Assembly (NCBI RefSeq): GCF_004363235.1
Contig: NZ_SNYW01000008.1
Coordinates: 1-64,000 of the forward strand
DNA from: Dongia mobilis
GTDB lineage: Bacteria; Pseudomonadota; Alphaproteobacteria; Dongiales; Dongiaceae
Reading direction: 5' to 3'
DNA: 64,000 nucleotides
Shown here: one piece after another, positions 1 through 64,000 of the stretch
How positions within the stretch are numbered: position 1 is the stretch's first letter
Layout: each line of letters starts with the position of its first letter
Made by a program: the position numbers and the translations under genes
Notes under the pieces: model-generated
Told to the model about the DNA's origin: nothing
What the model saw: only the letters and a program-made list of their open reading frames with translations
The model's database searches: none

Positions 1-440
1 GTCTTCGGCATGGCGAATTCCATCTGCCGCAGGATGTTTTCCGCCGCCACCCCTTCGATATCGACATCGGCTTCCTTGCGGATATCGGCATTGACCGGGA
101 TCAGATAGTTGAAGCCGTTCACCTGCAGGCCGTGGCCGGCATAATAGAAGAGCGCGGTGGTTTCCGGACCGGCCTCTTCCAGCGCCGAGCCGAAATCGGC
201 GATGGCGCGCTTCATGCTGCGCTGGTCGGCATCGTTGAGCAGCGTCACCTGGAAGCCGAGGCGCTCGAGGGTCTGCCTGACCAGTGCGCCGTCATTGGCC
301 GGGTTGACCAGCGGATCCATGCCGCCGGTATATTTCGAATTGGCGATGACCAGGGCGAGGCGCGGCGCATCGGCCGATACGGTGTTCACCGAGATCAACA
401 GGCCGGCGATCATGGCCAGCACGGCAGTGAGACGGCGCAT
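1..440 (-). CDS. Caspase-like (peptidase C14 family) secreted protein, 3' end cut by window edge
   Basis: The protein starts at the ATG at 440 (MRRLTAVLAMIAGLLISV...) and runs off the left edge, so only about 146 N-terminal residues are visible. Residues 1-24 look like a signal peptide ending near VSADA. Next comes the start of a caspase fold: RLALVIANSKY, the NDGALVRQTLERLGF helix region, and YYAGHG, which holds the family's catalytic histidine. The catalytic cysteine would lie further on, outside the window. This is typical of bacterial metacaspase-like proteins exported to the periplasm. The substrate is unknown. The family call is firm; a more precise function cannot be given. Confidence 0.8.
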   Translation of the reverse strand, partial: MRRLTAVLAMIAGLLISVNTVSADAPRLALVIANSKYTGGMDPLVNPANDGALVRQTLERLGFQVTLLNDADQRSMKRAIADFGSALEEAGPETTALFYYAGHGLQVNGFNYLIPVNADIRKEADVDIEGVAAENILRQMEFAMPK

Positions 441-583
441 TTTTCCCCCGAAAGCTATGCTGCGTCGTGGCGCCGCCCGCTCGCAGCCGGCACCGGATCC
501 GGCGAGCCGGATCGTTCTCAAGCAATTATCCTAGGTGCTATATCCCGGTGTGACAACCAGGGATGGAAGCAGGCGTGACCCCC

Positions 584-634
584 GTCACGGTGATACTGGA
601 GTCGCGGTGAAACTGGAGTCACGGGTGATGCTGG
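584..634. repeat. Three tandem 17-bp imperfect repeats
   Basis: Units start at 584, 601 and 618 and share the pattern GTCRCGGTGAWACTGGA, with the third copy diverged. They lie in the 251-bp gap between the msrB stop (692) and the caspase-like gene start (440), both on the minus strand. Nothing else is recognisable in that gap. They could be a regulator binding array or a slippage relic. Confidence 0.6.
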
Positions 635-691
635 CCGGGCGCGCCGGTGCTGCGCGGCCGCCGGCCTGCCATCCCCAGCCGGAAGCGCGGG

Positions 692-1105
692 TCAGCCTTC
701 CGTCGGCGTGAAGTTCATCGCCACACCGTTGATGCAATAACGGAGATGCGTGGGCGGCGGGCCGTCCTCAAAGACATGGCCGAGATGGCTGCCGCAGGTG
801 GCGCAATGCACCTCGGTCCGGACCATGAAATGGCTCCGGTCGGTGCTGGTCTCGACGGCGCCGGACAGGGGGTCATTGAAGCTCGGCCAGCCGGTGCCGC
901 TCTCGAACTTGGTGCCGCCCGCGAAGAGCGGCTGATCGCAGCCGGCGCAGGTGAAGGTACCGGCCCGCTTCTCGAGCAGCAGCGCGCAGGAACCCGGCCG
1001 CTCGGTGCCATGCTCGCGCATGATGCGGTACTGCTCCGGCGTCAGGCGCTGGCGCCATTCAGCCTCCGAGCGGGTGACGGGAAAACTCTTGGTCGCGGTG
1101 CTCAT
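692..1105 (-). CDS. msrB: Peptide-methionine (R)-S-oxide reductase MsrB
   Basis: This enzyme reduces the R-epimer of methionine sulfoxide in oxidised proteins using thioredoxin. At about 137 residues it is normal for a single-domain MsrB. The two zinc CxxC pairs are visible (FTCAGC and HCATC), as are the signature GTGWPSF and the catalytic cysteine in RYCINGVAMNF. The ATG at 1105 is chosen because GGGAGA lies just upstream and the protein then begins MSTATKSFPVTRSEAEWR, as in homologues. An in-frame ATG at 1186 would add 27 non-homologous residues. It stands alone, with about 130 bp separating it from the next upstream gene. Confidence 0.93.
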   Translation of the reverse strand: MSTATKSFPVTRSEAEWRQRLTPEQYRIMREHGTERPGSCALLLEKRAGTFTCAGCDQPLFAGGTKFESGTGWPSFNDPLSGAVETSTDRSHFMVRTEVHCATCGSHLGHVFEDGPPPTHLRYCINGVAMNFTPTEG

Positions 1106-1236
1106 GTCTGTCTCCCGTGATCGATGGCTTCCATTATCTGGCGTCGACGGGTCGCGAAACAAGCCCGCCGCCGCGATCTCCTGCACCGGTATACGAACAT
1201 CGCCGCCCCTTTGTTGCAGCCTGCCGTGCTGAGGGG

Positions 1237-1875
1237 TCAGGTCAATTCCCGCAAGCCCGCCGGGGTTTCAATCAGGGCGTGGTAGCGCAGCGTCGCACCC
1301 TGCCGAAGGACCGGCGGGTCTATGATGGCGAGGTCGCGATAGAGGACCGCGATCATCGCCGGGTCGGGATGTTCCAGGGTGAGCGCCTGCAGGCGGGCGC
1401 CGAGATCGGGAATATCCTCCATCGAGGTGGGATCGCCGAGGTGGTCGATCAGCGAGGGGGCGGCACCATCAAGCGGCAGCCTGCCATCCGCCGGAATGGC
1501 AAAGCAGAAGCTCGGTTCGGCAAAGGGCAGGGCGACCTTGTCGCCGAAGATCCCGCGACGCCCGTGGAGAACCGCATCGATCGCCGCGGTACTGGCAACC
1601 CAACCGCGCAGCCGGCGGCCTTCCTTCCAATCGGCCCGGACCCTTTCCTGGTCGTCGAGACCGAACCAGCGCGCTCGGGGCGGCCTGGTTCCCGCCGGAT
1701 CAAGCGCCACGATTTCAAGATAGCGGTTGGCGCCCAGTTGCAGCCGGTGATTGTGCGTGCCCATGTAAAGGTGGCGCGTGCCGAAGGGCACGTCGAGACC
1801 GAGGCAGTCGCGCACATGCGCCACACCCTCGGTGAGGGTCGGCGCGATGATGGTGAGGTGGTCGAGCTTCAGCAC
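1237..1875 (-). CDS. VOC-superfamily protein (glyoxalase-like domain)
   Basis: The 212-residue protein opens with LKLDHLTIIAPTLTEGVAHV, the first strand and helix of a vicinal-oxygen-chelate fold. LGANRYLEIVALDP carries a likely metal-ligand glutamate. It fits the Glyoxalase_3 (PF13468) group, whose members mostly lack an assigned reaction. The GTG at 1875 is preferred: it sits 7 nt after the stop of the upstream peptidase gene and begins the conserved domain, whereas an ATG at 1932 would overlap that gene by 50 nt and add unrelated sequence. It is probably co-transcribed with the C69-like gene. The substrate is unknown. Confidence 0.75.
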   Translation of the reverse strand: MLKLDHLTIIAPTLTEGVAHVRDCLGLDVPFGTRHLYMGTHNHRLQLGANRYLEIVALDPAGTRPPRARWFGLDDQERVRADWKEGRRLRGWVASTAAIDAVLHGRRGIFGDKVALPFAEPSFCFAIPADGRLPLDGAAPSLIDHLGDPTSMEDIPDLGARLQALTLEHPDPAMIAVLYRDLAIIDPPVLRQGATLRYHALIETPAGLRELT

Positions 1876-1882
1876 GGTCCGC

Positions 1883-3310
1883 TCACCAGATTTGTTCCGG
1901 TCGCTTCGGCACGCGGTCGAGATTGAGCGCACCCATCACCCGCTGCCGGACGAGGGCGGCCGAGACCAGCGCCTCGGCCGCGTCGAGGCAATGCAGCAGG
2001 CGCGTCGCCGCATGATCGGTGAGGAGCCGGCGGGCGAGGCGCTGCTCCCCGGCGGCAAGCAGGATCTCGGCACTTTTGAGCACGTCAGCGAGCTCGGCGG
2101 CAAGATGCTGCTCGGTCCGGCGCCAGTGGTCGAAGGTCTCGGCGAGGAACGGCGCGGGGGCCTGGAAGCAGAGCTGCATCAGCCTTTTGTAGACATGGAC
2201 CGCCGACCGCGTCGCCTCCACCCCCTGTGGCACGTGGGACAGCGTATCCGGCCGACTGACCGCATGGCGCTCGTCCTGGAAGCGGGCTGCCTCGCCATCG
2301 GTGAGATAGCGATGCTGCGCGAATTCCGCCGGCACCTCGGTGATGCCAAGGGCCACCGGCACCAGCGGTGCCGTCACGGCACCCACGGGTGCATGCCAGA
2401 GGATGCGGAGATCCGGATGCACCGGTGTCGCCAGCGGCACGATCTGGCCATAGCCGGCCGTGTCGCCGGTCAGTTTCTCGGTGGCAATCGCCCAGGCGAT
2501 ATCGGCAAGGCCGATCTTTTCGGGGCGCGCGGCGCGGCGCGCCATTTCGCCCTCGATCCATTGGACACCGTCCCAGCGCCCCTTGCCATCGCCATAGACC
2601 GCGTTCACGTCGAAGGGACCCTGCGCCGGGTCGTACCAGCCGAGTGCCACGGCCGTCTCGATGAAATGCGGCGGGAACAGGAAATCGGCATTGGGTGCCG
2701 CCGGGATCACGCCGACATAGCCGGGGCGCGAGGCACGGATGCTGTCGGGACCCAATCGCTCGGCCACCCAGAGTCCCTTGCCGCCCGAGAACTCGATCAC
2801 CACCCAGGCCTCGTCAGCGTCCGCGATGAGATGCGAATTGCCGCCGTAATCGGCATAGCCATGCTCGGCGATGAGTGCGGCGATGAGATCGACGCCTTCG
2901 CGGGCCGAGCGCGCGCGTTCGAGGACGAGCCGCGCGAGGTCGGAATAATTGGGACCCGTCTGGTCGGCCGGCGTCAGCGCGATGAGCTCGTCGCGCGAGC
3001 TCGACCAGATGTCGCGCACGGCGACGCCATGCTCGTTGAGCCCGCCATTGGTGAGCGGCGCCGGCACACCCAGATAATGTGAATAGCTGACGCGCAGATG
3101 GCGGAAGGTGTGCGCCACCTGCGGGATCTCGCTGAGGCTGCCGGGAAGGTCGGCCTGCGGCGTCACCCCAACCCTGATGCCGGCACCCGGCGCATGATCG
3201 GCCGCCGGCACGATCTCCAGCCAGTGGCTCGATGGCTCGTCGCCATAGCCGGCGAGATAGGCGATGCCGTCGGCGGTATGATTGCGCCCGATATAGAGTC
3301 CATAACTCAT
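1883..3310 (-). CDS. Peptidase C69-like (dipeptidase/Ntn-hydrolase) protein lacking the usual N-terminal cysteine
   Basis: The 475-residue protein has the layout of the C69 dipeptidase family: an N-terminal YIGRNHTADG segment, then GDEPSSHWLEIVP, NGGLNEHGVAVRDIWSSSR and YGGNSHLIADADEAWVVEF-like motifs. In characterised C69 enzymes the residue exposed after Met removal is a nucleophilic cysteine. Here the N-terminus is MSYGLYIGRN, so serine occupies that position. An Ntn fold can use Ser, so activity is possible but unproven. No signal peptide is visible. The downstream VOC gene follows after 7 nt, suggesting an operon. Family assignment is good; activity is uncertain. Confidence 0.75.
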   Translation of the reverse strand: MSYGLYIGRNHTADGIAYLAGYGDEPSSHWLEIVPAADHAPGAGIRVGVTPQADLPGSLSEIPQVAHTFRHLRVSYSHYLGVPAPLTNGGLNEHGVAVRDIWSSSRDELIALTPADQTGPNYSDLARLVLERARSAREGVDLIAALIAEHGYADYGGNSHLIADADEAWVVIEFSGGKGLWVAERLGPDSIRASRPGYVGVIPAAPNADFLFPPHFIETAVALGWYDPAQGPFDVNAVYGDGKGRWDGVQWIEGEMARRAARPEKIGLADIAWAIATEKLTGDTAGYGQIVPLATPVHPDLRILWHAPVGAVTAPLVPVALGITEVPAEFAQHRYLTDGEAARFQDERHAVSRPDTLSHVPQGVEATRSAVHVYKRLMQLCFQAPAPFLAETFDHWRRTEQHLAAELADVLKSAEILLAAGEQRLARRLLTDHAATRLLHCLDAAEALVSAALVRQRVMGALNLDRVPKRPEQIW

Positions 3311-3367
3311 GGAATTGCGTTCCGCCCGCGCTGCCAGGGATGAGTGCGAGGCCGCAATCTATGGGAA

Positions 3368-3391
3368 GCGGCGGGCGCTGTCACCCGCCGC
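3368..3391. terminator. GC-rich hairpin downstream of the MFS gene
   Basis: GCGGCGGG (3368-3375) and CCCGCCGC (3384-3391) form a perfect 8-bp stem with an 8-nt loop, between the MFS stop (3412) and the C69 gene start (3310). No T-run follows on the minus strand, so it is at best a weak or Rho-assisted end, or an mRNA 3'-stabilising stem. Confidence 0.3.
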
Positions 3392-3411
3392 CCGGGTGAT
3401 CGCCGGCTCCT

Positions 3412-4725
3412 TCAGATCCTGGCGGTGGCGGCCGGAGACATGGTCAGCCGGCCGCCGGCGATCGCGATTGCCGCCAGCATCATTCCGCCGGCCAGCAGGA
3501 AGGTGAGGTTGAGGCCCGTCGCGATGGCATCGGGTGCCGTGTGGGTGAAATCGCCGCTGCCGATTGCCGTGCCGGTGCCGAGGGCAAAGACCGCCCCCAT
3601 CAGCGAGGCGCCGGCGATCAGCCCGATATTGCGCGCGAGGCCGAGCAGGCCGGAGACGGCACCCCGCCGCGCCGCCGACACGCCCGCGAGGGCCAGCGTG
3701 TTGTTGGCGGCCTGGAAAAGCTGATAGCCCGGCGTGAGGACGAGAATGCCGAGGACATAGCCGCCGAGGCCAAGAGCACCCGGCAGCATGGCCAGCAGGA
3801 AAGCACCCGCCGCCAGCAGGACGAGCCCCAGCATCACGACGCGCCCGGCGCCCCAGTGATCGACCAGGCGGCCGGAAGGAATGCCGCCAAGGATCGAGAC
3901 GACGGGACCCAGCGAGAGGACAAGGCCGACCAGCAGCGCGGAAAGACCCAGGCCGAAATCGAGATAAAAGGGTCCCACCACCAGCGTCGTCATCATCACG
4001 GCGGCGACCAGCAGATTGGCGACGAGATTGGCCCAGATCGGTGCACCGGACGGCGCGTGGGTTCCTGATTCCGGGCTTTTTGCCGTCGCCTCACCCGATT
4101 CCCGCGGCAGCAGCAGGAAAACGAGGCTGAGCGCCAGCAGCGCCAGCGGTACCTGCACCAGAAAGATGCCGCGCCAGCCGAAGAAGGGCAGCAGCAGGCC
4201 ACCCAGTGACGGGCCGAGTGCCGTCCCCAGTGCCGAGACCGAACCGAGCATGCCCATGGCGCGCCCGATCCGCCCTTGACCGGCATGGGCGCGCATCAGC
4301 GCCAGCGGCAGCGTCATCAGGAAGGCAGCGCCCACACCCTGCAGGGCGCGCGCGCCGATCAGCAGGGATAGGTCATTTGCGAAACCGCAGAGCAGGGAAG
4401 CGGCGGCGAAGAGGCCGAGGCCCAGAAGCAGCATGCGCCGCAGCCCGTAGCGGTCGCCGAGACGTCCGGCGATGACGACCGCCACCGTCAACGCCGCCAG
4501 ATAGGCCACCACCACCCCCTGCACCTCGATGAAGGGGGCACCGAAAGCCAGCGTCAGGCTGGGCAGCGCGATATTGGCGATGCTGGTGCCGAGCGAGGCC
4601 AGCAGCATGGCGAGCGCCAAGGCCGCCGTGATGCCCCGCTTGCTGTCTGTCTTTCTGTGTGCCTCGCTGCTTGCGTCTTTTGTCCGTAATTCCGGCACCT
4701 GGGCCGGCGCCAATGCCTGTTCCAT
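3412..4725 (-). CDS. MFS-type efflux transporter
   Basis: The 437-residue membrane protein has about 12 hydrophobic helices after a hydrophilic N-terminus of roughly 30 residues. The loop between helices 2 and 3 has the MFS motif A (GRLGDRYGLRRM), and helix 5 has a motif-C-like run (SALGTALGPSLGG) typical of drug:H+ antiporters. It probably exports small hydrophobic compounds. The divergent MerR-type gene at 4811 and the operator with 19-bp spacer between them argue that the pump is induced by that regulator's ligand. The substrate cannot be read from sequence. Confidence 0.85.
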   Translation of the reverse strand: MEQALAPAQVPELRTKDASSEAHRKTDSKRGITAALALAMLLASLGTSIANIALPSLTLAFGAPFIEVQGVVVAYLAALTVAVVIAGRLGDRYGLRRMLLLGLGLFAAASLLCGFANDLSLLIGARALQGVGAAFLMTLPLALMRAHAGQGRIGRAMGMLGSVSALGTALGPSLGGLLLPFFGWRGIFLVQVPLALLALSLVFLLLPRESGEATAKSPESGTHAPSGAPIWANLVANLLVAAVMMTTLVVGPFYLDFGLGLSALLVGLVLSLGPVVSILGGIPSGRLVDHWGAGRVVMLGLVLLAAGAFLLAMLPGALGLGGYVLGILVLTPGYQLFQAANNTLALAGVSAARRGAVSGLLGLARNIGLIAGASLMGAVFALGTGTAIGSGDFTHTAPDAIATGLNLTFLLAGGMMLAAIAIAGGRLTMSPAATARI

Positions 4726-4777
4726 GATGATGACCTCTTGTCTTGATTTCGTCTTGCCTGATGGGCGTTTCGGGTAC

Positions 4778-4808
4778 AGGCTACGAATTCAAGTCAACTT
4801 GAGGTCAA
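4778..4808 (-). promoter_or_regulatory. MerR-family type promoter/operator (SoxR-box-like) for the MFS gene
   Basis: On the minus strand TTGACC (4808-4803) and TAGCCT (4783-4778) are separated by exactly 19 bp, the overlong spacer that MerR-family activators correct. Inside the spacer is the perfect dyad TCAAGT-CA-ACTTGA (4789-4802). The minus-strand core CCTCAAGTTGACTTGA differs by one base from the well-known SoxR operator core CCTCAAGTTAACTTGA. The site lies about 50-80 bp upstream of the pump's ATG and runs up to the regulator's own ribosome binding site (GAGG, 4801-4804). Confidence 0.75.
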
Positions 4809-4810
4809 GC

Positions 4811-5263
4811 ATGAAATTGCTCGATATTGGGGAAGTTGCGGAAATAAGCGGGCTGCGCCCCTCGGCGCTGCGCCATTACGAGGAAGTCGGGCTGATCACC
4901 TCGGTCGCGCGCCGCGGCCTGCGGCGGGTCTTTCCGCCCGAGGTGCTGCTGCAGCTCAATCTCATCGCCATGGGAAAGGCCGCCGGCTTCTCGCTCGACG
5001 AGATCGCCGGCATGTTCGGCCGCAACGGCCTCCCCGATCTGCCGCGCGCGACGCTTGAGGAGAAGGCCCTGGAACTCGAGCAGCAGATCCGCAAGCTCAC
5101 CGCCTTGCGCGACACGCTGCGCCACGTCGCCCACTGCCGCGCGCCTTCGCATATGGAATGCCCGAAATTCCGCCGCCTGGTGTCACTGGCCGGGAGAAAG
5201 GCTGCCAAAAGCGGCGGCAAGAGGCGCAAGCGGGTGGCGGTGAAGCGGGCTGTGCGGCGATGA
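4811..5263 (+). CDS. MerR-family transcriptional regulator with SoxR-like features
   Basis: The 150-residue protein has an N-terminal winged helix (IGEVAEISGLRPSALRHYEEVGLI) followed by a coiled-coil dimerisation helix at about residues 75-108. Only two cysteines follow (Cys109 and Cys117, HCRAPSHMEC). SoxR uses four cysteines for a [2Fe-2S] cluster, so this is not a canonical SoxR even though the operator resembles a SoxR box. The tail (130-150) is very Lys/Arg-rich. The ATG at 4811 has GAGG 6 nt upstream; upstream in-frame starts would cross the operator and the pump gene. It probably activates the divergent MFS gene. Confidence 0.82.
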   Translation: MKLLDIGEVAEISGLRPSALRHYEEVGLITSVARRGLRRVFPPEVLLQLNLIAMGKAAGFSLDEIAGMFGRNGLPDLPRATLEEKALELEQQIRKLTALRDTLRHVAHCRAPSHMECPKFRRLVSLAGRKAAKSGGKRRKRVAVKRAVRR

Positions 5264-5309
5264 TTGGAGAATTGGGTGGCCTGCCACCCGAAGCCCGCAG
5301 GGCGAAGGG

Positions 5310-5399
5310 TGGCGGAGAGAGTGGGATTCGAACCCACGATAGGTGTTACCCTATGCACGCTTTCCAAGCGTGTGCCTTAAGCCACTCGGCCATCTCTCC
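5310..5399 (-). tRNA. tRNA-Ser (anticodon GGA)
   Basis: On the minus strand the 90-nt sequence folds into a class II tRNA: acceptor GGAGAGA paired with TCTCTCC, discriminator G and encoded CCA (5312-5310). The anticodon stem CACGC/GCGTG encloses TTGGAAA, giving anticodon GGA for UCC/UCU codons. There is a long variable arm (CATAGGGTAACACCTATC) and a T-arm with GGTTCGAATCC. No integrase or att duplication is seen next to it. Confidence 0.97.
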
Positions 5400-5644
5400 A
5401 ACCTGTCGGAGCCTGGCGGTTCCGGGGCATGTGGCTGATGCGGGCGGGAAACTAGCGAAGGGGGGGCGGGCTGGCAATAGGGCAGGTCCGGAAATCCCGC
5501 CAATGCGTCTCAAATGCCGGTTACGTGTTGATTCCTATGGCGAAATCCCCGCGTTCGGGGCATGCTGGCCCGGTCCAGAGGGGATCCGGGGAGGATCCGG
5601 AGGGGACGGAAGTTGCGGGGCACCAGCCCCCTGGGACGAGATCC

Positions 5645-5935
5645 ATGAACCCGATCCGCATCGCCGGTCTTGCCTGCCTTGCCGCCGCTTTGGTGATGCT
5701 GGTGCTGGACCTCTCGCTGGGTGCCCTGAAGCCCACCTGGCAGACCATCTCGCTGGCCCGGCTCTGGGCCATGATCCATGCCGGCAGCCTGATGTCGCTG
5801 CAGAGCGTGGTCGGCGAATTCTCCAGCCTGCTGTGGAACGGCATCCTGCTGCCCTTCATCAGCCTGCCGCTCTGGCTGACGCTGGCCTTGCTCGCGGTGG
5901 TGCTGGTCGCGTTCGGGCGCAGCAGCAGCAACTGA
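5645..5935 (+). CDS. Small two-helix membrane protein of unknown function
   Basis: The 96-residue protein begins MNPIRIAGLACLAAALVMLVLDL, a first membrane helix with a short basic start. A hydrophilic middle (LWAMIHAGSLMSLQSVVGEF) follows, then a second helix (LPLWLTLALLAVVLVAFG), ending GRSSSN. The ATG at 5645 is chosen because the protein then starts directly with the membrane helix and GGGACGAG lies just upstream. An in-frame ATG at 5525 would add 40 low-complexity residues. I do not recognise a named family. It converges with lepA across 27 bp. Confidence 0.65.
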   Translation: MNPIRIAGLACLAAALVMLVLDLSLGALKPTWQTISLARLWAMIHAGSLMSLQSVVGEFSSLLWNGILLPFISLPLWLTLALLAVVLVAFGRSSSN

Positions 5936-5962
5936 CCCGCTGCCGCCGCGGCGCCATCCGCC

Positions 5963-7762
5963 CTATTCGTGGATCTTGAGGGCGGCGATGAAGGCGCTTT
6001 GCGGGATCTCGACATTCCCGTATTGGCGCATCTTCTTCTTGCCTTCCTTCTGCTTCTCGAGAAGCTTGCGCTTGCGGCTGATGTCGCCGCCATAACATTT
6101 GGCGGTGACGTCCTTCCTCAAGGCGGCCACGGTCTCGCGGGCGATCACCTTGGCGCCGATCGCGGCCTGGATCGCGATCTTGAAGAGCTGGCGCGGGATG
6201 AGATCCTTCAGCTTCTCGCACAGCACGCGGCCGCGGCTGTCGGCCTGTGACTTGTGGACGATGCAGGAAAGCGCATCGACCGGATCGCCATTCACCAGGA
6301 TGTTGAGCTTGACGAGGTCGCTCTCCTCATAGCCGTCGAGGTGATAGTCGAAACTGGCATAGCCGCGGCTGATCGATTTCAGGCGGTCGTAGAAATCGAA
6401 CACCACCTCGTTCAAGGGCAGGCGATAGACCACCATGGCGCGGCTGCCGGCATAGGTGAGGTCGATCTGCAGGCCGCGCCGCTCCTGGCAGAGCTTCAGG
6501 ACCGAGCCCAGATATTCATCCGGCACCATGATGGTGGCCTTGATCCAGGGCTCCTCGATGCGGTCGATCTTGACCACGTCGGGGAAGTCGGCCGGGTTGT
6601 GCAGCTCGATCATCGAGCCGTCATTCATATGGATCTTGTAGACCACCGAGGGCGCCGTGGTGATGAGGTCGAGGTTGAACTCGCGCTCCAGCCGCTCCTG
6701 GATGATCTCGAGATGGAGGAGGCCAAGAAAGCCGCAGCGGAAGCCGAAGCCCAGGGCCGCTGAGGTTTCCATCTCGTAATGGAAGCTGGCGTCGTTGAGG
6801 CGGAGCTTGCCCATGCTTTCGCGCAAGGTCTCGAAATCGGCGGCGTCGATCGGGAAGAGGCCGCAGAACACCACCGGTATCGAGGGCTTGAAGCCGGGCA
6901 GGGCCTGGGCGCAGGGCTTCTTGTCATCGGTGATGGTGTCGCCGATCTTGCAATCCGCCACCGCCTTGATGCCGGCGGTGATGAAGCCGACCTCGCCCGG
7001 GCCCAATTCCGCGACCTGGGTCTGCTTCGGCGTGAAGCAGCCGACGCGGTCGATCTCGTAGACCGCCCCCGCCGCCATCATGCGCGCCTGGGTCTTCACC
7101 TTGACCACGCCGTCGATGACGCGCAGCAGGATGACGACGCCGAGATAGGGGTCGTACCAGCTGTCGATCAGCATCGCCTTCAAGGGCGCGTTGCGGTCGC
7201 CCTTGGGTGCTGGCAGGCGGGTGACGATGGCTTCCAGCACGCCCTTGATGTTGAGGCCGGTCTTGGCCGAGATCTCGACTGCTTCCGATGCGTCGATGCC
7301 GATCACGTCCTCGATCTGCTGCTTGATGCGGGCGGGCTCGGCCGCCGGCAGGTCGATCTTGTTGAGGACTGGCACGATCTCGTGGTGGTGGTCGATCGCC
7401 TGGTAGACATTGGCCAGCGTCTGCGCCTCGACCCCCTGGCTGGCATCGACCACCAGCAGCGAACCCTCGCAGGCGGCGAGGCAGCGCGACACCTCATAGG
7501 CGAAATCGACATGGCCGGGCGTGTCCATGAGATTCAGCTGATAGGTCTCGCCATTGTCGGCCTTGTAGTTGAGGCGCACGGTCTGCGCCTTGATGGTGAT
7601 GCCGCGCTCCTTCTCGATCTCCATGTTGTCGAGGACCTGTTCGGTCATCTCGCGGTCGGTCAAGCCGCCGCAATACTGGATCAGGCGGTCGGCCAGGGTC
7701 GACTTGCCGTGATCGATATGGGCGACGATGGAGAAATTGCGGATATGCGCGAGGTCGGTCAT
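5963..7762 (-). CDS. lepA: Elongation factor 4 (LepA) translational GTPase
   Basis: LepA is a ribosome-binding GTPase implicated in back-translocation and 30S biogenesis under ionic stress. The 599-residue product has the expected length and all landmarks: G1 [11 protein letters not shown]3 DTPGH, G4 NKIDLP, and the LepA-specific C-terminal domain rich in basic residues ([24 protein letters not shown]). The start at 7762 ([15 protein letters not shown]) matches homologues. An in-frame start at 7822 would add 20 residues from a GC-rich repeat-like leader. It lies 151 bp downstream of the metallohydrolase gene on the same strand. Confidence 0.96.
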
Positions 7763-7913
7763 TTGGCCACGAAAAAGCGGGGGGTCGGTCCCGGCGGGTC
7801 GGCCCAGGGGGGGTCGCCCCAAGGGTGGGTCGCCCCACGGGATTGATTGGCGCGCAAGATAGGGGTGACCCCGGACTTAATCAACTGGCGAAAAACCACG
7901 TGATGTCAAAACG

Positions 7914-8648
7914 TTAGTGGGTCGCGCCAGTGGAATGGGCGCGCCGGTCGTAATCATCGGCCAGAGCGAGCAGTGCCGCGCGGCCGTCACCCTCGAAACT
8001 GGGGCCGTGCATGAGGGCGAGCTTTTGCGGCCGCAGGGCGGCGAGGCGGCGCAGCAGGGCACCCGATTCCGGGTGCAGGCTGGAGGCATGGAACATGTCC
8101 TCGGCGGCGATGGCGGGGCCGAGGATGTCGCCCCCGGTCAAGGCCGGGCCGTCGCCCACCTGCGAGAAGAGATCGCCGCAAAGCAGCGTTCCCGTCGCCT
8201 CCTCGTGGAAAAGCCCGGCCTCCCAGCCATGGGGGAGGTGCGGGGTCGGCAGAAAGCGCAGGCGCTTGCCGCCAAGATCCAGCACGGCATCCTCTTCCAG
8301 CATCCGGGGCGGCCGGTCGGCGAGGTCGTTGAGCGAGACGAAACAGGCGGTGGCGCCATGGGTCACCTCGGCCCGTTGTGCCACCCCCAGCCAGTCGTTC
8401 ATGGCGCCGCATTCATCCGCCTCGACATGGCCGAAGCTGATCCAGCGCAGCTTTTCAGGCGGCATGATCCGTGCCACCGCCGCCTGGACCAGCGGGAACA
8501 TGCGCCGGGGCCCGGTATGGAACAGCAGCGCCTCCTCGCCCTTCACCAGAAACTGGTTGAAGGTAAAGCCGTCGGGCGGCGCCACTTCCGGCACCAGGGT
8601 GGAGAGGCGGTAGATGCCATCAGCGATTTCGGCAATTTTCGTCTCCAT
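7914..8648 (-). CDS. Metallo-beta-lactamase-fold protein of the oxygen-binding di-iron (ODP) type
   Basis: The 244-residue protein carries the di-iron ligand pattern of flavodiiron proteins: HVEADE (H-x-E-x-D), an H in PTPHLPHGW, D in CGDLFS and H in LMHGPSF. It lacks the flavodoxin domain, so it is a stand-alone ODP-type domain. Relatives include oxygen or NO sensing and reducing proteins, but the activity here is unknown. The ATG at 8648 is supported by a perfect AAGGAGGT ribosome binding site 5 nt upstream; the in-frame ATG at 8684 would place the operator inside the coding region. A divergent TetR gene probably represses it. Confidence 0.83.
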   Translation of the reverse strand: METKIAEIADGIYRLSTLVPEVAPPDGFTFNQFLVKGEEALLFHTGPRRMFPLVQAAVARIMPPEKLRWISFGHVEADECGAMNDWLGVAQRAEVTHGATACFVSLNDLADRPPRMLEEDAVLDLGGKRLRFLPTPHLPHGWEAGLFHEEATGTLLCGDLFSQVGDGPALTGGDILGPAIAAEDMFHASSLHPESGALLRRLAALRPQKLALMHGPSFEGDGRAALLALADDYDRRAHSTGATH

Positions 8649-8674
8649 GGGGACCTCCTTCAGGCAAATCTCAA

Positions 8675-8703
8675 TTGAATACACGGCGATGTGTATCTAA
8701 AAT
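8675..8703 (+). promoter_or_regulatory. tetR promoter containing a TetR-type operator palindrome
   Basis: TTGAAT (8675-8680) and TAAAAT (8698-8703) are spaced 17 bp apart, a good sigma-70 promoter for the plus-strand TetR gene. Most of the spacer is the perfect inverted repeat ATACAC-N6-GTGTAT (8679-8696), a typical size for a TetR-family operator. It is 31 bp upstream of the divergent metallohydrolase ATG, so one dimer site could repress both genes. Confidence 0.65.
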
Positions 8704-8734
8704 GCCGGCACCGGTCAATTAAAGAAACACAAGT

Positions 8735-9358
8735 GTGCACCCAAATATGACGGACGTCACAGGTCCCGCCGAAACCCATCCGGGCGCGAAACGCCCCTAT
8801 CGCCAAGCGCGCCGCGCCGCCCTGACAGCGGAAACACGCAAGCGGATCGTGGCGGCGACGGTCGAACTGCACGGCTCGGTCGGCCCCGCCCGCACCACCT
8901 ACAGCATGATCGCCGAGCGAGCCGGCGTACAGCGGCACACGCTCTATGCCCATTTCCCCGACGAGGGCAGCCTGTTCGAGGCCTGCTCCGGCCTGGTCCT
9001 GGAGCGCGACCCCCAGCCCGATCCCAATGCCTGGGCGGGGATCGAGCGGCCGCGCAAGCGGCTGAAGGCCGGGCTTGGGGCCCTCTATGACTGGTACGGG
9101 CGCAATGCCGGGCTGCTGGCCGCCGTGCTGCGCGATGCCGAGTGGCACGCGCCGACGCGCGAGATCCTGGCCCGCCGGCACGGCCCGATCATGGCCGCCT
9201 ATGCCCGCATCCTGGGGGAAAGACTGGACCGGCACCAGTTGGCCCTGCTCCATCTCGCCCTCGCCTTCCCCACCTGGCGCGCGCTGGTTCTCGAAAGCGG
9301 GCTCGATCCTGCAACGGCGGTCGAGCTGATGGCGGAGGCGATCTTCGGGAAGAAGTGA
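8735..9358 (+). CDS. TetR-family transcriptional regulator
   Basis: The 207-residue protein has an N-terminal helix-turn-helix (TRKRIVAATVELHGSVGPARTTYSMIAERAGVQRHTLYAHFPDEGSLF) of the TetR type at about residues 33-80, followed by an all-helical ligand-binding domain. It is divergent from the ODP-type metallohydrolase, with an operator-like palindrome in the 86-bp gap. An in-frame ATG at 8747 is an alternative start 4 codons in. The ligand is unknown. Confidence 0.85.
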   Translation: MHPNMTDVTGPAETHPGAKRPYRQARRAALTAETRKRIVAATVELHGSVGPARTTYSMIAERAGVQRHTLYAHFPDEGSLFEACSGLVLERDPQPDPNAWAGIERPRKRLKAGLGALYDWYGRNAGLLAAVLRDAEWHAPTREILARRHGPIMAAYARILGERLDRHQLALLHLALAFPTWRALVLESGLDPATAVELMAEAIFGKK

Positions 9359-9374
9359 GCGCCGCCGCGGAAAG

Positions 9375-10226
9375 TCACCCCGCCAGCACGAAATCGCGCA
9401 GGGCGGCATCGACTTCCGGCGCGCGGCCGAACCAGGCCTCGAAGCCGGGTCGGGCCTGGTGCAGCAGCATGCCGATACCGTCGACCACGACATGGCCGCG
9501 TGCCCGGGCGGCAGCCAGCAGCCCCGTTTCCAGCGGCGCATAGACGATGTCGTCGACCACGGCTTCGGGTGCCAGGGCGCCCAAATCGATCTCCAGCGCC
9601 GGCTGGCCGGTCATGCCGAGCTGGGTGGTGTTGACGAGGAGGGCGGCGTCCTTCAATGCCGCGCCGCGCTCCTCCCAGGCGACGACCTCGAGCGCGCCCA
9701 GTTCCTTGGCCAGTTCCTCGGCCCGGCTGATGCTGCGATTGGCGATGACGACGCGCCTGACGCCCTCATCCTGCAGCGCCACGGCAATGGCGCGCGCGGC
9801 GCCGCCGGCACCGAGGATGACGGCACTGCCGGCATCGGCGCGCCAGGAGGGGGCACTCGCCTGCAGATGTTCGAGGAAGCCGAAGCCGTCGGTATTGTCG
9901 CCGAGGATGCCGCCGTCCTCCTGGACGATCAGCGTATTCACGGCGCCGATGCGCCGCGCGCGCGGGCTGATGTCGTCGACAGCGTCGAAGGCCGTCTCCT
10001 TGTGCGGCAACGTCACATTGGCGCCACGGAAACCCAGTTTAGGGAGTGCCCGGATCGCCTCGACGATGTCCTCGGGCGTGGTCGCGAAAGGGAGATAGGC
10101 GCCGTCGATGCCGTATTTCCGGAGCCAGTAGCCGTGGAGGCGCGGGGAACGCGAATGGCTGACCGGCCAGCCGAACACGCCGGCGACCCTGGTCCGGCCG
10201 CTATGGGTGAAGATCTCGCCGCTCAT
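9375..10226 (-). CDS. aroE: Shikimate dehydrogenase
   Basis: AroE reduces 3-dehydroshikimate to shikimate with NADPH in aromatic amino acid synthesis. The 283-residue product has the substrate site SHSRSP, the catalytic lysine in NVTLPHKE, the aspartate in GDNTDGFG and the nucleotide loop GAGGAAR. The ATG at 10226 overlaps the maf stop as ATGA, so the two are translationally coupled. The order ppsR-maf-aroE next to oriC is conserved in alphaproteobacteria, but the coaE and dnaQ genes that often follow are absent here: a convergent TetR gene comes next. Confidence 0.95.
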   Translation of the reverse strand: MSGEIFTHSGRTRVAGVFGWPVSHSRSPRLHGYWLRKYGIDGAYLPFATTPEDIVEAIRALPKLGFRGANVTLPHKETAFDAVDDISPRARRIGAVNTLIVQEDGGILGDNTDGFGFLEHLQASAPSWRADAGSAVILGAGGAARAIAVALQDEGVRRVVIANRSISRAEELAKELGALEVVAWEERGAALKDAALLVNTTQLGMTGQPALEIDLGALAPEAVVDDIVYAPLETGLLAAARARGHVVVDGIGMLLHQARPGFEAWFGRAPEVDAALRDFVLAG

Positions 10227-10828
10227 GAAGCCACCATGCCATGTTCGCGGAGGATCGCAAGCACGGGGAGAAGCGGCAGGCCGAGGATGGTGAAGTAGTC
10301 GCCGCGCACGCGGGCGAATAATTGCGCGCCCAGGCCTTCCAGCTGATAGGCGCCGACGCTGCCCAGCACGTCGGCGCCGGCGCGGGCCAGATAATCCTCG
10401 AGAAAATCGTCCGAGAAGGCGCGCATGGTGAGCTCGGCCCGGTCGACATGGTGCCAGATGCGGCTGCCGTCCTTCAGCAGCACGACAGCCGACAGGAGGA
10501 CATGCGCGCGCCCGCGCAGGGCACGCAATTGTTCCCGCGCCGCGGCCACATCCGCCGGCTTGTCGAACCAGGCGCCGTCGCATGCCAGCATCTGGTCGGA
10601 TCCGAGGACGAAGCAACCGGCAGGGCAGCGCCGCGCCACCGCAGCGGCCTTCAACCCCGCCAGCAGGGTGGCGGTTTCCTCGACCGAGGCATTCTCGGCG
10701 CGGCAGCTTTCCTTCACCGCCGCCTCGTCGACGGCGGGCTTCATGATCTCGAAATCGAGGCCCGCTTCGCACAGCAGCCGAGCCCGCGTCGCACTGCCGG
10801 AGGCGAGGATCAGCTGCGGCATGCTCAC
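10223..10828 (-). CDS. maf: Maf-family nucleotide pyrophosphatase
   Basis: Maf proteins hydrolyse non-canonical or methylated nucleoside triphosphates. The 201-residue product has the N-terminal phosphate-binding signature LILASGSATRARLL, the catalytic GSDQML region and GAYQLEGLGAQLF near the C-terminus. Two starts are possible: a GTG at 10828 that overlaps the ppsR stop as GTGA, or the ATG at 10822. The overlap pattern seen elsewhere in this operon favours the GTG slightly. Confidence 0.9.
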   Translation of the reverse strand: MSMPQLILASGSATRARLLCEAGLDFEIMKPAVDEAAVKESCRAENASVEETATLLAGLKAAAVARRCPAGCFVLGSDQMLACDGAWFDKPADVAAAREQLRALRGRAHVLLSAVVLLKDGSRIWHHVDRAELTMRAFSDDFLEDYLARAGADVLGSVGAYQLEGLGAQLFARVRGDYFTILGLPLLPVLAILREHGMVAS

Positions 10829-11706
10829 TTTGCTTCGGCGAGGCGCTTGTCGCGGTGTTCGGAGAGCATCTGGATGATGGTGGCGGCCGTTTCCTCGATC
10901 GAGCGGCGGGTGACGTCGATCAGCGGCCAGCCATGTTCGGAACAGAGCCGCCGCGCCTGGGCCACCTCGTCGCGCACCGATTGCGGATCGATGTAGTCGG
11001 ATTGCTCGTCCTTGGCGATCATGGCGAGGCGGTTGCGGCGGATCTGCACCAGCTGGTTGACATCCTTGGTGAGGCCGACGATGAGCGGCTTCTTCACCAG
11101 AAAGAGTTCCGGCGGCAGCGGGCAGCCGGGCACCAGCGGCACATTGGCCGCCTTGATGCCGCGATTGGCAAGATAGATGCAGGTCGGCGTCTTCGACGAG
11201 CGGCTGACGCCGAGGAGAATGACATCCGCCTCGTCATAGGTGCGGGCCGATTGGCCGTCATCATGGATGAGGGCGAAATCCATCGCCGCGATGCGGTCGA
11301 AATATTCGGCGTCGAGCGCATGCTGGCGGCCGGAGAGGCCGCGCCCTGCCTGGCCAAAATGTTCCGTAAGCGCCCCCATGATGGGATCGAGCACCGAGAC
11401 ATGCTTGACGCCGAGGCGCCGGCAGCCATCCAGCAGATGCTCGCGCAGGCGGTCATTGACCACGGTGAAGAGGACCAGGCCGGGATGCGCCTCGATGCCG
11501 GCCAAGACCTTGTCCATCTGGCCGGTGGTGCGGATGAGCGTCCAATGATGCTCGATCGGATGCGCGCGCTCGAACTGCACCAGGCAGGCGCGCGTCACCG
11601 AATTCAGCGTCTCGCCGGTCGCATCCGAAACCAGATGCAGGTGCAGCTGGGCCGCAACCGGCGGCACCAAATTTTGCTGGTCACTGGTGGAGGTCGTCGC
11701 AGCCAT
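10825..11706 (-). CDS. ppsR: Pyruvate, phosphate dikinase regulatory protein (DUF299; RP001 homologue)
   Basis: This family catalyses both ADP-dependent phosphorylation and Pi-dependent dephosphorylation that switch PPDK or PEP synthase off and on. The 293-residue product has LHLVSDATGETL at the start and the P-loop-like GVSRSSKTPT in the middle, both diagnostic. In many alphaproteobacteria this gene flanks the chromosome origin on the side opposite hemE, and that is the arrangement here. It leads the ppsR-maf-aroE operon with stop-start overlaps. Confidence 0.93.
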   Translation of the reverse strand: MAATTSTSDQQNLVPPVAAQLHLHLVSDATGETLNSVTRACLVQFERAHPIEHHWTLIRTTGQMDKVLAGIEAHPGLVLFTVVNDRLREHLLDGCRRLGVKHVSVLDPIMGALTEHFGQAGRGLSGRQHALDAEYFDRIAAMDFALIHDDGQSARTYDEADVILLGVSRSSKTPTCIYLANRGIKAANVPLVPGCPLPPELFLVKKPLIVGLTKDVNQLVQIRRNRLAMIAKDEQSDYIDPQSVRDEVAQARRLCSEHGWPLIDVTRRSIEETAATIIQMLSEHRDKRLAEAK

Positions 11707-11801
11707 TCCTTGCCTGCCGGTCTTGCGGCGCCGATACTTTGCCGCACGAGGTCAATCATTCACTCGTCCACAGGGCAGCCGTTGATAAGCGGCCGGAATT
11801 C

Positions 11802-11810
11802 TGTGGATAA
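11802..11810 (-). other. DnaA box, perfect consensus
   Basis: TGTGGATAA is the exact complement of TTATCCACA. It is in the left third of the candidate oriC. Confidence 0.75.
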
Positions 11811-11901
11811 AAGGGGTGCACCGGATCTGTCCCCGTTGCCTCTCGACTCATGACATTGCTTTTCCCGCCTGACAAGCCTGCTGCCTGCCCGGTTCGAGTC
11901 A

Positions 11902-11910
11902 CGTGGATAA
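11902..11910 (-). other. DnaA box, one mismatch
   Basis: CGTGGATAA differs from the consensus only at the outermost base. Confidence 0.6.
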
Positions 11911-11945
11911 GTGTGGCAGCACTGTTCTCGACCAGCCGATCCCCG

Positions 11946-11954
11946 TTATCCACG
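11946..11954 (+). other. DnaA box, one mismatch
   Basis: TTATCCACG faces the box at 11902-11910 across about 35 bp, forming an inverted pair. Confidence 0.6.
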
Positions 11955-12190
11955 TCATTCCCGGTGACAGGGAAGTGGCGAACCAGGCGGCATTCCAACC
12001 GATTTGTCCCGGGACTTTTGCCGGGGTTGCGCCATCCCGCGGCCGGGACCGGATTTCCCCAGGCGTTTGTCGAGGATGCCGGGAATTCCGGGGATTCAAC
12101 TGATTCACCGCACATCATCATCTTCCACCTAGAGTCTTATCTATTAGAGTTGTAGGAAGGGAACCGGATCGGGAAAGGCGGAAACTCATC

Positions 12191-13231
12191 ATGAAGACGG
12201 CCGACAAGCTGCTGATACGTGCCCTGCGCGGCGAGACCCTGTCCCGGCCGCCTGTCTGGCTGATGCGCCAGGCCGGGCGCTATCTGCCGGAATACCGGGC
12301 GACGCGGGCGAAGGCCGGCAGCTTCCTCGACCTCTGCTACAGCCCGGAACATGCGATCGAGGTGACGCTGCAGCCGATCCGCCGCTTCGGCTTCGATGCG
12401 TCGATCCTGTTCTCGGACATCCTGGTGGTGCCGCATGCCCTCGGCCAGAAGGTTGCCTTCGAGGAAGGCCGTGGTCCGGTGCTGGAGGCGCTGGCCGATG
12501 ATGCGGCGGTGGCGCGCCTTACCATGGACCAGTTCCATCAGCGCCTGAAGCCGGTCTATGAGGCGGTGAGCGGGATCCGTGCCGCACTGCCGGCGGAAAC
12601 GGCACTGATCGGCTTTGCCGGTGCCCCCTGGACGGTAGCGAGCTATATGATCGAGGGTGGCTCGTCCAAGGATTATGCCAGGATCAAGGCCTGGGCCTAT
12701 GGCCGGCCGGATTCCTTCCAGCGCCTCATCAATCTGGTGGTCGAGGCGACGGCGCAATATCTCAATGCCCAGATCGAGGCGGGGGCCGAGGCGCTGCAGC
12801 TGTTCGACAGCTGGGCTGGGTCGCTGGACCATGCGGGTCTGCTGCGCTGGTGCTATCAGCCGATGAAGGCGATCATCGACCGGGTCAGGATGAGCCATCC
12901 GGACGTGCCGGTGATCGTGTTTCCGCGCGGCGCCGGCGCCGGCTATCTCGATTTTGCGCGGCAGCCCTTCATGCATGGCCTTGGCCTCGATACCGGCGTG
13001 CCGCTGGACTGGGCCTTCACCCAATTGCAGGGTCGCCTCGCTTTGCAGGGCAATCTCGACCCGCAATGGCTGGTGGTGGGTGGTGAGGGCATGCGCCTTG
13101 CTGCGACGCGCATCCTCGATACGCTCGGCCATGGTCCCTTCATCTTCAACCTTGGTCACGGCATCGTGCCGGAAACGCCGCCCGAGCATGTCGCCGAGCT
13201 GGTGGAACTGGTGCGGAACTGGCAGCGATAA
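12191..13231 (+). CDS. hemE: Uroporphyrinogen decarboxylase
   Basis: HemE converts uroporphyrinogen III to coproporphyrinogen III in heme synthesis. The 346-residue protein has the N-terminal signature MRQAGRYLPEYR, the FSDILVVPHALG segment and GFAGAPWT, all standard. The ATG at 12191 follows a purine-rich leader. It is the first gene to the right of the candidate oriC. Its usual neighbours hemH, hemJ and rho are found about 10 kb away on the opposite strand. Confidence 0.96.
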   Translation: MKTADKLLIRALRGETLSRPPVWLMRQAGRYLPEYRATRAKAGSFLDLCYSPEHAIEVTLQPIRRFGFDASILFSDILVVPHALGQKVAFEEGRGPVLEALADDAAVARLTMDQFHQRLKPVYEAVSGIRAALPAETALIGFAGAPWTVASYMIEGGSSKDYARIKAWAYGRPDSFQRLINLVVEATAQYLNAQIEAGAEALQLFDSWAGSLDHAGLLRWCYQPMKAIIDRVRMSHPDVPVIVFPRGAGAGYLDFARQPFMHGLGLDTGVPLDWAFTQLQGRLALQGNLDPQWLVVGGEGMRLAATRILDTLGHGPFIFNLGHGIVPETPPEHVAELVELVRNWQR

Positions 13232-13245
13232 CGCGCCGGCGGGAC

Positions 13246-13758
13246 ATGGTGGCCGTGGCAAGTTCCGAACCCGCATTCGTCCCGACCGGCGCGATCCTCC
13301 GCACGGCCATCGGCTGGATCGACATCCGTGCCGATGAGGAAGCGGTGACTCAGTTGCACTGGCGTGCGATCGAGCCCGGGGTGCTGGTATCCAATCCCTT
13401 GGCCGAGGAAGCGAAGCGCCAGGTCGAGGCCTATCTTGCCGGCCGGCTTACCCGCTTCGACCTGCCGTTGCGCTATGCGGGCAGCGAGTTCGCCCGCCAT
13501 GTCTGGGACATGCTGCTGCGCATTCCCTATGGCGAGACGCGGCGCTATGGCCATCTTTCGGCCCTGATCGGCGGCGAGGCCACCGGCAATGACGCCCGCG
13601 CCATCGGCAGCGCCTGCGGCCAGAACCCGATCGCCGTCATCATTCCCTGCCACCGCGTCATCGGCGCCGCGGCGCTGGGCGGCTATAGCGGCGATCTCGG
13701 CCTCACCGCCAAACGCTTTCTGCTGGATCTGGAAAAAGGCCAGGGCCGGCTGTTCTGA
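13246..13758 (+). CDS. ogt: Methylated-DNA--protein-cysteine methyltransferase
   Basis: This suicide repair enzyme transfers O6-methyl groups from guanine to its own cysteine. The 170-residue protein has the reactive motif IPCHRVIG, the helix-turn-helix region with IPYGETRRYGHLSALIG and the arginine-finger area typical of Ogt/MGMT. It starts 14 bp after hemE and is probably co-transcribed with it. The first residues (MVAVASSEPAF) lack the usual zinc-binding Ada-like extension, so it is the single-domain form. Confidence 0.93.
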   Translation: MVAVASSEPAFVPTGAILRTAIGWIDIRADEEAVTQLHWRAIEPGVLVSNPLAEEAKRQVEAYLAGRLTRFDLPLRYAGSEFARHVWDMLLRIPYGETRRYGHLSALIGGEATGNDARAIGSACGQNPIAVIIPCHRVIGAAALGGYSGDLGLTAKRFLLDLEKGQGRLF

Positions 13759-13849
13759 GGGGATGATTTGGCGGAAATCCGTCATTTCAGGCCGCCGCGG
13801 CGCCTTGACGCCCCTGCTTCCCGCCTGCCATGGTGCCCCCGTCAATACG

Positions 13850-14013
13850 TCTTCAGGGCGGGGTGAAAGTCCCCACCGGCGGTAGGATTTAGGGGCGACC
13901 CTGGATCGAGCCCGCGAGCGCCGGCAGGAACTGATCCTGCCGGGTCAGCAGATCAGGTGCGCTGCGCCAGCGGCAATTCCTGGGCCGACGGTCATAGTCC
14001 GGATGAAAGAAGA
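13850..14013 (+). ncRNA. FMN riboswitch (RFN element)
   Basis: The conserved RFN landmarks appear in order: TCTTCAGGGCGGGGTGAAAG (13850), CCCCACCGGCGGTA, AGCCCGCGAGCG, GATCAGGTG, GCCGACGGTCATAGTCCG and the closing GATGAAAGAAGA. It lies 119 bp upstream of ribB on the same strand. FMN binding is expected to reduce ribB expression. Confidence 0.95.
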
Positions 14014-14029
14014 CGAGATCGTGACGGCC

Positions 14030-14123
14030 GCCCTGGCGGTCCCGCGCCCTGCGCGCGGGATTCTGCCCAGGGCTCATTTCACGAGATCGCCCTGGAACGT
14101 TTGTCGCAACCCTTTGCGAGGAG
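14030..14123 (+). promoter_or_regulatory. Putative FMN riboswitch expression platform with RBS hairpin
   Basis: The sequence CCAGGGC (14067-14073) can pair with GCCCTGG at 14030-14036 or with an identical GCCCTGG at 14089-14095, so two exclusive folds are possible. A 7-bp stem CCCGCGC/GCGCGGG (14041-14047 with 14053-14059) sits inside the first. A further hairpin TCGCAA/TTGCGA (14104-14109 with 14114-14119) covers part of the GAGGAG ribosome binding site (14118-14123). No T-run follows, which favours translational or Rho-dependent control. Confidence 0.5.
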
Positions 14124-14132
14124 CGTTTCACC

Positions 14133-14789
14133 ATGCCGAAACTGATTTCCCAACTTGAACTTGGTCGCGTCCGGGCGCGTGTCGCCGCCGGCATCACCGC
14201 CATGCAATCCGGCCTGCCGGTGGTCATGGCCGATGACGACGACCGCGAGAACGAGGCCGATCTGGTGGCCGCCGCCGCCACGCTCAGCCATGACGTCATG
14301 GCCCGCATGATCCGCGATTGCAGCGGCATCGTCTGCCTGTGCCTCGACGGCGCCACGGTGGAGCGGCTGGATCTGCCGATGATGGCGACCAACAATGACA
14401 GCCGCTTCGGCACACCCTTCACCGTATCGATCGATGCCAGGTTCGGCACTACCACCGGTGTCTCGGCGGCCGACCGCCTTGCCACCGTGAAGGCCGCCAT
14501 CGCGCCACATGCCAAGCCGGGGGATTTCGTGCGCCCCGGCCATATGTTCCCGCTGCGGGCGCAGCCCGGCGGCGTGCTGACCAGGCGCGGGCATACCGAG
14601 GGCTCGGTCGATCTCGCGGTGCTGGCCGGGCTGGGTTCCGCCGCGATCCTGTGCGAGCTGATGACCAGGGATGGCGAGATGCTGCGCGGCCGCCAGGCCA
14701 AGGCCTATGCCCGGCGCAACGGCTTTCCCTATCTCACCATCGCCGACCTCGTCGCCTATCGCGAGAACGAGCTGGCCCAGGCGGCGTAG
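14133..14789 (+). CDS. ribB: 3,4-dihydroxy-2-butanone-4-phosphate synthase
   Basis: RibB makes the four-carbon unit of riboflavin from ribulose 5-phosphate. The 218-residue protein is the stand-alone form with no GTP cyclohydrolase II domain. It has the acidic loop VVMADDDDRENEADLV, FTVSIDAR, GHMFPL and RRGHTEGSVDLA, which hold the metal and substrate ligands. The ATG at 14133 has GAGGAG nearby, and the gene is preceded by an FMN riboswitch, so it should be repressed by flavin. Confidence 0.96.
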   Translation: MPKLISQLELGRVRARVAAGITAMQSGLPVVMADDDDRENEADLVAAAATLSHDVMARMIRDCSGIVCLCLDGATVERLDLPMMATNNDSRFGTPFTVSIDARFGTTTGVSAADRLATVKAAIAPHAKPGDFVRPGHMFPLRAQPGGVLTRRGHTEGSVDLAVLAGLGSAAILCELMTRDGEMLRGRQAKAYARRNGFPYLTIADLVAYRENELAQAA

Positions 14790-14831
14790 AAGGGTCGGCG
14801 TAGCGGGGGAAATGGCTCGCCCGATGCTTGT

Positions 14832-14921
14832 TGTCATCCCCCGCGAAGGCGGGGGGTTCCACGAGTTGTTTTTTCACGTGCTGACAAAATCGTGGATGGC
14901 CCGCCTGCGCGGACCATGACA
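14832..14921. repeat. REPIN-like palindromic repeat, copy A
   Basis: Two GC-rich palindromes face each other: TGTCAT-CCCCCGC...GCGGGGG at the left and GGATGGCCCGC...GGACCATGACA at the right. Inner CCACGAG and CGTGGAT motifs are separated by a spacer of about 30 bp. It is the same family as copies at 44487 and flanking the GIY-YIG gene at 48788. It sits between ribB and the quinone reductase gene. Confidence 0.75.
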
Positions 14922-14930
14922 ACTGATGTG

Positions 14931-14966
14931 ATCGCGCGTGGCCATCGCGCGTGGCCATCGCGCGTG
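14931..14966. repeat. Tandem 13-bp repeat, 2.8 copies
   Basis: The unit ATCGCGCGTGGCC starts at 14931, 14944 and 14957 (last copy partial) directly next to repeat copy A. It is probably a slippage product. Confidence 0.7.
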
Positions 14967-15034
14967 ACCGGGGATGACGTTCGCCGATACGCCCGCTATG
15001 CTTTCCAGCAAACCGATCCGCGGAGCAAGACCCC

Positions 15035-16024
15035 ATGACCATTCCTACTGAAACCCATGCCATCCGTTTCGCGCAGACTGGCGGACCCGAGGTGATGCGC
15101 TGGGAGAAGGTGAAGCTCGAGGCGCCGAAGCCGGGCGAGATCACCATCGAGAACAAGGCCTGCGGCCTCAATTTCATCGACACCTATCATCGCAGCGGGC
15201 TCTATCCCTTGGCCCTTCCCTCGGGCCTCGGCCTCGAGGGCTGCGGCATCGTGCGGGCGGTTGGTGACGGTGTCAGCGCGCTCAAGGTCGGCGACCGCGT
15301 CGCCTATTGCGCGGCCCCTGCCGGCGCCTATGCCGAATGGCGCAACTATCCCGCCGACAAGGCGGTCAAGGTGCCGGATGCCATCGACGACAAGACCGCT
15401 GCCGCGATGATGCTGCAGGGCATGACCACGGAATACCTCATTCGCCGCACCTATCCGGTGAAGGCGGGCGACTGGGTGCTGTTCCATGCCGCGGCGGGTG
15501 GCGTCGGCTCGATCGCGGTGCAATGGCTGAAGCATCTGGGTGCCACGGTCATCGGCACCGCCGGCGGGGCCGAGAAATGCGCCAAGGCGAAGGCGCTGGG
15601 CGCCGACCATGTGATCGACTACCGCGCCGAGGATTGGGTCAAGCGGGTGCGCGAGATCACCGACGGCAAGGGCGTGCATGTGGTCTATGACGGTGTCGGC
15701 AAGGATACCTGCATTCCCTCGATGGATTGCCTCAGACCCCGTGGTTATCTGGTCACCTTCGGCAATGCCTCGGGGCCGGTGCCGGCGATCGAGCCCCTCA
15801 CCCTCTCGCAGAAGGGATCGATCTTCCTCACCCGCCCGACGCTTGCCGCCTATACCGGCACCCGCGCGGAACTGGAATTGTCGGCCCATGCGGTGATGGA
15901 TGTGGTGGCGAAGGGCATCGTCAGGATTGCCGTCAACCATACCTATCCGCTGAAGGACGCCGCCCAGGCGCATCGCGATCTCGAGGGCCGGAAGACGACC
16001 GGCTCCGTCGTGCTGCTGCCTTGA
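15035..16024 (+). CDS. NADPH:quinone oxidoreductase (MDR family)
   Basis: The 329-residue protein is a zinc-free medium-chain reductase of the quinone oxidoreductase type, close to QorA. Visible landmarks are NFIDTYHRSGLYPL, GLEGCGIV and the NADP-binding AAAGGVGSIAVQWLKHLGATVIGTAG. The C-terminus HRDLEGRKTTGSVVL is typical. It probably reduces quinones or enals with NADPH in the cytoplasm. The following gene begins 27 bp later and may be co-transcribed. Confidence 0.9.
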   Translation: MTIPTETHAIRFAQTGGPEVMRWEKVKLEAPKPGEITIENKACGLNFIDTYHRSGLYPLALPSGLGLEGCGIVRAVGDGVSALKVGDRVAYCAAPAGAYAEWRNYPADKAVKVPDAIDDKTAAAMMLQGMTTEYLIRRTYPVKAGDWVLFHAAAGGVGSIAVQWLKHLGATVIGTAGGAEKCAKAKALGADHVIDYRAEDWVKRVREITDGKGVHVVYDGVGKDTCIPSMDCLRPRGYLVTFGNASGPVPAIEPLTLSQKGSIFLTRPTLAAYTGTRAELELSAHAVMDVVAKGIVRIAVNHTYPLKDAAQAHRDLEGRKTTGSVVLLP

Positions 16025-16050
16025 GGGAGGCGGCCAAGGGGCAGGGCCTC

Positions 16051-16656
16051 ATGGCCGCCCGCGTCATCTGCTGGCAGCCCGTTTGGAATGCGCGGTTTCC
16101 CGGCATCGGGATGGAGCGCCTGGTGCTGCAGGAAGGCCCGCAGGAAGGCTGGGCGGAGAGCGTCATCCTCGGCATGACCGAAGGCGGCGTCTCGTTCCGG
16201 GTCGATTACCGCCTGGAATGGGACGCGGCCTGGTTCCTGCGCAAGGCGGCGATCGAACGGCGGATGGGCGCTACGTGCCAGTCGCTGGAACTGGCGCATA
16301 ATGGCGCCGGCAACTGGCGCGACGGCAGCGGTGCCGCGCTGCCGCATCTTGCCGGTTGCATCGATATCGACATCTGGCCGACGCCCTTCACCAATACCTT
16401 CCCGATTCGCCGCGCGCCGCCCGCCGCCCCCGATAGCCGCGCCGAATATGCCATGGCCTGGGTCGATGCGGTCTCGGGGCCGGAGATCACCGTGAAGCCG
16501 ATGCGCCAAGGCTATACGCTGCTGCGCGACGGGCGCTATCTCTACGAAAATCTTGACGGCAATTTCCGCGCGCATCTGCCGGTCGATGGCGACGGCCTCG
16601 TGCTGGATTACGAGGGCGTCTTCCGCCGCGTGCCGGCGACGGCAGAAGCGCCCTAG
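16051..16656 (+). CDS. Putative glycolipid-binding family protein (PF06475-like)
   Basis: The 201-residue protein resembles the putative glycolipid-binding family: it begins with an Arg/Trp-rich strand (VICWQPVWNARFPGIGMERLVL) and continues WAESVILGMTEGGVSFRVDYRLEWDAAWFLRKA. The C-terminal half has DIDIWPTPFTNTFPIRR. No signal peptide or membrane helix is visible, so it is likely cytoplasmic. The start at 16051 is the first ATG after the quinone reductase stop. Biological role unknown. Confidence 0.7.
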   Translation: MAARVICWQPVWNARFPGIGMERLVLQEGPQEGWAESVILGMTEGGVSFRVDYRLEWDAAWFLRKAAIERRMGATCQSLELAHNGAGNWRDGSGAALPHLAGCIDIDIWPTPFTNTFPIRRAPPAAPDSRAEYAMAWVDAVSGPEITVKPMRQGYTLLRDGRYLYENLDGNFRAHLPVDGDGLVLDYEGVFRRVPATAEAP

Positions 16657-16693
16657 ATCGTTTCACGTTTTCCTGAAACAGCCGCCTTCATCC

Positions 16694-16770
16694 TCATCCC
16701 CGGGCGAAGTCCCGAGGATCCAGTGTCGCGGCCGCTGAACTGGATGCCCAGGACAAGCCCGGGCATGACG
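16694..16770. repeat. REPIN-like palindromic repeat, second sequence type
   Basis: A left arm TCATCCCCGGGCGAAGTCCC and a right arm AAGCCCGGGCATGACG face each other around inner ATCCAGT and ACTGGAT motifs. The overall architecture is that of copies A-D, but the inner motif differs. It lies in the 151-bp convergent gap between the glycolipid-binding gene and the large kinase gene. Confidence 0.65.
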
Positions 16771-16807
16771 AGAACAATCTGTCGAATCCAGGCAATATTG
16801 AAACACG

Positions 16808-19800
16808 CTAGACCGATCGTTGCAGATCCTTGTGCCAGGGCAGGCGCACGGTGACGGTGGTGCCCTGGCCCTTCTCGCTCGCGATCTCCAGCCTGCCGTC
16901 ATGCAGCTTGACGAGGCCGTCCACCAGGGGCAGGCCGAGGCCGGTTCCGGGGGTCGATTTGGCGAGCGAGGAATCCGCCTGGCCGAAGCGTTCGAGGGCG
17001 ATGCGGATCTCGTCGGGCGACATGCCGATGCCGGTATCGGCGATGGTGATGACGGCGCCGGCGTCGCCATCGCTGCGGATGGCGACGCGGACCTCGCCGC
17101 CTTCCGGGGTGAACTTGACCGCGTTGGACAACAGGTTGAGCAGGATCTGCTTCAGCTGCCGCTCGTCGGCATGGAGCAGCGGGCAATCCTCGATCACCGG
17201 CGGATGCAGGGTGATGCGGCGGCTGTCGGCCAGCGGCTGCACCATGCGCTGGGCCTGGGCGACGGCGTCGTCGGTCGGGATCGCCGCGATCCGCAGCGAC
17301 ATCTTGCCGGCCTCGATCTTCGAGAGGTCGAGAATATCGTTGATGAGATTGAGCAGATGCGCGCCGCTCTGGTGAATGTCCTCGGCATAGTCACGGTAGC
17401 GCGCGGGCGTGATCTGGCCGAAGAGTTCGCGGCGGATGATGTCGGAAAAGCCGATGATGCCGTTGAGCGGCGTCCTGAGCTCGTGGCTCATATTGGCGAG
17501 GAACTGCGACTTGCTGATATTGGCCTGTTCGGCGGCAAGATTGGCGGCGCGCAACTCCTCGGCCAGCAGGGTCAGCGCCTGCGCCTGCTGCTGCAGGCGG
17601 ATATTGGCCTCGGCGAGGTCGCTTTCGCGCGCCTTGAGGTCGGTGATGTCGGTATAGATGTTGACCGAGCCGCCTTCCGCCGTCGGGCGGTGGCTGACCA
17701 GGACCCAGCCGCCGCCGGCAAGTGGCGCCGCGCCCTGGAAGGGCGTCTTGTCGCGGAAGCGCCCTGACCATTCGGCGACGAAGGCGTCGATCTGTTCCGG
17801 CGTATCCAGGTGCGGATACTCGCCCGCCTCGGCGCCCTTGCGCAGGGCCTCGGCGAAGGAGCCACCCACCGCGACATGGGGCGCCGTCTTCGGGTAGAGC
17901 TTGAGCAGTTGCGAATTGAAGACCACATAGCGGCCATCGGCATCCAGCAGCAGGAAGCCTTCGTTGATGCTCTCGATGGCGTCCTTCAGGCGCTGCTCGG
18001 CGCGGCGGAGTGCGGTAATGTCGGTCCAGGTGCCGACGGTCCCGCCCTCGCCAGTGCGCCGTTCGAAGACGCGCAGCACCCGGCCGTCCGGCATGGCCAC
18101 TTCGAAGGGGTCGGGTGGCGGATTGCGATGCAGCTCGAGGCGCCGTGCGAACCAGGTCTCGAGCGCCTCGCCGCTGAAGCCGAGTTCGATCTCGCCATAG
18201 GCGCGGTAGAGCTCGGTGAAGCTGATGCCGTTGACGCGCTCGCCGAAATGCCGGCGCATGGTCGGTGTTATGAAGGAATCATTGGCGATGATCAGCCGGT
18301 CTTCGGCATCGTAGAGGGCGAAGCCGTCGGTGATGGTGCCGATCGCCGCCTCGAGACGCTGGCCGAGCCGCTTGATCTCGGTGACGTCGGTCCAGATGCC
18401 GACATAGCCGCCATCGCTGGTGCGCCTTTCGCTGATGCGCATGATGCGGCCGTCGCCCCAGGTGACCTCGATCGGCTCTTCCGGCGGATTCCGGTGCCGT
18501 CCCAGACGCTGCTCGATCCAGGCCTCGCGATCGAAGGCGGGATCGGTTACCGGCATGTCGTTGTAGGCGAAGGCACGCAGGATCTCCTCGAAGGTGTGTC
18601 CGGTCGGGTCACCGATCACCTTGCGCGTGCCTTCGTCGATAAAGCGATCGTTGTAGAGGACCACGCGGTCATCGGCATCGAACAAACCAAAGCCATCCTC
18701 CATCACGCTGATCGCATCGCGCAGGCGGATTTCCAGCTGCTTGACTAAAGTGATGTCGGTATCAACGCCGATCACGCGCACGACCTTGCCGTCGGCGTCG
18801 CGCAGTGACCGGCAGCGTGTCTGGACGTAAAGCGGGCGGCCATCACGATGCCGACAGCGGAAGACGGCATCGATGTCATCCCGTTTCCCGGCGACCAGTT
18901 CGTCATATTGCCGTCGGAAATCGGCATAGGTCTCGGGCCCCATTACCTGTTGCCAGAATTCCCAGTAGCGGTCCCTGATATCCTCGTGGCCCCAGCCGTA
19001 GAGTTGCGCCATGCGCGGGCTGGACCAGATCTGGTCGGTGCGGATGTTGTGGTCCCAGATCACGTCCTGGCTGCAATCGACGGCGAGTTCGAAGCGCTCA
19101 TTGGCAAGGGCGAGGGCGGCGCTCATGCGGTCGGCGAAATACTGCGCGCGGTCCTTCTGGCTGAGGAGGGCCGCGACGAGGGCCGCAAGCAGGGAAGCGA
19201 AGACCAGTCCGCCGGCGCTGAGTGTGGTCGGGATGAAGGGGTCCTGCCGGTCGAAGAGCGGCGATTCCTGCCATTCCAGGGTGAACTCGTGGCCAAGCAG
19301 GTACATGCGGCTGCGATGGCTGGCGCGAAAGGGAGCGGCCGGATCGGTGCCGCTGTCGAAGACCAGTTCGGCCGGATCGGCATCCGGCCCGTCATGGATG
19401 CGCAGGCGCAGTTCGGCACTTTCGGTGATCATCGCATGGCTGAAGAAATCCGCGGCGAGGAAGGGCGCATAGATCCAGCCGTGGAAATACCAGCGCAGGG
19501 TCTCGATATCTGTGGCACCGCCTGGCTGGCGGTAGATCGGCACGAAGACCAGGAAACCCGGCTGTCGCTTTGCGTCCTGCACCAGGATGATGCGCGCCGT
19601 CATCGCCGGGTTGCCGGAATCGCGCGCCTTCAGGGCGGCGAGGCGGCGGTTGGGCTCGCTGGCAAGGTCGAGGCCGATGGCGGCCTGATTCGGTTCCTCC
19701 GGCACGATATAGACGATGGTGAAGTGCTGCGTGTAGGCGGCTGCTTCGGGATCCACGCCCGGCACCGGGTGGATGGTGAAATCGGGCCGGCCGTCGCGGC

Positions 19801-21073
19801 GCATGGCATAGGTGAAGGAAGTGGCACTGGCCTTGTCGCCGGGCAGTACCACGCCGATGCCGAGGACGCCCGGATAATGCCGCGGCATGTCGAGGGATTG
19901 GGCATAGTCGCGCCATTCCTGGCGGTTGACCGAGCGCGAGGCGGCATAGAGGCTGGCCCCGCCGCGCAGGGCGTTGACATAGATCCCCATGCGGTTGGCG
20001 ATCTGCTGCTGCACGCGCTCGGCGACATTGATGAGATGCCGCGCATCGATGCGCTGCTGTTCGTAGCGCAGGGCGGCAAAGGTGATGCCGGCGATGACGC
20101 AGCCGAGCGTGAAGACGAGGAGGGGCAAGGGCGACCTGACCGCGCGCAACTCGGCGAAGGTCATGGTGCCGATGGCGAAGCCCGCCAGCAATATCTGCGT
20201 GTCGATGATGGCGGCATTGAGGTCGTGGCCGGTGAAGGGACCGAACGCCGAGCTGCTGGTGGCGACCAGCCAGATGGCGGCGAGAATGAGAAGGGCAAGA
20301 TGCGCCAGGAGCCCGCCGGCCAGCCAGGCCACGAGGGCGAAGGCCGGCAGGGCCAGGAAGAGGGCTGGCGCGGCGACCGGATGGATGACGACCAGGAGGG
20401 CAAGGGCAAGAGCGAAGAGGAGGGCGGCAGCAATGACGCTCCGGCGGCCAGCAGGGATGCGGGACAGCCATGATTGCGCCGGGATCGCGTCACCCGGCAT
20501 CGGCACGGCGCGCGCACCGTTTCGTTCCGCAAGGGCCAGCAGCAGGGGTGTCAGCAGCAGGATGCCCAGCGCATCGCCGGCCCACCAGGTGAAGGCGATG
20601 GCGCTCCGCGAGAGGTCGTCGAGCACGCCCGCCAATGCCAGGCTGGCGGTGCCGATCGCGGCGGAAACAAGGGAGGCCAGCAGTGCTGCGGCGGTGATTC
20701 CGGCCATTCGCGTCAGGGGCAGGAGATCGCGGTCGATCCGGCCAAGACGGGTAATCAGCCAGGCGCCGGCGAGTGCCTCCAATGTATTGCCGAGAGCGAT
20801 CGGAAGGGCCGTGACGAGCCCGCCGGTGAACCAATTGGCAGCGAGGGCAGCGAGGAAGATGGCCGGGGCGAAGCGGGGCCCAAGCAGGGTGAGGGCTGCC
20901 ACGGCAAAGCCCGAGGCCGGCCAGATCGGCGAGGCGCTTTCCTGCAACTGGGCGAAGGCGAGGCCGGCGCGGGCCAGAAGGAAATAAATCCCGACCACCA
21001 GGAACGCGCCGACCCCGAAGGGCATTCTTCGGCCGGCTAGCTCGACTGGTGCTGTCCAGTCCGACCGGATCAT
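16808..21073 (-). CDS. Large membrane sensor histidine kinase (MASE1-CHASE-PAS x4-HisKA-HATPase)
   Basis: The 1421-residue protein has an N-terminal MASE1-type block of about eight membrane helices (residues 20-320). A CHASE-type extracytoplasmic domain follows (about 360-600, with RHYPGVLGIGVVLPG), then another helix near 625. Four successive PAS domains occupy about 655-775, 780-900, 905-1020 and 1025-1140, and a coiled coil follows. The phosphoacceptor histidine is near residue 1197 in NMSHELRTPLNG. The ATPase boxes are N (NAVKFTPEGG), G1 (DTGIGMSPDE) and G2 (GTGLGLPLV). There is no receiver domain, and no response regulator gene is adjacent. The signal is unknown; the molybdopterin-domain protein upstream may be linked. 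Confidence 0.9.
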   Translation of the reverse strand: MIRSDWTAPVELAGRRMPFGVGAFLVVGIYFLLARAGLAFAQLQESASPIWPASGFAVAALTLLGPRFAPAIFLAALAANWFTGGLVTALPIALGNTLEALAGAWLITRLGRIDRDLLPLTRMAGITAAALLASLVSAAIGTASLALAGVLDDLSRSAIAFTWWAGDALGILLLTPLLLALAERNGARAVPMPGDAIPAQSWLSRIPAGRRSVIAAALLFALALALLVVIHPVAAPALFLALPAFALVAWLAGGLLAHLALLILAAIWLVATSSSAFGPFTGHDLNAAIIDTQILLAGFAIGTMTFAELRAVRSPLPLLVFTLGCVIAGITFAALRYEQQRIDARHLINVAERVQQQIANRMGIYVNALRGGASLYAASRSVNRQEWRDYAQSLDMPRHYPGVLGIGVVLPGDKASATSFTYAMRRDGRPDFTIHPVPGVDPEAAAYTQHFTIVYIVPEEPNQAAIGLDLASEPNRRLAALKARDSGNPAMTARIILVQDAKRQPGFLVFVPIYRQPGGATDIETLRWYFHGWIYAPFLAADFFSHAMITESAELRLRIHDGPDADPAELVFDSGTDPAAPFRASHRSRMYLLGHEFTLEWQESPLFDRQDPFIPTTLSAGGLVFASLLAALVAALLSQKDRAQYFADRMSAALALANERFELAVDCSQDVIWDHNIRTDQIWSSPRMAQLYGWGHEDIRDRYWEFWQQVMGPETYADFRRQYDELVAGKRDDIDAVFRCRHRDGRPLYVQTRCRSLRDADGKVVRVIGVDTDITLVKQLEIRLRDAISVMEDGFGLFDADDRVVLYNDRFIDEGTRKVIGDPTGHTFEEILRAFAYNDMPVTDPAFDREAWIEQRLGRHRNPPEEPIEVTWGDGRIMRISERRTSDGGYVGIWTDVTEIKRLGQRLEAAIGTITDGFALYDAEDRLIIANDSFITPTMRRHFGERVNGISFTELYRAYGEIELGFSGEALETWFARRLELHRNPPPDPFEVAMPDGRVLRVFERRTGEGGTVGTWTDITALRRAEQRLKDAIESINEGFLLLDADGRYVVFNSQLLKLYPKTAPHVAVGGSFAEALRKGAEAGEYPHLDTPEQIDAFVAEWSGRFRDKTPFQGAAPLAGGGWVLVSHRPTAEGGSVNIYTDITDLKARESDLAEANIRLQQQAQALTLLAEELRAANLAAEQANISKSQFLANMSHELRTPLNGIIGFSDIIRRELFGQITPARYRDYAEDIHQSGAHLLNLINDILDLSKIEAGKMSLRIAAIPTDDAVAQAQRMVQPLADSRRITLHPPVIEDCPLLHADERQLKQILLNLLSNAVKFTPEGGEVRVAIRSDGDAGAVITIADTGIGMSPDEIRIALERFGQADSSLAKSTPGTGLGLPLVDGLVKLHDGRLEIASEKGQGTTVTVRLPWHKDLQRSV

Positions 21074-21196
21074 GCGGTGCGGGTCTTTCCCGGGGGCTGT
21101 CGTGTTACGAGGAATAACTCCTCAGCAATACGACGATGCGATTAAGGTTCCCTTAAATTTCAAGGCAAATGTGGTCACCCGTCGCTTAGCGCAAGC

Positions 21197-21733
21197 TCAG
21201 CGCACGGCCAGGGTGACGAGGTTCCAGATCGAGGCGCTCTGGAAGCGGTCGCCCAGCAATTGCGGGTCGCTGTCATAGTCATAAACGATCCAGAGCGGGC
21301 CCTTGTCGGATGGCAAGGCGGCGCCGTTCTGCTGATAGGCGAGGATGCCGCCGTAATCGGTGACATCGCCCGCTGGAAAGGTCACCTCGTAATCATTGCT
21401 GGCGATGGCATGAAGGCGATCGCCGCTGGCACCGACATGGGCCAGCAGATCGGCCAGCAGGACGCCGGTGAAGGTCTGCGGACCTTCGGTCCAGGGCGTC
21501 GTCGTTTCGATGGTCCGGGCCGGCAGGGATTCCAGCATGGCGAGGTCGAGTGCCGCCTTGCCGTCCGCGGTATTGCTATGGGCGATGCCGCCCTCGATGG
21601 TGAGAATAACGGGCCCGCTGGGTGCCGGCAGCGGGTTCGCCGCCGCGGTGAAGACCGGCAACAGCGCCAGCAGCAATATCGACAACAATATCGGCACGGC
21701 GTAACGACCGGCCCGACCCGGAACGAGATTCAT
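21197..21733 (-). CDS. Secreted protein with oxidoreductase molybdopterin-binding-like domain
   Basis: The 178-residue protein has a signal peptide or anchor (YAVPILLSILLLALLPVFTAAANP), then a sulfite-oxidase-like fold core: LDLAMLESLPARTIETTTPWTEGPQTFTGVLLADLLAHVG and a C-terminal GPLWIVYDY. The domain is short and the usual molybdenum-ligand cysteine is not evident, so it may be a binding or sensory relative rather than an enzyme. The ATG at 21733 gives a clean signal peptide; one at 21748 adds five residues. It lies 123 bp upstream of the large kinase on the same strand, suggesting a functional link. Confidence 0.72.
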   Translation of the reverse strand: MNLVPGRAGRYAVPILLSILLLALLPVFTAAANPLPAPSGPVILTIEGGIAHSNTADGKAALDLAMLESLPARTIETTTPWTEGPQTFTGVLLADLLAHVGASGDRLHAIASNDYEVTFPAGDVTDYGGILAYQQNGAALPSDKGPLWIVYDYDSDPQLLGDRFQSASIWNLVTLAVR

Positions 21734-21921
21734 GTCTGCCCCCCACAATCCAGCCCGATTGCAACAGTGGCGATCGGCGCGGGCCTTGGCATGCGCCGTC
21801 GCCTTACGTAATTATCCGTCGCTGGTGCTGCCGAAGCCAGCGGAAATAGGTAAACGAAAAGAGGCGTGGCGGGCCCGACAGCCCGCCACGCTCCCTACCC
21901 GGTTTCGCCTTGGCGACAGGG

Positions 21922-22413
21922 TTACATCGGCGGCAGGATCACCTTGTCGATGACATGGATGACGCCGTTGCTGGCGGCGATGTCGGCGGTGACGACGGTG
22001 GCGTCGTTGACCATCACCTTGCCGCCCTCGGCGGTGATGTCGATATCGCTGCCCTCGACCGACTTCACCATGTCGAGGCCGACCACGTCCTTGGCCTCGG
22101 CCTTGCCGGCGACCACGTGATAGGTGAGCACCTTCACCAGCTGGTCCTTGTTCTCGGGCTTCAGCAGGTTGTCGACCGTGCCGGCGGGCAGCGCCGCAAA
22201 AGCGTCATCGGTCGGCGCGAACACGGTCAGGGGGCCGTCGCCCTTCAGCGTCTCGACCAGGCCGGCGGCGGTGGCGGCGGCCAGCAGCGTGTTGAACTGG
22301 CCGGCCGAAGCCGCGGTGTCGACGATGTCCTTCGGCGCCGAGCCTGCCTGCGCGGCGCAGGCGCCGATCACGGGGGCGAGGATGGCGGCAAGCAGGGTGG
22401 TCTTCAGTTTCAT
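21922..22413 (-). CDS. Secreted fasciclin-domain protein
   Basis: The 163-residue protein has a signal peptide ([24 protein letters not shown]) with a possible lipobox at IGAC. One full fasciclin domain follows: [37 protein letters not shown], the H1-like motif, then [11 protein letters not shown], the H2-like motif, and [14 protein letters not shown]. Such proteins mediate adhesion or cell-surface interactions. The gene stands alone, with a strong inverted repeat in its leader (22438-22461). Confidence 0.88.
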
Positions 22414-22732
22414 CTTCAGTCACTCCCAAATGGTTTGGCGGATTGCGGGATGGCAATCCGCGTCGCTTTGTCGATGGACGGCAGCGAGAACCCGGCCGGG
22501 GTGATCCGTCGGCGGAATCTACGGCAGGGGCGGCCCGGGTGGTTCACGGGGAGCGGCAAAAAAAGAAATCGCGGCGGGCCGTGATCCGGCGTGGCGACGG
22601 CGCGTAAGAGAGGCCGAATCGTCGCCGGTATCGCTCTGCCGGCAGGCCTGCCCGGCACGGACCGTCAGGATTTACACGGCGCGCCTGGCGTGAGAGCGTC
22701 GGGCGCGATGCTGTCCCGCGCCGGAGGCCGTC
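22414..22732. other. Divergent intergenic region between fasciclin and GST genes
   Basis: These 319 bp must hold the promoters of both flanking genes. The clearest structure is a perfect 9-bp inverted repeat GCGGATTGC / GCAATCCGC (22438-22446 and 22453-22461, 6-nt loop) about 25 bp upstream of the fasciclin ATG. CGGAGG upstream of 22733 is the GST ribosome binding site. I see no gene in it. Confidence 0.6.
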
Positions 22733-23350
22733 ATGCTGAAATTCTATTTCGCGCCGCAGACCTGCGCGCTCGCCTCGCATCTCGCCCTCGAGGAAGCGGG
22801 GGCCGTCTATGAGGCGATACGGGTGGACTTCGCCAAAGAGGAGCAGCGCAAGCCCGACTATCTGAAGATCAACCCGAAGGGCCGCGTGCCGGCGCTGGTT
22901 ACCGATCGCGGCATCCTTACAGAGACGCCCGCCATCCTGTTCTACATCGCCCAGACGCATCCCGCGGCGAACCTCGCCCCGCTCAACGATGCTTTCGAGT
23001 TGGGCAGGATCCAGGCCTTCAACAGCTATCTCTGCTCGACCGTGCATGTCGCCCATGCCCACAAGCCGCGCGGCTATCGCTGGGCGGATGACGCGGCCGC
23101 CATCGCCGAGATGAAGCGCAAGGTGCCGGAGAATATCGCCGCCTGCTTCGCCCTGATCGAGGACGAGATGTTCGCAGGGCCGTTCGTGATGGGCGACAAC
23201 TTCACCATCGCCGACCCCTATCTGTTCACCATCGCGACCTGGCTCGAAGGCGACGGTGTCGACCCGGCGCAGTTCCCCAAGGTGCTCGCGCATCGCAATC
23301 GGATGGCGGCGCGGCCGGCGTTCAGGAGGGTGCTGGCGGCGCAGGCCTAG
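22733..23350 (+). CDS. Glutathione S-transferase family protein
   Basis: The 205-residue protein has the thioredoxin-like N-terminal domain (MLKFYFAPQTCALASHLALEEAG), with the NPKGRVPALV cis-proline loop and TETPAILFYIA glutathione-contact region. An all-helical C-terminal domain follows, with FVMGDNFTIADPYLFTI. It resembles bacterial beta-class or GstA-like enzymes. A GGAGG motif precedes the ATG. It converges with rho and shares a bidirectional terminator with it. Confidence 0.9.
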   Translation: MLKFYFAPQTCALASHLALEEAGAVYEAIRVDFAKEEQRKPDYLKINPKGRVPALVTDRGILTETPAILFYIAQTHPAANLAPLNDAFELGRIQAFNSYLCSTVHVAHAHKPRGYRWADDAAAIAEMKRKVPENIAACFALIEDEMFAGPFVMGDNFTIADPYLFTIATWLEGDGVDPAQFPKVLAHRNRMAARPAFRRVLAAQA

Positions 23351-23371
23351 CGGGTCATCGCCACATGGAAC

Positions 23372-23399
23372 AAGGGCCGGGGAAATTTCCCCGGCCCTT
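23372..23399. terminator. Bidirectional intrinsic terminator between the GST gene and rho
   Basis: A perfect 14-bp palindrome (AAGGGCCGGGGAAA and its complement) spans these bases and is flanked by T-rich sequence on the plus side (TTTTCC) and, on the minus side, by TTGTTCC. It sits in the convergent gap and would stop both genes. Confidence 0.9.
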
Positions 23400-23403
23400 T
23401 TCC

Positions 23404-24765
<1,362 letters not shown>

Positions 24766-25156
24766 GTGATTTTCAAAGTTGTGGAATGTGGGGCTGAGGG
24801 TCGCTTAATGCCCTGGATGGGCGGGATGCGGGCGGATGTGTCTGCAGGCGATCTCGATGGGGAATGTCGCTGGCTGAACGCTGCCGGATTCGGGCTGTCG
24901 AGCGCTTCTTCGCAAACTAGTCGCCGGGCTGGTCGCCGCTATACCTGACAATCGGCCGCCTGTCGGCGGGTCTTGGCGAGCACGGTCTGGCGGAGGATTT
25001 GCGAAGAAAAGGCTGGCTCGACCTGGGAGGCGAAGCCGGACCTCAGGTAAAAGCCCTATCGGAATCACCGATACTTGTCAAATCCGAGGTAGGCATCCGC
25101 CTGACCTGGCGCAAGAGGCAGCGGATGAAATTCGCGTGTCGGCCGGACGGCAAGGG
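24766..25156. other. Intergenic region between hemJ and rho
   Basis: These 391 bp contain no convincing gene; open frames on either strand have arginine/proline-rich shadow-like composition. An 11-bp perfect inverted repeat, TTCTTCGCAAA (24906-24916) and TTTGCGAAGAA (24998-25008), is separated by 81 bp. The rho leader may lie here, since Rho is autoregulated in other bacteria, but I cannot identify a specific site. Confidence 0.5.
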
Positions 25157-25585
25157 TCAGAACGGCTTCACGATCACCAGGATGACGATGCCGATCATGA
25201 GCAAGGTCGGCACCTCGTTCATGATGCGGTAGAAGCGCTCGGGATGGCGGTTGGTGTCCGCCGCAAAATGCCTGCGCCAGCGCGCCATGCCGGCATGGAT
25301 GAGCTGCATGCCGAGGAGAAGTGCGAGCTTCCCGTGGAACCAGGCCTCGCCCCAGAGATCGCCGAGCCAGGCCATGGAGAGGCCGAACACCCAGGCGGCG
25401 ATCATGGCGGGATTGATGATGGCGCGTAAGAGTCGCCGTTCCATCACCTTGAAGGTCTCGCTCATCTCCGAGCCGGGCTTGGCCTTGCAGTGATAGACAT
25501 AGAGCCGCGGCAGATAGAGCATGCCCGCCATCCAGGCGATGATGGCGATGACATGAAGCGCCTTCAGCCAGAGATAGAGGTCCAT
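25157..25585 (-). CDS. hemJ: Protoporphyrinogen IX oxidase HemJ
   Basis: HemJ oxidises protoporphyrinogen IX to protoporphyrin IX in bacteria lacking HemG and HemY. The 142-residue membrane protein has the conserved start LWLKALHVIAIIAWMAGMLYLPRLYVYH, with the histidine and tyrosine motif, and four helices in all. The ATG at 25585 (MDLYLW) is preferred over an in-frame start at 25618, which lies inside hemH. It lies 5 bp after hemH, so the two final heme genes are coupled. Confidence 0.93.
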   Translation of the reverse strand: MDLYLWLKALHVIAIIAWMAGMLYLPRLYVYHCKAKPGSEMSETFKVMERRLLRAIINPAMIAAWVFGLSMAWLGDLWGEAWFHGKLALLLGMQLIHAGMARWRRHFAADTNRHPERFYRIMNEVPTLLMIGIVILVIVKPF

Positions 25586-25590
25586 CGTCG

Positions 25591-26655
25591 TTACGCCCCC
25601 GCCTGCGTCATGGCGCATTGCTCGCGGCCCTTGCAGGCGTCGCGCGTGCAGCCGGGCCGGATGGGTGCGGTTGTGCCGAGGGCATCCCGCGCCAGGCCGG
25701 CGAGGCCGGCGATGAAGCGTTCATGCGCATCGACCGTGGGTGCGCGAACATAGGCGGCGGCGCCCGCCTCATGGGCGAGCTCGCCATATTCGATGTCGAG
25801 CTCGACCAGGGTTTCGGAATGTTCCGAGACGAAGGCGACGGGCACCACGACGATCGCCTGGCCGGCCCTGGCCGCCTCTTCGATCACGACGTCGGTGGCC
25901 GGGCCGACCCATTCCAGCGGCCCCACCCGGCTTTGATAGGCGATGATCCAGTCGTCAGCGGCGAGGCCCAGCTTCGTCACCGTGGCGGCGACCGTGGCCT
26001 CGACCTGGGCGACATAGGGGTCGCCCTTGTCCACGATCTTCTTCGGCAGGCCGTGGGCCGAGAAGATGACGCGGAGCCTGGCCTGGGGCGCTTCTGCCCG
26101 CGCCTTGGCGATGGCGCCAGCCGTGATGTCGGCGAGGGCGGCGACAAAGCCGGGCTCGGCCGGATAGCAGCAGACGAGGCGCTGCGGTGCCTTGAGGCCG
26201 AGCTTCCGCGCCGCCGCTTTCCAGACGCGGTAGGAGGAGGCGGTGGTGGTGGTGGAGAATTGCGGATAGAGTGGCAGCAGGACGATTTCGTCGGCGCCCC
26301 ATTGCAGCACGGCCTTTGCTGCCTCCTCGGTGAACGGATGCCAGTAGCGCATGGCGATGAAGCATCCGACCTCTGTGCCAGGGCCGAGATCGCCCAGCGC
26401 CGCCTCCAGCGCCCGCGCCTGGACTTCGGTATTGGGCAGGATCGGCGAGCCGCCGCCCATCTTCTGATAGACCGCGCGGGCGACCGGCGCGCGGCGCTTG
26501 GCGATCAGTTTCGCCAGCAGATAGCGGAACGGATTGGGCAGCGCGATGATATTGGGGTCGTTGAACAGGTTGAACAGGAAGGGCTGGACGGCCTCCTGCC
26601 GGTCCGGTCCACCGAGGTTGAAGAGAACGATGGCGATGCGGCGCGCGCCCGGCAT
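25591..26655 (-). CDS. hemH: Ferrochelatase
   Basis: HemH inserts Fe2+ into protoporphyrin IX. The 354-residue protein has IAIVLFNLGGPD at the start, the GGGSPI loop, PLYPQFSTTTTASS and the catalytic histidine in FSAHGLP, with the acidic SEHSETLVELDIEY. The C-terminus has three cysteines in PGCTRDACKGREQC, compatible with the [2Fe-2S] ligands reported in some alphaproteobacterial ferrochelatases; a fourth could come from elsewhere in the chain. The ATG at 26655 is chosen because it begins MPGARRIAIVLFN; the in-frame ATG at 26706 adds 17 residues. Confidence 0.95.
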   Translation of the reverse strand: MPGARRIAIVLFNLGGPDRQEAVQPFLFNLFNDPNIIALPNPFRYLLAKLIAKRRAPVARAVYQKMGGGSPILPNTEVQARALEAALGDLGPGTEVGCFIAMRYWHPFTEEAAKAVLQWGADEIVLLPLYPQFSTTTTASSYRVWKAAARKLGLKAPQRLVCCYPAEPGFVAALADITAGAIAKARAEAPQARLRVIFSAHGLPKKIVDKGDPYVAQVEATVAATVTKLGLAADDWIIAYQSRVGPLEWVGPATDVVIEEAARAGQAIVVVPVAFVSEHSETLVELDIEYGELAHEAGAAAYVRAPTVDAHERFIAGLAGLARDALGTTAPIRPGCTRDACKGREQCAMTQAGA

Positions 26656-26750
26656 GGGGTCTTCCTGGGGGCTGATTCGGCGGGAACGGGTTGGGCTCGA
26701 TGCCAAGGCTAGCGCCTCGGCCTTGCTGCCGTCTATGGATTTAGACCTTC

Positions 26751-28856
26751 CTACGCCGCGCTGCGACGATTGGATGCCAGGAGCCGCGCCAGTTCCGTCG
26801 GTGCCGTCACCGGTGCCGAGCAGCTCTGCTGGCGGCAGACATAGGCCGTAGCCTTGCCGTCGACGGCCGTCTTGCCGGCGGCGGGGTGGAAGTCGGGCAG
26901 TGAAGCGGCATCGGCCAGGACCGAGACGATGAGATTGACCTGGGGCCCCGCCTTGAGGGCGGCCAGCAAGGCGGCGCAGCCGGCTTCGTCCCGCTGGCCG
27001 ATGATGACCACATCGGTGACATGGGCGCGGAAATCGGCGGCATTGAGGAAGGTGGCGAGGGGGAAGAAATTGCGCTCGACCTCGCCGGCGAAGGTCTTCA
27101 GCAGCTCTGCCGCGCGCGCCTCATAGGCCGCATCGCCGGTCAGGTGATGAAGTCGCGTCAGCACGTCCAGCATCGTGCCGTTGCCCGAAGGTGTCGCATT
27201 GTCGCCGGCCGATTTGGTCCGGATGATGACATCCGTGGTGTCGTCGGCGGTGAAGAAATAGCCGCCGGCATCGTCCCAGAAATGCGCGTCGAGATCGGCG
27301 ACGAGGCGTTTCGCGGCGGCGAGGTAGCGGCCGTCGCCGGTGGCCTCATGCAGGGCCAGGGCGGCGCGGGCGAGGTTGGCGTGGTCGTCGAGGGTCGCGG
27401 GATGCGCCAGCCGGCCCTGCGGCTGGTCGGGCGTGGCGCGCCAGGCATGTTTGAGGCGCCCGTTGCTGTCGCGCATCGTCGTCTCGATGAAGGCGAAGGC
27501 GTCTTCGGCGCGGCGCAGCCAGTCGGTCCTGGCAAAGACCTGGGCGGCCCTGGCGAGGGCGGCGATCATCAGGCCGTTCCAGTCGGCCAGGACCTTGTCG
27601 TCCCAGCCGGGGCGGATGCGGGTGTCGCGCCGTGCCAGCAATTTTGTGCGTGCCGCGGCGAGGCGCGCCTCGTCCTTCGGCGACAGCAGGCCGGATTGAT
27701 GGCCGCGGGAGAGGATATTGGTGTCCTCCCAATTGCCCTCGGCTGTGACACCATAGACCTGCTTGAAGAAGGCGGCCTCGTCGCCCAGCACGGCATCGAT
27801 CTCGGCTTCGTCCCAGACATAGAACTTGCCCTCGATGCCTTCGGAATCGGCATCCAGCGAGGCGGCGAAGGCGCGGTTGCCGGCCTCGTTCGGGGCGGCC
27901 AGCATCTCGCGCGTCAGCCAGCCGACGATCTCGGCTGCGCGCTCTTCATACAGCCGCTCGCCGGCATCGATCCAGGCATCGGCGAGCAGCGAGAGCAACT
28001 CGGCATTGTCATAGAGCATCTTCTCGAAATGCGGCACCAGCCAGGCGGCGTCGGTGGCATAGCGCGCGAGCCCGCCGCCCAGATGATCGTAGATGCCACC
28101 CTGCAGCATGCGCGTGAGACTGAGATGGACCGCCTCGCGATAGCGGCCGTCGCCATTCCTGAGATAGGCGCGCCACAGCAGGTTGAGGATCGGCGCCTGC
28201 GGAAATTTGGGCGCTCCCTCGATCCCGCCATGGACGAAATCGATCCGTCCCAGGAGATGTTCGGCGATACGGTCCAGGATCTCGGCCTCGATTGCCTCGC
28301 CTGCGGCGGGGACGGCCAGCCGGCGCATGGCCTCGGCGAGGCCGCCGACATTCTTCGCCACCTTCTCCTTGTCGTGGTGATAGGCGTCGGAAAGTGCCAC
28401 CAGCACGTCGCCGAAGCCCGGCCGGCCGTAACGCGCCTCCTTCGGGAAATAGGTGCCGCCCCAATAGGGCTCGGCATCGGGGGTCAGGAACATGGTGAGC
28501 GGCCAGCCGCCCTGCTGGCCGAGAAGGGCCAGGGCCTGCTGGTAGATCTGGTCGAGGTCGGGCCGCTCCTCGCGGTCGATCTTGATGTTGACGAAACGCT
28601 CGTTCATCAGCGCCGCGATGCCGTCATCCTCGAAACTCTCATGGGCCATGACATGGCACCAGTGGCAGGCGGCATAGCCGACCGACAGCAGGATCGGCTT
28701 GTCGCTGGTGCGGGCTTCCTTGAGGGCGTCGTCGTTCCAGGCCCGCCAGTTGACGGGATTGTCCCGGTGCTGGAGCAGATAGGGGCTGGTCTCGTGGACC
28801 AGCAGATTGAGGGGATTGGGCTTGGCGGGGCGGGTGGGGGCGGCATGTCGGGTCAT
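26751..28856 (-). CDS. YyaL/DUF255-type thioredoxin-domain protein
   Basis: The 701-residue protein begins with NLLVHETSPYLLQHRDNPVNW, followed by a thioredoxin-like domain (about residues 15-180) with the motif SVGYAACHWCHVMAHESFED, whose cysteines fit a redox CxxC-like site. The rest is a long alpha/alpha-barrel region as in glycosidases. Homologues (YyaL, SSP411/spermatogenesis-associated 20) are widespread, but their function is not established. The ATG at 28856 gives the canonical start. The gene runs alone between hemH and the divergent PAS gene. Confidence 0.88.
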   Translation of the reverse strand: MTRHAAPTRPAKPNPLNLLVHETSPYLLQHRDNPVNWRAWNDDALKEARTSDKPILLSVGYAACHWCHVMAHESFEDDGIAALMNERFVNIKIDREERPDLDQIYQQALALLGQQGGWPLTMFLTPDAEPYWGGTYFPKEARYGRPGFGDVLVALSDAYHHDKEKVAKNVGGLAEAMRRLAVPAAGEAIEAEILDRIAEHLLGRIDFVHGGIEGAPKFPQAPILNLLWRAYLRNGDGRYREAVHLSLTRMLQGGIYDHLGGGLARYATDAAWLVPHFEKMLYDNAELLSLLADAWIDAGERLYEERAAEIVGWLTREMLAAPNEAGNRAFAASLDADSEGIEGKFYVWDEAEIDAVLGDEAAFFKQVYGVTAEGNWEDTNILSRGHQSGLLSPKDEARLAAARTKLLARRDTRIRPGWDDKVLADWNGLMIAALARAAQVFARTDWLRRAEDAFAFIETTMRDSNGRLKHAWRATPDQPQGRLAHPATLDDHANLARAALALHEATGDGRYLAAAKRLVADLDAHFWDDAGGYFFTADDTTDVIIRTKSAGDNATPSGNGTMLDVLTRLHHLTGDAAYEARAAELLKTFAGEVERNFFPLATFLNAADFRAHVTDVVIIGQRDEAGCAALLAALKAGPQVNLIVSVLADAASLPDFHPAAGKTAVDGKATAYVCRQQSCSAPVTAPTELARLLASNRRSAA

Positions 28857-28998
28857 GGGGCTGAAGGTGGCAAGCGGCATCGCCTCAATCAACCGCATTG
28901 TGCTAATGGGTAAGAAGCGGTGGACCGGCGGCGACATGCACGGCGCTGCCAAACGAGCCAATCAGCCCACCGGCAGCGCCGGCAAGCAGGGTGTTCGA

Positions 28999-29487
28999 AT
29001 GTCCGGGGACGAGCAGCAAGCCTTCTATGACGATGCGGCGGCGCTGCGTTCCGAGCGGCTGCGGGATTTTCACCGGCAATGGGTCGAAAGCTGTGGCGGC
29101 GCGCCCTATCCGGGCCTCGCCGCGATCGATCCCGTGCGCTTCAAGCCTTTCCTGGCCGATCTGGTGCTGGTCGACGTGCGCGATCCGAAGGAGCCGGTCT
29201 TCCGCCTGGTCGGCAGCGGCTTCAATGATTTCTTCACCCGGCCCTTCAGCGGGGAAAAGGTGCGCAACGCCGCCTTTCCCGAGCGGGAGCTCATCCTCGA
29301 GAGTTATCGCCAGGTGGCGCTGAGCGGCCGGCCGTTGCTGGGCTGGTATCGCTGGCACTCTGAGGAGGGAGTGACCTATCACTCCGAATTCGTCGTACTG
29401 CCCTTTGGCGATGGCAAGGTCGAGCGCCTGCTGGTGATGGAGGATCTCGATCCCGCCCGCCAGGGCCGCACCACGCAGCCGGGCTGA
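28999..29487 (+). CDS. Stand-alone PAS-type domain protein (PAS_5-like), paralogue 1
   Basis: The 162-residue protein consists almost entirely of one PAS-like domain of the type common in alphaproteobacteria: FHRQWVESCGGAPYPGLAAIDPVRFKPFLADLVLVDV, then VFRLVGSGFNDFFTRPFSGEKVRNAAFPERE and YHSEFVVLPFGDGKVERLLVMEDL. There is no output domain. The ATG at 28999 begins just before the domain; an upstream in-frame ATG near 28937 is possible. It is clearly related to the next gene. The ligand and partner are unknown. Confidence 0.75.
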   Translation: MSGDEQQAFYDDAAALRSERLRDFHRQWVESCGGAPYPGLAAIDPVRFKPFLADLVLVDVRDPKEPVFRLVGSGFNDFFTRPFSGEKVRNAAFPERELILESYRQVALSGRPLLGWYRWHSEEGVTYHSEFVVLPFGDGKVERLLVMEDLDPARQGRTTQPG

Positions 29488-29659
29488 GCGCCGCGAGGCT
29501 GTCGGGGGCGTCGCATCACTCGCCGATCCATGCCCTGCCCGAACCTGTTCAGGTCAGCCCGTTTTCCGGCCAGACGATCGGATCAACCGCAATTTCCGGA
29601 TGGCAATATTTAATGCGCGGCCATGGATTAGGACGGGGTCATGGCTCGTTGGACTCTTC

Positions 29660-30175
29660 ATGACGACAAATCTGCATTCGGCTGTGCCAGTACTCGTTTC
29701 CGTACCAACACCGGCGCCGGAATCGACGCGCCTCGATGCCCTGCAGAAAAAATGGCAGGAAGACAGGGGCGCGCGGGCATTTCCGCCTTTGGCGGCGATC
29801 GATCCGATCGCGCTGAGACCCTTCCTTGGCGATCTGGTGGTGGTCTGTGTCAGTGACCCGGCGCGGCCGCAATTCCGCCTGTTCGGTTCCGGTTTCCGGG
29901 AGTTCTTTGGCCTCGATTGCAGTGGAATGGCAGTGCTGGATTCGCCCTTTCCGGAGCGGGAGGCGATGGCGGCCGCCTATGCCCGGGTGGCGCTTTCGGG
30001 CCGGCCGGAACTGGGCCGTTATTGCTGGCGCTCGCAGACCGGCTGCACCTATCAGTCGGATTATGTGATCCTGCCCTATGGCGACGGCGACAAGGTCGCG
30101 CGCCTGCTGGTACTGGAAGATCTTGACGAGGCGCGCCGGGCGCGGCGCCGGGCGATGGGCTGCCTCCTGACCTGA
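29660..30175 (+). CDS. Stand-alone PAS-type domain protein (PAS_5-like), paralogue 2
   Basis: The 171-residue protein repeats the architecture of the preceding gene: FPPLAAIDPIALRPFLGDLVVVCV, QFRLFGSGFREFFGLDCSGMAVLDSPFPERE, and YQSDYVILPYGDGDKVARLLVLEDL. Shared blocks such as VALSGRP show recent duplication. The ATG at 29660 is the most likely start. The two genes are 172 bp apart on the same strand. Confidence 0.72.
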   Translation: MTTNLHSAVPVLVSVPTPAPESTRLDALQKKWQEDRGARAFPPLAAIDPIALRPFLGDLVVVCVSDPARPQFRLFGSGFREFFGLDCSGMAVLDSPFPEREAMAAAYARVALSGRPELGRYCWRSQTGCTYQSDYVILPYGDGDKVARLLVLEDLDEARRARRRAMGCLLT

Positions 30176-30270
30176 CCGAGCCAGAGCCGAACAGACCCGA
30201 CCTGGCCCGACCTGGCCCGCTTGGCCGAGGCGGGAAAAGGCCGGCGGCCTGGCGGAAGCCGTTTCCTGCC

Positions 30271-30774
30271 CTAATTCCGTTGCTGACCTGGATCCTCCCG
30301 GCCGAGATCGATCCGGTAGGTGACTTCGAGGATGTGGTCGACCGTCTTGCCATCGGCGGCGAAGGGGAACTGGATGCCGACGATCTGGCGCAGGGAATTG
30401 TCGAGATGGTGCTCCTCGGCATAGCTGCGCGGCCTGCCGCTCTTGCGCACGATGTCGTAATCGCTTTCCAGCATGGTCTGGAATTCGGGCAATTCGCTGA
30501 TTTCGTCGAGATAGCGGCCGGTCATGTCGAAACCGAGTTCCGCCGCGGTTCCCGGACCATCCTGAATGATGAAGTAGCGCGGGCCCTTGCGCCCCGGCTC
30601 GTGCCGGATCTGGACGATGCAGAGATGATCGCTGGCCGGCGCGAAGGCCGCCTGCGCCGGCACGTCATAGGCCGGCAGGGTGTCCGCCGCCGGGCGCAAC
30701 CGCTCCCAGGCCTCCAGCAGATCCCGCAATCTGGGATCGAGAGGCAAATTCAGATAGTTGATATAGCCTGTCAT
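30271..30774 (-). CDS. Stand-alone PAS-type domain protein, more distant paralogue
   Basis: The 167-residue protein has a helical start (LRDLLEAWERLRPAADTLPAYD) followed by strands and helices of the same PAS-like plan: HLCIVQIR, RYFIIQDGPGTAAELGFDMTGRYLDEI and DYDIVRKSGRPRSYAEEHHL, ending VDHILEVTYRIDLG. It converges with paralogue 2. The similarity is structural rather than close. No output domain is present. Confidence 0.62.
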   Translation of the reverse strand: MTGYINYLNLPLDPRLRDLLEAWERLRPAADTLPAYDVPAQAAFAPASDHLCIVQIRHEPGRKGPRYFIIQDGPGTAAELGFDMTGRYLDEISELPEFQTMLESDYDIVRKSGRPRSYAEEHHLDNSLRQIVGIQFPFAADGKTVDHILEVTYRIDLGREDPGQQRN

Positions 30775-31007
30775 ATGGGCGCTCTAGCACAGAAGCGGGC
30801 GGATGTGCACTCCCCCTCCCGGTGGGGTGGCAATGTCACCGGATCGTCACCGGCAGGACCTGGTCGGCCGCGCGCCTTCTGCTGCCGGCCTTTAGTTGCG
30901 CGGCGCCATCGGCTAGTGTCGCCACCGAACCCAAGCTGGTAAATCCACGCCGGCGAACCAAAGCTACGGAACGATGTCATCTTGTTGACGGGACTGCGGG
31001 AGGCCGG

Positions 31008-31253
31008 ATGAAGATCCATCTCGATATCGATTGCACGCCGGAGGAGGCGCGGGCCTTTTTCGGCTTGCCCAATGTGGCGCCGATGCAGGAAGCCGTGATG
31101 CAGGAGATGCAGGACCGCGTCATGGCGGCGATGCGCGGGACCGATGCCGAGACGCTGCTGAAGACCTGGCTGCCGGCGGGTGCCGCCGGGCTCGAGCAGA
31201 TGCAGAAGATGTTCTGGCAGGGCTTCACCGGCGGCAGCGACAGCAAGAAGTAG
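31008..31253 (+). CDS. DUF6489-like small protein
   Basis: The 81-residue protein begins MKIHLDIDCTPEEARAFFGLPNVAPMQEAVMQEMQDRVM and ends in a polar GGSDSKK. This start is very characteristic of a small alphaproteobacterial family of unknown function. No membrane segment is present. The [2Fe-2S] ferredoxin gene begins 4 bp after its stop, so they are probably co-transcribed with mnmE. Confidence 0.8.
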   Translation: MKIHLDIDCTPEEARAFFGLPNVAPMQEAVMQEMQDRVMAAMRGTDAETLLKTWLPAGAAGLEQMQKMFWQGFTGGSDSKK

Positions 31254-31257
31254 CCCC

Positions 31258-31701
31258 ATGACGGACCGATCCCGGCCGGGCGATCCGGCACCCTATTACC
31301 AGGCCCATGTCTTCTGCTGCGTCAACGAGCGACCGGCAGGCCACGCCCGCGGCTGCTGCAAGAGCCGCGGCGCGGAGAAGCTCAGGAACTACATGAAGGC
31401 GCGCGCCAAGGAACTCGGCCTCGGCGATCTGCGCGTCAACCAGTCGGGCTGCCTCGACCGCTGCGAACTCGGTCCCACCCTCGTCATCTATCCGGAGGGC
31501 GTCTGGTACACCTATCACTCGATCGAGGATGCGGAAGAGATCATCCAGCGCCACCTGATCCGGGGCGAGCGCGTCACGCGCCTGATGCTGCTGCCGGAAG
31601 ACCGCCTGCCGGAAGACCGCCTGCCGGAAGACCGCCTGCCGGAAGACCGCCTGCCGGAAGACCGCCTGCCGGAAGATCGCCTCGCCAAAGCGGGGCAATG
31701 A
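31258..31701 (+). CDS. Thioredoxin-fold [2Fe-2S] ferredoxin with C-terminal LPEDR repeats
   Basis: The 147-residue protein has the four cluster-ligand candidates of thioredoxin-like ferredoxins: HVFCCVNERPAGHARGCC near the N-terminus and SGCLDRCELGPTLVIYPEGVWY further on. It is probably a soluble electron carrier. The natural domain ends near residue 111. The rest is six copies of LPEDR encoded by exact 15-bp repeats (31591-31680), then LAKAGQ. The stop overlaps the mnmE start as ATGA. The repeats look like recent in-frame slippage. Confidence 0.85.
   Translation: MTDRSRPGDPAPYYQAHVFCCVNERPAGHARGCCKSRGAEKLRNYMKARAKELGLGDLRVNQSGCLDRCELGPTLVIYPEGVWYTYHSIEDAEEIIQRHLIRGERVTRLMLLPEDRLPEDRLPEDRLPEDRLPEDRLPEDRLAKAGQ
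31591..31680 (+). repeat. Six tandem 15-bp repeats encoding LPEDR
   Basis: The unit CTGCCGGAAGACCGC is perfect in five copies; the sixth differs by one silent base (GAT for GAC). The array is inside the ferredoxin gene, ends 18 bp before the mnmE ATG, and preserves the frame whatever the copy number. Confidence 0.97.
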
Positions 31702-33038
31702 GCGCGGATACCATCTTCGCCCTGGCCACGCCGGCGGGACGATCGGGCGTCGCTGTCTTTCGTCTTTCCGGTCCGCGTTCTGGAGAGGTGCTGGAAACCC
31801 TTACAGGACGGCCGCTTCCGCGGCCGCGCGAGGCGATCAGGCGGCGGCTCTTTTCATCAGCTGCCACCGACGAACATCGCATCCTCCTCGACGACGCGCT
31901 CGTCATCTACTTCAGGGCACCCGCCAGCTTCACCGGCGAGGATGTGGTCGAACTGCACGTCCATGGCGGGCCGGCCATCATCGCGGCCATTGGCAAGGCG
32001 CTGAGTGCTGCCGGTCTGCGCCTCGCCGAGGCGGGCGAGTTCACGCGCCGCGCCTTTGATCACGGCAAGCTGGATCTCCTCGAGATTGAGGGTCTCGCCG
32101 ATCTCATCGCCGCCGAGACGGAAGCGCAAAGGCGCCAGGCCCTGCGCCAGGCGGAGGGAGAATTGTCGGCGCTCTACGAAAGCTGGCGCGGCGCGCTCAT
32201 TTCGGCGCTCGCCCGCATGGAAGCGGCGATCGATTTTCCCGACGAGGACCTGCCGGTCGATCTCATCGCCCTGGTGGACGAGACCCTGCGCGTGCTGGCG
32301 CGCGAGATCGAGACGCATCTCGCCGACGATCATCGCGGCGAGATGCTGCGCGAGGGATATTCGGTCGCCATCATCGGTGCACCCAATGTGGGGAAGTCAT
32401 CGCTGCTCAATCGCCTCGCCGGTCGTGAGGCCGCCATCGTCTCGGCCCGCGCCGGGACGACGCGGGATGTCATCGAGGTGAAGCTGGACCTTGCCGGCTA
32501 TCCGGTGCTGGTGGCCGATACGGCGGGCCTGCGCGAGAGCCCGGACGAGATCGAGCAGGAGGGGGTGGCCCGTGCCCTCAAACGGGCCGAATTCGCCGAT
32601 CTCAAGCTGATCGTTTTCGACGGCGCCGTCTGGCCCGATTTCGATCCCGCCATTGCCGAGCGGATTGACGAGGCGGCGATTGTCGTATTGAACAAGGCCG
32701 AATTCGTGGCCGATCCCGATCCCGCCATTGCGGGGCGGCCGCTCCTCAAGGTTTCGGCGAAGACTGGCCTCGGCCTCGATGCCCTGGTGGCGGCGCTGAC
32801 GGGGCGGGCGGCGGCGGCGCTCAACCCGGGTGCCCAGCCGGCGCTGACCAGGCTGCGGCACCGGGCGGCGCTGGAGAGGTGCCTCGGCGCCCTCAACCGG
32901 GGCCGGACCGCGCCGGTGGTGGAATTGAAGGCCGAGGATCTGCGTCTCGCCGTGCAGGCTTTGGGCCGGATCACCGGACGGGTGGAAGTCGATGATGTTC
33001 TCGATTTGATCTTTCGGGAATTCTGCATCGGCAAGTGA
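31698..33038 (+). CDS. mnmE: tRNA modification GTPase MnmE
   Basis: MnmE works with MnmG to put cmnm5 or nm5 groups on U34 of tRNAs. The 446-residue protein has the N-terminal folate-binding domain (MSADTIFALATPAGRSGVAVFRLSG), the inserted GTPase domain with G1 GAPNVGKSS, G3 DTAGLRE and G4 NKAE, and the C-terminal FCIGK with the conserved cysteine. The ATG overlaps the ferredoxin stop. mnmG follows 47 bp later with a parS site in the gap. Confidence 0.96.
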   Translation: MSADTIFALATPAGRSGVAVFRLSGPRSGEVLETLTGRPLPRPREAIRRRLFSSAATDEHRILLDDALVIYFRAPASFTGEDVVELHVHGGPAIIAAIGKALSAAGLRLAEAGEFTRRAFDHGKLDLLEIEGLADLIAAETEAQRRQALRQAEGELSALYESWRGALISALARMEAAIDFPDEDLPVDLIALVDETLRVLAREIETHLADDHRGEMLREGYSVAIIGAPNVGKSSLLNRLAGREAAIVSARAGTTRDVIEVKLDLAGYPVLVADTAGLRESPDEIEQEGVARALKRAEFADLKLIVFDGAVWPDFDPAIAERIDEAAIVVLNKAEFVADPDPAIAGRPLLKVSAKTGLGLDALVAALTGRAAAALNPGAQPALTRLRHRAALERCLGALNRGRTAPVVELKAEDLRLAVQALGRITGRVEVDDVLDLIFREFCIGK

Positions 33039-33070
33039 TCAAGCTATTGAAATATATGTAAATATTGAAC

Positions 33071-33086
33071 TGTTTCACGTGAAACA
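33071..33086. other. parS centromere site, perfect 16-bp palindrome
   Basis: TGTTTCACGTGAAACA is the exact consensus ParB-binding site. Its last base is the A of the mnmG start codon. Confidence 0.95.
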
Positions 33087-34996
33087 TGAGCGCTGAGCAA
33101 AAATTCGATGTGATCGTGGTGGGCGGCGGCCATGCCGGGACCGAAGCGGCGGCAGCGGCGGCCCGCGCCGGGGCCCGCACCCTGCTGCTGACCCATGATC
33201 CGCAAAAGATTGGCGAGATGTCCTGCAACCCGGCCATTGGCGGCCTCGCCAAGGGCCATCTGGTGCGCGAGATCGACGCCCTCGACGGGATCATGGCCCG
33301 CGCCATCGACCGGGGCGGCATCCAGTTCCGCATGCTCAATGCCTCCAAGGGCCCGGCCGTGCGCGGCCCGCGCGCCCAAGCCGACCGCAAGCTCTATCGC
33401 CAGGCGGTGCAGGCGCTCCTCGCCGAGCAGGCGAATCTCAGCATCCAGGCGGGGGCTGCCGCCGATCTCGAGATCGGCCGCGATGGCCGGGTGGCGGCGG
33501 TGATCACCGAGGCGGGCGCGCGGCTCGCTTGCGGCGCCGTGGTGCTGACCACCGGCACCTTCCTCAACGGCCTCATCCATTGCGGCACGGAACGGGTGCC
33601 GGCGGGGCGGGTGGGGGAGCAGCCTTCCCTGAAGCTGGCCGAGACCCTGAAGCGCCTCGCTCTGCCGCTGGGCCGGCTGAAAACGGGCACGCCGCCGCGC
33701 CTCGATGGCCGCAGCATCGACTGGAAATCCCTGGATTCGCAGCCCGGCGACAACCCGCCGCTGCCGATGTCCTATCTGACGGCCGAGATCACCACGCCGC
33801 AGATCGCCTGCGGCATCACCTATACCGGCGCCGCCGGCCATTCCGTCATTCGCGACAATATCCATCTCTCGGCCGTCTATTCCGGCCAGATCGAGGGGAC
33901 GGGGCCGCGCTATTGCCCTTCGATCGAGGACAAGGTGGTGCGTTTCGCCGACAAGGACCGCCACCAGATCTTCCTGGAGCCGGAGGGCCTCGACGACGAC
34001 ACCGTCTATCCCAACGGCATTTCCACCTCGCTGCCCGAAGCGGTGCAGCGGGATCTCCTCAGGACCATTCCGGGCCTCGAGCAGGCGGTCATGCTGCGGC
34101 CGGGCTATGCCATCGAGTACGATTTCGTCGATCCCCGGGCCCTCAGACCCAGCCTGGAGCTGCGCGCGCTGCCGGGTCTGTTCCTGGCCGGGCAGATCAA
34201 CGGCACCACCGGTTACGAGGAGGCGGCGGCGCAGGGCCTGATGGCCGGGCTCAATGCCGCCAGGCTGGCGGGTGGGGCCGGGGCAAATGGCGGGGGGGAG
34301 GGCGTCAGCCTCGACCGTGCCACGGCCTATATCGGCGTCATGATCGACGATCTTGTTTCACGTGGAACATCCGAGCCCTACCGCATGTTCACCAGCCGCG
34401 CCGAATACCGGCTGCAGCTCAGGCAGGACAATGCCGACCAGCGCCTGACCGGCCTGGGCGAGGCCTGGGGCATCGTCGGGAGTGCCCGTTCCCGGGCCTT
34501 CGCCGGGAAAATGGCCGCCCTGGCGGCGGCGCGGGGGGTCATGGAGGGCCTTTCCGCGACGCCCAGCGAACTGCGCAAGCTGGGCCTTGCCGTCAACCAG
34601 GACGGCCAGCGCCGCACGGCCATGGGGCTCCTCGGCTATCCAGACATCGATCTCGCCCGGCTCGGCCAGATCTGGCCGGAGATCCAGGGTTTCCGCCCGG
34701 AAATCGCCGAGCAGATCGAGATCGAGGGCCGCTATGCCGGGTACCTCAAGCGCCAGGAGGCGGATATCCTGGCCTTCCGCAAGGACGAGGCGCTGATTCT
34801 GCCCGAGGATCTCGATTACGATTCCATCCCCTCGCTCTCGGCCGAGGTGCGGGAAAAGCTGAAACAAGCCCGCCCGGTTTCCCTCGGCGCCGCCCAGCGC
34901 ATCTCGGGTGTCACCCCCGCCGCCCTCACCATCCTGCTGCGCCATGTGCGCCGCCGGAAGGACGAGCGCCGGGAAAGCGAAAGACAGAGTGCCTGA
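33086..34996 (+). CDS. mnmG: tRNA uridine 5-carboxymethylaminomethyl modification enzyme MnmG
   Basis: MnmG is the FAD-dependent partner of MnmE in wobble-uridine modification. The 636-residue protein has the dinucleotide-binding [17 protein letters not shown], the family signature [13 protein letters not shown] and [16 protein letters not shown]. The ATG at 33086 lies within a parS site, which may limit where the ribosome binding site can be. A second parS-type site (34354) is inside the coding sequence at DLVSRGTSE. Confidence 0.97.
34354..34369. other. parS-type site with one mismatch, inside mnmG
   Basis: TGTTTCACGTGGAACA differs from the consensus by one base in the right arm. It is read through in the mnmG frame. 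Confidence 0.8.
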
Positions 34997-35003
34997 GGCA
35001 TCC

Positions 35004-35639
35004 GTGACTCCCGCCGAATTTTCCGCAGAAATGAGCCGGATCGGCCAGGATGTTTCACGTGAAACATTAGCCGCCCTGGAGACCTATGCCGCTTTGCTGG
35101 TGAAATGGCAGGCGCGCATCAATCTGGTGGCGAAGGATACGCTGCCCGACCTCTGGCGGCGGCATTTCCTGGATTCGGCCCAGCTGCTGCCCCTGCTGCC
35201 GCCGGGGGAGGCGCCGATCACCGATCTCGGCTCCGGCGCCGGCTTCCCGGGGCTGGTCCTCGCCATCATGACCGGGCGGCAGGTGCATCTGGTTGACTCG
35301 GATGAACGCAAGGGCGCCTTCCTGCTGGAGGCGGCACGCCAGACCGGGGTGCTTGGCCGCGTCACGATCCACACGACGCGGATCGAGGCGGCGACAGCCT
35401 GGCCCGCACCCATCGTGACCGCCCGGGCGCTGGCCAGCCTGCGGCAATTGCTGGACTGGGCCGAGCCCTATCTGACACCCGCCAGCACCTGCCTCTTTCT
35501 CAAGGGGGCGCGGGCGGATGAGGAATTGACCGAGGCCGCGCGCATCTGGACAATGCAGGCGAAGCGCCATGGGAGCCTCACCGATTCCAGCGGCGTCATC
35601 CTGGAACTTTCTCACCTGCAAAGACGGGGTAGGGCGTGA
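35004..35639 (+). CDS. rsmG: 16S rRNA (guanine527-N7)-methyltransferase RsmG
   Basis: RsmG methylates G527 of 16S rRNA with S-adenosylmethionine. The 211-residue protein has the SAM loop DLGSGAGFPGLVLAI and the conserved FLDSAQLLPLL. I choose the GTG at 35004 because it gives the standard N-terminus MTPAEFSAE... and has GAGG 5 nt upstream. A GTG at 34989 would overlap mnmG, and the ATG at 35031 would lose the conserved start. A parS site (35051) is translated as part of DVSRET. Confidence 0.93.
   Translation: MTPAEFSAEMSRIGQDVSRETLAALETYAALLVKWQARINLVAKDTLPDLWRRHFLDSAQLLPLLPPGEAPITDLGSGAGFPGLVLAIMTGRQVHLVDSDERKGAFLLEAARQTGVLGRVTIHTTRIEAATAWPAPIVTARALASLRQLLDWAEPYLTPASTCLFLKGARADEELTEAARIWTMQAKRHGSLTDSSGVILELSHLQRRGRA
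35051..35066. other. parS centromere site, perfect palindrome, inside rsmG
   Basis: TGTTTCACGTGAAACA is an exact consensus site. With those at 33071 and 34354 it makes three sites within 2 kb, all 0.6-2.6 kb upstream of parA. Confidence 0.95.
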
Positions 35640-36454
35640 GCGACGGCCAACAGAACCATCAGCCGCGGATCATGGCTGTCGTCAACCAGAAGGGTGGCGT
35701 CGGCAAGACCACGACCGCGGTCAACCTGGCGACGGCCCTGGCGGCCTGCGGGAAAAAAGTCCTAATAATTGATCTCGATCCCCAGGGCAATGCCTCGACC
35801 GGGCTCGGCCTCGAGGCGGCGCAGCGCGAGACCGGCGCCTATGAGGTCCTCATCGATGGCGCGAGCCTGAAGGACGCAACACAACCGACGATTGTCCCCA
35901 ATATGTGGATCGTGCCGACCACGCCGGATCTGGCCGGCGCCGAGATCGAGCTGATCGATCTCGACCGGCGCGAATACCGCCTGAAGGACGCGCTGGCAGC
36001 CGATCCGCTCCTCTATGATTTCGTCCTCATCGATTGTCCGCCCTCGCTCTCGCTCCTCACCTTGAATGCGATGGTGGCGGCGGATTGCGTGCTGGTGCCG
36101 CTGCAATGCGAGTTCTATGCGCTGGAAGGCTTGAGCCAGCTGATCAAGACGGTCGAGCGCGTGCGGCAAAACCTGAATCCGGTGCTGGAAATCCAGGGCG
36201 TCGTGCTCACCATGTATGACAAGCGCTCGAGCTTGAACGAACAGGTGGCGGCCGATGTGCGCGCCTATTTCGGCGACAAGGTCTATGAGACCGCGATCCC
36301 GCGCAATGTCCGCATCGCCGAGGCGCCTTCCTATGGCAAGCCCGCCTTGCTCTACGACATCCGCTGCGCGGGATCGCAGGCCTATATCCACCTCGCTTCC
36401 GAATTGCTGCGGCGGGAGCAGGGCCAGGCGGGTAAATCGCTGAAGGTGGCGTAA
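35636..36454 (+). CDS. parA: Chromosome partitioning ATPase ParA (Soj)
   Basis: ParA is the Walker-type ATPase that drives segregation of ParB-parS complexes. The 272-residue protein has the deviant Walker A KGGVGKTTTAVNLA, LIIDLDPQGNASTGLG and FVLIDCPPSLSLLTLNAM. The GTG at 35636 overlaps the rsmG stop as GTGA. It lacks the N-terminal DNA-binding domain of plasmid ParAs, as expected for a chromosomal copy. parB follows after an unusually long 156-bp gap filled by a repeat. Confidence 0.97.
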   Translation: MSDGQQNHQPRIMAVVNQKGGVGKTTTAVNLATALAACGKKVLIIDLDPQGNASTGLGLEAAQRETGAYEVLIDGASLKDATQPTIVPNMWIVPTTPDLAGAEIELIDLDRREYRLKDALAADPLLYDFVLIDCPPSLSLLTLNAMVAADCVLVPLQCEFYALEGLSQLIKTVERVRQNLNPVLEIQGVVLTMYDKRSSLNEQVAADVRAYFGDKVYETAIPRNVRIAEAPSYGKPALLYDIRCAGSQAYIHLASELLRREQGQAGKSLKVA

Positions 36455-36467
36455 GGCCGAGAGGCCA

Positions 36468-36577
36468 CCCCCCACCCCGACCCTCCCCCTCAAGTGGGGA
36501 GGGGGTTCAGATCGAATGGTCGCAAACGCCACGCTCCAATCCTCTCCCACTTGAGGGGGAGAGTTAGAGAGGGGAAT
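36468..36577. repeat. Palindromic dispersed repeat family 2, copy 1 (between parA and parB)
   Basis: Two facing palindromes, CCCTCCCCCTCAAGTGGGGA (from about 36480) and CCTCTCCCACTTGAGGGGGA (from about 36540), flank an inner segment of about 40 bp. The reverse complement aligns along its whole length with the element at 51138-51248. It fills most of the parA-parB gap. Confidence 0.75.
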
Positions 36578-36610
36578 GGCAACTGAAGATTCCAAGCAAA
36601 GAAGACGAAT

Positions 36611-37507
36611 ATGGCGAAGAAACATCTGGGACGGGGATTGTCGGCGCTGCTGGGCGGCGATCCGGCGGTGGCGGCGGCAACGGCGCCGCATGCGGGCGAG
36701 GCAGCGGCGGCGGCCGTGGCCGGCCAGCGCCAGGTGGCGATCGAGCTGCTGCATCCCGGCAGGTACCAGCCGCGCGGCCATTTCAACACCCAGGCGCTGG
36801 AAGACCTCGCGCAATCGATCCGCAGCAAGGGCGTGCTGCAGCCCATTCTCGTCCGCGCGCATCCCAGTCGCCCCAAGGGCGAGTTCGAGATCATCGCCGG
36901 CGAACGCCGCTGGCGTGCCGCACAGCTGGCGCAGCTCCATGAAGTGCCGGTGGTCGAGAAGCAGCTCACCGACCGCGACGCGCTCGAGATCGCCCTCATC
37001 GAGAACATCCAGCGCCAGGACCTCAATCCGCTGGAGGAGGCCGAGGGCTATCACCGCCTGATGCAGGAATTCGGCTATACCCAGGAGGAGCTGGCCGAGC
37101 GCCTGGGCAAGAGCCGCTCCGCGCTCGCCAACAGCTTGCGCCTGCGCGAGCTGCCGGGCCAGGTGCGCTCCATGCTGGTGGATGGCAGGCTCAGTGTTGG
37201 CCATGCGCGCGCGCTGCTGACCTGCGCCGATCCGGTCGCGGTGGCGAATGAGGTGGTGGCGCAGGGCCTCAACGTACGCCAGACGGAAAAGCTGGCCCGT
37301 GATTTCAAGCCCGGCGCGTTGCTGAAATCGACGAAGGCGAAGAAGGCACCAAAGGAAAAGGATGCCGATACCAAGGCGCTCGAACGTGACCTGGCGCTCA
37401 AGCTCGGCCTCAGGGTCGAGATCGATTTCGACGGCAAGGGCGGCAAGGTCACCCTGCACTACAAGACGCTCGCCCAGCTCGACGGCCTGATCGCGAAACT
37501 GGGCTGA
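36611..37507 (+). CDS. parB: Chromosome partitioning protein ParB (Spo0J)
   Basis: ParB binds parS and slides or loads on DNA as a CTP-dependent clamp. The 298-residue protein has LGRGLSALLGGD at the start, the CTP-binding GERRWRAAQLA and ENIQRQDLNPLEEAEGY boxes, the helix-turn-helix (KSRSALANSLRLRELP) and a C-terminal dimerisation domain ending LIAKLG. Its sites are the parS palindromes in mnmG and rsmG. It may have its own promoter, given the repeat-filled gap after parA. Confidence 0.97.
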   Translation: MAKKHLGRGLSALLGGDPAVAAATAPHAGEAAAAAVAGQRQVAIELLHPGRYQPRGHFNTQALEDLAQSIRSKGVLQPILVRAHPSRPKGEFEIIAGERRWRAAQLAQLHEVPVVEKQLTDRDALEIALIENIQRQDLNPLEEAEGYHRLMQEFGYTQEELAERLGKSRSALANSLRLRELPGQVRSMLVDGRLSVGHARALLTCADPVAVANEVVAQGLNVRQTEKLARDFKPGALLKSTKAKKAPKEKDADTKALERDLALKLGLRVEIDFDGKGGKVTLHYKTLAQLDGLIAKLG

Positions 37508-37537
37508 TCGCGAAACTGGCGCCGTCTTAAGGGGGAA

Positions 37538-37566
37538 TCATCCCCGGGCCAAGCCCCGGGGATGAC
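37538..37566. repeat. Single REP-like palindrome between parB and the acyl-CoA dehydrogenase gene
   Basis: TCATCCCCGGGCCAAGCCCC followed by GGGGATGA forms a near-perfect hairpin. It lies in the 83-bp convergent gap, so it could also act as a bidirectional terminator-like stem, though no T-run follows. Confidence 0.6.
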
Positions 37567-37590
37567 GGGAACGATCTGGCGTCGATTCCC

Positions 37591-38760
37591 TCAGTACACC
37601 TTGGCCGTGTCGAGGCCCAGGGCGACGCTGCCGGCATAGAGCGCCTGCTGGCCCTGCTGCATCGGGTGGTAGCGCGCCCCCTGCACGTCGCGGAAATGCC
37701 GCTCCAGTTCATTGTCGCGATAGAAGGCGCCGCCGCCCGCCGCTTCCATGGCCAGCTCGGTGGCGGCGATGGCGTGGCGCGCCACCAGCGCGCGGCCGAT
37801 CATGATCTCGTTGGTGGTCGCCGGCCCGGGCTGCGCCGTCTCGGCCAGAGCGACCATGGCGGCTTGGGCCAGCTGTGCCGTGCGCAATTCCGTCTCCATC
37901 CGCCCCACCAGGGCCACCACCTCGTTGCTCTGCCGGCGCTTCGCCGCGAGTTCCAGGGCGCGGGTGCGGGCCGCCTCGGCGACGCCGAGATAGGCCGAAT
38001 AGATCAGCGGGAAGGCGATCATCGAGATGATGTGGAAGAGGGGATGCCATTCGCCCTGCTTGCGCTTGAGGGCGACGGCTTCCTCCGGCACCACATGGCC
38101 GTTGATGACGACATCGTTGGAACCGGTGCCGCGCATGCCCATGGTCTTCCAGCTCTGGATGATGCTGACATGGGGCGATTTCATTGGCACGCCGAAATGC
38201 AGCACCATTGGTCCTTCCGGCGCTTCCTCCCAGACCGCACCGGTCATCAGGATGTCGCCGGCCTCCGCCGCCGAGGTGAAGACTTTCCGTGCGGTGATGC
38301 GATAGCCGCCCTCGACCTTCTCCGCCTTGCCGGAGCCGGCGATCCAATCGGAGCCGCCGGAGGACAGCAGGACGAGGTTCTCGGCGGCGACCCGCTTCAA
38401 GAGCGGGGCCACCGGGGCCGCCTGCTGACGGGTCCAGCGCCAGGCCGGGATCGCCACCTGATGCGTGTGCATGGAAAAGGCAAGCGCGGTCGAGCCGCAA
38501 TGCTGCGCCAGTTCGCGCACCATGCCGGCCAGCGCCGAGATGCCGGCGCCACCGCCGCCGAGATCGGCCGGCACGCCGGCGGTAACCAGGCCGGCCGCCT
38601 TCAGCTCGGCAAAATTCTGGGCGACGAAGGCGTCAGTGTCGTCGGCCGTCCGGGCGCGGGCGGCAAAGCCGGGGCCCAGTTTCCTGACGATGGCAATGGG
38701 GTCGATACCCGTTTCGGGCGAGATGTTAACAACGGCTTCCGCCTGGCTGGTCCTGCTCAT
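37591..38760 (-). CDS. Acyl-CoA dehydrogenase family protein
   Basis: The 389-residue flavoprotein-like sequence has the three-part layout of acyl-CoA dehydrogenases: an N-terminal helical domain, a middle strand domain (GSDWIAGSGKAEKVEGGYRITARKVFTSAAEAGDILM and MGMRGTGSNDVVINGHVVPEEAV), and a C-terminal helical domain (NELERHFRDVQGARYHPMQQGQ). The catalytic glutamate of classical enzymes is not obvious, so a related flavin monooxygenase or dehydrogenase role is possible. The divergent HxlR gene 254 bp away may control it. The substrate is unknown. Confidence 0.82.
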   Translation of the reverse strand: MSRTSQAEAVVNISPETGIDPIAIVRKLGPGFAARARTADDTDAFVAQNFAELKAAGLVTAGVPADLGGGGAGISALAGMVRELAQHCGSTALAFSMHTHQVAIPAWRWTRQQAAPVAPLLKRVAAENLVLLSSGGSDWIAGSGKAEKVEGGYRITARKVFTSAAEAGDILMTGAVWEEAPEGPMVLHFGVPMKSPHVSIIQSWKTMGMRGTGSNDVVINGHVVPEEAVALKRKQGEWHPLFHIISMIAFPLIYSAYLGVAEAARTRALELAAKRRQSNEVVALVGRMETELRTAQLAQAAMVALAETAQPGPATTNEIMIGRALVARHAIAATELAMEAAGGGAFYRDNELERHFRDVQGARYHPMQQGQQALYAGSVALGLDTAKVY

Positions 38761-39014
38761 GATGCTCTCCTGGATCGTTTCTTAGGGGCAATGATTGAGG
38801 TCTCGACTCCGCCGCCGGCTCCTGCCCGGCCTCGGATGGCGCGTTCTCTCACCAGCCCTGCGATCCGTTCCAGTCCAGTTTGTGTAGCGGCTCCGCTGGC
38901 ATTCTCACCCGCTCCGGTGGTACAGATTCTGGAGCTGCATGCTGGCCCGGCCGGGTCTAGGCTCGCCGGCTTTTCGAACGGGGACGGTTCACCTTGTGAG
39001 GAGGGAGTGGCGTC

Positions 39015-39704
39015 ATGGACATGCAGACAAGCTATGCGAGCTATGGGCAGTTCTGCCCGATCGCCATGGCCGCGGAGATATTCTGTACCCGCTGGACGCC
39101 GCTGATCCTGCGCGAGCTTCTCTGCGGCAGTCACCATTTCAATGACATCCGCCGTGGCGTGCCGCGTATCTCGCCGACCCTGCTCTCGAAGCGCCTCAAG
39201 GAATTGCAGCAGGCCGGCATCGTCACCTGCCAGGAACAGGCGGGCGGCACTGAATACCACCTGACCCAGGCCGGCGAGGATCTCCGCGGCCTGGTGATGG
39301 CCCTGGGCTTCTGGGGCACACAATGGGTCGACACGGGCAAGGCGCTGGCGAAGCTCGACCCCAGCCTGCTGATGTGGGATATGCGCCGCAACCTCAACCC
39401 GACGCCGCTGCCGCCGCGCCGCGCCACCATCCAGTTCCATTATCCCGAGCTGCCCAGCCGGCGCGATTGGTGGATGCTGGTGGAAAAGCGCAATGTGGAT
39501 CTCTGCCAGACCGATCCCGGCTTCGAGATCGACCTATATGTCGAATGCCCGCTGAAAAGCATGACGGCGATCTGGATGGGACTCACCACGGTCAAGAGCG
39601 AGATGGCGGCGGACCGCCTGACATTAACCGGCGACCGGGAGCTTGCCCGCTCGATGCAGGCCTGGCTCGGCCTCTCGCCTTTCGCGCCCAACCGGGCCAA
39701 CTAG
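39015..39704 (+). CDS. HxlR-family transcriptional regulator with extra C-terminal domain
   Basis: The 229-residue protein has the HxlR winged helix in its first 110 residues (CPIAMAAEIFCTRWTPLILRELLCGSHHFNDIRRGVPRISPTLLSKRLKELQQAGIV). The remainder has a C-terminal SCP2/sterol-carrier-like stretch (EIDLYVECPLKSMTAIWMGLTTVKSEMAADRLTLTG), which could bind a hydrophobic ligand. The ATG at 39015 is preceded by GAGGAGGGAG. It is divergent from the acyl-CoA dehydrogenase gene and is its likely regulator. Confidence 0.85.
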   Translation: MDMQTSYASYGQFCPIAMAAEIFCTRWTPLILRELLCGSHHFNDIRRGVPRISPTLLSKRLKELQQAGIVTCQEQAGGTEYHLTQAGEDLRGLVMALGFWGTQWVDTGKALAKLDPSLLMWDMRRNLNPTPLPPRRATIQFHYPELPSRRDWWMLVEKRNVDLCQTDPGFEIDLYVECPLKSMTAIWMGLTTVKSEMAADRLTLTGDRELARSMQAWLGLSPFAPNRAN

Positions 39705-39706
39705 CC

Positions 39707-40165
39707 TCAGCACCAGTTCCGGCGCTTGCCGCCGTCATAGGGGCGCGCGAGACCGGCGCGGATCAGCGTGTCGCCCAGCGACTGGCCGCCGATCGAGACA
39801 TGGGCATCGATGCGGCCGCCATATTTGTCCCAGCCGATTGCGGAAAAGACGATCGCGTCGCCGCGCCGCTTCGCCTCATGGATCAGGAAGCGGGTGAGGG
39901 CGGTGGCCTTGGCGCCGAGGTCGCGCTCCAGTGCGCATGCGGCACGGCCGCCGGCCTCCGGCGTGTCGATGCCAAGGACGCGCACCTTGATCGGCTGCAA
40001 TTCGGGCGGCAGGCCGGGCAGTTCGACGCGAAGGGTATCGCCGTCGACGGCGCCCAGCACCAGCCAGCGATAGCCGTCATCGGGTGCCGCCAGCGCCGCC
40101 GCGGCAAGACCGAGGTGAAGCAGTGACAGGAAAACCAGTAGCGGAAGATGGCGGCGCCCGATCAT
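39707..40165 (-). CDS. Secreted thermonuclease-like (SNase family) protein
   Basis: The 152-residue protein has a signal peptide (MIGRRHLPLLVFLSLLHLGLAAAALA) and a staphylococcal-nuclease fold: VDGDTLRV, VRVLGIDTPE (calcium and catalytic arginine region), then SAIGWDKYGGRIDAHV and LGDTLIRAGLARPY. It ends in RRNWC with a terminal cysteine. The ATG at 40165 gives the signal peptide; one at 40219 adds a charged leader. It is tail-to-tail with the HxlR gene, 2 bp apart. Confidence 0.82.
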   Translation of the reverse strand: MIGRRHLPLLVFLSLLHLGLAAAALAAPDDGYRWLVLGAVDGDTLRVELPGLPPELQPIKVRVLGIDTPEAGGRAACALERDLGAKATALTRFLIHEAKRRGDAIVFSAIGWDKYGGRIDAHVSIGGQSLGDTLIRAGLARPYDGGKRRNWC

Positions 40166-40238
40166 GGCGTCATCGATGCGCCGCCGGTCCGAGTCGCCAC
40201 AAGCGACGCGCGGCTGCAATGGTGGCGGCTTTCTCGCG

Positions 40239-41291
40239 CTAGCTTCGGCCCGCCGCTTTTCCCGGCGCGCCCTTGTCGGCGAGGCTCGCCACTTCCATCA
40301 GGCCGCGGCGGATCAGGGTTTCCGCCATCTGGTGATAGCGCATCGCCTCGGCCTCAAGCTCGGCAAGGCGCAGCAGCGCCTGGGCGATCGAACCGGCCTG
40401 CCAGCGGCGGCACTGGTTCTTGAAGCCTTCCAGCGCCTTCCAGAAGACGCGCGGCTGCAGGCTGTTCATGGCGGCATCCAGGCTCTCGCCGCGCTGCATG
40501 CGCGCCACCACCTGGTGGAGGCGGAGGAAATGCCGCGACACCATCTTCACCAGCAGGACGGGATGCGTCTCGGCCAGATTGCGGTCCAGCTGACGCTCGA
40601 GCGATCTGAGATCGCCGAGGCCCACCGCCTGGCAGAGGTCGTCGAGGCCGACCGCCGCCTGGTCGGCGACGCAAGCCTCGGCATCCTTCAGCGTCACGCG
40701 CTTCTCGTCGCCCATATAGAGGATGAGCTTGTCGATCTCGGAGCGGGTGACGCCGCGATCGCCGCCCAGATTGGCGGCGAGGTAGTCGACGGCATCGCGC
40801 GCGATCTCCAGCCCGGACGCGCGCAATTGCGCGGTGACGAGGGCCGGCAGATCGGCCGCCTCGTCGCGATAGCAGGCAATGGCGCCGGCATGGGGCAGGG
40901 CCTCGAACAATTTCTTCAGGCTGGACTTTCCGCCGATATCGCCGGCCTCGGCCACCACCAGGCATTGCCGGCTGTCGCGATGTGCCGCCAGCAATTCGGC
41001 AAAGACCGGCTCCAGCGCATCGGCGACGCGGCTGACCCGCACCACCCGCCGCCCGCCCATCATGGCGATGGCATGGGCCTCGTCGGAGAGCCGCGCCGGA
41101 TCCGCCTTGATATCGTCGCCGGTCATTTCGGCAAGGCGGAAGGGGTCGTCCGCCTCGCCCAGCACGGCGCGGGTCATCTGGTTGGCGCGCTCGCGCACCA
41201 TGCCCTCGTCGGGGCCGAAGACCAGCACCGCCGCCACTTCCTCGCCGGGCTGGCGCAGGAATCGCTCCAGGGCCTGGCGCTCCAGCTTCAT
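40239..41291 (-). CDS. holA: DNA polymerase III delta subunit
   Basis: HolA is the clamp-loader wrench that opens the beta sliding clamp. The 350-residue protein has VLVFGPDEGMVRERANQM at the nucleotide-like site, the AAA-like core, ENLGG-type YLAANLGGDRGVTRSEIDKLILY and the C-terminal helical domain. It follows lptE by 15 bp, and the order leuS-lptE-holA is conserved in alphaproteobacteria. Confidence 0.93.
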   Translation of the reverse strand: MKLERQALERFLRQPGEEVAAVLVFGPDEGMVRERANQMTRAVLGEADDPFRLAEMTGDDIKADPARLSDEAHAIAMMGGRRVVRVSRVADALEPVFAELLAAHRDSRQCLVVAEAGDIGGKSSLKKLFEALPHAGAIACYRDEAADLPALVTAQLRASGLEIARDAVDYLAANLGGDRGVTRSEIDKLILYMGDEKRVTLKDAEACVADQAAVGLDDLCQAVGLGDLRSLERQLDRNLAETHPVLLVKMVSRHFLRLHQVVARMQRGESLDAAMNSLQPRVFWKALEGFKNQCRRWQAGSIAQALLRLAELEAEAMRYHQMAETLIRRGLMEVASLADKGAPGKAAGRS

Positions 41292-41306
41292 GGCGCCGCC
41301 GGCGCC

Positions 41307-41883
41307 TCAGCCATTGGCGACGAAATAGGTCGACAGGCGGAACTTCAGCATCTCGGCCAGCTGCTTGGCGGCGCGCTCGCGGGCGTCGTTCTGGGCGACG
41401 AGGTCGAGATAGGGCTCGCGCACCTTGTTGAAGGAGGAATAGACGAAGACGTCCTCCAGCATCAATTCGGTGCCGTCGACCCTGCCGAGGCGGAAATGCG
41501 ATTTGAGGCGCAGATCGTAGCGGTCGATCTCGCCGTCATCGGAGGCAAGGGTCGGATCAACCTGCTCGCTCAGCTCCATGCTGAGCTCATAGGCCGGATT
41601 GGTCGGCTGGCCATAGGGGTTGAGGGCGTTCCTGAGCGCGTTGTGCAGCACCTGCGCGGTACGCGCATCGTATTTGGCCTTGCCGGCGGCGTCATAGGGG
41701 CTGGCCGAGCGTTCCCAGACCGGCGCCTTGATCTTGATCGCGGCGAGGTGCGAATCCACCGTGGCGCCCGATTGCGCCGTGGTGCTGGTCTGGCCGTAAA
41801 GCGGCCGGAAGCCGCAGGCGGAAAGCGCCGCACCGGCACCGCCAAGCGCGATGCCGCTGCCAAGCGACTGCAGAAGAGCGCGT

Positions 41884-41897
<14 letters not shown>
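41307..41897 (-). CDS. lptE: LPS-assembly lipoprotein LptE
   Basis: LptE plugs the LptD barrel that inserts LPS into the outer membrane. The 196-residue protein has a twin-arginine-like signal ([22 protein letters not shown]) and a lipobox LSAC, followed by CGFRPLYG, the LptE hallmark, and a [32 protein letters not shown] strand region. The ATG at 41897 overlaps the leuS 3' end by 14 nt. Confidence 0.9.
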
Positions 41898-44457
<2,560 letters not shown>

Positions 44458-44486
44458 GGTGGGTTTTCTGTTCGGGACATTAAACA

Positions 44487-44574
44487 TGTCATGCCCCGGC
44501 TTGGCCGGGGCATCCACGAGTTTGATCTGTTGCCTGCCAACTCGTGGATGGCCCGCCTGAAGCGGGCCATGACA
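44487..44574. repeat. REPIN-like palindromic repeat, copy B
   Basis: It has TGTCATGCCCCGGCTTGGCC at the left and GGCCCGCCTGAAGCGGGCC followed by ATGACA at the right, with inner CCACGAG and ACTCGTGG motifs. It lies between the DUF3576 gene and leuS. Confidence 0.85.
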
Positions 44575-44598
44575 ACGGAACTAAAAAGGCGGCTGCCC

Positions 44599-45180
44599 CT
44601 ACTCCTGCTGCCCGGACTGGCGCAGCTGCCGGGCGCGGGTCAGGATGGCGTTCTCGAGGTCGGTCGCCGTGTTGAGCGCCACCGGCGCATCGATCCACTG
44701 GCCGCCCATGTCCTGCTGGCGGAAGACCGAGGCGCGGATGCCGTCGGCGCGCAAGGCGCGGCCCAGGATATAGATATTGACCTTGAAGCGCTCGCCCGGC
44801 GTCGCCGGCGGGGTGTACCAATCGGTGATGATGACACCGCCGAAGGGGTCGGCCGAGACCAGCGGCATGAAGGACACTGTGTCGAGGCTGGCGCGCCACA
44901 GCAGCGAATTGACGCCGACCCCGCCGCCGCCGGACCCGTCATCGGGGGCCGCGGGGCCGCCGAACAGGCCGCCGGGACCGAAGACCGTGGCGCCTTCCTC
45001 GTATTGCGGACCGGAATCGCCCTTCTGCCGGCGGGTCGGGTATTGCTCCTCGCCGCCCAGATCGGCATTGCAGGCGCCAAGGACAGCCAGTGCGGCAAGG
45101 CCGGCGAGGGCGCAGGACCAGCGTTTCCCGAGAATACCGCCGGACGGGGGCCGGCCAGTGCGATGATGTGGGAGTTTCAT
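44599..45180 (-). CDS. DUF3576 lipoprotein
   Basis: The 193-residue protein has a long basic N-region, a hydrophobic stretch and the lipobox VLGAC. A Gly/Pro-rich linker follows (FGPGGLFGGPAAPDDGSGGGG), then the conserved domain NSLLWRASLDTVSFMPLVSADPFGGVIITDWY. DUF3576 genes next to leuS are common in alphaproteobacteria, which supports the call. The role is unknown; envelope biogenesis is a guess from the lptE neighbour. Confidence 0.88.
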   Translation of the reverse strand: MKLPHHRTGRPPSGGILGKRWSCALAGLAALAVLGACNADLGGEEQYPTRRQKGDSGPQYEEGATVFGPGGLFGGPAAPDDGSGGGGVGVNSLLWRASLDTVSFMPLVSADPFGGVIITDWYTPPATPGERFKVNIYILGRALRADGIRASVFRQQDMGGQWIDAPVALNTATDLENAILTRARQLRQSGQQE

Positions 45181-45394
45181 ATTGACGGCCTGACGCTCTT
45201 GCCCCTAAAGCCACCTTCTTGAACGAGCCGGTCACGGCGCGGGATGGGCCGGTTCTCAATGGCTTATCCGCGCTGCGCCGGATCTCAGGCGGCGGCCCAT
45301 GACTGGTAAGCGAAATCCGGCCCCGCCGTCAACCAAATCGCTATCGGCAGATCGCTGCCGGCAGCTCGCAGCCGGCGGCGCGGCAAGAGGACCA

Positions 45395-46306
45395 ATGGGC
45401 AAGATTCTGTGGCTGGCCAGCTATCCCAAATCGGGCAACACCTGGCTCCGGGCGTTCATCCACAACCTGCTGCGCCAGGCCGACCCGAAGGCCGGCGCGG
45501 CGCCGGTCGACATCAACGACATGAACCGGCTGACCACCGGGGATTCCCTGGTGCAGTGGTTCCGCCATCTCGACCCGCGCCCGCCCCTGGCCTGGAGCCG
45601 CCAGGACGTCGCCGCCATGCGCCGCGGTGCGCAGCTGGCCATGATGGCCTCGAAGCCCGGCACGGTGATCGCCAAGACCCATAATGCCCTCCTCGAGCTG
45701 CACGGCCACCCGACCATCAATATGGACCTGACCGCCGGCGCCATCTATGTGGTGCGCAACCCGCTGGACCTCGTCATCTCGCTGGCCGACCATTACGGCG
45801 TCGACATCGACAAGGCGATCGAGGTCATGGGCGACACCAATAATGGCGGCCTCGCCGACGGCAACATCGTGTTCGAGATCCATTCCTCCTGGTCGGTCCA
45901 TGTCAAAAGCTGGACCCACCAGGCGCATCCCGGGCTCCATGTCGTGCGCTACGAGGACATGCTGGCCAAACCCCGCGAAGCCTTCGGCGGCATCGCCCGC
46001 TTCATGGGGCTGAACCCGCCCCGGGACAAGCTGGAGAAGGCGATCGAGCTCTCTTCCTTCAAGAACCTGCGCCAGCAGGAGGAGGCCAAGGGCTTCCAGG
46101 AAAAATCGCAGAAAGGCTCCCGCTTCTTCCGCGTCGGCAAGGCCGGGCAATGGCTGGAAACCCTGACCCCCGCCCAGATCGAGCGGATCGTGGCCCAGCA
46201 TCAGGAGCAGATGGCGCGGTTCGGCTATTGGCCGCTGCCGGGGGCGAGGGACAGCGCCAGGGCCGAACCGGCCGGCGAAAAAGCCGAGGATATCGTCCGA
46301 CACTGA
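45395..46306 (+). CDS. Sulfotransferase domain protein
   Basis: The 303-residue protein has the PAPS 5'-phosphosulfate loop WLASYPKSGNTWLRAFIH at the N-terminus and the 3'-phosphate motif IYVVRNPLDLVISLADHYG. It ends with helices resembling cytosolic sulfotransferases (RVGKAGQWLETLTPAQIERIV). It should transfer sulfate to a small molecule or glycolipid. The ATG at 45395 has AGAGGACC upstream; an in-frame ATG at 45299 lacks homology. No sulfur-assimilation genes are adjacent. Confidence 0.88.
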   Translation: MGKILWLASYPKSGNTWLRAFIHNLLRQADPKAGAAPVDINDMNRLTTGDSLVQWFRHLDPRPPLAWSRQDVAAMRRGAQLAMMASKPGTVIAKTHNALLELHGHPTINMDLTAGAIYVVRNPLDLVISLADHYGVDIDKAIEVMGDTNNGGLADGNIVFEIHSSWSVHVKSWTHQAHPGLHVVRYEDMLAKPREAFGGIARFMGLNPPRDKLEKAIELSSFKNLRQQEEAKGFQEKSQKGSRFFRVGKAGQWLETLTPAQIERIVAQHQEQMARFGYWPLPGARDSARAEPAGEKAEDIVRH

Positions 46307-46740
46307 GGTTTTTTCAGGTAGGAATTCCCAAACTCCGTCACCTCTGGCTGGAAGACAGGGCAGTTGTCGAGGCTTGTGGCTTCCCGGCCTGTTTCCGTCC
46401 GGCAACGGCCCTGCCAGGAACCTTGGGCAAACGTCGCAAGTATGGGCGGCGAAACGCATTTCCGCCCGTTCCGTCCTTGTGGCTTTTGCGCCACAGGGGC
46501 GGGAAAATGCCACAGTGTTCGGCTCAAATGGTTTGACACCCCCCCACCCATTCCAGGAATGTATCGCTGGTTCCGGACTGCCCATGCAGTTTGAGTCGTT
46601 TGCGTTAAGGACTTAACCCAACCGACTTGGCAAGGTGGACCGCGGACGAGGGGCATCCGGCCCCGCCTTCAAACCGATACGGCGCAGACCGACGGAGAAG
46701 GATGGTGCCGGTGGCAATCGCAAACTTAGGGAATCTCGAG
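46307..46740. other. Long leader region upstream of the porin gene
   Basis: These 434 bp hold no convincing gene. TTGACA (46533-46538) is a candidate -35 element with a weak -10 near 46556-46563. Two small stems, GGGCGG/CCGCCC (46444-46467) and TGTGGC/GCCACA (46478-46495), occur upstream. The region may include a small RNA or porin-control site, but I see no T-run to mark one. Confidence 0.45.
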
Positions 46741-47841
46741 ATGAAAAAAGTTCTCCTGGGGACCTCGGCTCTGCTCGGCGTCGGCCTCCTGGCCGGTACC
46801 GCTCAGGCGTCCGACGGTGTCAAGCTCAGCCTGGGTGGTTACATGACCAACCAGATGGGCGTCGCGTTTGACGACGACAGCGCTGGCGAAGCCGGTGACA
46901 ACATCAACGCCTTCGGCGTTGGCACCGATGCCGAAATCTACTTCATCGGCAGCGTCACGCTGGACAATGGCGTGACCGTCGGCGTCCGCTTCGACCTCGA
47001 AGGCGGCGACGAAAACAACGACCAGATGGACCAGGCCTATGCCTACTTCAAGGGCGGCTTCGGTGACATCCGCATCGGCTCGCAGGCCGGTGCCGCCGGC
47101 AACATGTACATGCTGCCGCCGGGCTCGACCGCGAACTTCGGCCCGTACTCGCCGAACACCACCGGCTCGGCGCTGAGCCCGGGCGTGTTCGATCCGGAAG
47201 GCATGCTTGCCAACCAGGACAAGTCGCAGAAGCTGGTCTACTACTCGCCGAACTGGAGCGGTTTCAGCTTCGGTGTGTCGTTCACCCCGAACGACAACGA
47301 GAAGGACTACAACAACGGCGACAACGCTGACGGCCAGTGGCGCGCTGCCAGCGCGCAGGGCGATTCCGACAACAACATCGGTCTCGGCCTGCACTACACC
47401 CACGAGGGTGACGGCTGGGGTCTCGACCTCGGCGCCGCCGCCTATTGGGAAGGCGACGTGCAGCAGAAGGTTGCTGGTCAGGATGAGCAGGCCGGTTACA
47501 ACGCCGGTATCAACCTGAGCTTCGGTGGCTTCGCCTTCGGTGTCGCCGGTACCTATCTCGACGACGGCAACGGCGCCGGCCAGGATATCTGGTCGATCGG
47601 CACCGGCATGACCTACAACGTCGAAGCCTGGACCGTCGGTCTTGGCTGGGCGCATGCCGAGCTCGAAGTTGCTGGCGCTCGTGACGCTTCGGCCGACCGC
47701 GTCGGCGTCACCGGCAACTACGCCATGGGTCCTGGCATCGATCTCGATGCCGGCATCTTCTACACCTGGGGCGAAGACGCCGTCGGCGAAGGCGACTACG
47801 ACTCGATCGAGTTCGGCGTCGGTTCGTCGATCTCCTTCTGA
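46741..47841 (+). CDS. Gram-negative outer-membrane porin
   Basis: The 366-residue protein has a signal peptide (MKKVLLGTSALLGVGLLAGTAQA) and then a beta-barrel: VKLSLGGYMTNQMGVAFDDDS, NAFGVGTDAEIYFIGSVTLDNGVTVGVRFDLEG and GFGDIRIGSQAG. It ends with F (SSISF), as outer-membrane barrels do. Codons such as AAC, GGT and AAG are strongly preferred, suggesting high expression. The ATG at 46741 is obvious. It has a strong terminator and its own long leader. Confidence 0.92.
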   Translation: MKKVLLGTSALLGVGLLAGTAQASDGVKLSLGGYMTNQMGVAFDDDSAGEAGDNINAFGVGTDAEIYFIGSVTLDNGVTVGVRFDLEGGDENNDQMDQAYAYFKGGFGDIRIGSQAGAAGNMYMLPPGSTANFGPYSPNTTGSALSPGVFDPEGMLANQDKSQKLVYYSPNWSGFSFGVSFTPNDNEKDYNNGDNADGQWRAASAQGDSDNNIGLGLHYTHEGDGWGLDLGAAAYWEGDVQQKVAGQDEQAGYNAGINLSFGGFAFGVAGTYLDDGNGAGQDIWSIGTGMTYNVEAWTVGLGWAHAELEVAGARDASADRVGVTGNYAMGPGIDLDAGIFYTWGEDAVGEGDYDSIEFGVGSSISF

Positions 47842-47881
47842 TTTCGTCCAGCGCAAGCTGGCGATACCAGGTATGGAATGG

Positions 47882-47909
47882 AAAGGGCGCAGGGAAACCT
47901 GCGCCCTTT
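47882..47909 (+). terminator. Intrinsic terminator after the porin gene
   Basis: AAAGGGCGCAGG (47882-47893) pairs perfectly with CCTGCGCCCTTT (47898-47909) around a GAAA loop, followed by CTGCTTT. It lies 40 bp after the porin stop. Confidence 0.9.
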
Positions 47910-47998
47910 CTGCTTTCGCGGTCGGGGTTGCAGCGCCGACCAGCCGTTGACCACGGCACTTCCCCGCGCCGATCGCCCCCCCTATATTCGGCGCCATC

Positions 47999-48667
47999 AT
48001 GACTGGCCATATCGCTGAGAATCTGCGCGCCGTCGGCGCCGCCATCGCGTCTGCCGCGCGCGCGGCCGACCGCGATCCCGCCGCAATCACCCTGATCGCC
48101 GTCTCCAAGACCCATCCGGCCGAGGCCGTGGCTGCCGCCATCGCCGCCGGGCAGATGGTTTTCGGCGAGAACCGCGTGCAGGAGGCGCAGGCCAAGTTTC
48201 CCGCCCTCAAATCGGCGCATCCCGCTCTCGAGTTGCACCTCATCGGCCCGCTGCAGACCAACAAGGTGAAGGAGGCGGTGGCGCTTGCCGACGTGATCCA
48301 GTCCCTCGACCGGCCGAAGCTGGCCGAGGCGCTGGCCGCCGAGATGGCGAAACAGAACCGCCGCCCGCGCCTCTTCATCCAGGTCAACACCGGCGAGGAG
48401 CCGCAGAAGGCCGGCATTCATCCGGGCGATGTCGACGGTTTCGTCATGCTCTGCCGCGACCAGCTCAAACTCCCCGTCACCGGCCTGATGTGCATCCCGC
48501 CGGTCGATCAGCACCCGGCGCCGCATTTCGCGCTGCTCAGGAAACTCGCCGCGCGCCACGGCTTCGCCCAGCTCAGCATGGGCATGAGCAGTGATTTCGA
48601 AACCGCCATCCAGTGCGGCGCCACCCATGTCCGCATCGGCACCGCGATATTCGGGAAAAGGGGGTAG
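47999..48667 (+). CDS. yggS: Pyridoxal phosphate homeostasis protein (YggS family)
   Basis: The 222-residue protein is a PLP-binding alanine-racemase-like barrel. The PLP lysine is in LIAVSKTHPAEAV, and FGENRVQEA, LIGPLQTNKV, NTGEEPQKAGI and MGMSSDFETAIQCGATHVRIGTAIFG are all conserved. It buffers PLP and affects amino-acid metabolism in homologues. The ATG at 47999 is 90 bp after the porin terminator. Confidence 0.95.
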   Translation: MTGHIAENLRAVGAAIASAARAADRDPAAITLIAVSKTHPAEAVAAAIAAGQMVFGENRVQEAQAKFPALKSAHPALELHLIGPLQTNKVKEAVALADVIQSLDRPKLAEALAAEMAKQNRRPRLFIQVNTGEEPQKAGIHPGDVDGFVMLCRDQLKLPVTGLMCIPPVDQHPAPHFALLRKLAARHGFAQLSMGMSSDFETAIQCGATHVRIGTAIFGKRG

Positions 48668-48727
48668 TGGAATAGCGGCGATGGGTGGTTGGGCCGGAGC
48701 ACCCACGCGTTCCTTCAATCACTCACG

Positions 48728-48767
48728 AACAAACTCGTGGATGGCCCGCCTAAAGCGGGCCATGACA
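48728..48767. repeat. REPIN-like repeat, copy C (intact right arm)
   Basis: The arm contains ACTCGTGGATGGCCCGCC, TAAAGCGGGCC and ATGACA. The left half upstream is degraded but still alignable (CCACGCGTTCCTTC). It is identical over 40 bp to the reverse complement of 49090-49129. Confidence 0.9.
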
Positions 48768-48787
48768 GTAATGGGGAATGGCGCACC

Positions 48788-49075
48788 GTGTTCGCCGCTG
48801 TTTACATCATGACCGACGGGCCAAACGGCACGCTCTATGTCGGCGTTACGACCGATCTCGCCAGGCGCGTGAGCCAGCATCGTGCTGGCGAGATTGTCGG
48901 TTTCACGAAGCGGTATGACCTGAAGCAGCTGGTCTATTTTGAACCACACGAAGACATCAACGCGGCAATCCATCGCGAGAAGCGATTGAAGAAATGGCCG
49001 CGTGCCTGGAAGGTCCGACTGATAACACGCGAAAACCCGGAATGGCGGGACCTCTACCACGACCTGTTTCGCTGA
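48788..49075 (+). CDS. GIY-YIG domain endonuclease (COG2827-like)
   Basis: The 95-residue protein is a single GIY-YIG domain: FAAVYIMTDGPNGTLYVGVTTDLARRVSQH has the paired aromatic and arginine residues, and IHREKRLKKW has the catalytic glutamate. NPEWRDLYHDLF is the family end. I choose the GTG at 48788, which starts where homologues do (compare MxxVYI). An in-frame ATG at 48689 would translate the flanking repeat (NKLVDGPPKAGHD), a known misannotation pattern. The gene is tightly bracketed by inverted REPIN-like repeats. Confidence 0.85.
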   Translation: MFAAVYIMTDGPNGTLYVGVTTDLARRVSQHRAGEIVGFTKRYDLKQLVYFEPHEDINAAIHREKRLKKWPRAWKVRLITRENPEWRDLYHDLFR

Positions 49076-49089
49076 CGGCATTTCCCAAT

Positions 49090-49180
49090 TGTCATGGCCC
49101 GCTTTAGGCGGGCCATCCACGAGTTTGTTGGTCACTGAAGAAGGCAACTCGTGGATCCCCCGCCTGCGCGGGGGATGACA
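49090..49180. repeat. REPIN-like repeat, copy D (complete)
   Basis: The left arm begins TGTCATGGCCCGC; the right arm ends CGCGGGGGATGACA; inner CCACGAG and ACTCGTGG motifs flank a spacer of about 25 bp. It begins 14 bp after the nuclease stop. Confidence 0.9.
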
Positions 49181-49225
49181 GGCAAATATGGCTGGCCTTT
49201 ACGAGGCCGCCCCTACGACGTCCCC

Positions 49226-51070
49226 TTACGACGCCTGGGCGGCGGCGGCGGCTTCGGCGGCTTTTTCGGCCTTCTTGCGGTCGTTGGGATCCAGGATCGC
49301 CTTGCGGATGCGTACTGCCTTCGGCGTCACCTCGACCAGCTCGTCATCCTCGATATAGGCGAGCGCCTGCTCGAGGCTCAGCTTCATCGGCGGGGTGAGG
49401 CGGATGGCCTCGTCCTTCGAGGTGGTGCGGATGTTGGTGAGCTGCTTCGACTTCAGTGGATTGACCTCGAGGTCGTTCGAGCGGCTGTTCTCGCCGATGA
49501 TCATGCCCTCATAGACGGGGACGCCGGCATCGATCATCAGCTTGCCGCGCTCCTCGAGATTCCAGAGGGCATAGGCGACGCTGTTGCCATTGGCGTTCGA
49601 GATGAGGACGCCGTTGCGGCGCCCCTCGATCGGGCCCTTATAGGGCTGATAGGCATGGAACAGGCGGCTCATCACGCCGGTGCCGCGCGTATCGGTTAGG
49701 AACTCGCCGTGATAGCCGATGAGGCCGCGCGACGGCACCAGCAGGACAAGGCGCGTCTTGGCGCCGCCGGAAGGGCGCATCTCGACGAGCTCGCCGCGGC
49801 GCTGGCCCAGCTTGTCGATGACGACGCCGGAAAATTCCTCGTCGACATCGATCACCACTTCCTCGATCGGCTCCAGGCGCTGGCCGGTCTTGGGATCGGT
49901 CTGGAAGATGACGCGCGGCCGGCTGATGGACAGTTCGAAACCCTCGCGGCGCATGGTCTCGATGAGGACGCCGAGCTGCAACTCGCCGCGCCCCGCCACC
50001 TGGAAGGCGTCCTTGTCGGCGGTCTCGGTTATGCGGATGGCGACATTGCCCTCGGCCTCGCGCATCAGCCGGTCGCGGATCATGCGGCTCGTCACCTTGT
50101 CGCCATCGCGGCCGGCGAGCGGGCTGTCATTGACCGAGAAGGACATGGCAAGCGTCGGCGGATCGATCGGCTGCGCCTTCAGCGGCACCTCGACCTCTGG
50201 TGTGGCGATGGTGTCGGCGACGGTGGCGTCGGTCAGGCCGGCAATGGCGATGATGTCGCCGGCCTCGGCCTTCTCGACCGGGGTGCGCTCGATGCCGCGG
50301 AAGGCCAGCAGCTTGGTCAGGCGCCCGACCTCCACCTGGGTGCCGTCGGGGCGCATGGCGCGCAGCGGCATGTTGACGGTGGCGGTGCCGGTCTGGATGC
50401 GCCCGGTCAGCACGCGGCCCAGATAGTTGTCGTATTCAAGCGTGGTGACCAGCATCGAGAACGGCTTGTCGTCCTCGACCTTCGGCGCCGGCACATGGCG
50501 CACGATGAGGTCATAAAGCGGCGAGAGGTCCTTGCGCTCGCCCTTCTCCAGATCCTCGGTCGCCCAGCCCTGTTTCGAGGAGGCGAAGAGGGTCGGGAAG
50601 TCGAGCTGTTCCGGCGAGGCGTCGAGGGCCGCGAACAGGTCGAAGACCTGGTCATGCACCGCATGCGGGTCGGCATCCGGCCGGTCGCATTTGTTGATGA
50701 CGACGATCGGGCGCAAGCCCAGGCGCAGCGCCTTGGTGGTGACGAATTTGGTCTGCGGCAGCGCACCCTCGGCGGCATCCACCAGCAGCACGACGCCGTC
50801 CACCATCGAGAGGATGCGCTCGACCTCGCCGCCAAAATCGGCGTGGCCCGGGGTGTCGACGATGTTGATCCTTGTATCCTGCCACTGGATCGAGGTGCAT
50901 TTGGCCAGGATCGTGATCCCACGTTCCTTTTCCAGGTCGTTGGAATCCATCACCCGCTCGGCCACCTGCTGGTGGGCGCGGAAGGCGCCGGATTGTTTCA
51001 GCAGCTGGTCGACCAGGGTAGTCTTGCCGTGGTCGACATGGGCGATGATGGCGATATTGCGCAGTTTCAT
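49226..51070 (-). CDS. typA: Translational GTPase TypA/BipA
   Basis: TypA is a ribosome-associated GTPase for stress and low-temperature 50S assembly. The 614-residue protein has G1 AHVDHGKTTLVD, G3 DTPGHADFGGEVER, G4 NKCDRP and the distinctive SRGLIGYHGEFLTDTRGTG near the C-terminus. The ATG at 51070 (MKLRNIAIIAHVDHG) matches homologues; one at 51100 adds 10 residues. Family-2 repeat copy 2 lies upstream. Confidence 0.97.
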   Translation of the reverse strand: MKLRNIAIIAHVDHGKTTLVDQLLKQSGAFRAHQQVAERVMDSNDLEKERGITILAKCTSIQWQDTRINIVDTPGHADFGGEVERILSMVDGVVLLVDAAEGALPQTKFVTTKALRLGLRPIVVINKCDRPDADPHAVHDQVFDLFAALDASPEQLDFPTLFASSKQGWATEDLEKGERKDLSPLYDLIVRHVPAPKVEDDKPFSMLVTTLEYDNYLGRVLTGRIQTGTATVNMPLRAMRPDGTQVEVGRLTKLLAFRGIERTPVEKAEAGDIIAIAGLTDATVADTIATPEVEVPLKAQPIDPPTLAMSFSVNDSPLAGRDGDKVTSRMIRDRLMREAEGNVAIRITETADKDAFQVAGRGELQLGVLIETMRREGFELSISRPRVIFQTDPKTGQRLEPIEEVVIDVDEEFSGVVIDKLGQRRGELVEMRPSGGAKTRLVLLVPSRGLIGYHGEFLTDTRGTGVMSRLFHAYQPYKGPIEGRRNGVLISNANGNSVAYALWNLEERGKLMIDAGVPVYEGMIIGENSRSNDLEVNPLKSKQLTNIRTTSKDEAIRLTPPMKLSLEQALAYIEDDELVEVTPKAVRIRKAILDPNDRKKAEKAAEAAAAAQAS

Positions 51071-51137
51071 GACGTCGCTTTTCGAAAATTGCGTTGGCAC
51101 CCATCATCCCATGACGATTATTACAATCGTCACCGAC

Positions 51138-51248
51138 CCCCCTCTCTAACTCACCCACTCGAAAGGGGGCGAGGACTGGAACGAGGCTGTTGCCGCCGCT
51201 CGGATCGACTCCCTCCACCCTTAGCGGGGGAGGGTCGGGGAGGGGGGT
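51138..51248. repeat. Palindromic dispersed repeat family 2, copy 2 (upstream of typA)
   Basis: It begins CCCCCCTCTCTAACTC and ends GGGAGGGTCGGGGAGGGGG. It matches the reverse complement of 36468-36577 over its full length, with many substitutions. It fills the gap between the typA start and the kinase stop. Confidence 0.75.
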
Positions 51249-51282
51249 GAAGGGCGCTTTTCTCGCCGCGGCTTGTACAGGA

Positions 51283-52275
51283 TTAGCCGACCTGCTGCAA
51301 CAGAAGCTCGGCCAGGGGGGTCTGCGGCCTTGCCCCAAAATGGCTGATGATCTCGCCGGCCGCCAGTGCCGCGATGCGGCCGCTATCGGCATGCTCGCGA
51401 CCCTGGGTATAGCCATAGAGGAAGCCGGCGGCATAAAGATCGCCCGCCCCGGTCACATCCACCACCTTGTCGACCGGCCAGACCGGGATCTGGATCACTT
51501 TCTTGTCGGTGGCGATGAGCGAGCCCCTGGCGCTCCGGGTGATGGCGGCAAGGCCGCAATGCCGTTGCGTGATGCGGACCGCCTCGTCGAAATCGCTGAC
51601 CTGCCACAGCGCGGTGATCTCATGCTCGTTGGCGAACAGGATATCGACATGGTTCTTGACCAGGTCCTGGAACTCGGCCCGGTAGCGCTCGACGCAGAAG
51701 GGGTCGGAGAGGGTAAGGGCGATCTCGCGCCCGGCGCCATGGGCGATGTTGGCGGCCTTCAGGAAGGCCTGCTTGGCCAGCGGCGGGTCCCACAGATAGC
51801 CTTCCAGATAGGTCACCCGGGCGCGGGAAATGACCGCGGGGTCGACATCCTCCGGCGTCAGCTCGACGCAGGCGCCGAGATAGGTGTTCATGGTGCGCTC
51901 GGCATCCGGCGTCACGAAGATCATGCTGCGCGCGGTCGGCGTGGCACTGGTCGCGGTGGCGGTCTCGAAATGCACGCCCAGCGCCTTCATGTCGTGGCGG
52001 AAGATGCCGCCCAGTTGGTCGTTGCCGACCTTGCCGATATAGGCGCCGCGCCCGCCGAGCGACGCAAGGCCGGCAATGGTGTTGCCGCAGGAGCCGCCGG
52101 AGGCCTCGACCGCGCTGCCCATCGCCTCATAGAGCTCCTCGGCGCGGGCGGCGTCGATCAGGGTCATGGTGCCCTTGTTGAGCTGCATGCGGTCGATGAA
52201 ATCGAGATCGCAATGGGCCAGCACGTCGACAATGGCATTGCCGATCCCGCAGACGTCGAAAGGCTTGTCGGTCAC
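51283..52275 (-). CDS. PfkB-family carbohydrate/adenosine kinase
   Basis: The 330-residue protein has the PfkB fold: GIGNAIVDVLAHCDLDFI at the substrate lid, GGSCGNTIAGLASLGGRGAYIGKVGND, and the catalytic DVTGAGDLYAAGFLYGY with the DTGAGD-like anion hole. Alphaproteobacterial orthologues are usually labelled adenosine kinase, but ribokinase-like activity cannot be excluded. The GTG at 52275 (MTDKPFDVCGIGN) is chosen, with GGGGATGA upstream; a start at 52356 would add 27 unrelated residues. Confidence 0.88.
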   Translation of the reverse strand: MTDKPFDVCGIGNAIVDVLAHCDLDFIDRMQLNKGTMTLIDAARAEELYEAMGSAVEASGGSCGNTIAGLASLGGRGAYIGKVGNDQLGGIFRHDMKALGVHFETATATSATPTARSMIFVTPDAERTMNTYLGACVELTPEDVDPAVISRARVTYLEGYLWDPPLAKQAFLKAANIAHGAGREIALTLSDPFCVERYRAEFQDLVKNHVDILFANEHEITALWQVSDFDEAVRITQRHCGLAAITRSARGSLIATDKKVIQIPVWPVDKVVDVTGAGDLYAAGFLYGYTQGREHADSGRIAALAAGEIISHFGARPQTPLAELLLQQVG

Positions 52276-52414
52276 TTCATCCCCGCATGTTGCTCCCCGG
52301 CCCGGCGCCGGGCCGTCAATGGCGCGGGAGTATAGGGATCGGCGGGCCCGGGGCAAGGTTGCCGGTCATGACGTCGGACGAAGCGGCGCAAGGCCTGCTC
52401 CGCTGATCGGCGTT

Positions 52415-52867
52415 TCAGCTGATCGGCGTTTCCGGGCAGCGGGTGAGGTCGATGGTGGGGCGGAAGCCGATTCCGGGTCCCTCGCAATGCTCGCGGGCGC
52501 GGTCGGGGCCGGTGAGGGTAAGGGAACAGGCGATGAGGCCGATCTCGGGATAGGCGCTCTGCCGGAAATCCTGGGTATAGACGGCGATATTGGCGGCAAA
52601 GGCCAGATCGGCGCCGGCCGGCGGGTCCTCCACGGCCTGCAGGTCGCGGAACCAGATGGCGCTTTGCGTCAGGTTGAGCTGATAGCCGGTGTCGTCGCAC
52701 CAGGAGCCCATCAGGGCGGCCGCCTCATGCGGTCCTTCGGCGCGCAGCGGCAGGGCTGCCGCCATCAGGCCGAGGACGAGGCCGAGTTGACCCAAGCGGC
52801 GCCGCAGCAGGCGATGCCTGCGCGGGGTGGGACCGGGTGGCGGGGGGGAAGGGTCGTCGTTGCACAT
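52415..52867 (-). CDS. Secreted protein of unknown function
   Basis: The 150-residue protein has an arginine-rich start and a signal peptide (RRLGQLGLVLGLMAAALPLRA). A small domain follows with four cysteines (SWCDDTGYQL, LIACSLTL, EHCEGPG, TRCPETP) that could form disulfides in the periplasm. I do not recognise the family. The ATG at 52867 is divergent from the EI24 gene, 54 bp away. Confidence 0.6.
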   Translation of the reverse strand: MCNDDPSPPPPGPTPRRHRLLRRRLGQLGLVLGLMAAALPLRAEGPHEAAALMGSWCDDTGYQLNLTQSAIWFRDLQAVEDPPAGADLAFAANIAVYTQDFRQSAYPEIGLIACSLTLTGPDRAREHCEGPGIGFRPTIDLTRCPETPIS

Positions 52868-52921
52868 GGCCCGATCATCCCCTACATCTTGGCAACAATC
52901 AGGCAGAATTGGAAAAACAAG

Positions 52922-53593
52922 GTGTTGAAAGCCCTTTCCCTGGCCTTCGGCCAGCTTGGCGACCCCCGCATCCAGAAGGTCATCGGTTTCAGCGTCGGCT
53001 TGGCCATCGCCGTCTTCGCCGGCCTCATTGCGCTGACCTGGTACCTGATCGGCGCCTTTTCCGGGCTTGACGGCTGGTGGGGCTCGGCGGCCCAGGTGCT
53101 GGGCGGCTTCGCCGCCTTCGTGGTGGCCTGGTTCACCTTCCCGATGGTGGCGGTGGCAGCCGCCGCCCTCTTCTCCGATCAGGTCATTGATGCCGTCATG
53201 GCGCGGCATTATCCGGAAAGGCCGATGCCGCACAGCGTGCCGGTCGTCGGCGCCATTCTGGACGGTGTCAAGATGGCGCTGGTGGCCCTTATCGGCAATA
53301 TCGTCATCCTGCCGCTGCTCTTCGTGCCGCCGGTCTACGCGACGGTGGCCTATGTCCTCAACGGCTATCTGCTGGGGCGCGAATATTTCGAAATGCCGGG
53401 TTTCCGCCGCCTGTCCCGGCCGGCGGCACGCGACATCTTCCGCCGCCATCAGGGCCGCTTCATCCTCGCCGGGATCATCATCGCCTTTCTCTCGACCGTC
53501 CCTGTGTTAAACCTGATCGCACCTGTTCTTGGCATCGCTTTTATGGTGCATATCTTTGAATCTGTGGTAAATCTGGAAACGCGCCGGGGGTGA
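52922..53593 (+). CDS. EI24/CysZ-like integral membrane protein
   Basis: The 223-residue protein has about four to six membrane helices, beginning KALSLAFGQLGDPRIQKVIGFSVGLAIAVFAGL. The conserved loops DGVKMALVALIGNIVILPL and NGYLLGREYFEMPGFRRLSR mark the EI24/CysZ family. CysZ transports sulfate in enterobacteria, but alphaproteobacterial members are uncharacterised. The GTG at 52922 is the only sensible start before the first helix. It lies 200 bp before bactofilin. Confidence 0.85.
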   Translation: MLKALSLAFGQLGDPRIQKVIGFSVGLAIAVFAGLIALTWYLIGAFSGLDGWWGSAAQVLGGFAAFVVAWFTFPMVAVAAAALFSDQVIDAVMARHYPERPMPHSVPVVGAILDGVKMALVALIGNIVILPLLFVPPVYATVAYVLNGYLLGREYFEMPGFRRLSRPAARDIFRRHQGRFILAGIIIAFLSTVPVLNLIAPVLGIAFMVHIFESVVNLETRRG

Positions 53594-53793
53594 ATCCTTC
53601 TCCGTCCGCCGCCCCGAGTCGAGGTCCTGCCGCTGGCGGGGGGGCCAAGGGTGGCGCCGGAGGGGCAGGGGACCGGTCACGGGGGATGATACGCGCGGCA
53701 ACGGATCCCTTGCGGGCCCGCGTCGCAACAGACACACAGGTTCCGGGATCGCAAGGTCCGGACCGCAAGATTCAGGCTAGGGACCAGCACCTC

Positions 53794-54378
53794 ATGTTTG
53801 GCAGAAAGAAAGACGAGCAACCCGCCCCGGGCGCCGAGACCAAGAGCGAAGGCGAGGCCAAGAGCTACGCCAAGCCGGAAGCCCCGGCAGCGCCGTCGCG
53901 CCCGGCCATGAACCCCGAGATTCCGCGCCGCAGCCCGGATATGAGCGCCTATGCGCGCCCGTCCGCCTCTTCCCCCGCCGCCCCCCGGGCCGGCGAGGCC
54001 GAGCAGAAAAAGCTGATCGTCGGCCGCGACATCTTCCTCAATGGCGAGATCCGCACCTGCGACAGCCTGGTGGTCGAGGGCAAGGTCGAGGCGGTCCTCT
54101 CCGATTGCCGCGCCATGGAGATCGCCGGCTCGGGCGAGTTCCGCGGCTCGGCCGAGATCGAATCCGCCGACATTTCCGGCCGGTTCGACGGCGATCTGGT
54201 GGTGCGCCAGCGCCTGACCATCCGCGCCAGCGGCAAGGTCATGGGCAAGATCCGCTATGGCCAGCTCGAGGTCGAGCGCGGCGGCATCATTTCGGGCACC
54301 ATCGAGGGCCTGGCCGAATCCCAGGCCGCTTCCGGCAGCAATGCGGGCGGAAACGGCGACAGCGGGTCAAATTCTTAA
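53794..54378 (+). CDS. Bactofilin (polymer-forming cytoskeletal protein)
   Basis: The 194-residue protein has a disordered N-terminal tail (MFGRKKDEQPAPGAETKSEG onwards). The compact beta-helical bactofilin core follows (about residues 72-172: LIVGRDIFLNGEIRTCDSLVVEGKVEAVLSDCRAMEIAGSGEFRGSAEIESADISG). A Gly/Ser-rich end (SGSNAGGNGDSGSNS) closes it. Bactofilins form nucleotide-free filaments used for shape, stalks and wall synthesis. The ATG at 53794 gives the canonical MFG start. Confidence 0.92.
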   Translation: MFGRKKDEQPAPGAETKSEGEAKSYAKPEAPAAPSRPAMNPEIPRRSPDMSAYARPSASSPAAPRAGEAEQKKLIVGRDIFLNGEIRTCDSLVVEGKVEAVLSDCRAMEIAGSGEFRGSAEIESADISGRFDGDLVVRQRLTIRASGKVMGKIRYGQLEVERGGIISGTIEGLAESQAASGSNAGGNGDSGSNS

Positions 54379-54404
54379 CAATTTCTTAGGGTTGAGTCTT
54401 TAAG

Positions 54405-54434
54405 ACGGGATTGCCGGAGCAGGTCCGGTCCCGT
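54405..54434 (+). terminator. Possible terminator after bactofilin
   Basis: ACGGGA/TCCCGT (54405-54410 with 54429-54434) encloses a second stem CCGGA/TCCGG, followed by TTTCTGG. The weak T-run makes it only a partial stop before the next gene. Confidence 0.4.
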
Positions 54435-54464
54435 TTCTGGGGTGCGTTTGGGGGAGTAGGGAAC

Positions 54465-55031
54465 GTGTATCGTTCCGGTGCAAGTTTTAACCGCCACCCA
54501 CGCCGGCAGTCCGCCCGGGCCGTCGCCGCGCCCCACCCTGTGATCCATCGCATTATCCCGCTGCTGGCCGTCCTGGCGACGGTCCTGCTGCTGGCCGCTT
54601 GCGTGCAGCCCGGCCACCAGCTCGGCAAGGATGCCGCGAACCCGGCCAAGACCGCGCAGAAGGCCCAGCCCGGCACGACACCCGGCGCGAAACCAGGTAC
54701 TGCGCCCGATCCGGCTGCGGAACCGGCGCCGGAAGCGGCGCCCGCCACCGTGGCCTGGAGCGATGCCGACCAGCTGATGGGCCTGGGATCGGAAGACATC
54801 CGCGCTGCCCTGGGCGCCCCGGCGCGCATCCGCGAGGAAGAGCCGGCGCAGATCTATCAATATGTCGGCGGCGATTGCGTGCTTGACCTCTTCCTCTACC
54901 AGGAGGCCGGCATCTACCGCGTCACCTATGCCGAGGCGCGCAGCGTGAAGGCCGAACACAAGCCGGTCGAAGCCTGCCTCCGCACCCTGCCGGCCCCGAT
55001 CGTCGCCGCGAACACGCAGCCCAGCACGTAA
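54465..55031 (+). CDS. Lipoprotein with a BamE/SmpA-like C-terminal domain
   Basis: The 188-residue protein has an arginine-rich N-region, a hydrophobic segment and a lipobox LLAAC at about residue 46. An Ala/Pro/Lys linker follows (QPGTTPGAKPGTAPDPAAEP), then a small domain, LGSEDIRAALGAPARIREEEPAQIYQYVGGDCVLDLFLYQEAGIYRVTYAEAR. That domain recalls the BamE/SmpA fold used in outer-membrane assembly, but the match is by eye. The GTG at 54465 is chosen for the GGGGGAGTAGGG upstream; a GTG at 54540 is an alternative. Confidence 0.7.
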   Translation: MYRSGASFNRHPRRQSARAVAAPHPVIHRIIPLLAVLATVLLLAACVQPGHQLGKDAANPAKTAQKAQPGTTPGAKPGTAPDPAAEPAPEAAPATVAWSDADQLMGLGSEDIRAALGAPARIREEEPAQIYQYVGGDCVLDLFLYQEAGIYRVTYAEARSVKAEHKPVEACLRTLPAPIVAANTQPST

Positions 55032-55047
55032 ACGCGCCGCTTTCCAG

Positions 55048-55089
55048 GCGAATTGTCCCCAGTGATTTGTCCCCGGTGAATTGTCACGG
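55048..55089. repeat. Three tandem 14-bp imperfect repeats
   Basis: The units are GCGAATTGTCCCCA, GTGATTTGTCCCCG and GTGAATTGTCACGG, in the gap between the lipoprotein gene and the hisE 3' end. Confidence 0.65.
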
Positions 55090-55132
55090 CTGAGTCGTCG
55101 CGCCAGCCCTGCGCGGGGAATGACGGCTTCTG

Positions 55133-55474
55133 TCAGCGCCCCTTGCGCGCCGCCTTCTCGGCGATACCGGAAATGCCTTCGCGAGCCTTGAGGGCGGCCC
55201 AGACCTCTTCCGGCCTCACGCCGCGATCGGCCCAGAGCACCAGCAGGTGATAGAGCAGGTCGGAGGATTCCGCGACCAAAGCCGCATTGTCGCCGCGCAT
55301 CGCCTCGATCACCGCCTCGACCGCTTCCTCGCCCAGCTTCTGCGCGATCTTGGCCGTGCCCCGGTGGAACAGCTTGGACGTGTGCGAGGTCGTGGGGTCG
55401 CTGCCCCGGCGGCTCTCGATCACGCCGTAGAGGCTATCCAGTGTTGTCCCGTCGAGTTTGCGATCGTCGGCCAT
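55133..55474 (-). CDS. hisE: Phosphoribosyl-ATP pyrophosphatase
   Basis: HisE removes pyrophosphate from phosphoribosyl-ATP in histidine synthesis. The 113-residue protein has the MazG-like motif QKLGEEAVEAVIEA and ESSDLLYHLLVLWADRG. It is separate from HisI, which is not in the window. It is the last gene of the his cluster, starting 3 bp after the hisF stop. Confidence 0.94.
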   Translation of the reverse strand: MADDRKLDGTTLDSLYGVIESRRGSDPTTSHTSKLFHRGTAKIAQKLGEEAVEAVIEAMRGDNAALVAESSDLLYHLLVLWADRGVRPEEVWAALKAREGISGIAEKAARKGR

Positions 55475-55477
55475 AAC

Positions 55478-56250
<773 letters not shown>

Positions 56251-56257
<7 letters not shown>

Positions 56258-57006
56258 TCCGCCTGCTCCCTCAGCAATTGCAGCGCGGCGCGAAGGTCGA
56301 GGCGGCCGTCATAGATGGCGCGGCCGGAGATGACGCCGACGATGCCGCCGCCGCCGGCGCGCGCTTGCGGCAGCACGGCGAGGAGTGCGGCAAGATCGTC
56401 GAGTGCCGAGACGCCGCCCGAGGCGATCACCGGGATGGCCAGTGACGCGGCCAGTTCCGCCGTCGCCGCGACATTGACGCCCTGCAGCAGGCCGTCGCGG
56501 TCGATATCGGTATAGATGATGGCGGCGACGCCCGCATCCTCGAAGCGGCGCGCGAGGTCGAGGGCAGTCAGTTCCGAGGTTTCCGCCCAGCCTTCGACCG
56601 CCACCTTGCCGCCCTTGGCGTCGATGCCAACGGCGATCCTGCCGGGAAAGGCGCGCGCGGCCTGGCGCACAAGCTCCGGATTCTTGAGTGCCACCGTGCC
56701 CAAGATGACGCGAACCACGCCCTTGTCCAGCCAGGCCTCGATGGCGGCCATGTCGCGGATGCCGCCGCCCAGCTGCACGGGCAGCGCCGTCGCCGCGAGG
56801 ATGGCCTCGACCGCCGTCGCATTGACCGCCTTGCCGGCGAAGGCGCCGTCGAGATCAACCAGGTGCAGCCATTCCGCACCGGCCGCCGCGAACTGACGCG
56901 CCTGGTCGGCCGGGTCGGTATTGAACACCGTCGCCTGCGCCATGTCGCCCTTGACCAGGCGCACGCATTGCCCGCCCTTGAGATCGATCGCCGGGAACAG
57001 GATCAC
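56251..57006 (-). CDS. hisA: Phosphoribosylformimino-5-aminoimidazole carboxamide ribotide isomerase
   Basis: HisA is the (beta-alpha)8 isomerase. The 251-residue protein has [20 protein letters not shown] with the catalytic aspartate, LDGAFAGK and a second phosphate loop GGVSALDDL. It starts with a GTG at 57006 that overlaps the stop of the GNAT gene as GTGA. Confidence 0.96.
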
Positions 57007-57560
57007 GACTCGCCCTCCACCAGCGATTTCCAGAAATAGAGGCCGGCCACGAACTGGCCGTCGACCATGGCATAGCGCGGATGCCGGCCGATCTCATGAA
57101 AGCCGAGGCTGCGATAGAGCTGGATCGCCGCACCCTGCGTCTCGCGCACATCGAGATTGAGCACGCGCGCGCCGCGGGTGCGGGCTTCCCTTTCGACCGC
57201 CAGCGTCAATTGCCGTGCGAGGCCGTGGCCGCGCGCCCAGGGGGCGACGAAGCTGGTGGTCAGCTGCGCCGAATGCGCCTGCGCCTCGTTGTTGCGCGTC
57301 GGCCGAACCAGTTGCGCCGAACCGGCGATGATGCCGTCCAGCTTGGCTACGAAAAGGGCGCGGTCGGGCACCAGCGTGACCCCTTTCCAGAACACCTCGA
57401 GGATGTTCCGGTGCGGCGGCTTCAGCCAGCCGAACCCGCCGCCGGCGGCGATCGCCGCCTCGGTCGCCTCGCACAATTCCTCGAGCTCGCCGCGCTTCAA
57501 CTCGCTGACGATCTCGATGGCGATATCGGCCCCTGCCTCTGCGTTCATCGCGCCGCTCAT
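57003..57560 (-). CDS. GNAT-family N-acetyltransferase inside the his operon
   Basis: The 185-residue protein has the acetyl-CoA motif [63 protein letters not shown]. It begins [21 protein letters not shown] at the ATG 57560, which overlaps the hisH stop as ATGA, and its stop overlaps the hisA start. It is thus a fully coupled member of the operon. Its substrate is unknown; a link to histidine metabolism is only contextual. Confidence 0.88.
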
Positions 57561-58195
57561 GGTTTCCAGGCGAGGAAATTGGCCAGCAGCCGCAGGCCCA
57601 CCTGCTGGCTCTTCTCGGGGTGGAACTGGACGCCGGCCAGGTTGTCGCGGCCGATCGCCGCCGCGACCCTGCCGCCATACTCGACCTCGGCCAGCAGATG
57701 CGCCGGATCCTCCACCAGGTAGTGGTAGGAGTGCACGAAATAGCCGTGCACGCCGCTGGCAAGGCCGGCAAAGAGCGGGTGCTGCGGCCGGCGCAGCACG
57801 AGATCGTTCCAGCCCATCTGCGGAATCTTGAGCGCGGGATCCTTCGGCGTCAGCCGGACGACGCGGCCCTTGATCCAGCCGAGGCCCGGATGCTCGCCAT
57901 ATTCGACGCCGACACTGGCCATCAACTGCATGCCGACGCAGATGCCGAGGAAGGGCCTGCCCCGCTGCAGCACCGCCTCGCACAGCGCCGCGACGATTCC
58001 GGGCTTCGATTCGAGGCCGCGCTTGCATTCGGCAAAGGCGCCGACACCGGGCAGCACGATGCGATCGGCCTTCGCCACCTGATCGGGATCGGCAGTGACG
58101 ACCACGTCCGTGTTGCTGGCGCGGCCAGCGAAAGCAAGCGCCTTCGCGGCGGATTTGAGATTGCCCGCCCCGTAATCGATGATCGCGACGCTCAT
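57557..58195 (-). CDS. hisH: Imidazole glycerol phosphate synthase, glutamine amidotransferase subunit
   Basis: HisH releases ammonia for HisF. The 212-residue class I glutaminase has the nucleophile cysteine in [11 protein letters not shown] and the H-E pair in [10 protein letters not shown], with SYHYLV before it. The ATG at 58195 overlaps the hisB stop as ATGA. Confidence 0.96.
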
Positions 58196-58821
58196 GACTT
58201 CCTGGCCGCCGGTTCTTTTTCCAGCGAGCCGCCCAGCGTCCCCTTGGTCGAGGGAATGGCATCCGATTTCCGGGGGTCGATCTCGACCGCCTGGCGGAGT
58301 GCGCGCGCCAGCGCCTTGAAGCTGCTCTCGACGATATGATGGTTGTTCTCGCCGTAGAGATTCTCGACATGGAGGGTGAGGCCGGCATTCTGCGCGAAGG
58401 CCTGGAACCATTCCTTGAAGAGCTCGGTATCCATCTCGCCCAGCTTGTCGCGGCTGAAACCGACCTTCCAGATGAGATAGGGCCGGTTCGAGGCATCAAG
58501 CGCGACACGGGTCAGCGTCTCGTCCATCGGGATGGTCGCCTCGCCATAGCGGGTGATGCCCTTGCGGTCGCCCAGCGCCTTGGAAACGGCCTCGCCCAGG
58601 GCGATGCCGGTATCCTCGGTGGTGTGGTGATAGTCGATATGGAGATCGCCCTTGGCCTTGCAGGTGATGTCGATCAGGGAATGGCGCGCCAGCTGGTCCA
58701 GCATATGGTCGAGGAAGCCGATGCCGGTGGCGATGTCGGAACGGCCCTGGCCGTCCAGATTCACTTCCGCCATGATCTCGGTTTCCTTGGTCCTGCGCTC
58801 GACTCGGCCGGTCCGCATCAT
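58192..58821 (-). CDS. hisB: Imidazoleglycerol-phosphate dehydratase
   Basis: HisB (dehydratase form, no phosphatase domain) has 209 residues. The metal motifs [16 protein letters not shown] and [19 protein letters not shown] are present, along with [13 protein letters not shown]. It carries a short C-terminal tail ([12 protein letters not shown]). The first ATG at 58821 ([16 protein letters not shown]) is used; the second follows at once. It leads the his operon and is divergent from hslV. Confidence 0.96.
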
Positions 58822-58944
58822 CCTGATCCCTGCAAGAAAGGGTGAAAAAGGCGTGAATTGGCGGGTTCTTAGCAGCAGAAACCCGAAATGGCCAGTCTTT
58901 CGGGCCGCTTCTCCTGCGGCAAGGCCGCCCGCCCCGGATTCCGG

Positions 58945-58973
58945 CTTGATCCGCCGCTTTCGTTAACCTATCT
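58945..58973 (+). promoter_or_regulatory. Candidate RpoH (heat-shock) promoter for hslVU
   Basis: CTTGAT (58945-58950) and CCTATCT (58967-58973) are separated by 16 bp, a good match to alphaproteobacterial RpoH promoters (CTTGAA and a CCTATNT-type -10). It lies 127 bp upstream of the hslV ATG. Confidence 0.55.
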
Positions 58974-59100
58974 CCGGGTGGCATGGAATTCAGGTGCCGC
59001 CTGCCACCCGGGCGTCATCTCGGGCGTCCGTCCCGGGCGAGGCCCGGGGGCGGCGCTCTCAATTGGGCCAAGAGCCGCCCCGTCCGACAAAGGAACCTTC

Positions 59101-59664
59101 ATGGCCGAGGATCGCGACAACCGCCACGGAATGGCCCCCTGGCATGGCACCACCATCCTGCTGGTGCGCAAGGAGGCCGAGGTCGTCCTGGCCGGCGACG
59201 GCCAGGTGACGGTGGGCCCCACCGTGATGAAGGCCAATGCCAAAAAGCTGCGGCGCCTCGGCAAAGGCCAGGTCATAGCCGGCTTCGCCGGTGCCACCGC
59301 CGACGCCCTCACCCTGTTCGAGCGGCTGGAGGCGAAGCTGGAGCAATATCCGGCGCAGCTCGCCCGCGCCTGCGTCGAACTGGCCAAGGATTGGCGCACA
59401 GATCGGTATCTGCGGCGGCTGGAGGCGATGATGGCGGTGGCCGATGCCAATGTCAGCCTGATCCTGACCGGCAATGGCGATGTGCTGGAGCCGGAGGACG
59501 GCCTCATCGGCATCGGCTCGGGCGGCGCCTATGCGCTGGCTGCCGCGCGTGCCCTCATCAATGTCGACGGCTTGCCGGCCGAGGAGATCGCGCGGCGTGC
59601 CATGAAGATCGCCGGCGACATCTGCATCTACACCAACCACAACGTCCTTATCGAAAAGCTGTGA
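59101..59664 (+). CDS. hslV: ATP-dependent protease HslV peptidase subunit
   Basis: HslV forms the proteolytic double ring of the HslUV heat-shock protease. The 187-residue protein has the active-site threonine in [13 protein letters not shown], which is exposed after removal of about 15 leading residues. It also has [30 protein letters not shown] and [15 protein letters not shown]. The ATG at 59101 is preceded by AAGGAACC. hslU follows 5 bp later. Confidence 0.96.
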
Positions 59665-59669
59665 TCCCC

Positions 59670-61028
59670 ATGACCGAGAGCGCCCGCCAGACCATGGCCG
59701 ACCAGGAAGAACCGGTACAGAACTCGGCCCTGACGCCGCGCGAAATCGTCTCCGAACTCGACCGCTTCATCGTCGGCCAGAACGACGCCAAGCGGGCCGT
59801 CGCCATCGCGCTCAGGAACCGCTGGCGCCGCCAGCAACTCGACGCCGCCATGCGCGAGGAAGTGAACCCCAAGAACATCCTGATGATCGGCCCGACCGGC
59901 GTCGGCAAGACCGAGATCGCGCGCCGCCTCGCCAAGCTGGCCCAGGCGCCCTTCCTCAAGGTCGAGGCGACCAAGTTCACCGAGGTGGGCTATGTCGGTC
60001 GCGATGTCGAGCAGATCATCCGCGACCTGGTCGAGATCGCCATCGGCATGGCCAAGGAGAAGATGCGCCGCCAGGTCCGCGCCAAGGCCGAGGTGCTGGC
60101 CGAGGAACGCGTCATCGACGCGCTGGTGGGCGAAGGTGCCGGCCAGGAGACCCGCGCCAAGTTCCGCCGCATGCTGCGCGCGGGCGACCTCGACGCGCGC
60201 GAGATCGAGCTCAGCGTCAAGGATGGCGGCGGCGCGCTGCCGACCTTCGAGATCCCCGGCATGCCCGGTGCCTCGATGGGCATGATCAACCTGAACGAGG
60301 TGCTCGGCAACGCCTTTGGCGGCCGCACCAAGACCCGGCGCATGAATGTGGCCGAATCCTACAACGTGCTGCTGGCCGAGGAGAGCGACAAGCTGCTCGA
60401 CCAGGAGAAGGTGACGCGCGCCGCCATTCAGGCGGTCGAGCAGAACGGCATCGTCTTCCTGGACGAGATCGACAAGATCTGCGCGCGCTCGGAACGCGCC
60501 GGCGCCGATGTCAGCCGCGAGGGCGTGCAGCGCGACCTCCTGCCCCTGATCGAGGGCACCACCGTCGCCACCAAGCACGGGCCGGTCAAGACCGACCATG
60601 TCCTTTTCATCGCCTCCGGCGCCTTCCACCTCGCCAAGCCCAGCGACCTGCTGCCGGAGCTGCAGGGGCGCCTGCCCATCCGGGTCGAGCTTGATGCCCT
60701 CACCCGTGCCGATCTCCGGCGCATTCTCACCGAGCCGGAAGCGAGCCTCCTCAAGCAGTACATCGCCCTGATGCAGACCGAATCGGTCGACCTGGTCTTC
60801 ACCGAGGATGCGGTCGATGCCCTGGCCGATCTCGCCTCCGAGATCAACGGCACGGTCGAGAATATCGGCGCGCGGCGCCTGCAGACGGTGCTGGAGAAAT
60901 TGCTGGAAGAGGTGAGCTTCGGCGCCTCGGAAATGGGTGGCAAAAAAGTCACCATCGACGGCGCCTATGTGCGCGAACGGGTGGCGCCGCTGGCCAGGAA
61001 CACCGATCTTTCCAAATTCATCCTCTAG
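59670..61028 (+). CDS. hslU: ATP-dependent protease HslU ATPase subunit
   Basis: HslU unfolds substrates for HslV. The 452-residue AAA+ protein has [24 protein letters not shown], Walker [16 protein letters not shown], the pore loop [10 protein letters not shown], the I-domain, Walker [12 protein letters not shown], and [18 protein letters not shown]. It ends NTDLSKFIL, the tail that docks into HslV. The ATG at 59670 (MTESARQTM) is taken; 59694 is also possible. Confidence 0.97.
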
Positions 61029-61259
61029 CCCCCGCCTCTAGCCCCGCCTCCAGCGCCGCCGCGCGCCCGTATACAGCTTGGGGGACGAGCATATCGGGCC
61101 GGGCGAACCCGGGATAGCGCGCCGCCAGGTCCGCAACGGACAATTGCGCAATCCCGCCTTTCCGCTCATATTCTGGTTTCATCGATTTGTTCAGGATTTT
61201 GGTTCGCAACGATGCACAGGATGTAGGCTTTGGCGGCGCAGGGGAAGCAGGGGGGAGAA

Positions 61260-62921
61260 GTGGCCAGGCCGACCGCCGCGGGTGACGCCGCGATCGAGCG
61301 CGAGCGCCTCGACTCGCTGCACCGCCGGCAGATCCTCGACACCGCGCCCGAACCTTCCTTCGACGATCTCACCATCCTCGCCAGCGAAATCTGTGCGATG
61401 CCGATCGCGGTCATCTCGCTGGTCGATGCCGACCGGCTGTGGTTCAAGTCGCGGGTCGGGATCGAGATCAGCGAGATGCCGCGCGAAGGCTCGTTCTGCG
61501 ACTATGCCATTTCGGATCCCGACTTTGTCGAGGTCCAGGATCTGGCGGCCGATCCGCGCTTCGCCGGCCATCCGATGGTCGCCGGCACGCCGCAGCTGCG
61601 CTTCTATGCCGCCGCCCAGATAAAATCCGGCTGCGGCCTTGCCTTCGGCACCCTGAGCGTGATGGATGTGACGCCGCGCCGGCTCGATGCGCGCCAGCGC
61701 GCCTCCCTCATCCGCCTCGCCAACCAATGCTCCAATCTGATCGAGCTCAGGACTGTGGCGCGTCAACTCGAGAACGAGATCGCCCACCGCACCGAGGCCC
61801 TCAACACCGCCGAGGCGCAGTTCCGCGGCTTCCTGCAGAACGCGCCGATCAACATGTCGGTGAAATGCCTGGACGGGCGTTACATGATCGTCAATCCGGC
61901 GATTGGGCGCTTCTACGGCGTCCATGAATCCGAACTGATCGGCAAGCATATCCGCGACATCGCCGCCCCCGAGATGGCGGCGGTGGTCGAGGCGGCCGAT
62001 GCGACCGTGCTCGGCACCGGCAAGCCGCTCATCCGCGAGAGCCGCTATCTCTGGCGCGGACGCGAGTTGTGGTTCCACGAGATCAAGTTCCCGATCCGCG
62101 ATGCCGAAGGCAGGACCGCGACCATCGGCAGCATCGGTATCGACATCACCGACAGCAAGCTGGGGCAGGAGGAGCTGATCGAGGCCAAGGAGCGGGCCGA
62201 GGCCGCAAGCCAGGCCAAGTCGCAATTCCTTGCCAATATGAGCCACGAATTGCGCACGCCCTTGAACGCGATCCTGGGTTTTTCCGAGATCATCGCCCAG
62301 CAGGCGATCGGCCCGGTCAGCCTGGAGCGGATCCGCGCCTATGCCGCCGACATCCACCAGAGCGGCCAGCTGCTGATGAAAATCATCAACGACATTCTCG
62401 ATCTCTCCAAGATCGAGGCCGGCCGCGTCACCCTCACCGACACCACCTGCGATCTCGGCGAGATCGTGCGCACGACGCTCAACCTGATCGACAATGCGGC
62501 GCAGACCAAGAATTTGCGGGTCAGCAATTTGCTGCCCGGCAATCTGCCGCCGATCCGCGCCGACGAACGGGCACTGACCCAGGTGCTGCTCAACCTGGTC
62601 AACAATGCCATCAAGTTCACTCTGCCGGGCGGCGAGATCACGGTGGAGGCGACCCTGCTATCGGACGGCATCGCCCTCTCGGTCACCGATACCGGCATCG
62701 GCATCGCCGCCGACGACATCCCGCTGGTCTTCACCGCCTTCGGCCAGGTCGAGGACGCCTTTGCCCGCGGCCATGAGGGCGCCGGGCTCGGCCTGCCCAT
62801 CGCACGGGCGCTCATCGAGCTGATGGACGGCAAGCTCGATCTGCATTCCCGCCTCGGCATCGGCACCCGGGTCACCATCTGGCTGCCGGCCTCGCGCCTC
62901 CTCGCCAGCAGCGCCGCCTGA
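61260..62921 (+). CDS. GAF-PAS sensor histidine kinase (soluble)
   Basis: The 553-residue protein has a GAF domain (about residues 10-155, MPIAVISLVDADRLWFKSRVG), then a PAS domain (about 185-305, FLQNAPINMSVKCLDGRYMIVNPAIGRFYGV). The HisKA domain has its histidine near residue 329 (NMSHELRTPLNA), and the ATPase has NAIKFTLPGGE, DTGIGIA and GAGLGLPIA. No membrane helices are visible, so it is probably cytoplasmic. The GTG at 61260 follows GGGGGGAG; a TTG at 61230 is an alternative. No response regulator is adjacent. Confidence 0.87.
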   Translation: MARPTAAGDAAIERERLDSLHRRQILDTAPEPSFDDLTILASEICAMPIAVISLVDADRLWFKSRVGIEISEMPREGSFCDYAISDPDFVEVQDLAADPRFAGHPMVAGTPQLRFYAAAQIKSGCGLAFGTLSVMDVTPRRLDARQRASLIRLANQCSNLIELRTVARQLENEIAHRTEALNTAEAQFRGFLQNAPINMSVKCLDGRYMIVNPAIGRFYGVHESELIGKHIRDIAAPEMAAVVEAADATVLGTGKPLIRESRYLWRGRELWFHEIKFPIRDAEGRTATIGSIGIDITDSKLGQEELIEAKERAEAASQAKSQFLANMSHELRTPLNAILGFSEIIAQQAIGPVSLERIRAYAADIHQSGQLLMKIINDILDLSKIEAGRVTLTDTTCDLGEIVRTTLNLIDNAAQTKNLRVSNLLPGNLPPIRADERALTQVLLNLVNNAIKFTLPGGEITVEATLLSDGIALSVTDTGIGIAADDIPLVFTAFGQVEDAFARGHEGAGLGLPIARALIELMDGKLDLHSRLGIGTRVTIWLPASRLLASSAA

Positions 62922-63031
62922 GCCCTGCCGCCAGAACCCTGCCGGCTGAACCCCGACACCTGAGCCCTGCCGCCAGCAGGCGCCAAGTCCGAGTTAGACA
63001 AGCGGGGGCCGATCCGCTATCAGGGCGGCCA

Positions 63032-64000
63032 TGTCGCCGCAGGACCCGCCGAATCCAGGAAACCCCGCACCGGAAAAGTCCGCACCGGAGCGGGCCGATG
63101 CTGCTGCCGGTCCGACATCCGCCGCGCCATCATCGGGGGGCGACGGATCGCCGCTGGTTTCCGCGCGTTCGATCTCGCTCGATCTTCTCGACGCCATCTT
63201 CCGGCGGCGCAAGCCGCTGGACGAGGCGCTCGCCGAACATGCCGAGCTCGACAAGCTGGCGCCGCGCGACCGGCAATTCGTGCGCGCCCTTGTCACCACC
63301 ACGCTCCGTCACATGGGCCAGATCGACCATGCGCTGGGTCAATGCCTGGAAAAGCCGCTGCCGGCCCGCGCCCTCCTGGTGCGCAACATCCTGCGTCTGG
63401 GGGCGGCCCAGATCATGTTCCTGGCGACCGCCCCGCATGCCGCCGTCGACACCATGGTGACGCTGGCGGCTACGCGCGGCGAAACCGCGTTCAAGGGTCT
63501 CATCAACGCCGTGCTCCGGCGCATCGCGCGCGATCCGCAGGCCTTCCTGGCGGCGGCACCGGCCGGCGCCGTCTCGCTGCCCGACTGGCTGTGGCAGAGC
63601 TGGGTCAAGGCCTATGGCGTCGCCAAGGCGACGCAGATCGCCACCGCGCATCTATATGAACCGCCGCTTGATTTCTGCTGCCGCCGCCCGGCCGAGGCGG
63701 AATACTGGGCCGGGCAATTGCATGCGCGGCTGATGCCGCTTGCCGGCACGCTCAGGCGCCCGGTTGCCTCGGAAGGCGGCGACCGGCTGCATCAAAGGGT
63801 CGAGGATCTGCCGGGCTATGCCGAGGGCGCCTGGTGGGTGCAGGACATGGCGGCGCAGATTCCGGCCCGTCTCCTCGGCAATGTCGCCGGGCAACGCGTC
63901 ATCGACCTCTGTGCCGCTCCCGGCGGCAAGACGGCGCAGCTGGCCGCCGCCGGCGCCCAGGTGACGGCGCTCGACCGCTCGCGCCCGCGTCTTGCCCGGG
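63032..64000 (+). CDS. rsmB: 16S rRNA (cytosine967-C5)-methyltransferase RsmB, 3' end cut by window edge
   Basis: RsmB methylates C967 of 16S rRNA. Visible are a Pro/Ala/Ser-rich leader (residues 1-45), the NusB-like RNA-binding helical domain (RSISLDLLDAIFRRRKPLDEALAEHAELDKLAPRDRQFVRALV) and the start of the SAM-binding domain with VIDLCAAPGGKTAQLA. The two catalytic cysteines of the family are in the missing part. The ATG at 63032 is the first in-frame start. Confidence 0.88.

Follow-up and report, generated by a model that had tools for sequence, protein, structure and literature searches.

We found that a short GIY-YIG nuclease gene of Dongia mobilis lies between matching palindromic repeats, and we think, with a probability of roughly 0.7, that it encodes a repeat-paired nuclease, carried beside CGTC-class REP palindromes that the enzyme most likely recognises. 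The gene is located in a 64,000-nucleotide stretch of contig NZ_SNYW01000008.1, which we refer to as the window. A compact partnership of repeats and nuclease had been proposed in an original prediction made from this stretch, and several lines of evidence strongly support it. Gene and repeats are associated in a gene-specific manner, with matched flanks around individual genes. The repeats take the form of REPIN dimers that are dispersed genome-wide, their density is higher in genomes that encode the nuclease, and a Y1 transposase was not found in the D. mobilis genome. Finally, a REPIN-gene-REPIN unit is inserted relative to empty sites in relatives, and one copy elsewhere has been reduced by internal deletion to a remnant of the gene between two REPs.

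The gene encodes a protein of 95 amino acids (coding positions 48788-49072, with the stop codon ending at 49075) and has yggS on one side and typA on the other. Its GTG start is backed by a homologue alignment, its GIY-YIG domain was confirmed by a match to PF01541, and residues Y6, Y17, G19, R27, H31, E64 and N83 are conserved across two homologue alignments. AlphaFold models the protein with high confidence (pLDDT 96). The best PDB match of this model is the UPF0213 protein 1zg2, and the nearest predicted folds are those of UPF0213 proteins and of the catalytic part of Slx1, a branched-DNA nuclease, which suggests that the protein shares the small GIY-YIG fold of UPF0213/COG2827 and Slx1 (PDB 1zg2, 1ywl, 7cq3). 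Slx1 differs from the stand-alone protein of the window in that it requires Slx4 and has branched duplexes as its substrate. To our knowledge, UPF0213 proteins have no assigned function. We dropped a phage or defence reading of the gene because phage records and PADLOC gave no match and the PHROGs matches were weak.

A homologue in N. gonorrhoeae is 52% identical to the window's protein over 94 residues, without gaps, and has palindromes of the CGTC-1/dRS3 type on both sides. We take this homologue to be Ssn, which is reportedly a site-specific nuclease of single-stranded DNA with its own high-copy repeat, the NTS (Chenal et al., Nat Commun 2025); cutting of its single-stranded cognate repeats is said to have been published, and the protein reportedly modulates natural transformation. 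The two systems have in common a short, stand-alone GIY-YIG protein (about 94 residues in Neisseria), dRS3-type palindromes at its flanks, and a cognate repeat that is found beside the gene and many times over in the genome. They differ in that the repeats of the window form REPIN dimers, in which the CACGAGTT tail is conserved and the two stems are unlike. Because the Neisseria homologue is 52% identical and has dRS3-type flanks, and given the reported nature of Ssn, the gene-repeat pair of the window most likely belongs, by analogy, to the Ssn kind, and cleavage of single-stranded REPs would most likely be the activity of its enzyme. On the same analogy, the idea of cutting would not be new in kind. 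As an aside, two N. gonorrhoeae records of about 2.17 Mb that are labelled plasmids (NZ_CP119140.1 and NZ_CP119142.1) are, judged by their size, probably misfiled chromosomes.

We examined the repeats around the gene (Table 1). Their inner arms, which are 20 bp (upstream) and 14 bp (downstream) away from the coding sequence, are exact reverse complements of each other at 40 of 40 positions, exactly as predicted, and the longer flanking arms are 84% complementary over 73 nucleotides. The prediction had also described each repeat as two facing palindromes of about 90 bp. This holds for the downstream repeat, which is a complete dimer, and on that side only, because the upstream repeat has a decayed outer half; its inner half is intact, and the decayed half can still be aligned to the downstream copy across the spacer. 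Solo copies elsewhere in the window were likewise borne out, as one dimer, one degenerate dimer and a single REP at 16741-16770. Because the tail of this lone REP (CCAGTTCAG) is different, the genome may contain a second REP family. Relative to dinucleotide shuffles, single-stranded folding gives z = -6.0 for the downstream dimer and z = -8.0 for the solo dimer at 44487. About 800 bp before the degenerate dimer there is an FMN riboswitch (RF00050, 92.5 bits; 13845-14018, plus strand).

Table 1. Nuclease gene and associated repeats in the window.
Feature	Position	Strand	Remarks
GIY-YIG nuclease gene, 95 aa, GTG start, stop included	48788..49075	+	PF01541, E 9.5e-14; conserved residues; AlphaFold
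Upstream inner REP with tail	48733..48767	-	head TGTCAT gene-proximal; tail CCACGAGT pointing away
Decayed outer half and spacer of upstream REPIN	48695..48732		inverted-orientation alignment to downstream REPIN
Perfect 40-bp inverted repeat, upstream arm	48728..48767		
Perfect 40-bp inverted repeat, downstream arm	49090..49129		
Downstream inner REP with tail	49090..49124	+	TGTCAT..ATCCACGAGT
Downstream outer REP	49147..49180	-	stem differs (CCCCCGC); head and tail same
Complete downstream REPIN	49090..49180		tails facing, heads outward; three-arm ssDNA fold predicted
Solo REPIN	44487..44574		stems GCCCCGG and GGCCCGC
Degenerate solo REPIN	14832..14921 (approx.)		

The window's repeats belong to the CGTC class of REPs, with a YGTCAT head, a 9-bp stem and the tail ATCCACGAGTT; the form of the copies is TGTCAT, then stem-loop-stem, then the tail. 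At least 30 strict copies are present in the genome (4.19 Mb on 14 contigs), compared with none for a backward-read control pattern, and a looser search for CGTC-type candidates gave 88 compared with one for the control. CGTC-tagged REPs have been defined by a CGTC or TGTC head, AT at the stem foot, a stem of 8-9 bp and a CCA tail; they are found mostly in Alphaproteobacteria, also occur as dimers, and include CGTC-1 of Neisseria, which was equated with dRS3 (Di Nocera et al. 2013, PMC3733652). The window's repeats share the head, AT foot, stem, CCA tail and dimers with this class, and the listed copies from the D. mobilis genome read TGTC-AT..AT-CCA. The difference concerns the enzyme: the 2013 survey reported the CGTC repeats to be unassociated with transposase genes and named no dedicated enzyme, whereas a flanked GIY-YIG gene is found systematically here. 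REPs with the CACGAGTT tail are restricted to two genera of the family Dongiaceae and are absent from its five other genera.

Within the dimers, the tails point inward over a spacer of 13-31 nucleotides and the heads point outward. Inverted dimers of this kind are frequent: the places listed for five related genomes include 40 solo examples. Not one of these 40 pairs two equal stem arms (shuffled mean 6.1), whereas in 39 of them the first two variable stem bases differ (shuffled mean about 26). The REPs on either side of the nuclease gene, by comparison, are identical to each other in eight of nine cases among the same listed places. Folded in silico as single strands, 12 strict dimers from the D. 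mobilis genome are predicted to form three hairpins (8/12), four (1/12) or one (3/12), and the same dimers, when made homodimeric, are predicted to collapse to essentially one long hairpin. The rule of unequal stems may reflect either the instability of long palindromes or a requirement for a three-armed fold. It does not hold everywhere outside the family, as the dimers of A. lipoferum pair similar stems. By eye, the spacer of a REPIN shows a possible similarity to a piece of the GIY-YIG gene.

We next asked how generally such genes are flanked by matching repeats, using 184 homologues from many phyla. They were collected within the same family, across the class Alphaproteobacteria and by a wide scan (the DNA scan had one single relative as its query), and they are not fully independent, as Bradyrhizobium contributes orthologues from one genus and a few loci are represented twice. 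In 102 of 183 genes, the 150-bp flanks are joined by an exact inverted repeat that is no shorter than 12 nucleotides; this was seen in 0.2% of 809 windows that had the same geometry but were shifted, and in 7% when flanks were swapped between genes. CGTC-type hairpins flank 106 of 179 genes on both sides (0.2% of shifted controls) and 143 on at least one side (2.9% of controls), while no REP can be recognised within 200 bp of the remaining 36. Of the 106 double-flanked genes, 80 have the tails directed towards them, and the gene therefore occupies the position of a REPIN spacer. The heads face the gene in 12, including the locus of the window, and the gene then lies between two REPINs. The pairing is specific to the gene: in genomes with multiple nucleases, inverted repeats no shorter than 14 nucleotides span the flanks of one gene in 41% of cases, compared with 7% for flanks of different genes in the same genome. 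After near-identical proteins had been removed, tail agreement across one gene was 0.58, compared with 0.30 when shuffled, and tail similarity tracked protein similarity with an r of 0.26 (permutation maximum 0.13), to which shared ancestry contributes.

The original prediction had also asked whether repeat number follows the presence of the nuclease, and would have been refuted by equal abundance of the repeats in genomes without it. In a sample of 289 alphaproteobacterial genomes, the median density of candidate REPs is 9.3 per Mb in the 82 with a strong nuclease match and 2.6 per Mb in the 193 without (p ~1e-17), and in contrasts drawn within families the genomes with the nuclease have the higher density in 21 of 28 (21:7; p = 0.013). 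The repeats are thus not equally abundant where the nuclease is missing. There are exceptions: uvrC is the sole GIY-YIG gene in 10 of 12 repeat-rich, nuclease-negative genomes that we checked, and the repeats can therefore persist or spread without the nuclease gene. Conversely, 17 of the 82 nuclease-positive genomes have fewer than four candidate REPs per Mb. Three alphaproteobacterial genomes (G290, G281 and G257) combine a very high density of CGTC REPs with uvrC as the only GIY-YIG gene, a pattern that could reflect either nuclease loss or another mobiliser.

Comparison of syntenic loci indicates that the gene can be gained together with its repeats. In A. lipoferum, a REPIN-gene-REPIN unit lies between sufB and sufC, which are adjacent and free of the unit in A. 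ramasamyi, A. oryzae and B510; the empty sites that the original prediction asked about thus exist in Azospirillum. The syntenic 50-kb stretches of these three genomes contain no REP of the kind found in the A. lipoferum unit. For a comparison with classical insertion sequences, which have terminal inverted repeats and a target-site duplication, the insertion is seen against the empty sites, with flanks, also the intergenic ones of an A. lipoferum solo REPIN, that are too diverged to define exact ends. Among relatives of the same genus as D. mobilis, one (G007) has yggS followed by typA and no nuclease gene. Another (G005) carries a different copy, 56% identical, right after yggS, and has REP dimers downstream only. 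Apart from this copy without a repeat directly upstream, the nuclease of close relatives does not occur without repeats. S. meliloti Ak57 has, ahead of an intact REP-gene-REP unit, a copy that is missing about 210 bp of the gene. This deletion copy (L289:1167-1330) consists, in 164 bp, of two REPs with the 3' end of the gene between them, lies directly upstream of the intact one, and looks as a gene-less REPIN would at birth. In Bradyrhizobium, gene and REPs occupy one locus across the genus, which indicates vertical inheritance and not mobility.

Matched flanks, sites without the unit and the deletion copy together make a role of the enzyme in REPIN spreading plausible. In the mechanism we propose, the enzyme would bind the REP hairpin in single-stranded DNA, as exposed on the lagging strand, in DNA arriving by transformation or in an extruded cruciform, and would cut where the conserved tail and the stem foot direct it. 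Repair of these nicks, or recombination at them, would then shape and occasionally spread REPINs, the gene would travel or persist together with its repeats, and dispersed REPINs may in part be gene-less derivatives of REP-gene-REP units. A bolder extension, which we offer tentatively as possible rather than probable, is that the GIY-YIG protein is the enzyme, so far missing, that disperses CGTC REPs. It would define a second class of REPtron that is independent of RAYTs and gives rise to gene-less REPINs by internal deletion, and in which the solo REPINs of the family need two different stems to form a three-armed single-strand substrate. Alphaproteobacteria, Neisseria and Rickettsia commonly carry CGTC REPs, which have hitherto been described without a dedicated enzyme. 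Matching REPs on both sides of the nuclease in about 60% of the cases examined offer a ready-made pair of enzyme and substrate for each species, which makes the origin and persistence of these repeats directly testable, and the family supplies many candidate sequence-specific nucleases of single-stranded DNA.

Alternatively, the nuclease could serve housekeeping or the control of DNA uptake. Here, it would cut single-stranded REPs and thereby restrict or steer DNA that enters the cell, or clear hairpins at replication, as the resident user of repeats that another agent spreads. The persistence of repeats in nuclease-free genomes, the vertically inherited single locus of Bradyrhizobium and the transformation-modulating role that the Neisseria protein is said to have all speak for this reading. 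We nevertheless consider it rather unlikely, as it leaves unexplained why flanks match within a gene and not with the other nuclease genes of the same genome, and why the gene was inserted along with its REPINs.

A passive association, in which short genes are merely tolerated in REP-rich intergenic spots, would fit the mostly intergenic location of REPs in published surveys (PMC3733652) and the nuclease genes that have no flanking REP. This explanation is largely refuted and very improbable, given that just 0.2% of shifted windows around the same genes have REPs on both sides and that stems and tails are matched gene by gene.

The repeat-paired nuclease resembles the REPtrons (PMC3116915, PMC2817692) in that dispersed palindrome dimers accompany a single or low-copy nuclease gene located between the same repeats, and in that inheritance is sometimes vertical. 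It differs in having a GIY-YIG enzyme in place of an HUH/Y1 transposase, with no covalent tyrosine intermediate expected, and in lacking the GTAG tag: in place of GTAG or GTGG at the hairpin foot, the D. mobilis copies that we read have TGTC. PF01797 (Y1/RAYT) has no match in the D. mobilis genome or in 11 of 16 relatives of the family, and because no such gene was found in the genome, a RAYT is not an obvious present mobiliser. It is therefore barely credible that the repeats are REPINs mobilised by a RAYT and that the nuclease has nothing to do with them, despite the REPIN-like dimer architecture and the Y1 transposases of some relatives (5 of 17 genomes), as the repeats are tagged YGTC and no tyrosine transposase with CGTC repeats at its flanks came up in the 2013 survey (PMC3733652).

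Two further observations concern homologues with other kinds of repeat. A homologue on plasmid p1 of Planktothrix agardhii (L291) is situated between an MmeI-type restriction gene and the DISARM gene drmA, with a different palindromic repeat nearby. In two relatives of the same family (L048 and L059), members of a more distant GIY-YIG subfamily are flanked by palindromes of another type, CCTCATCCTGAGCCTGTCGAAGGATGAGG, in inverted copies.
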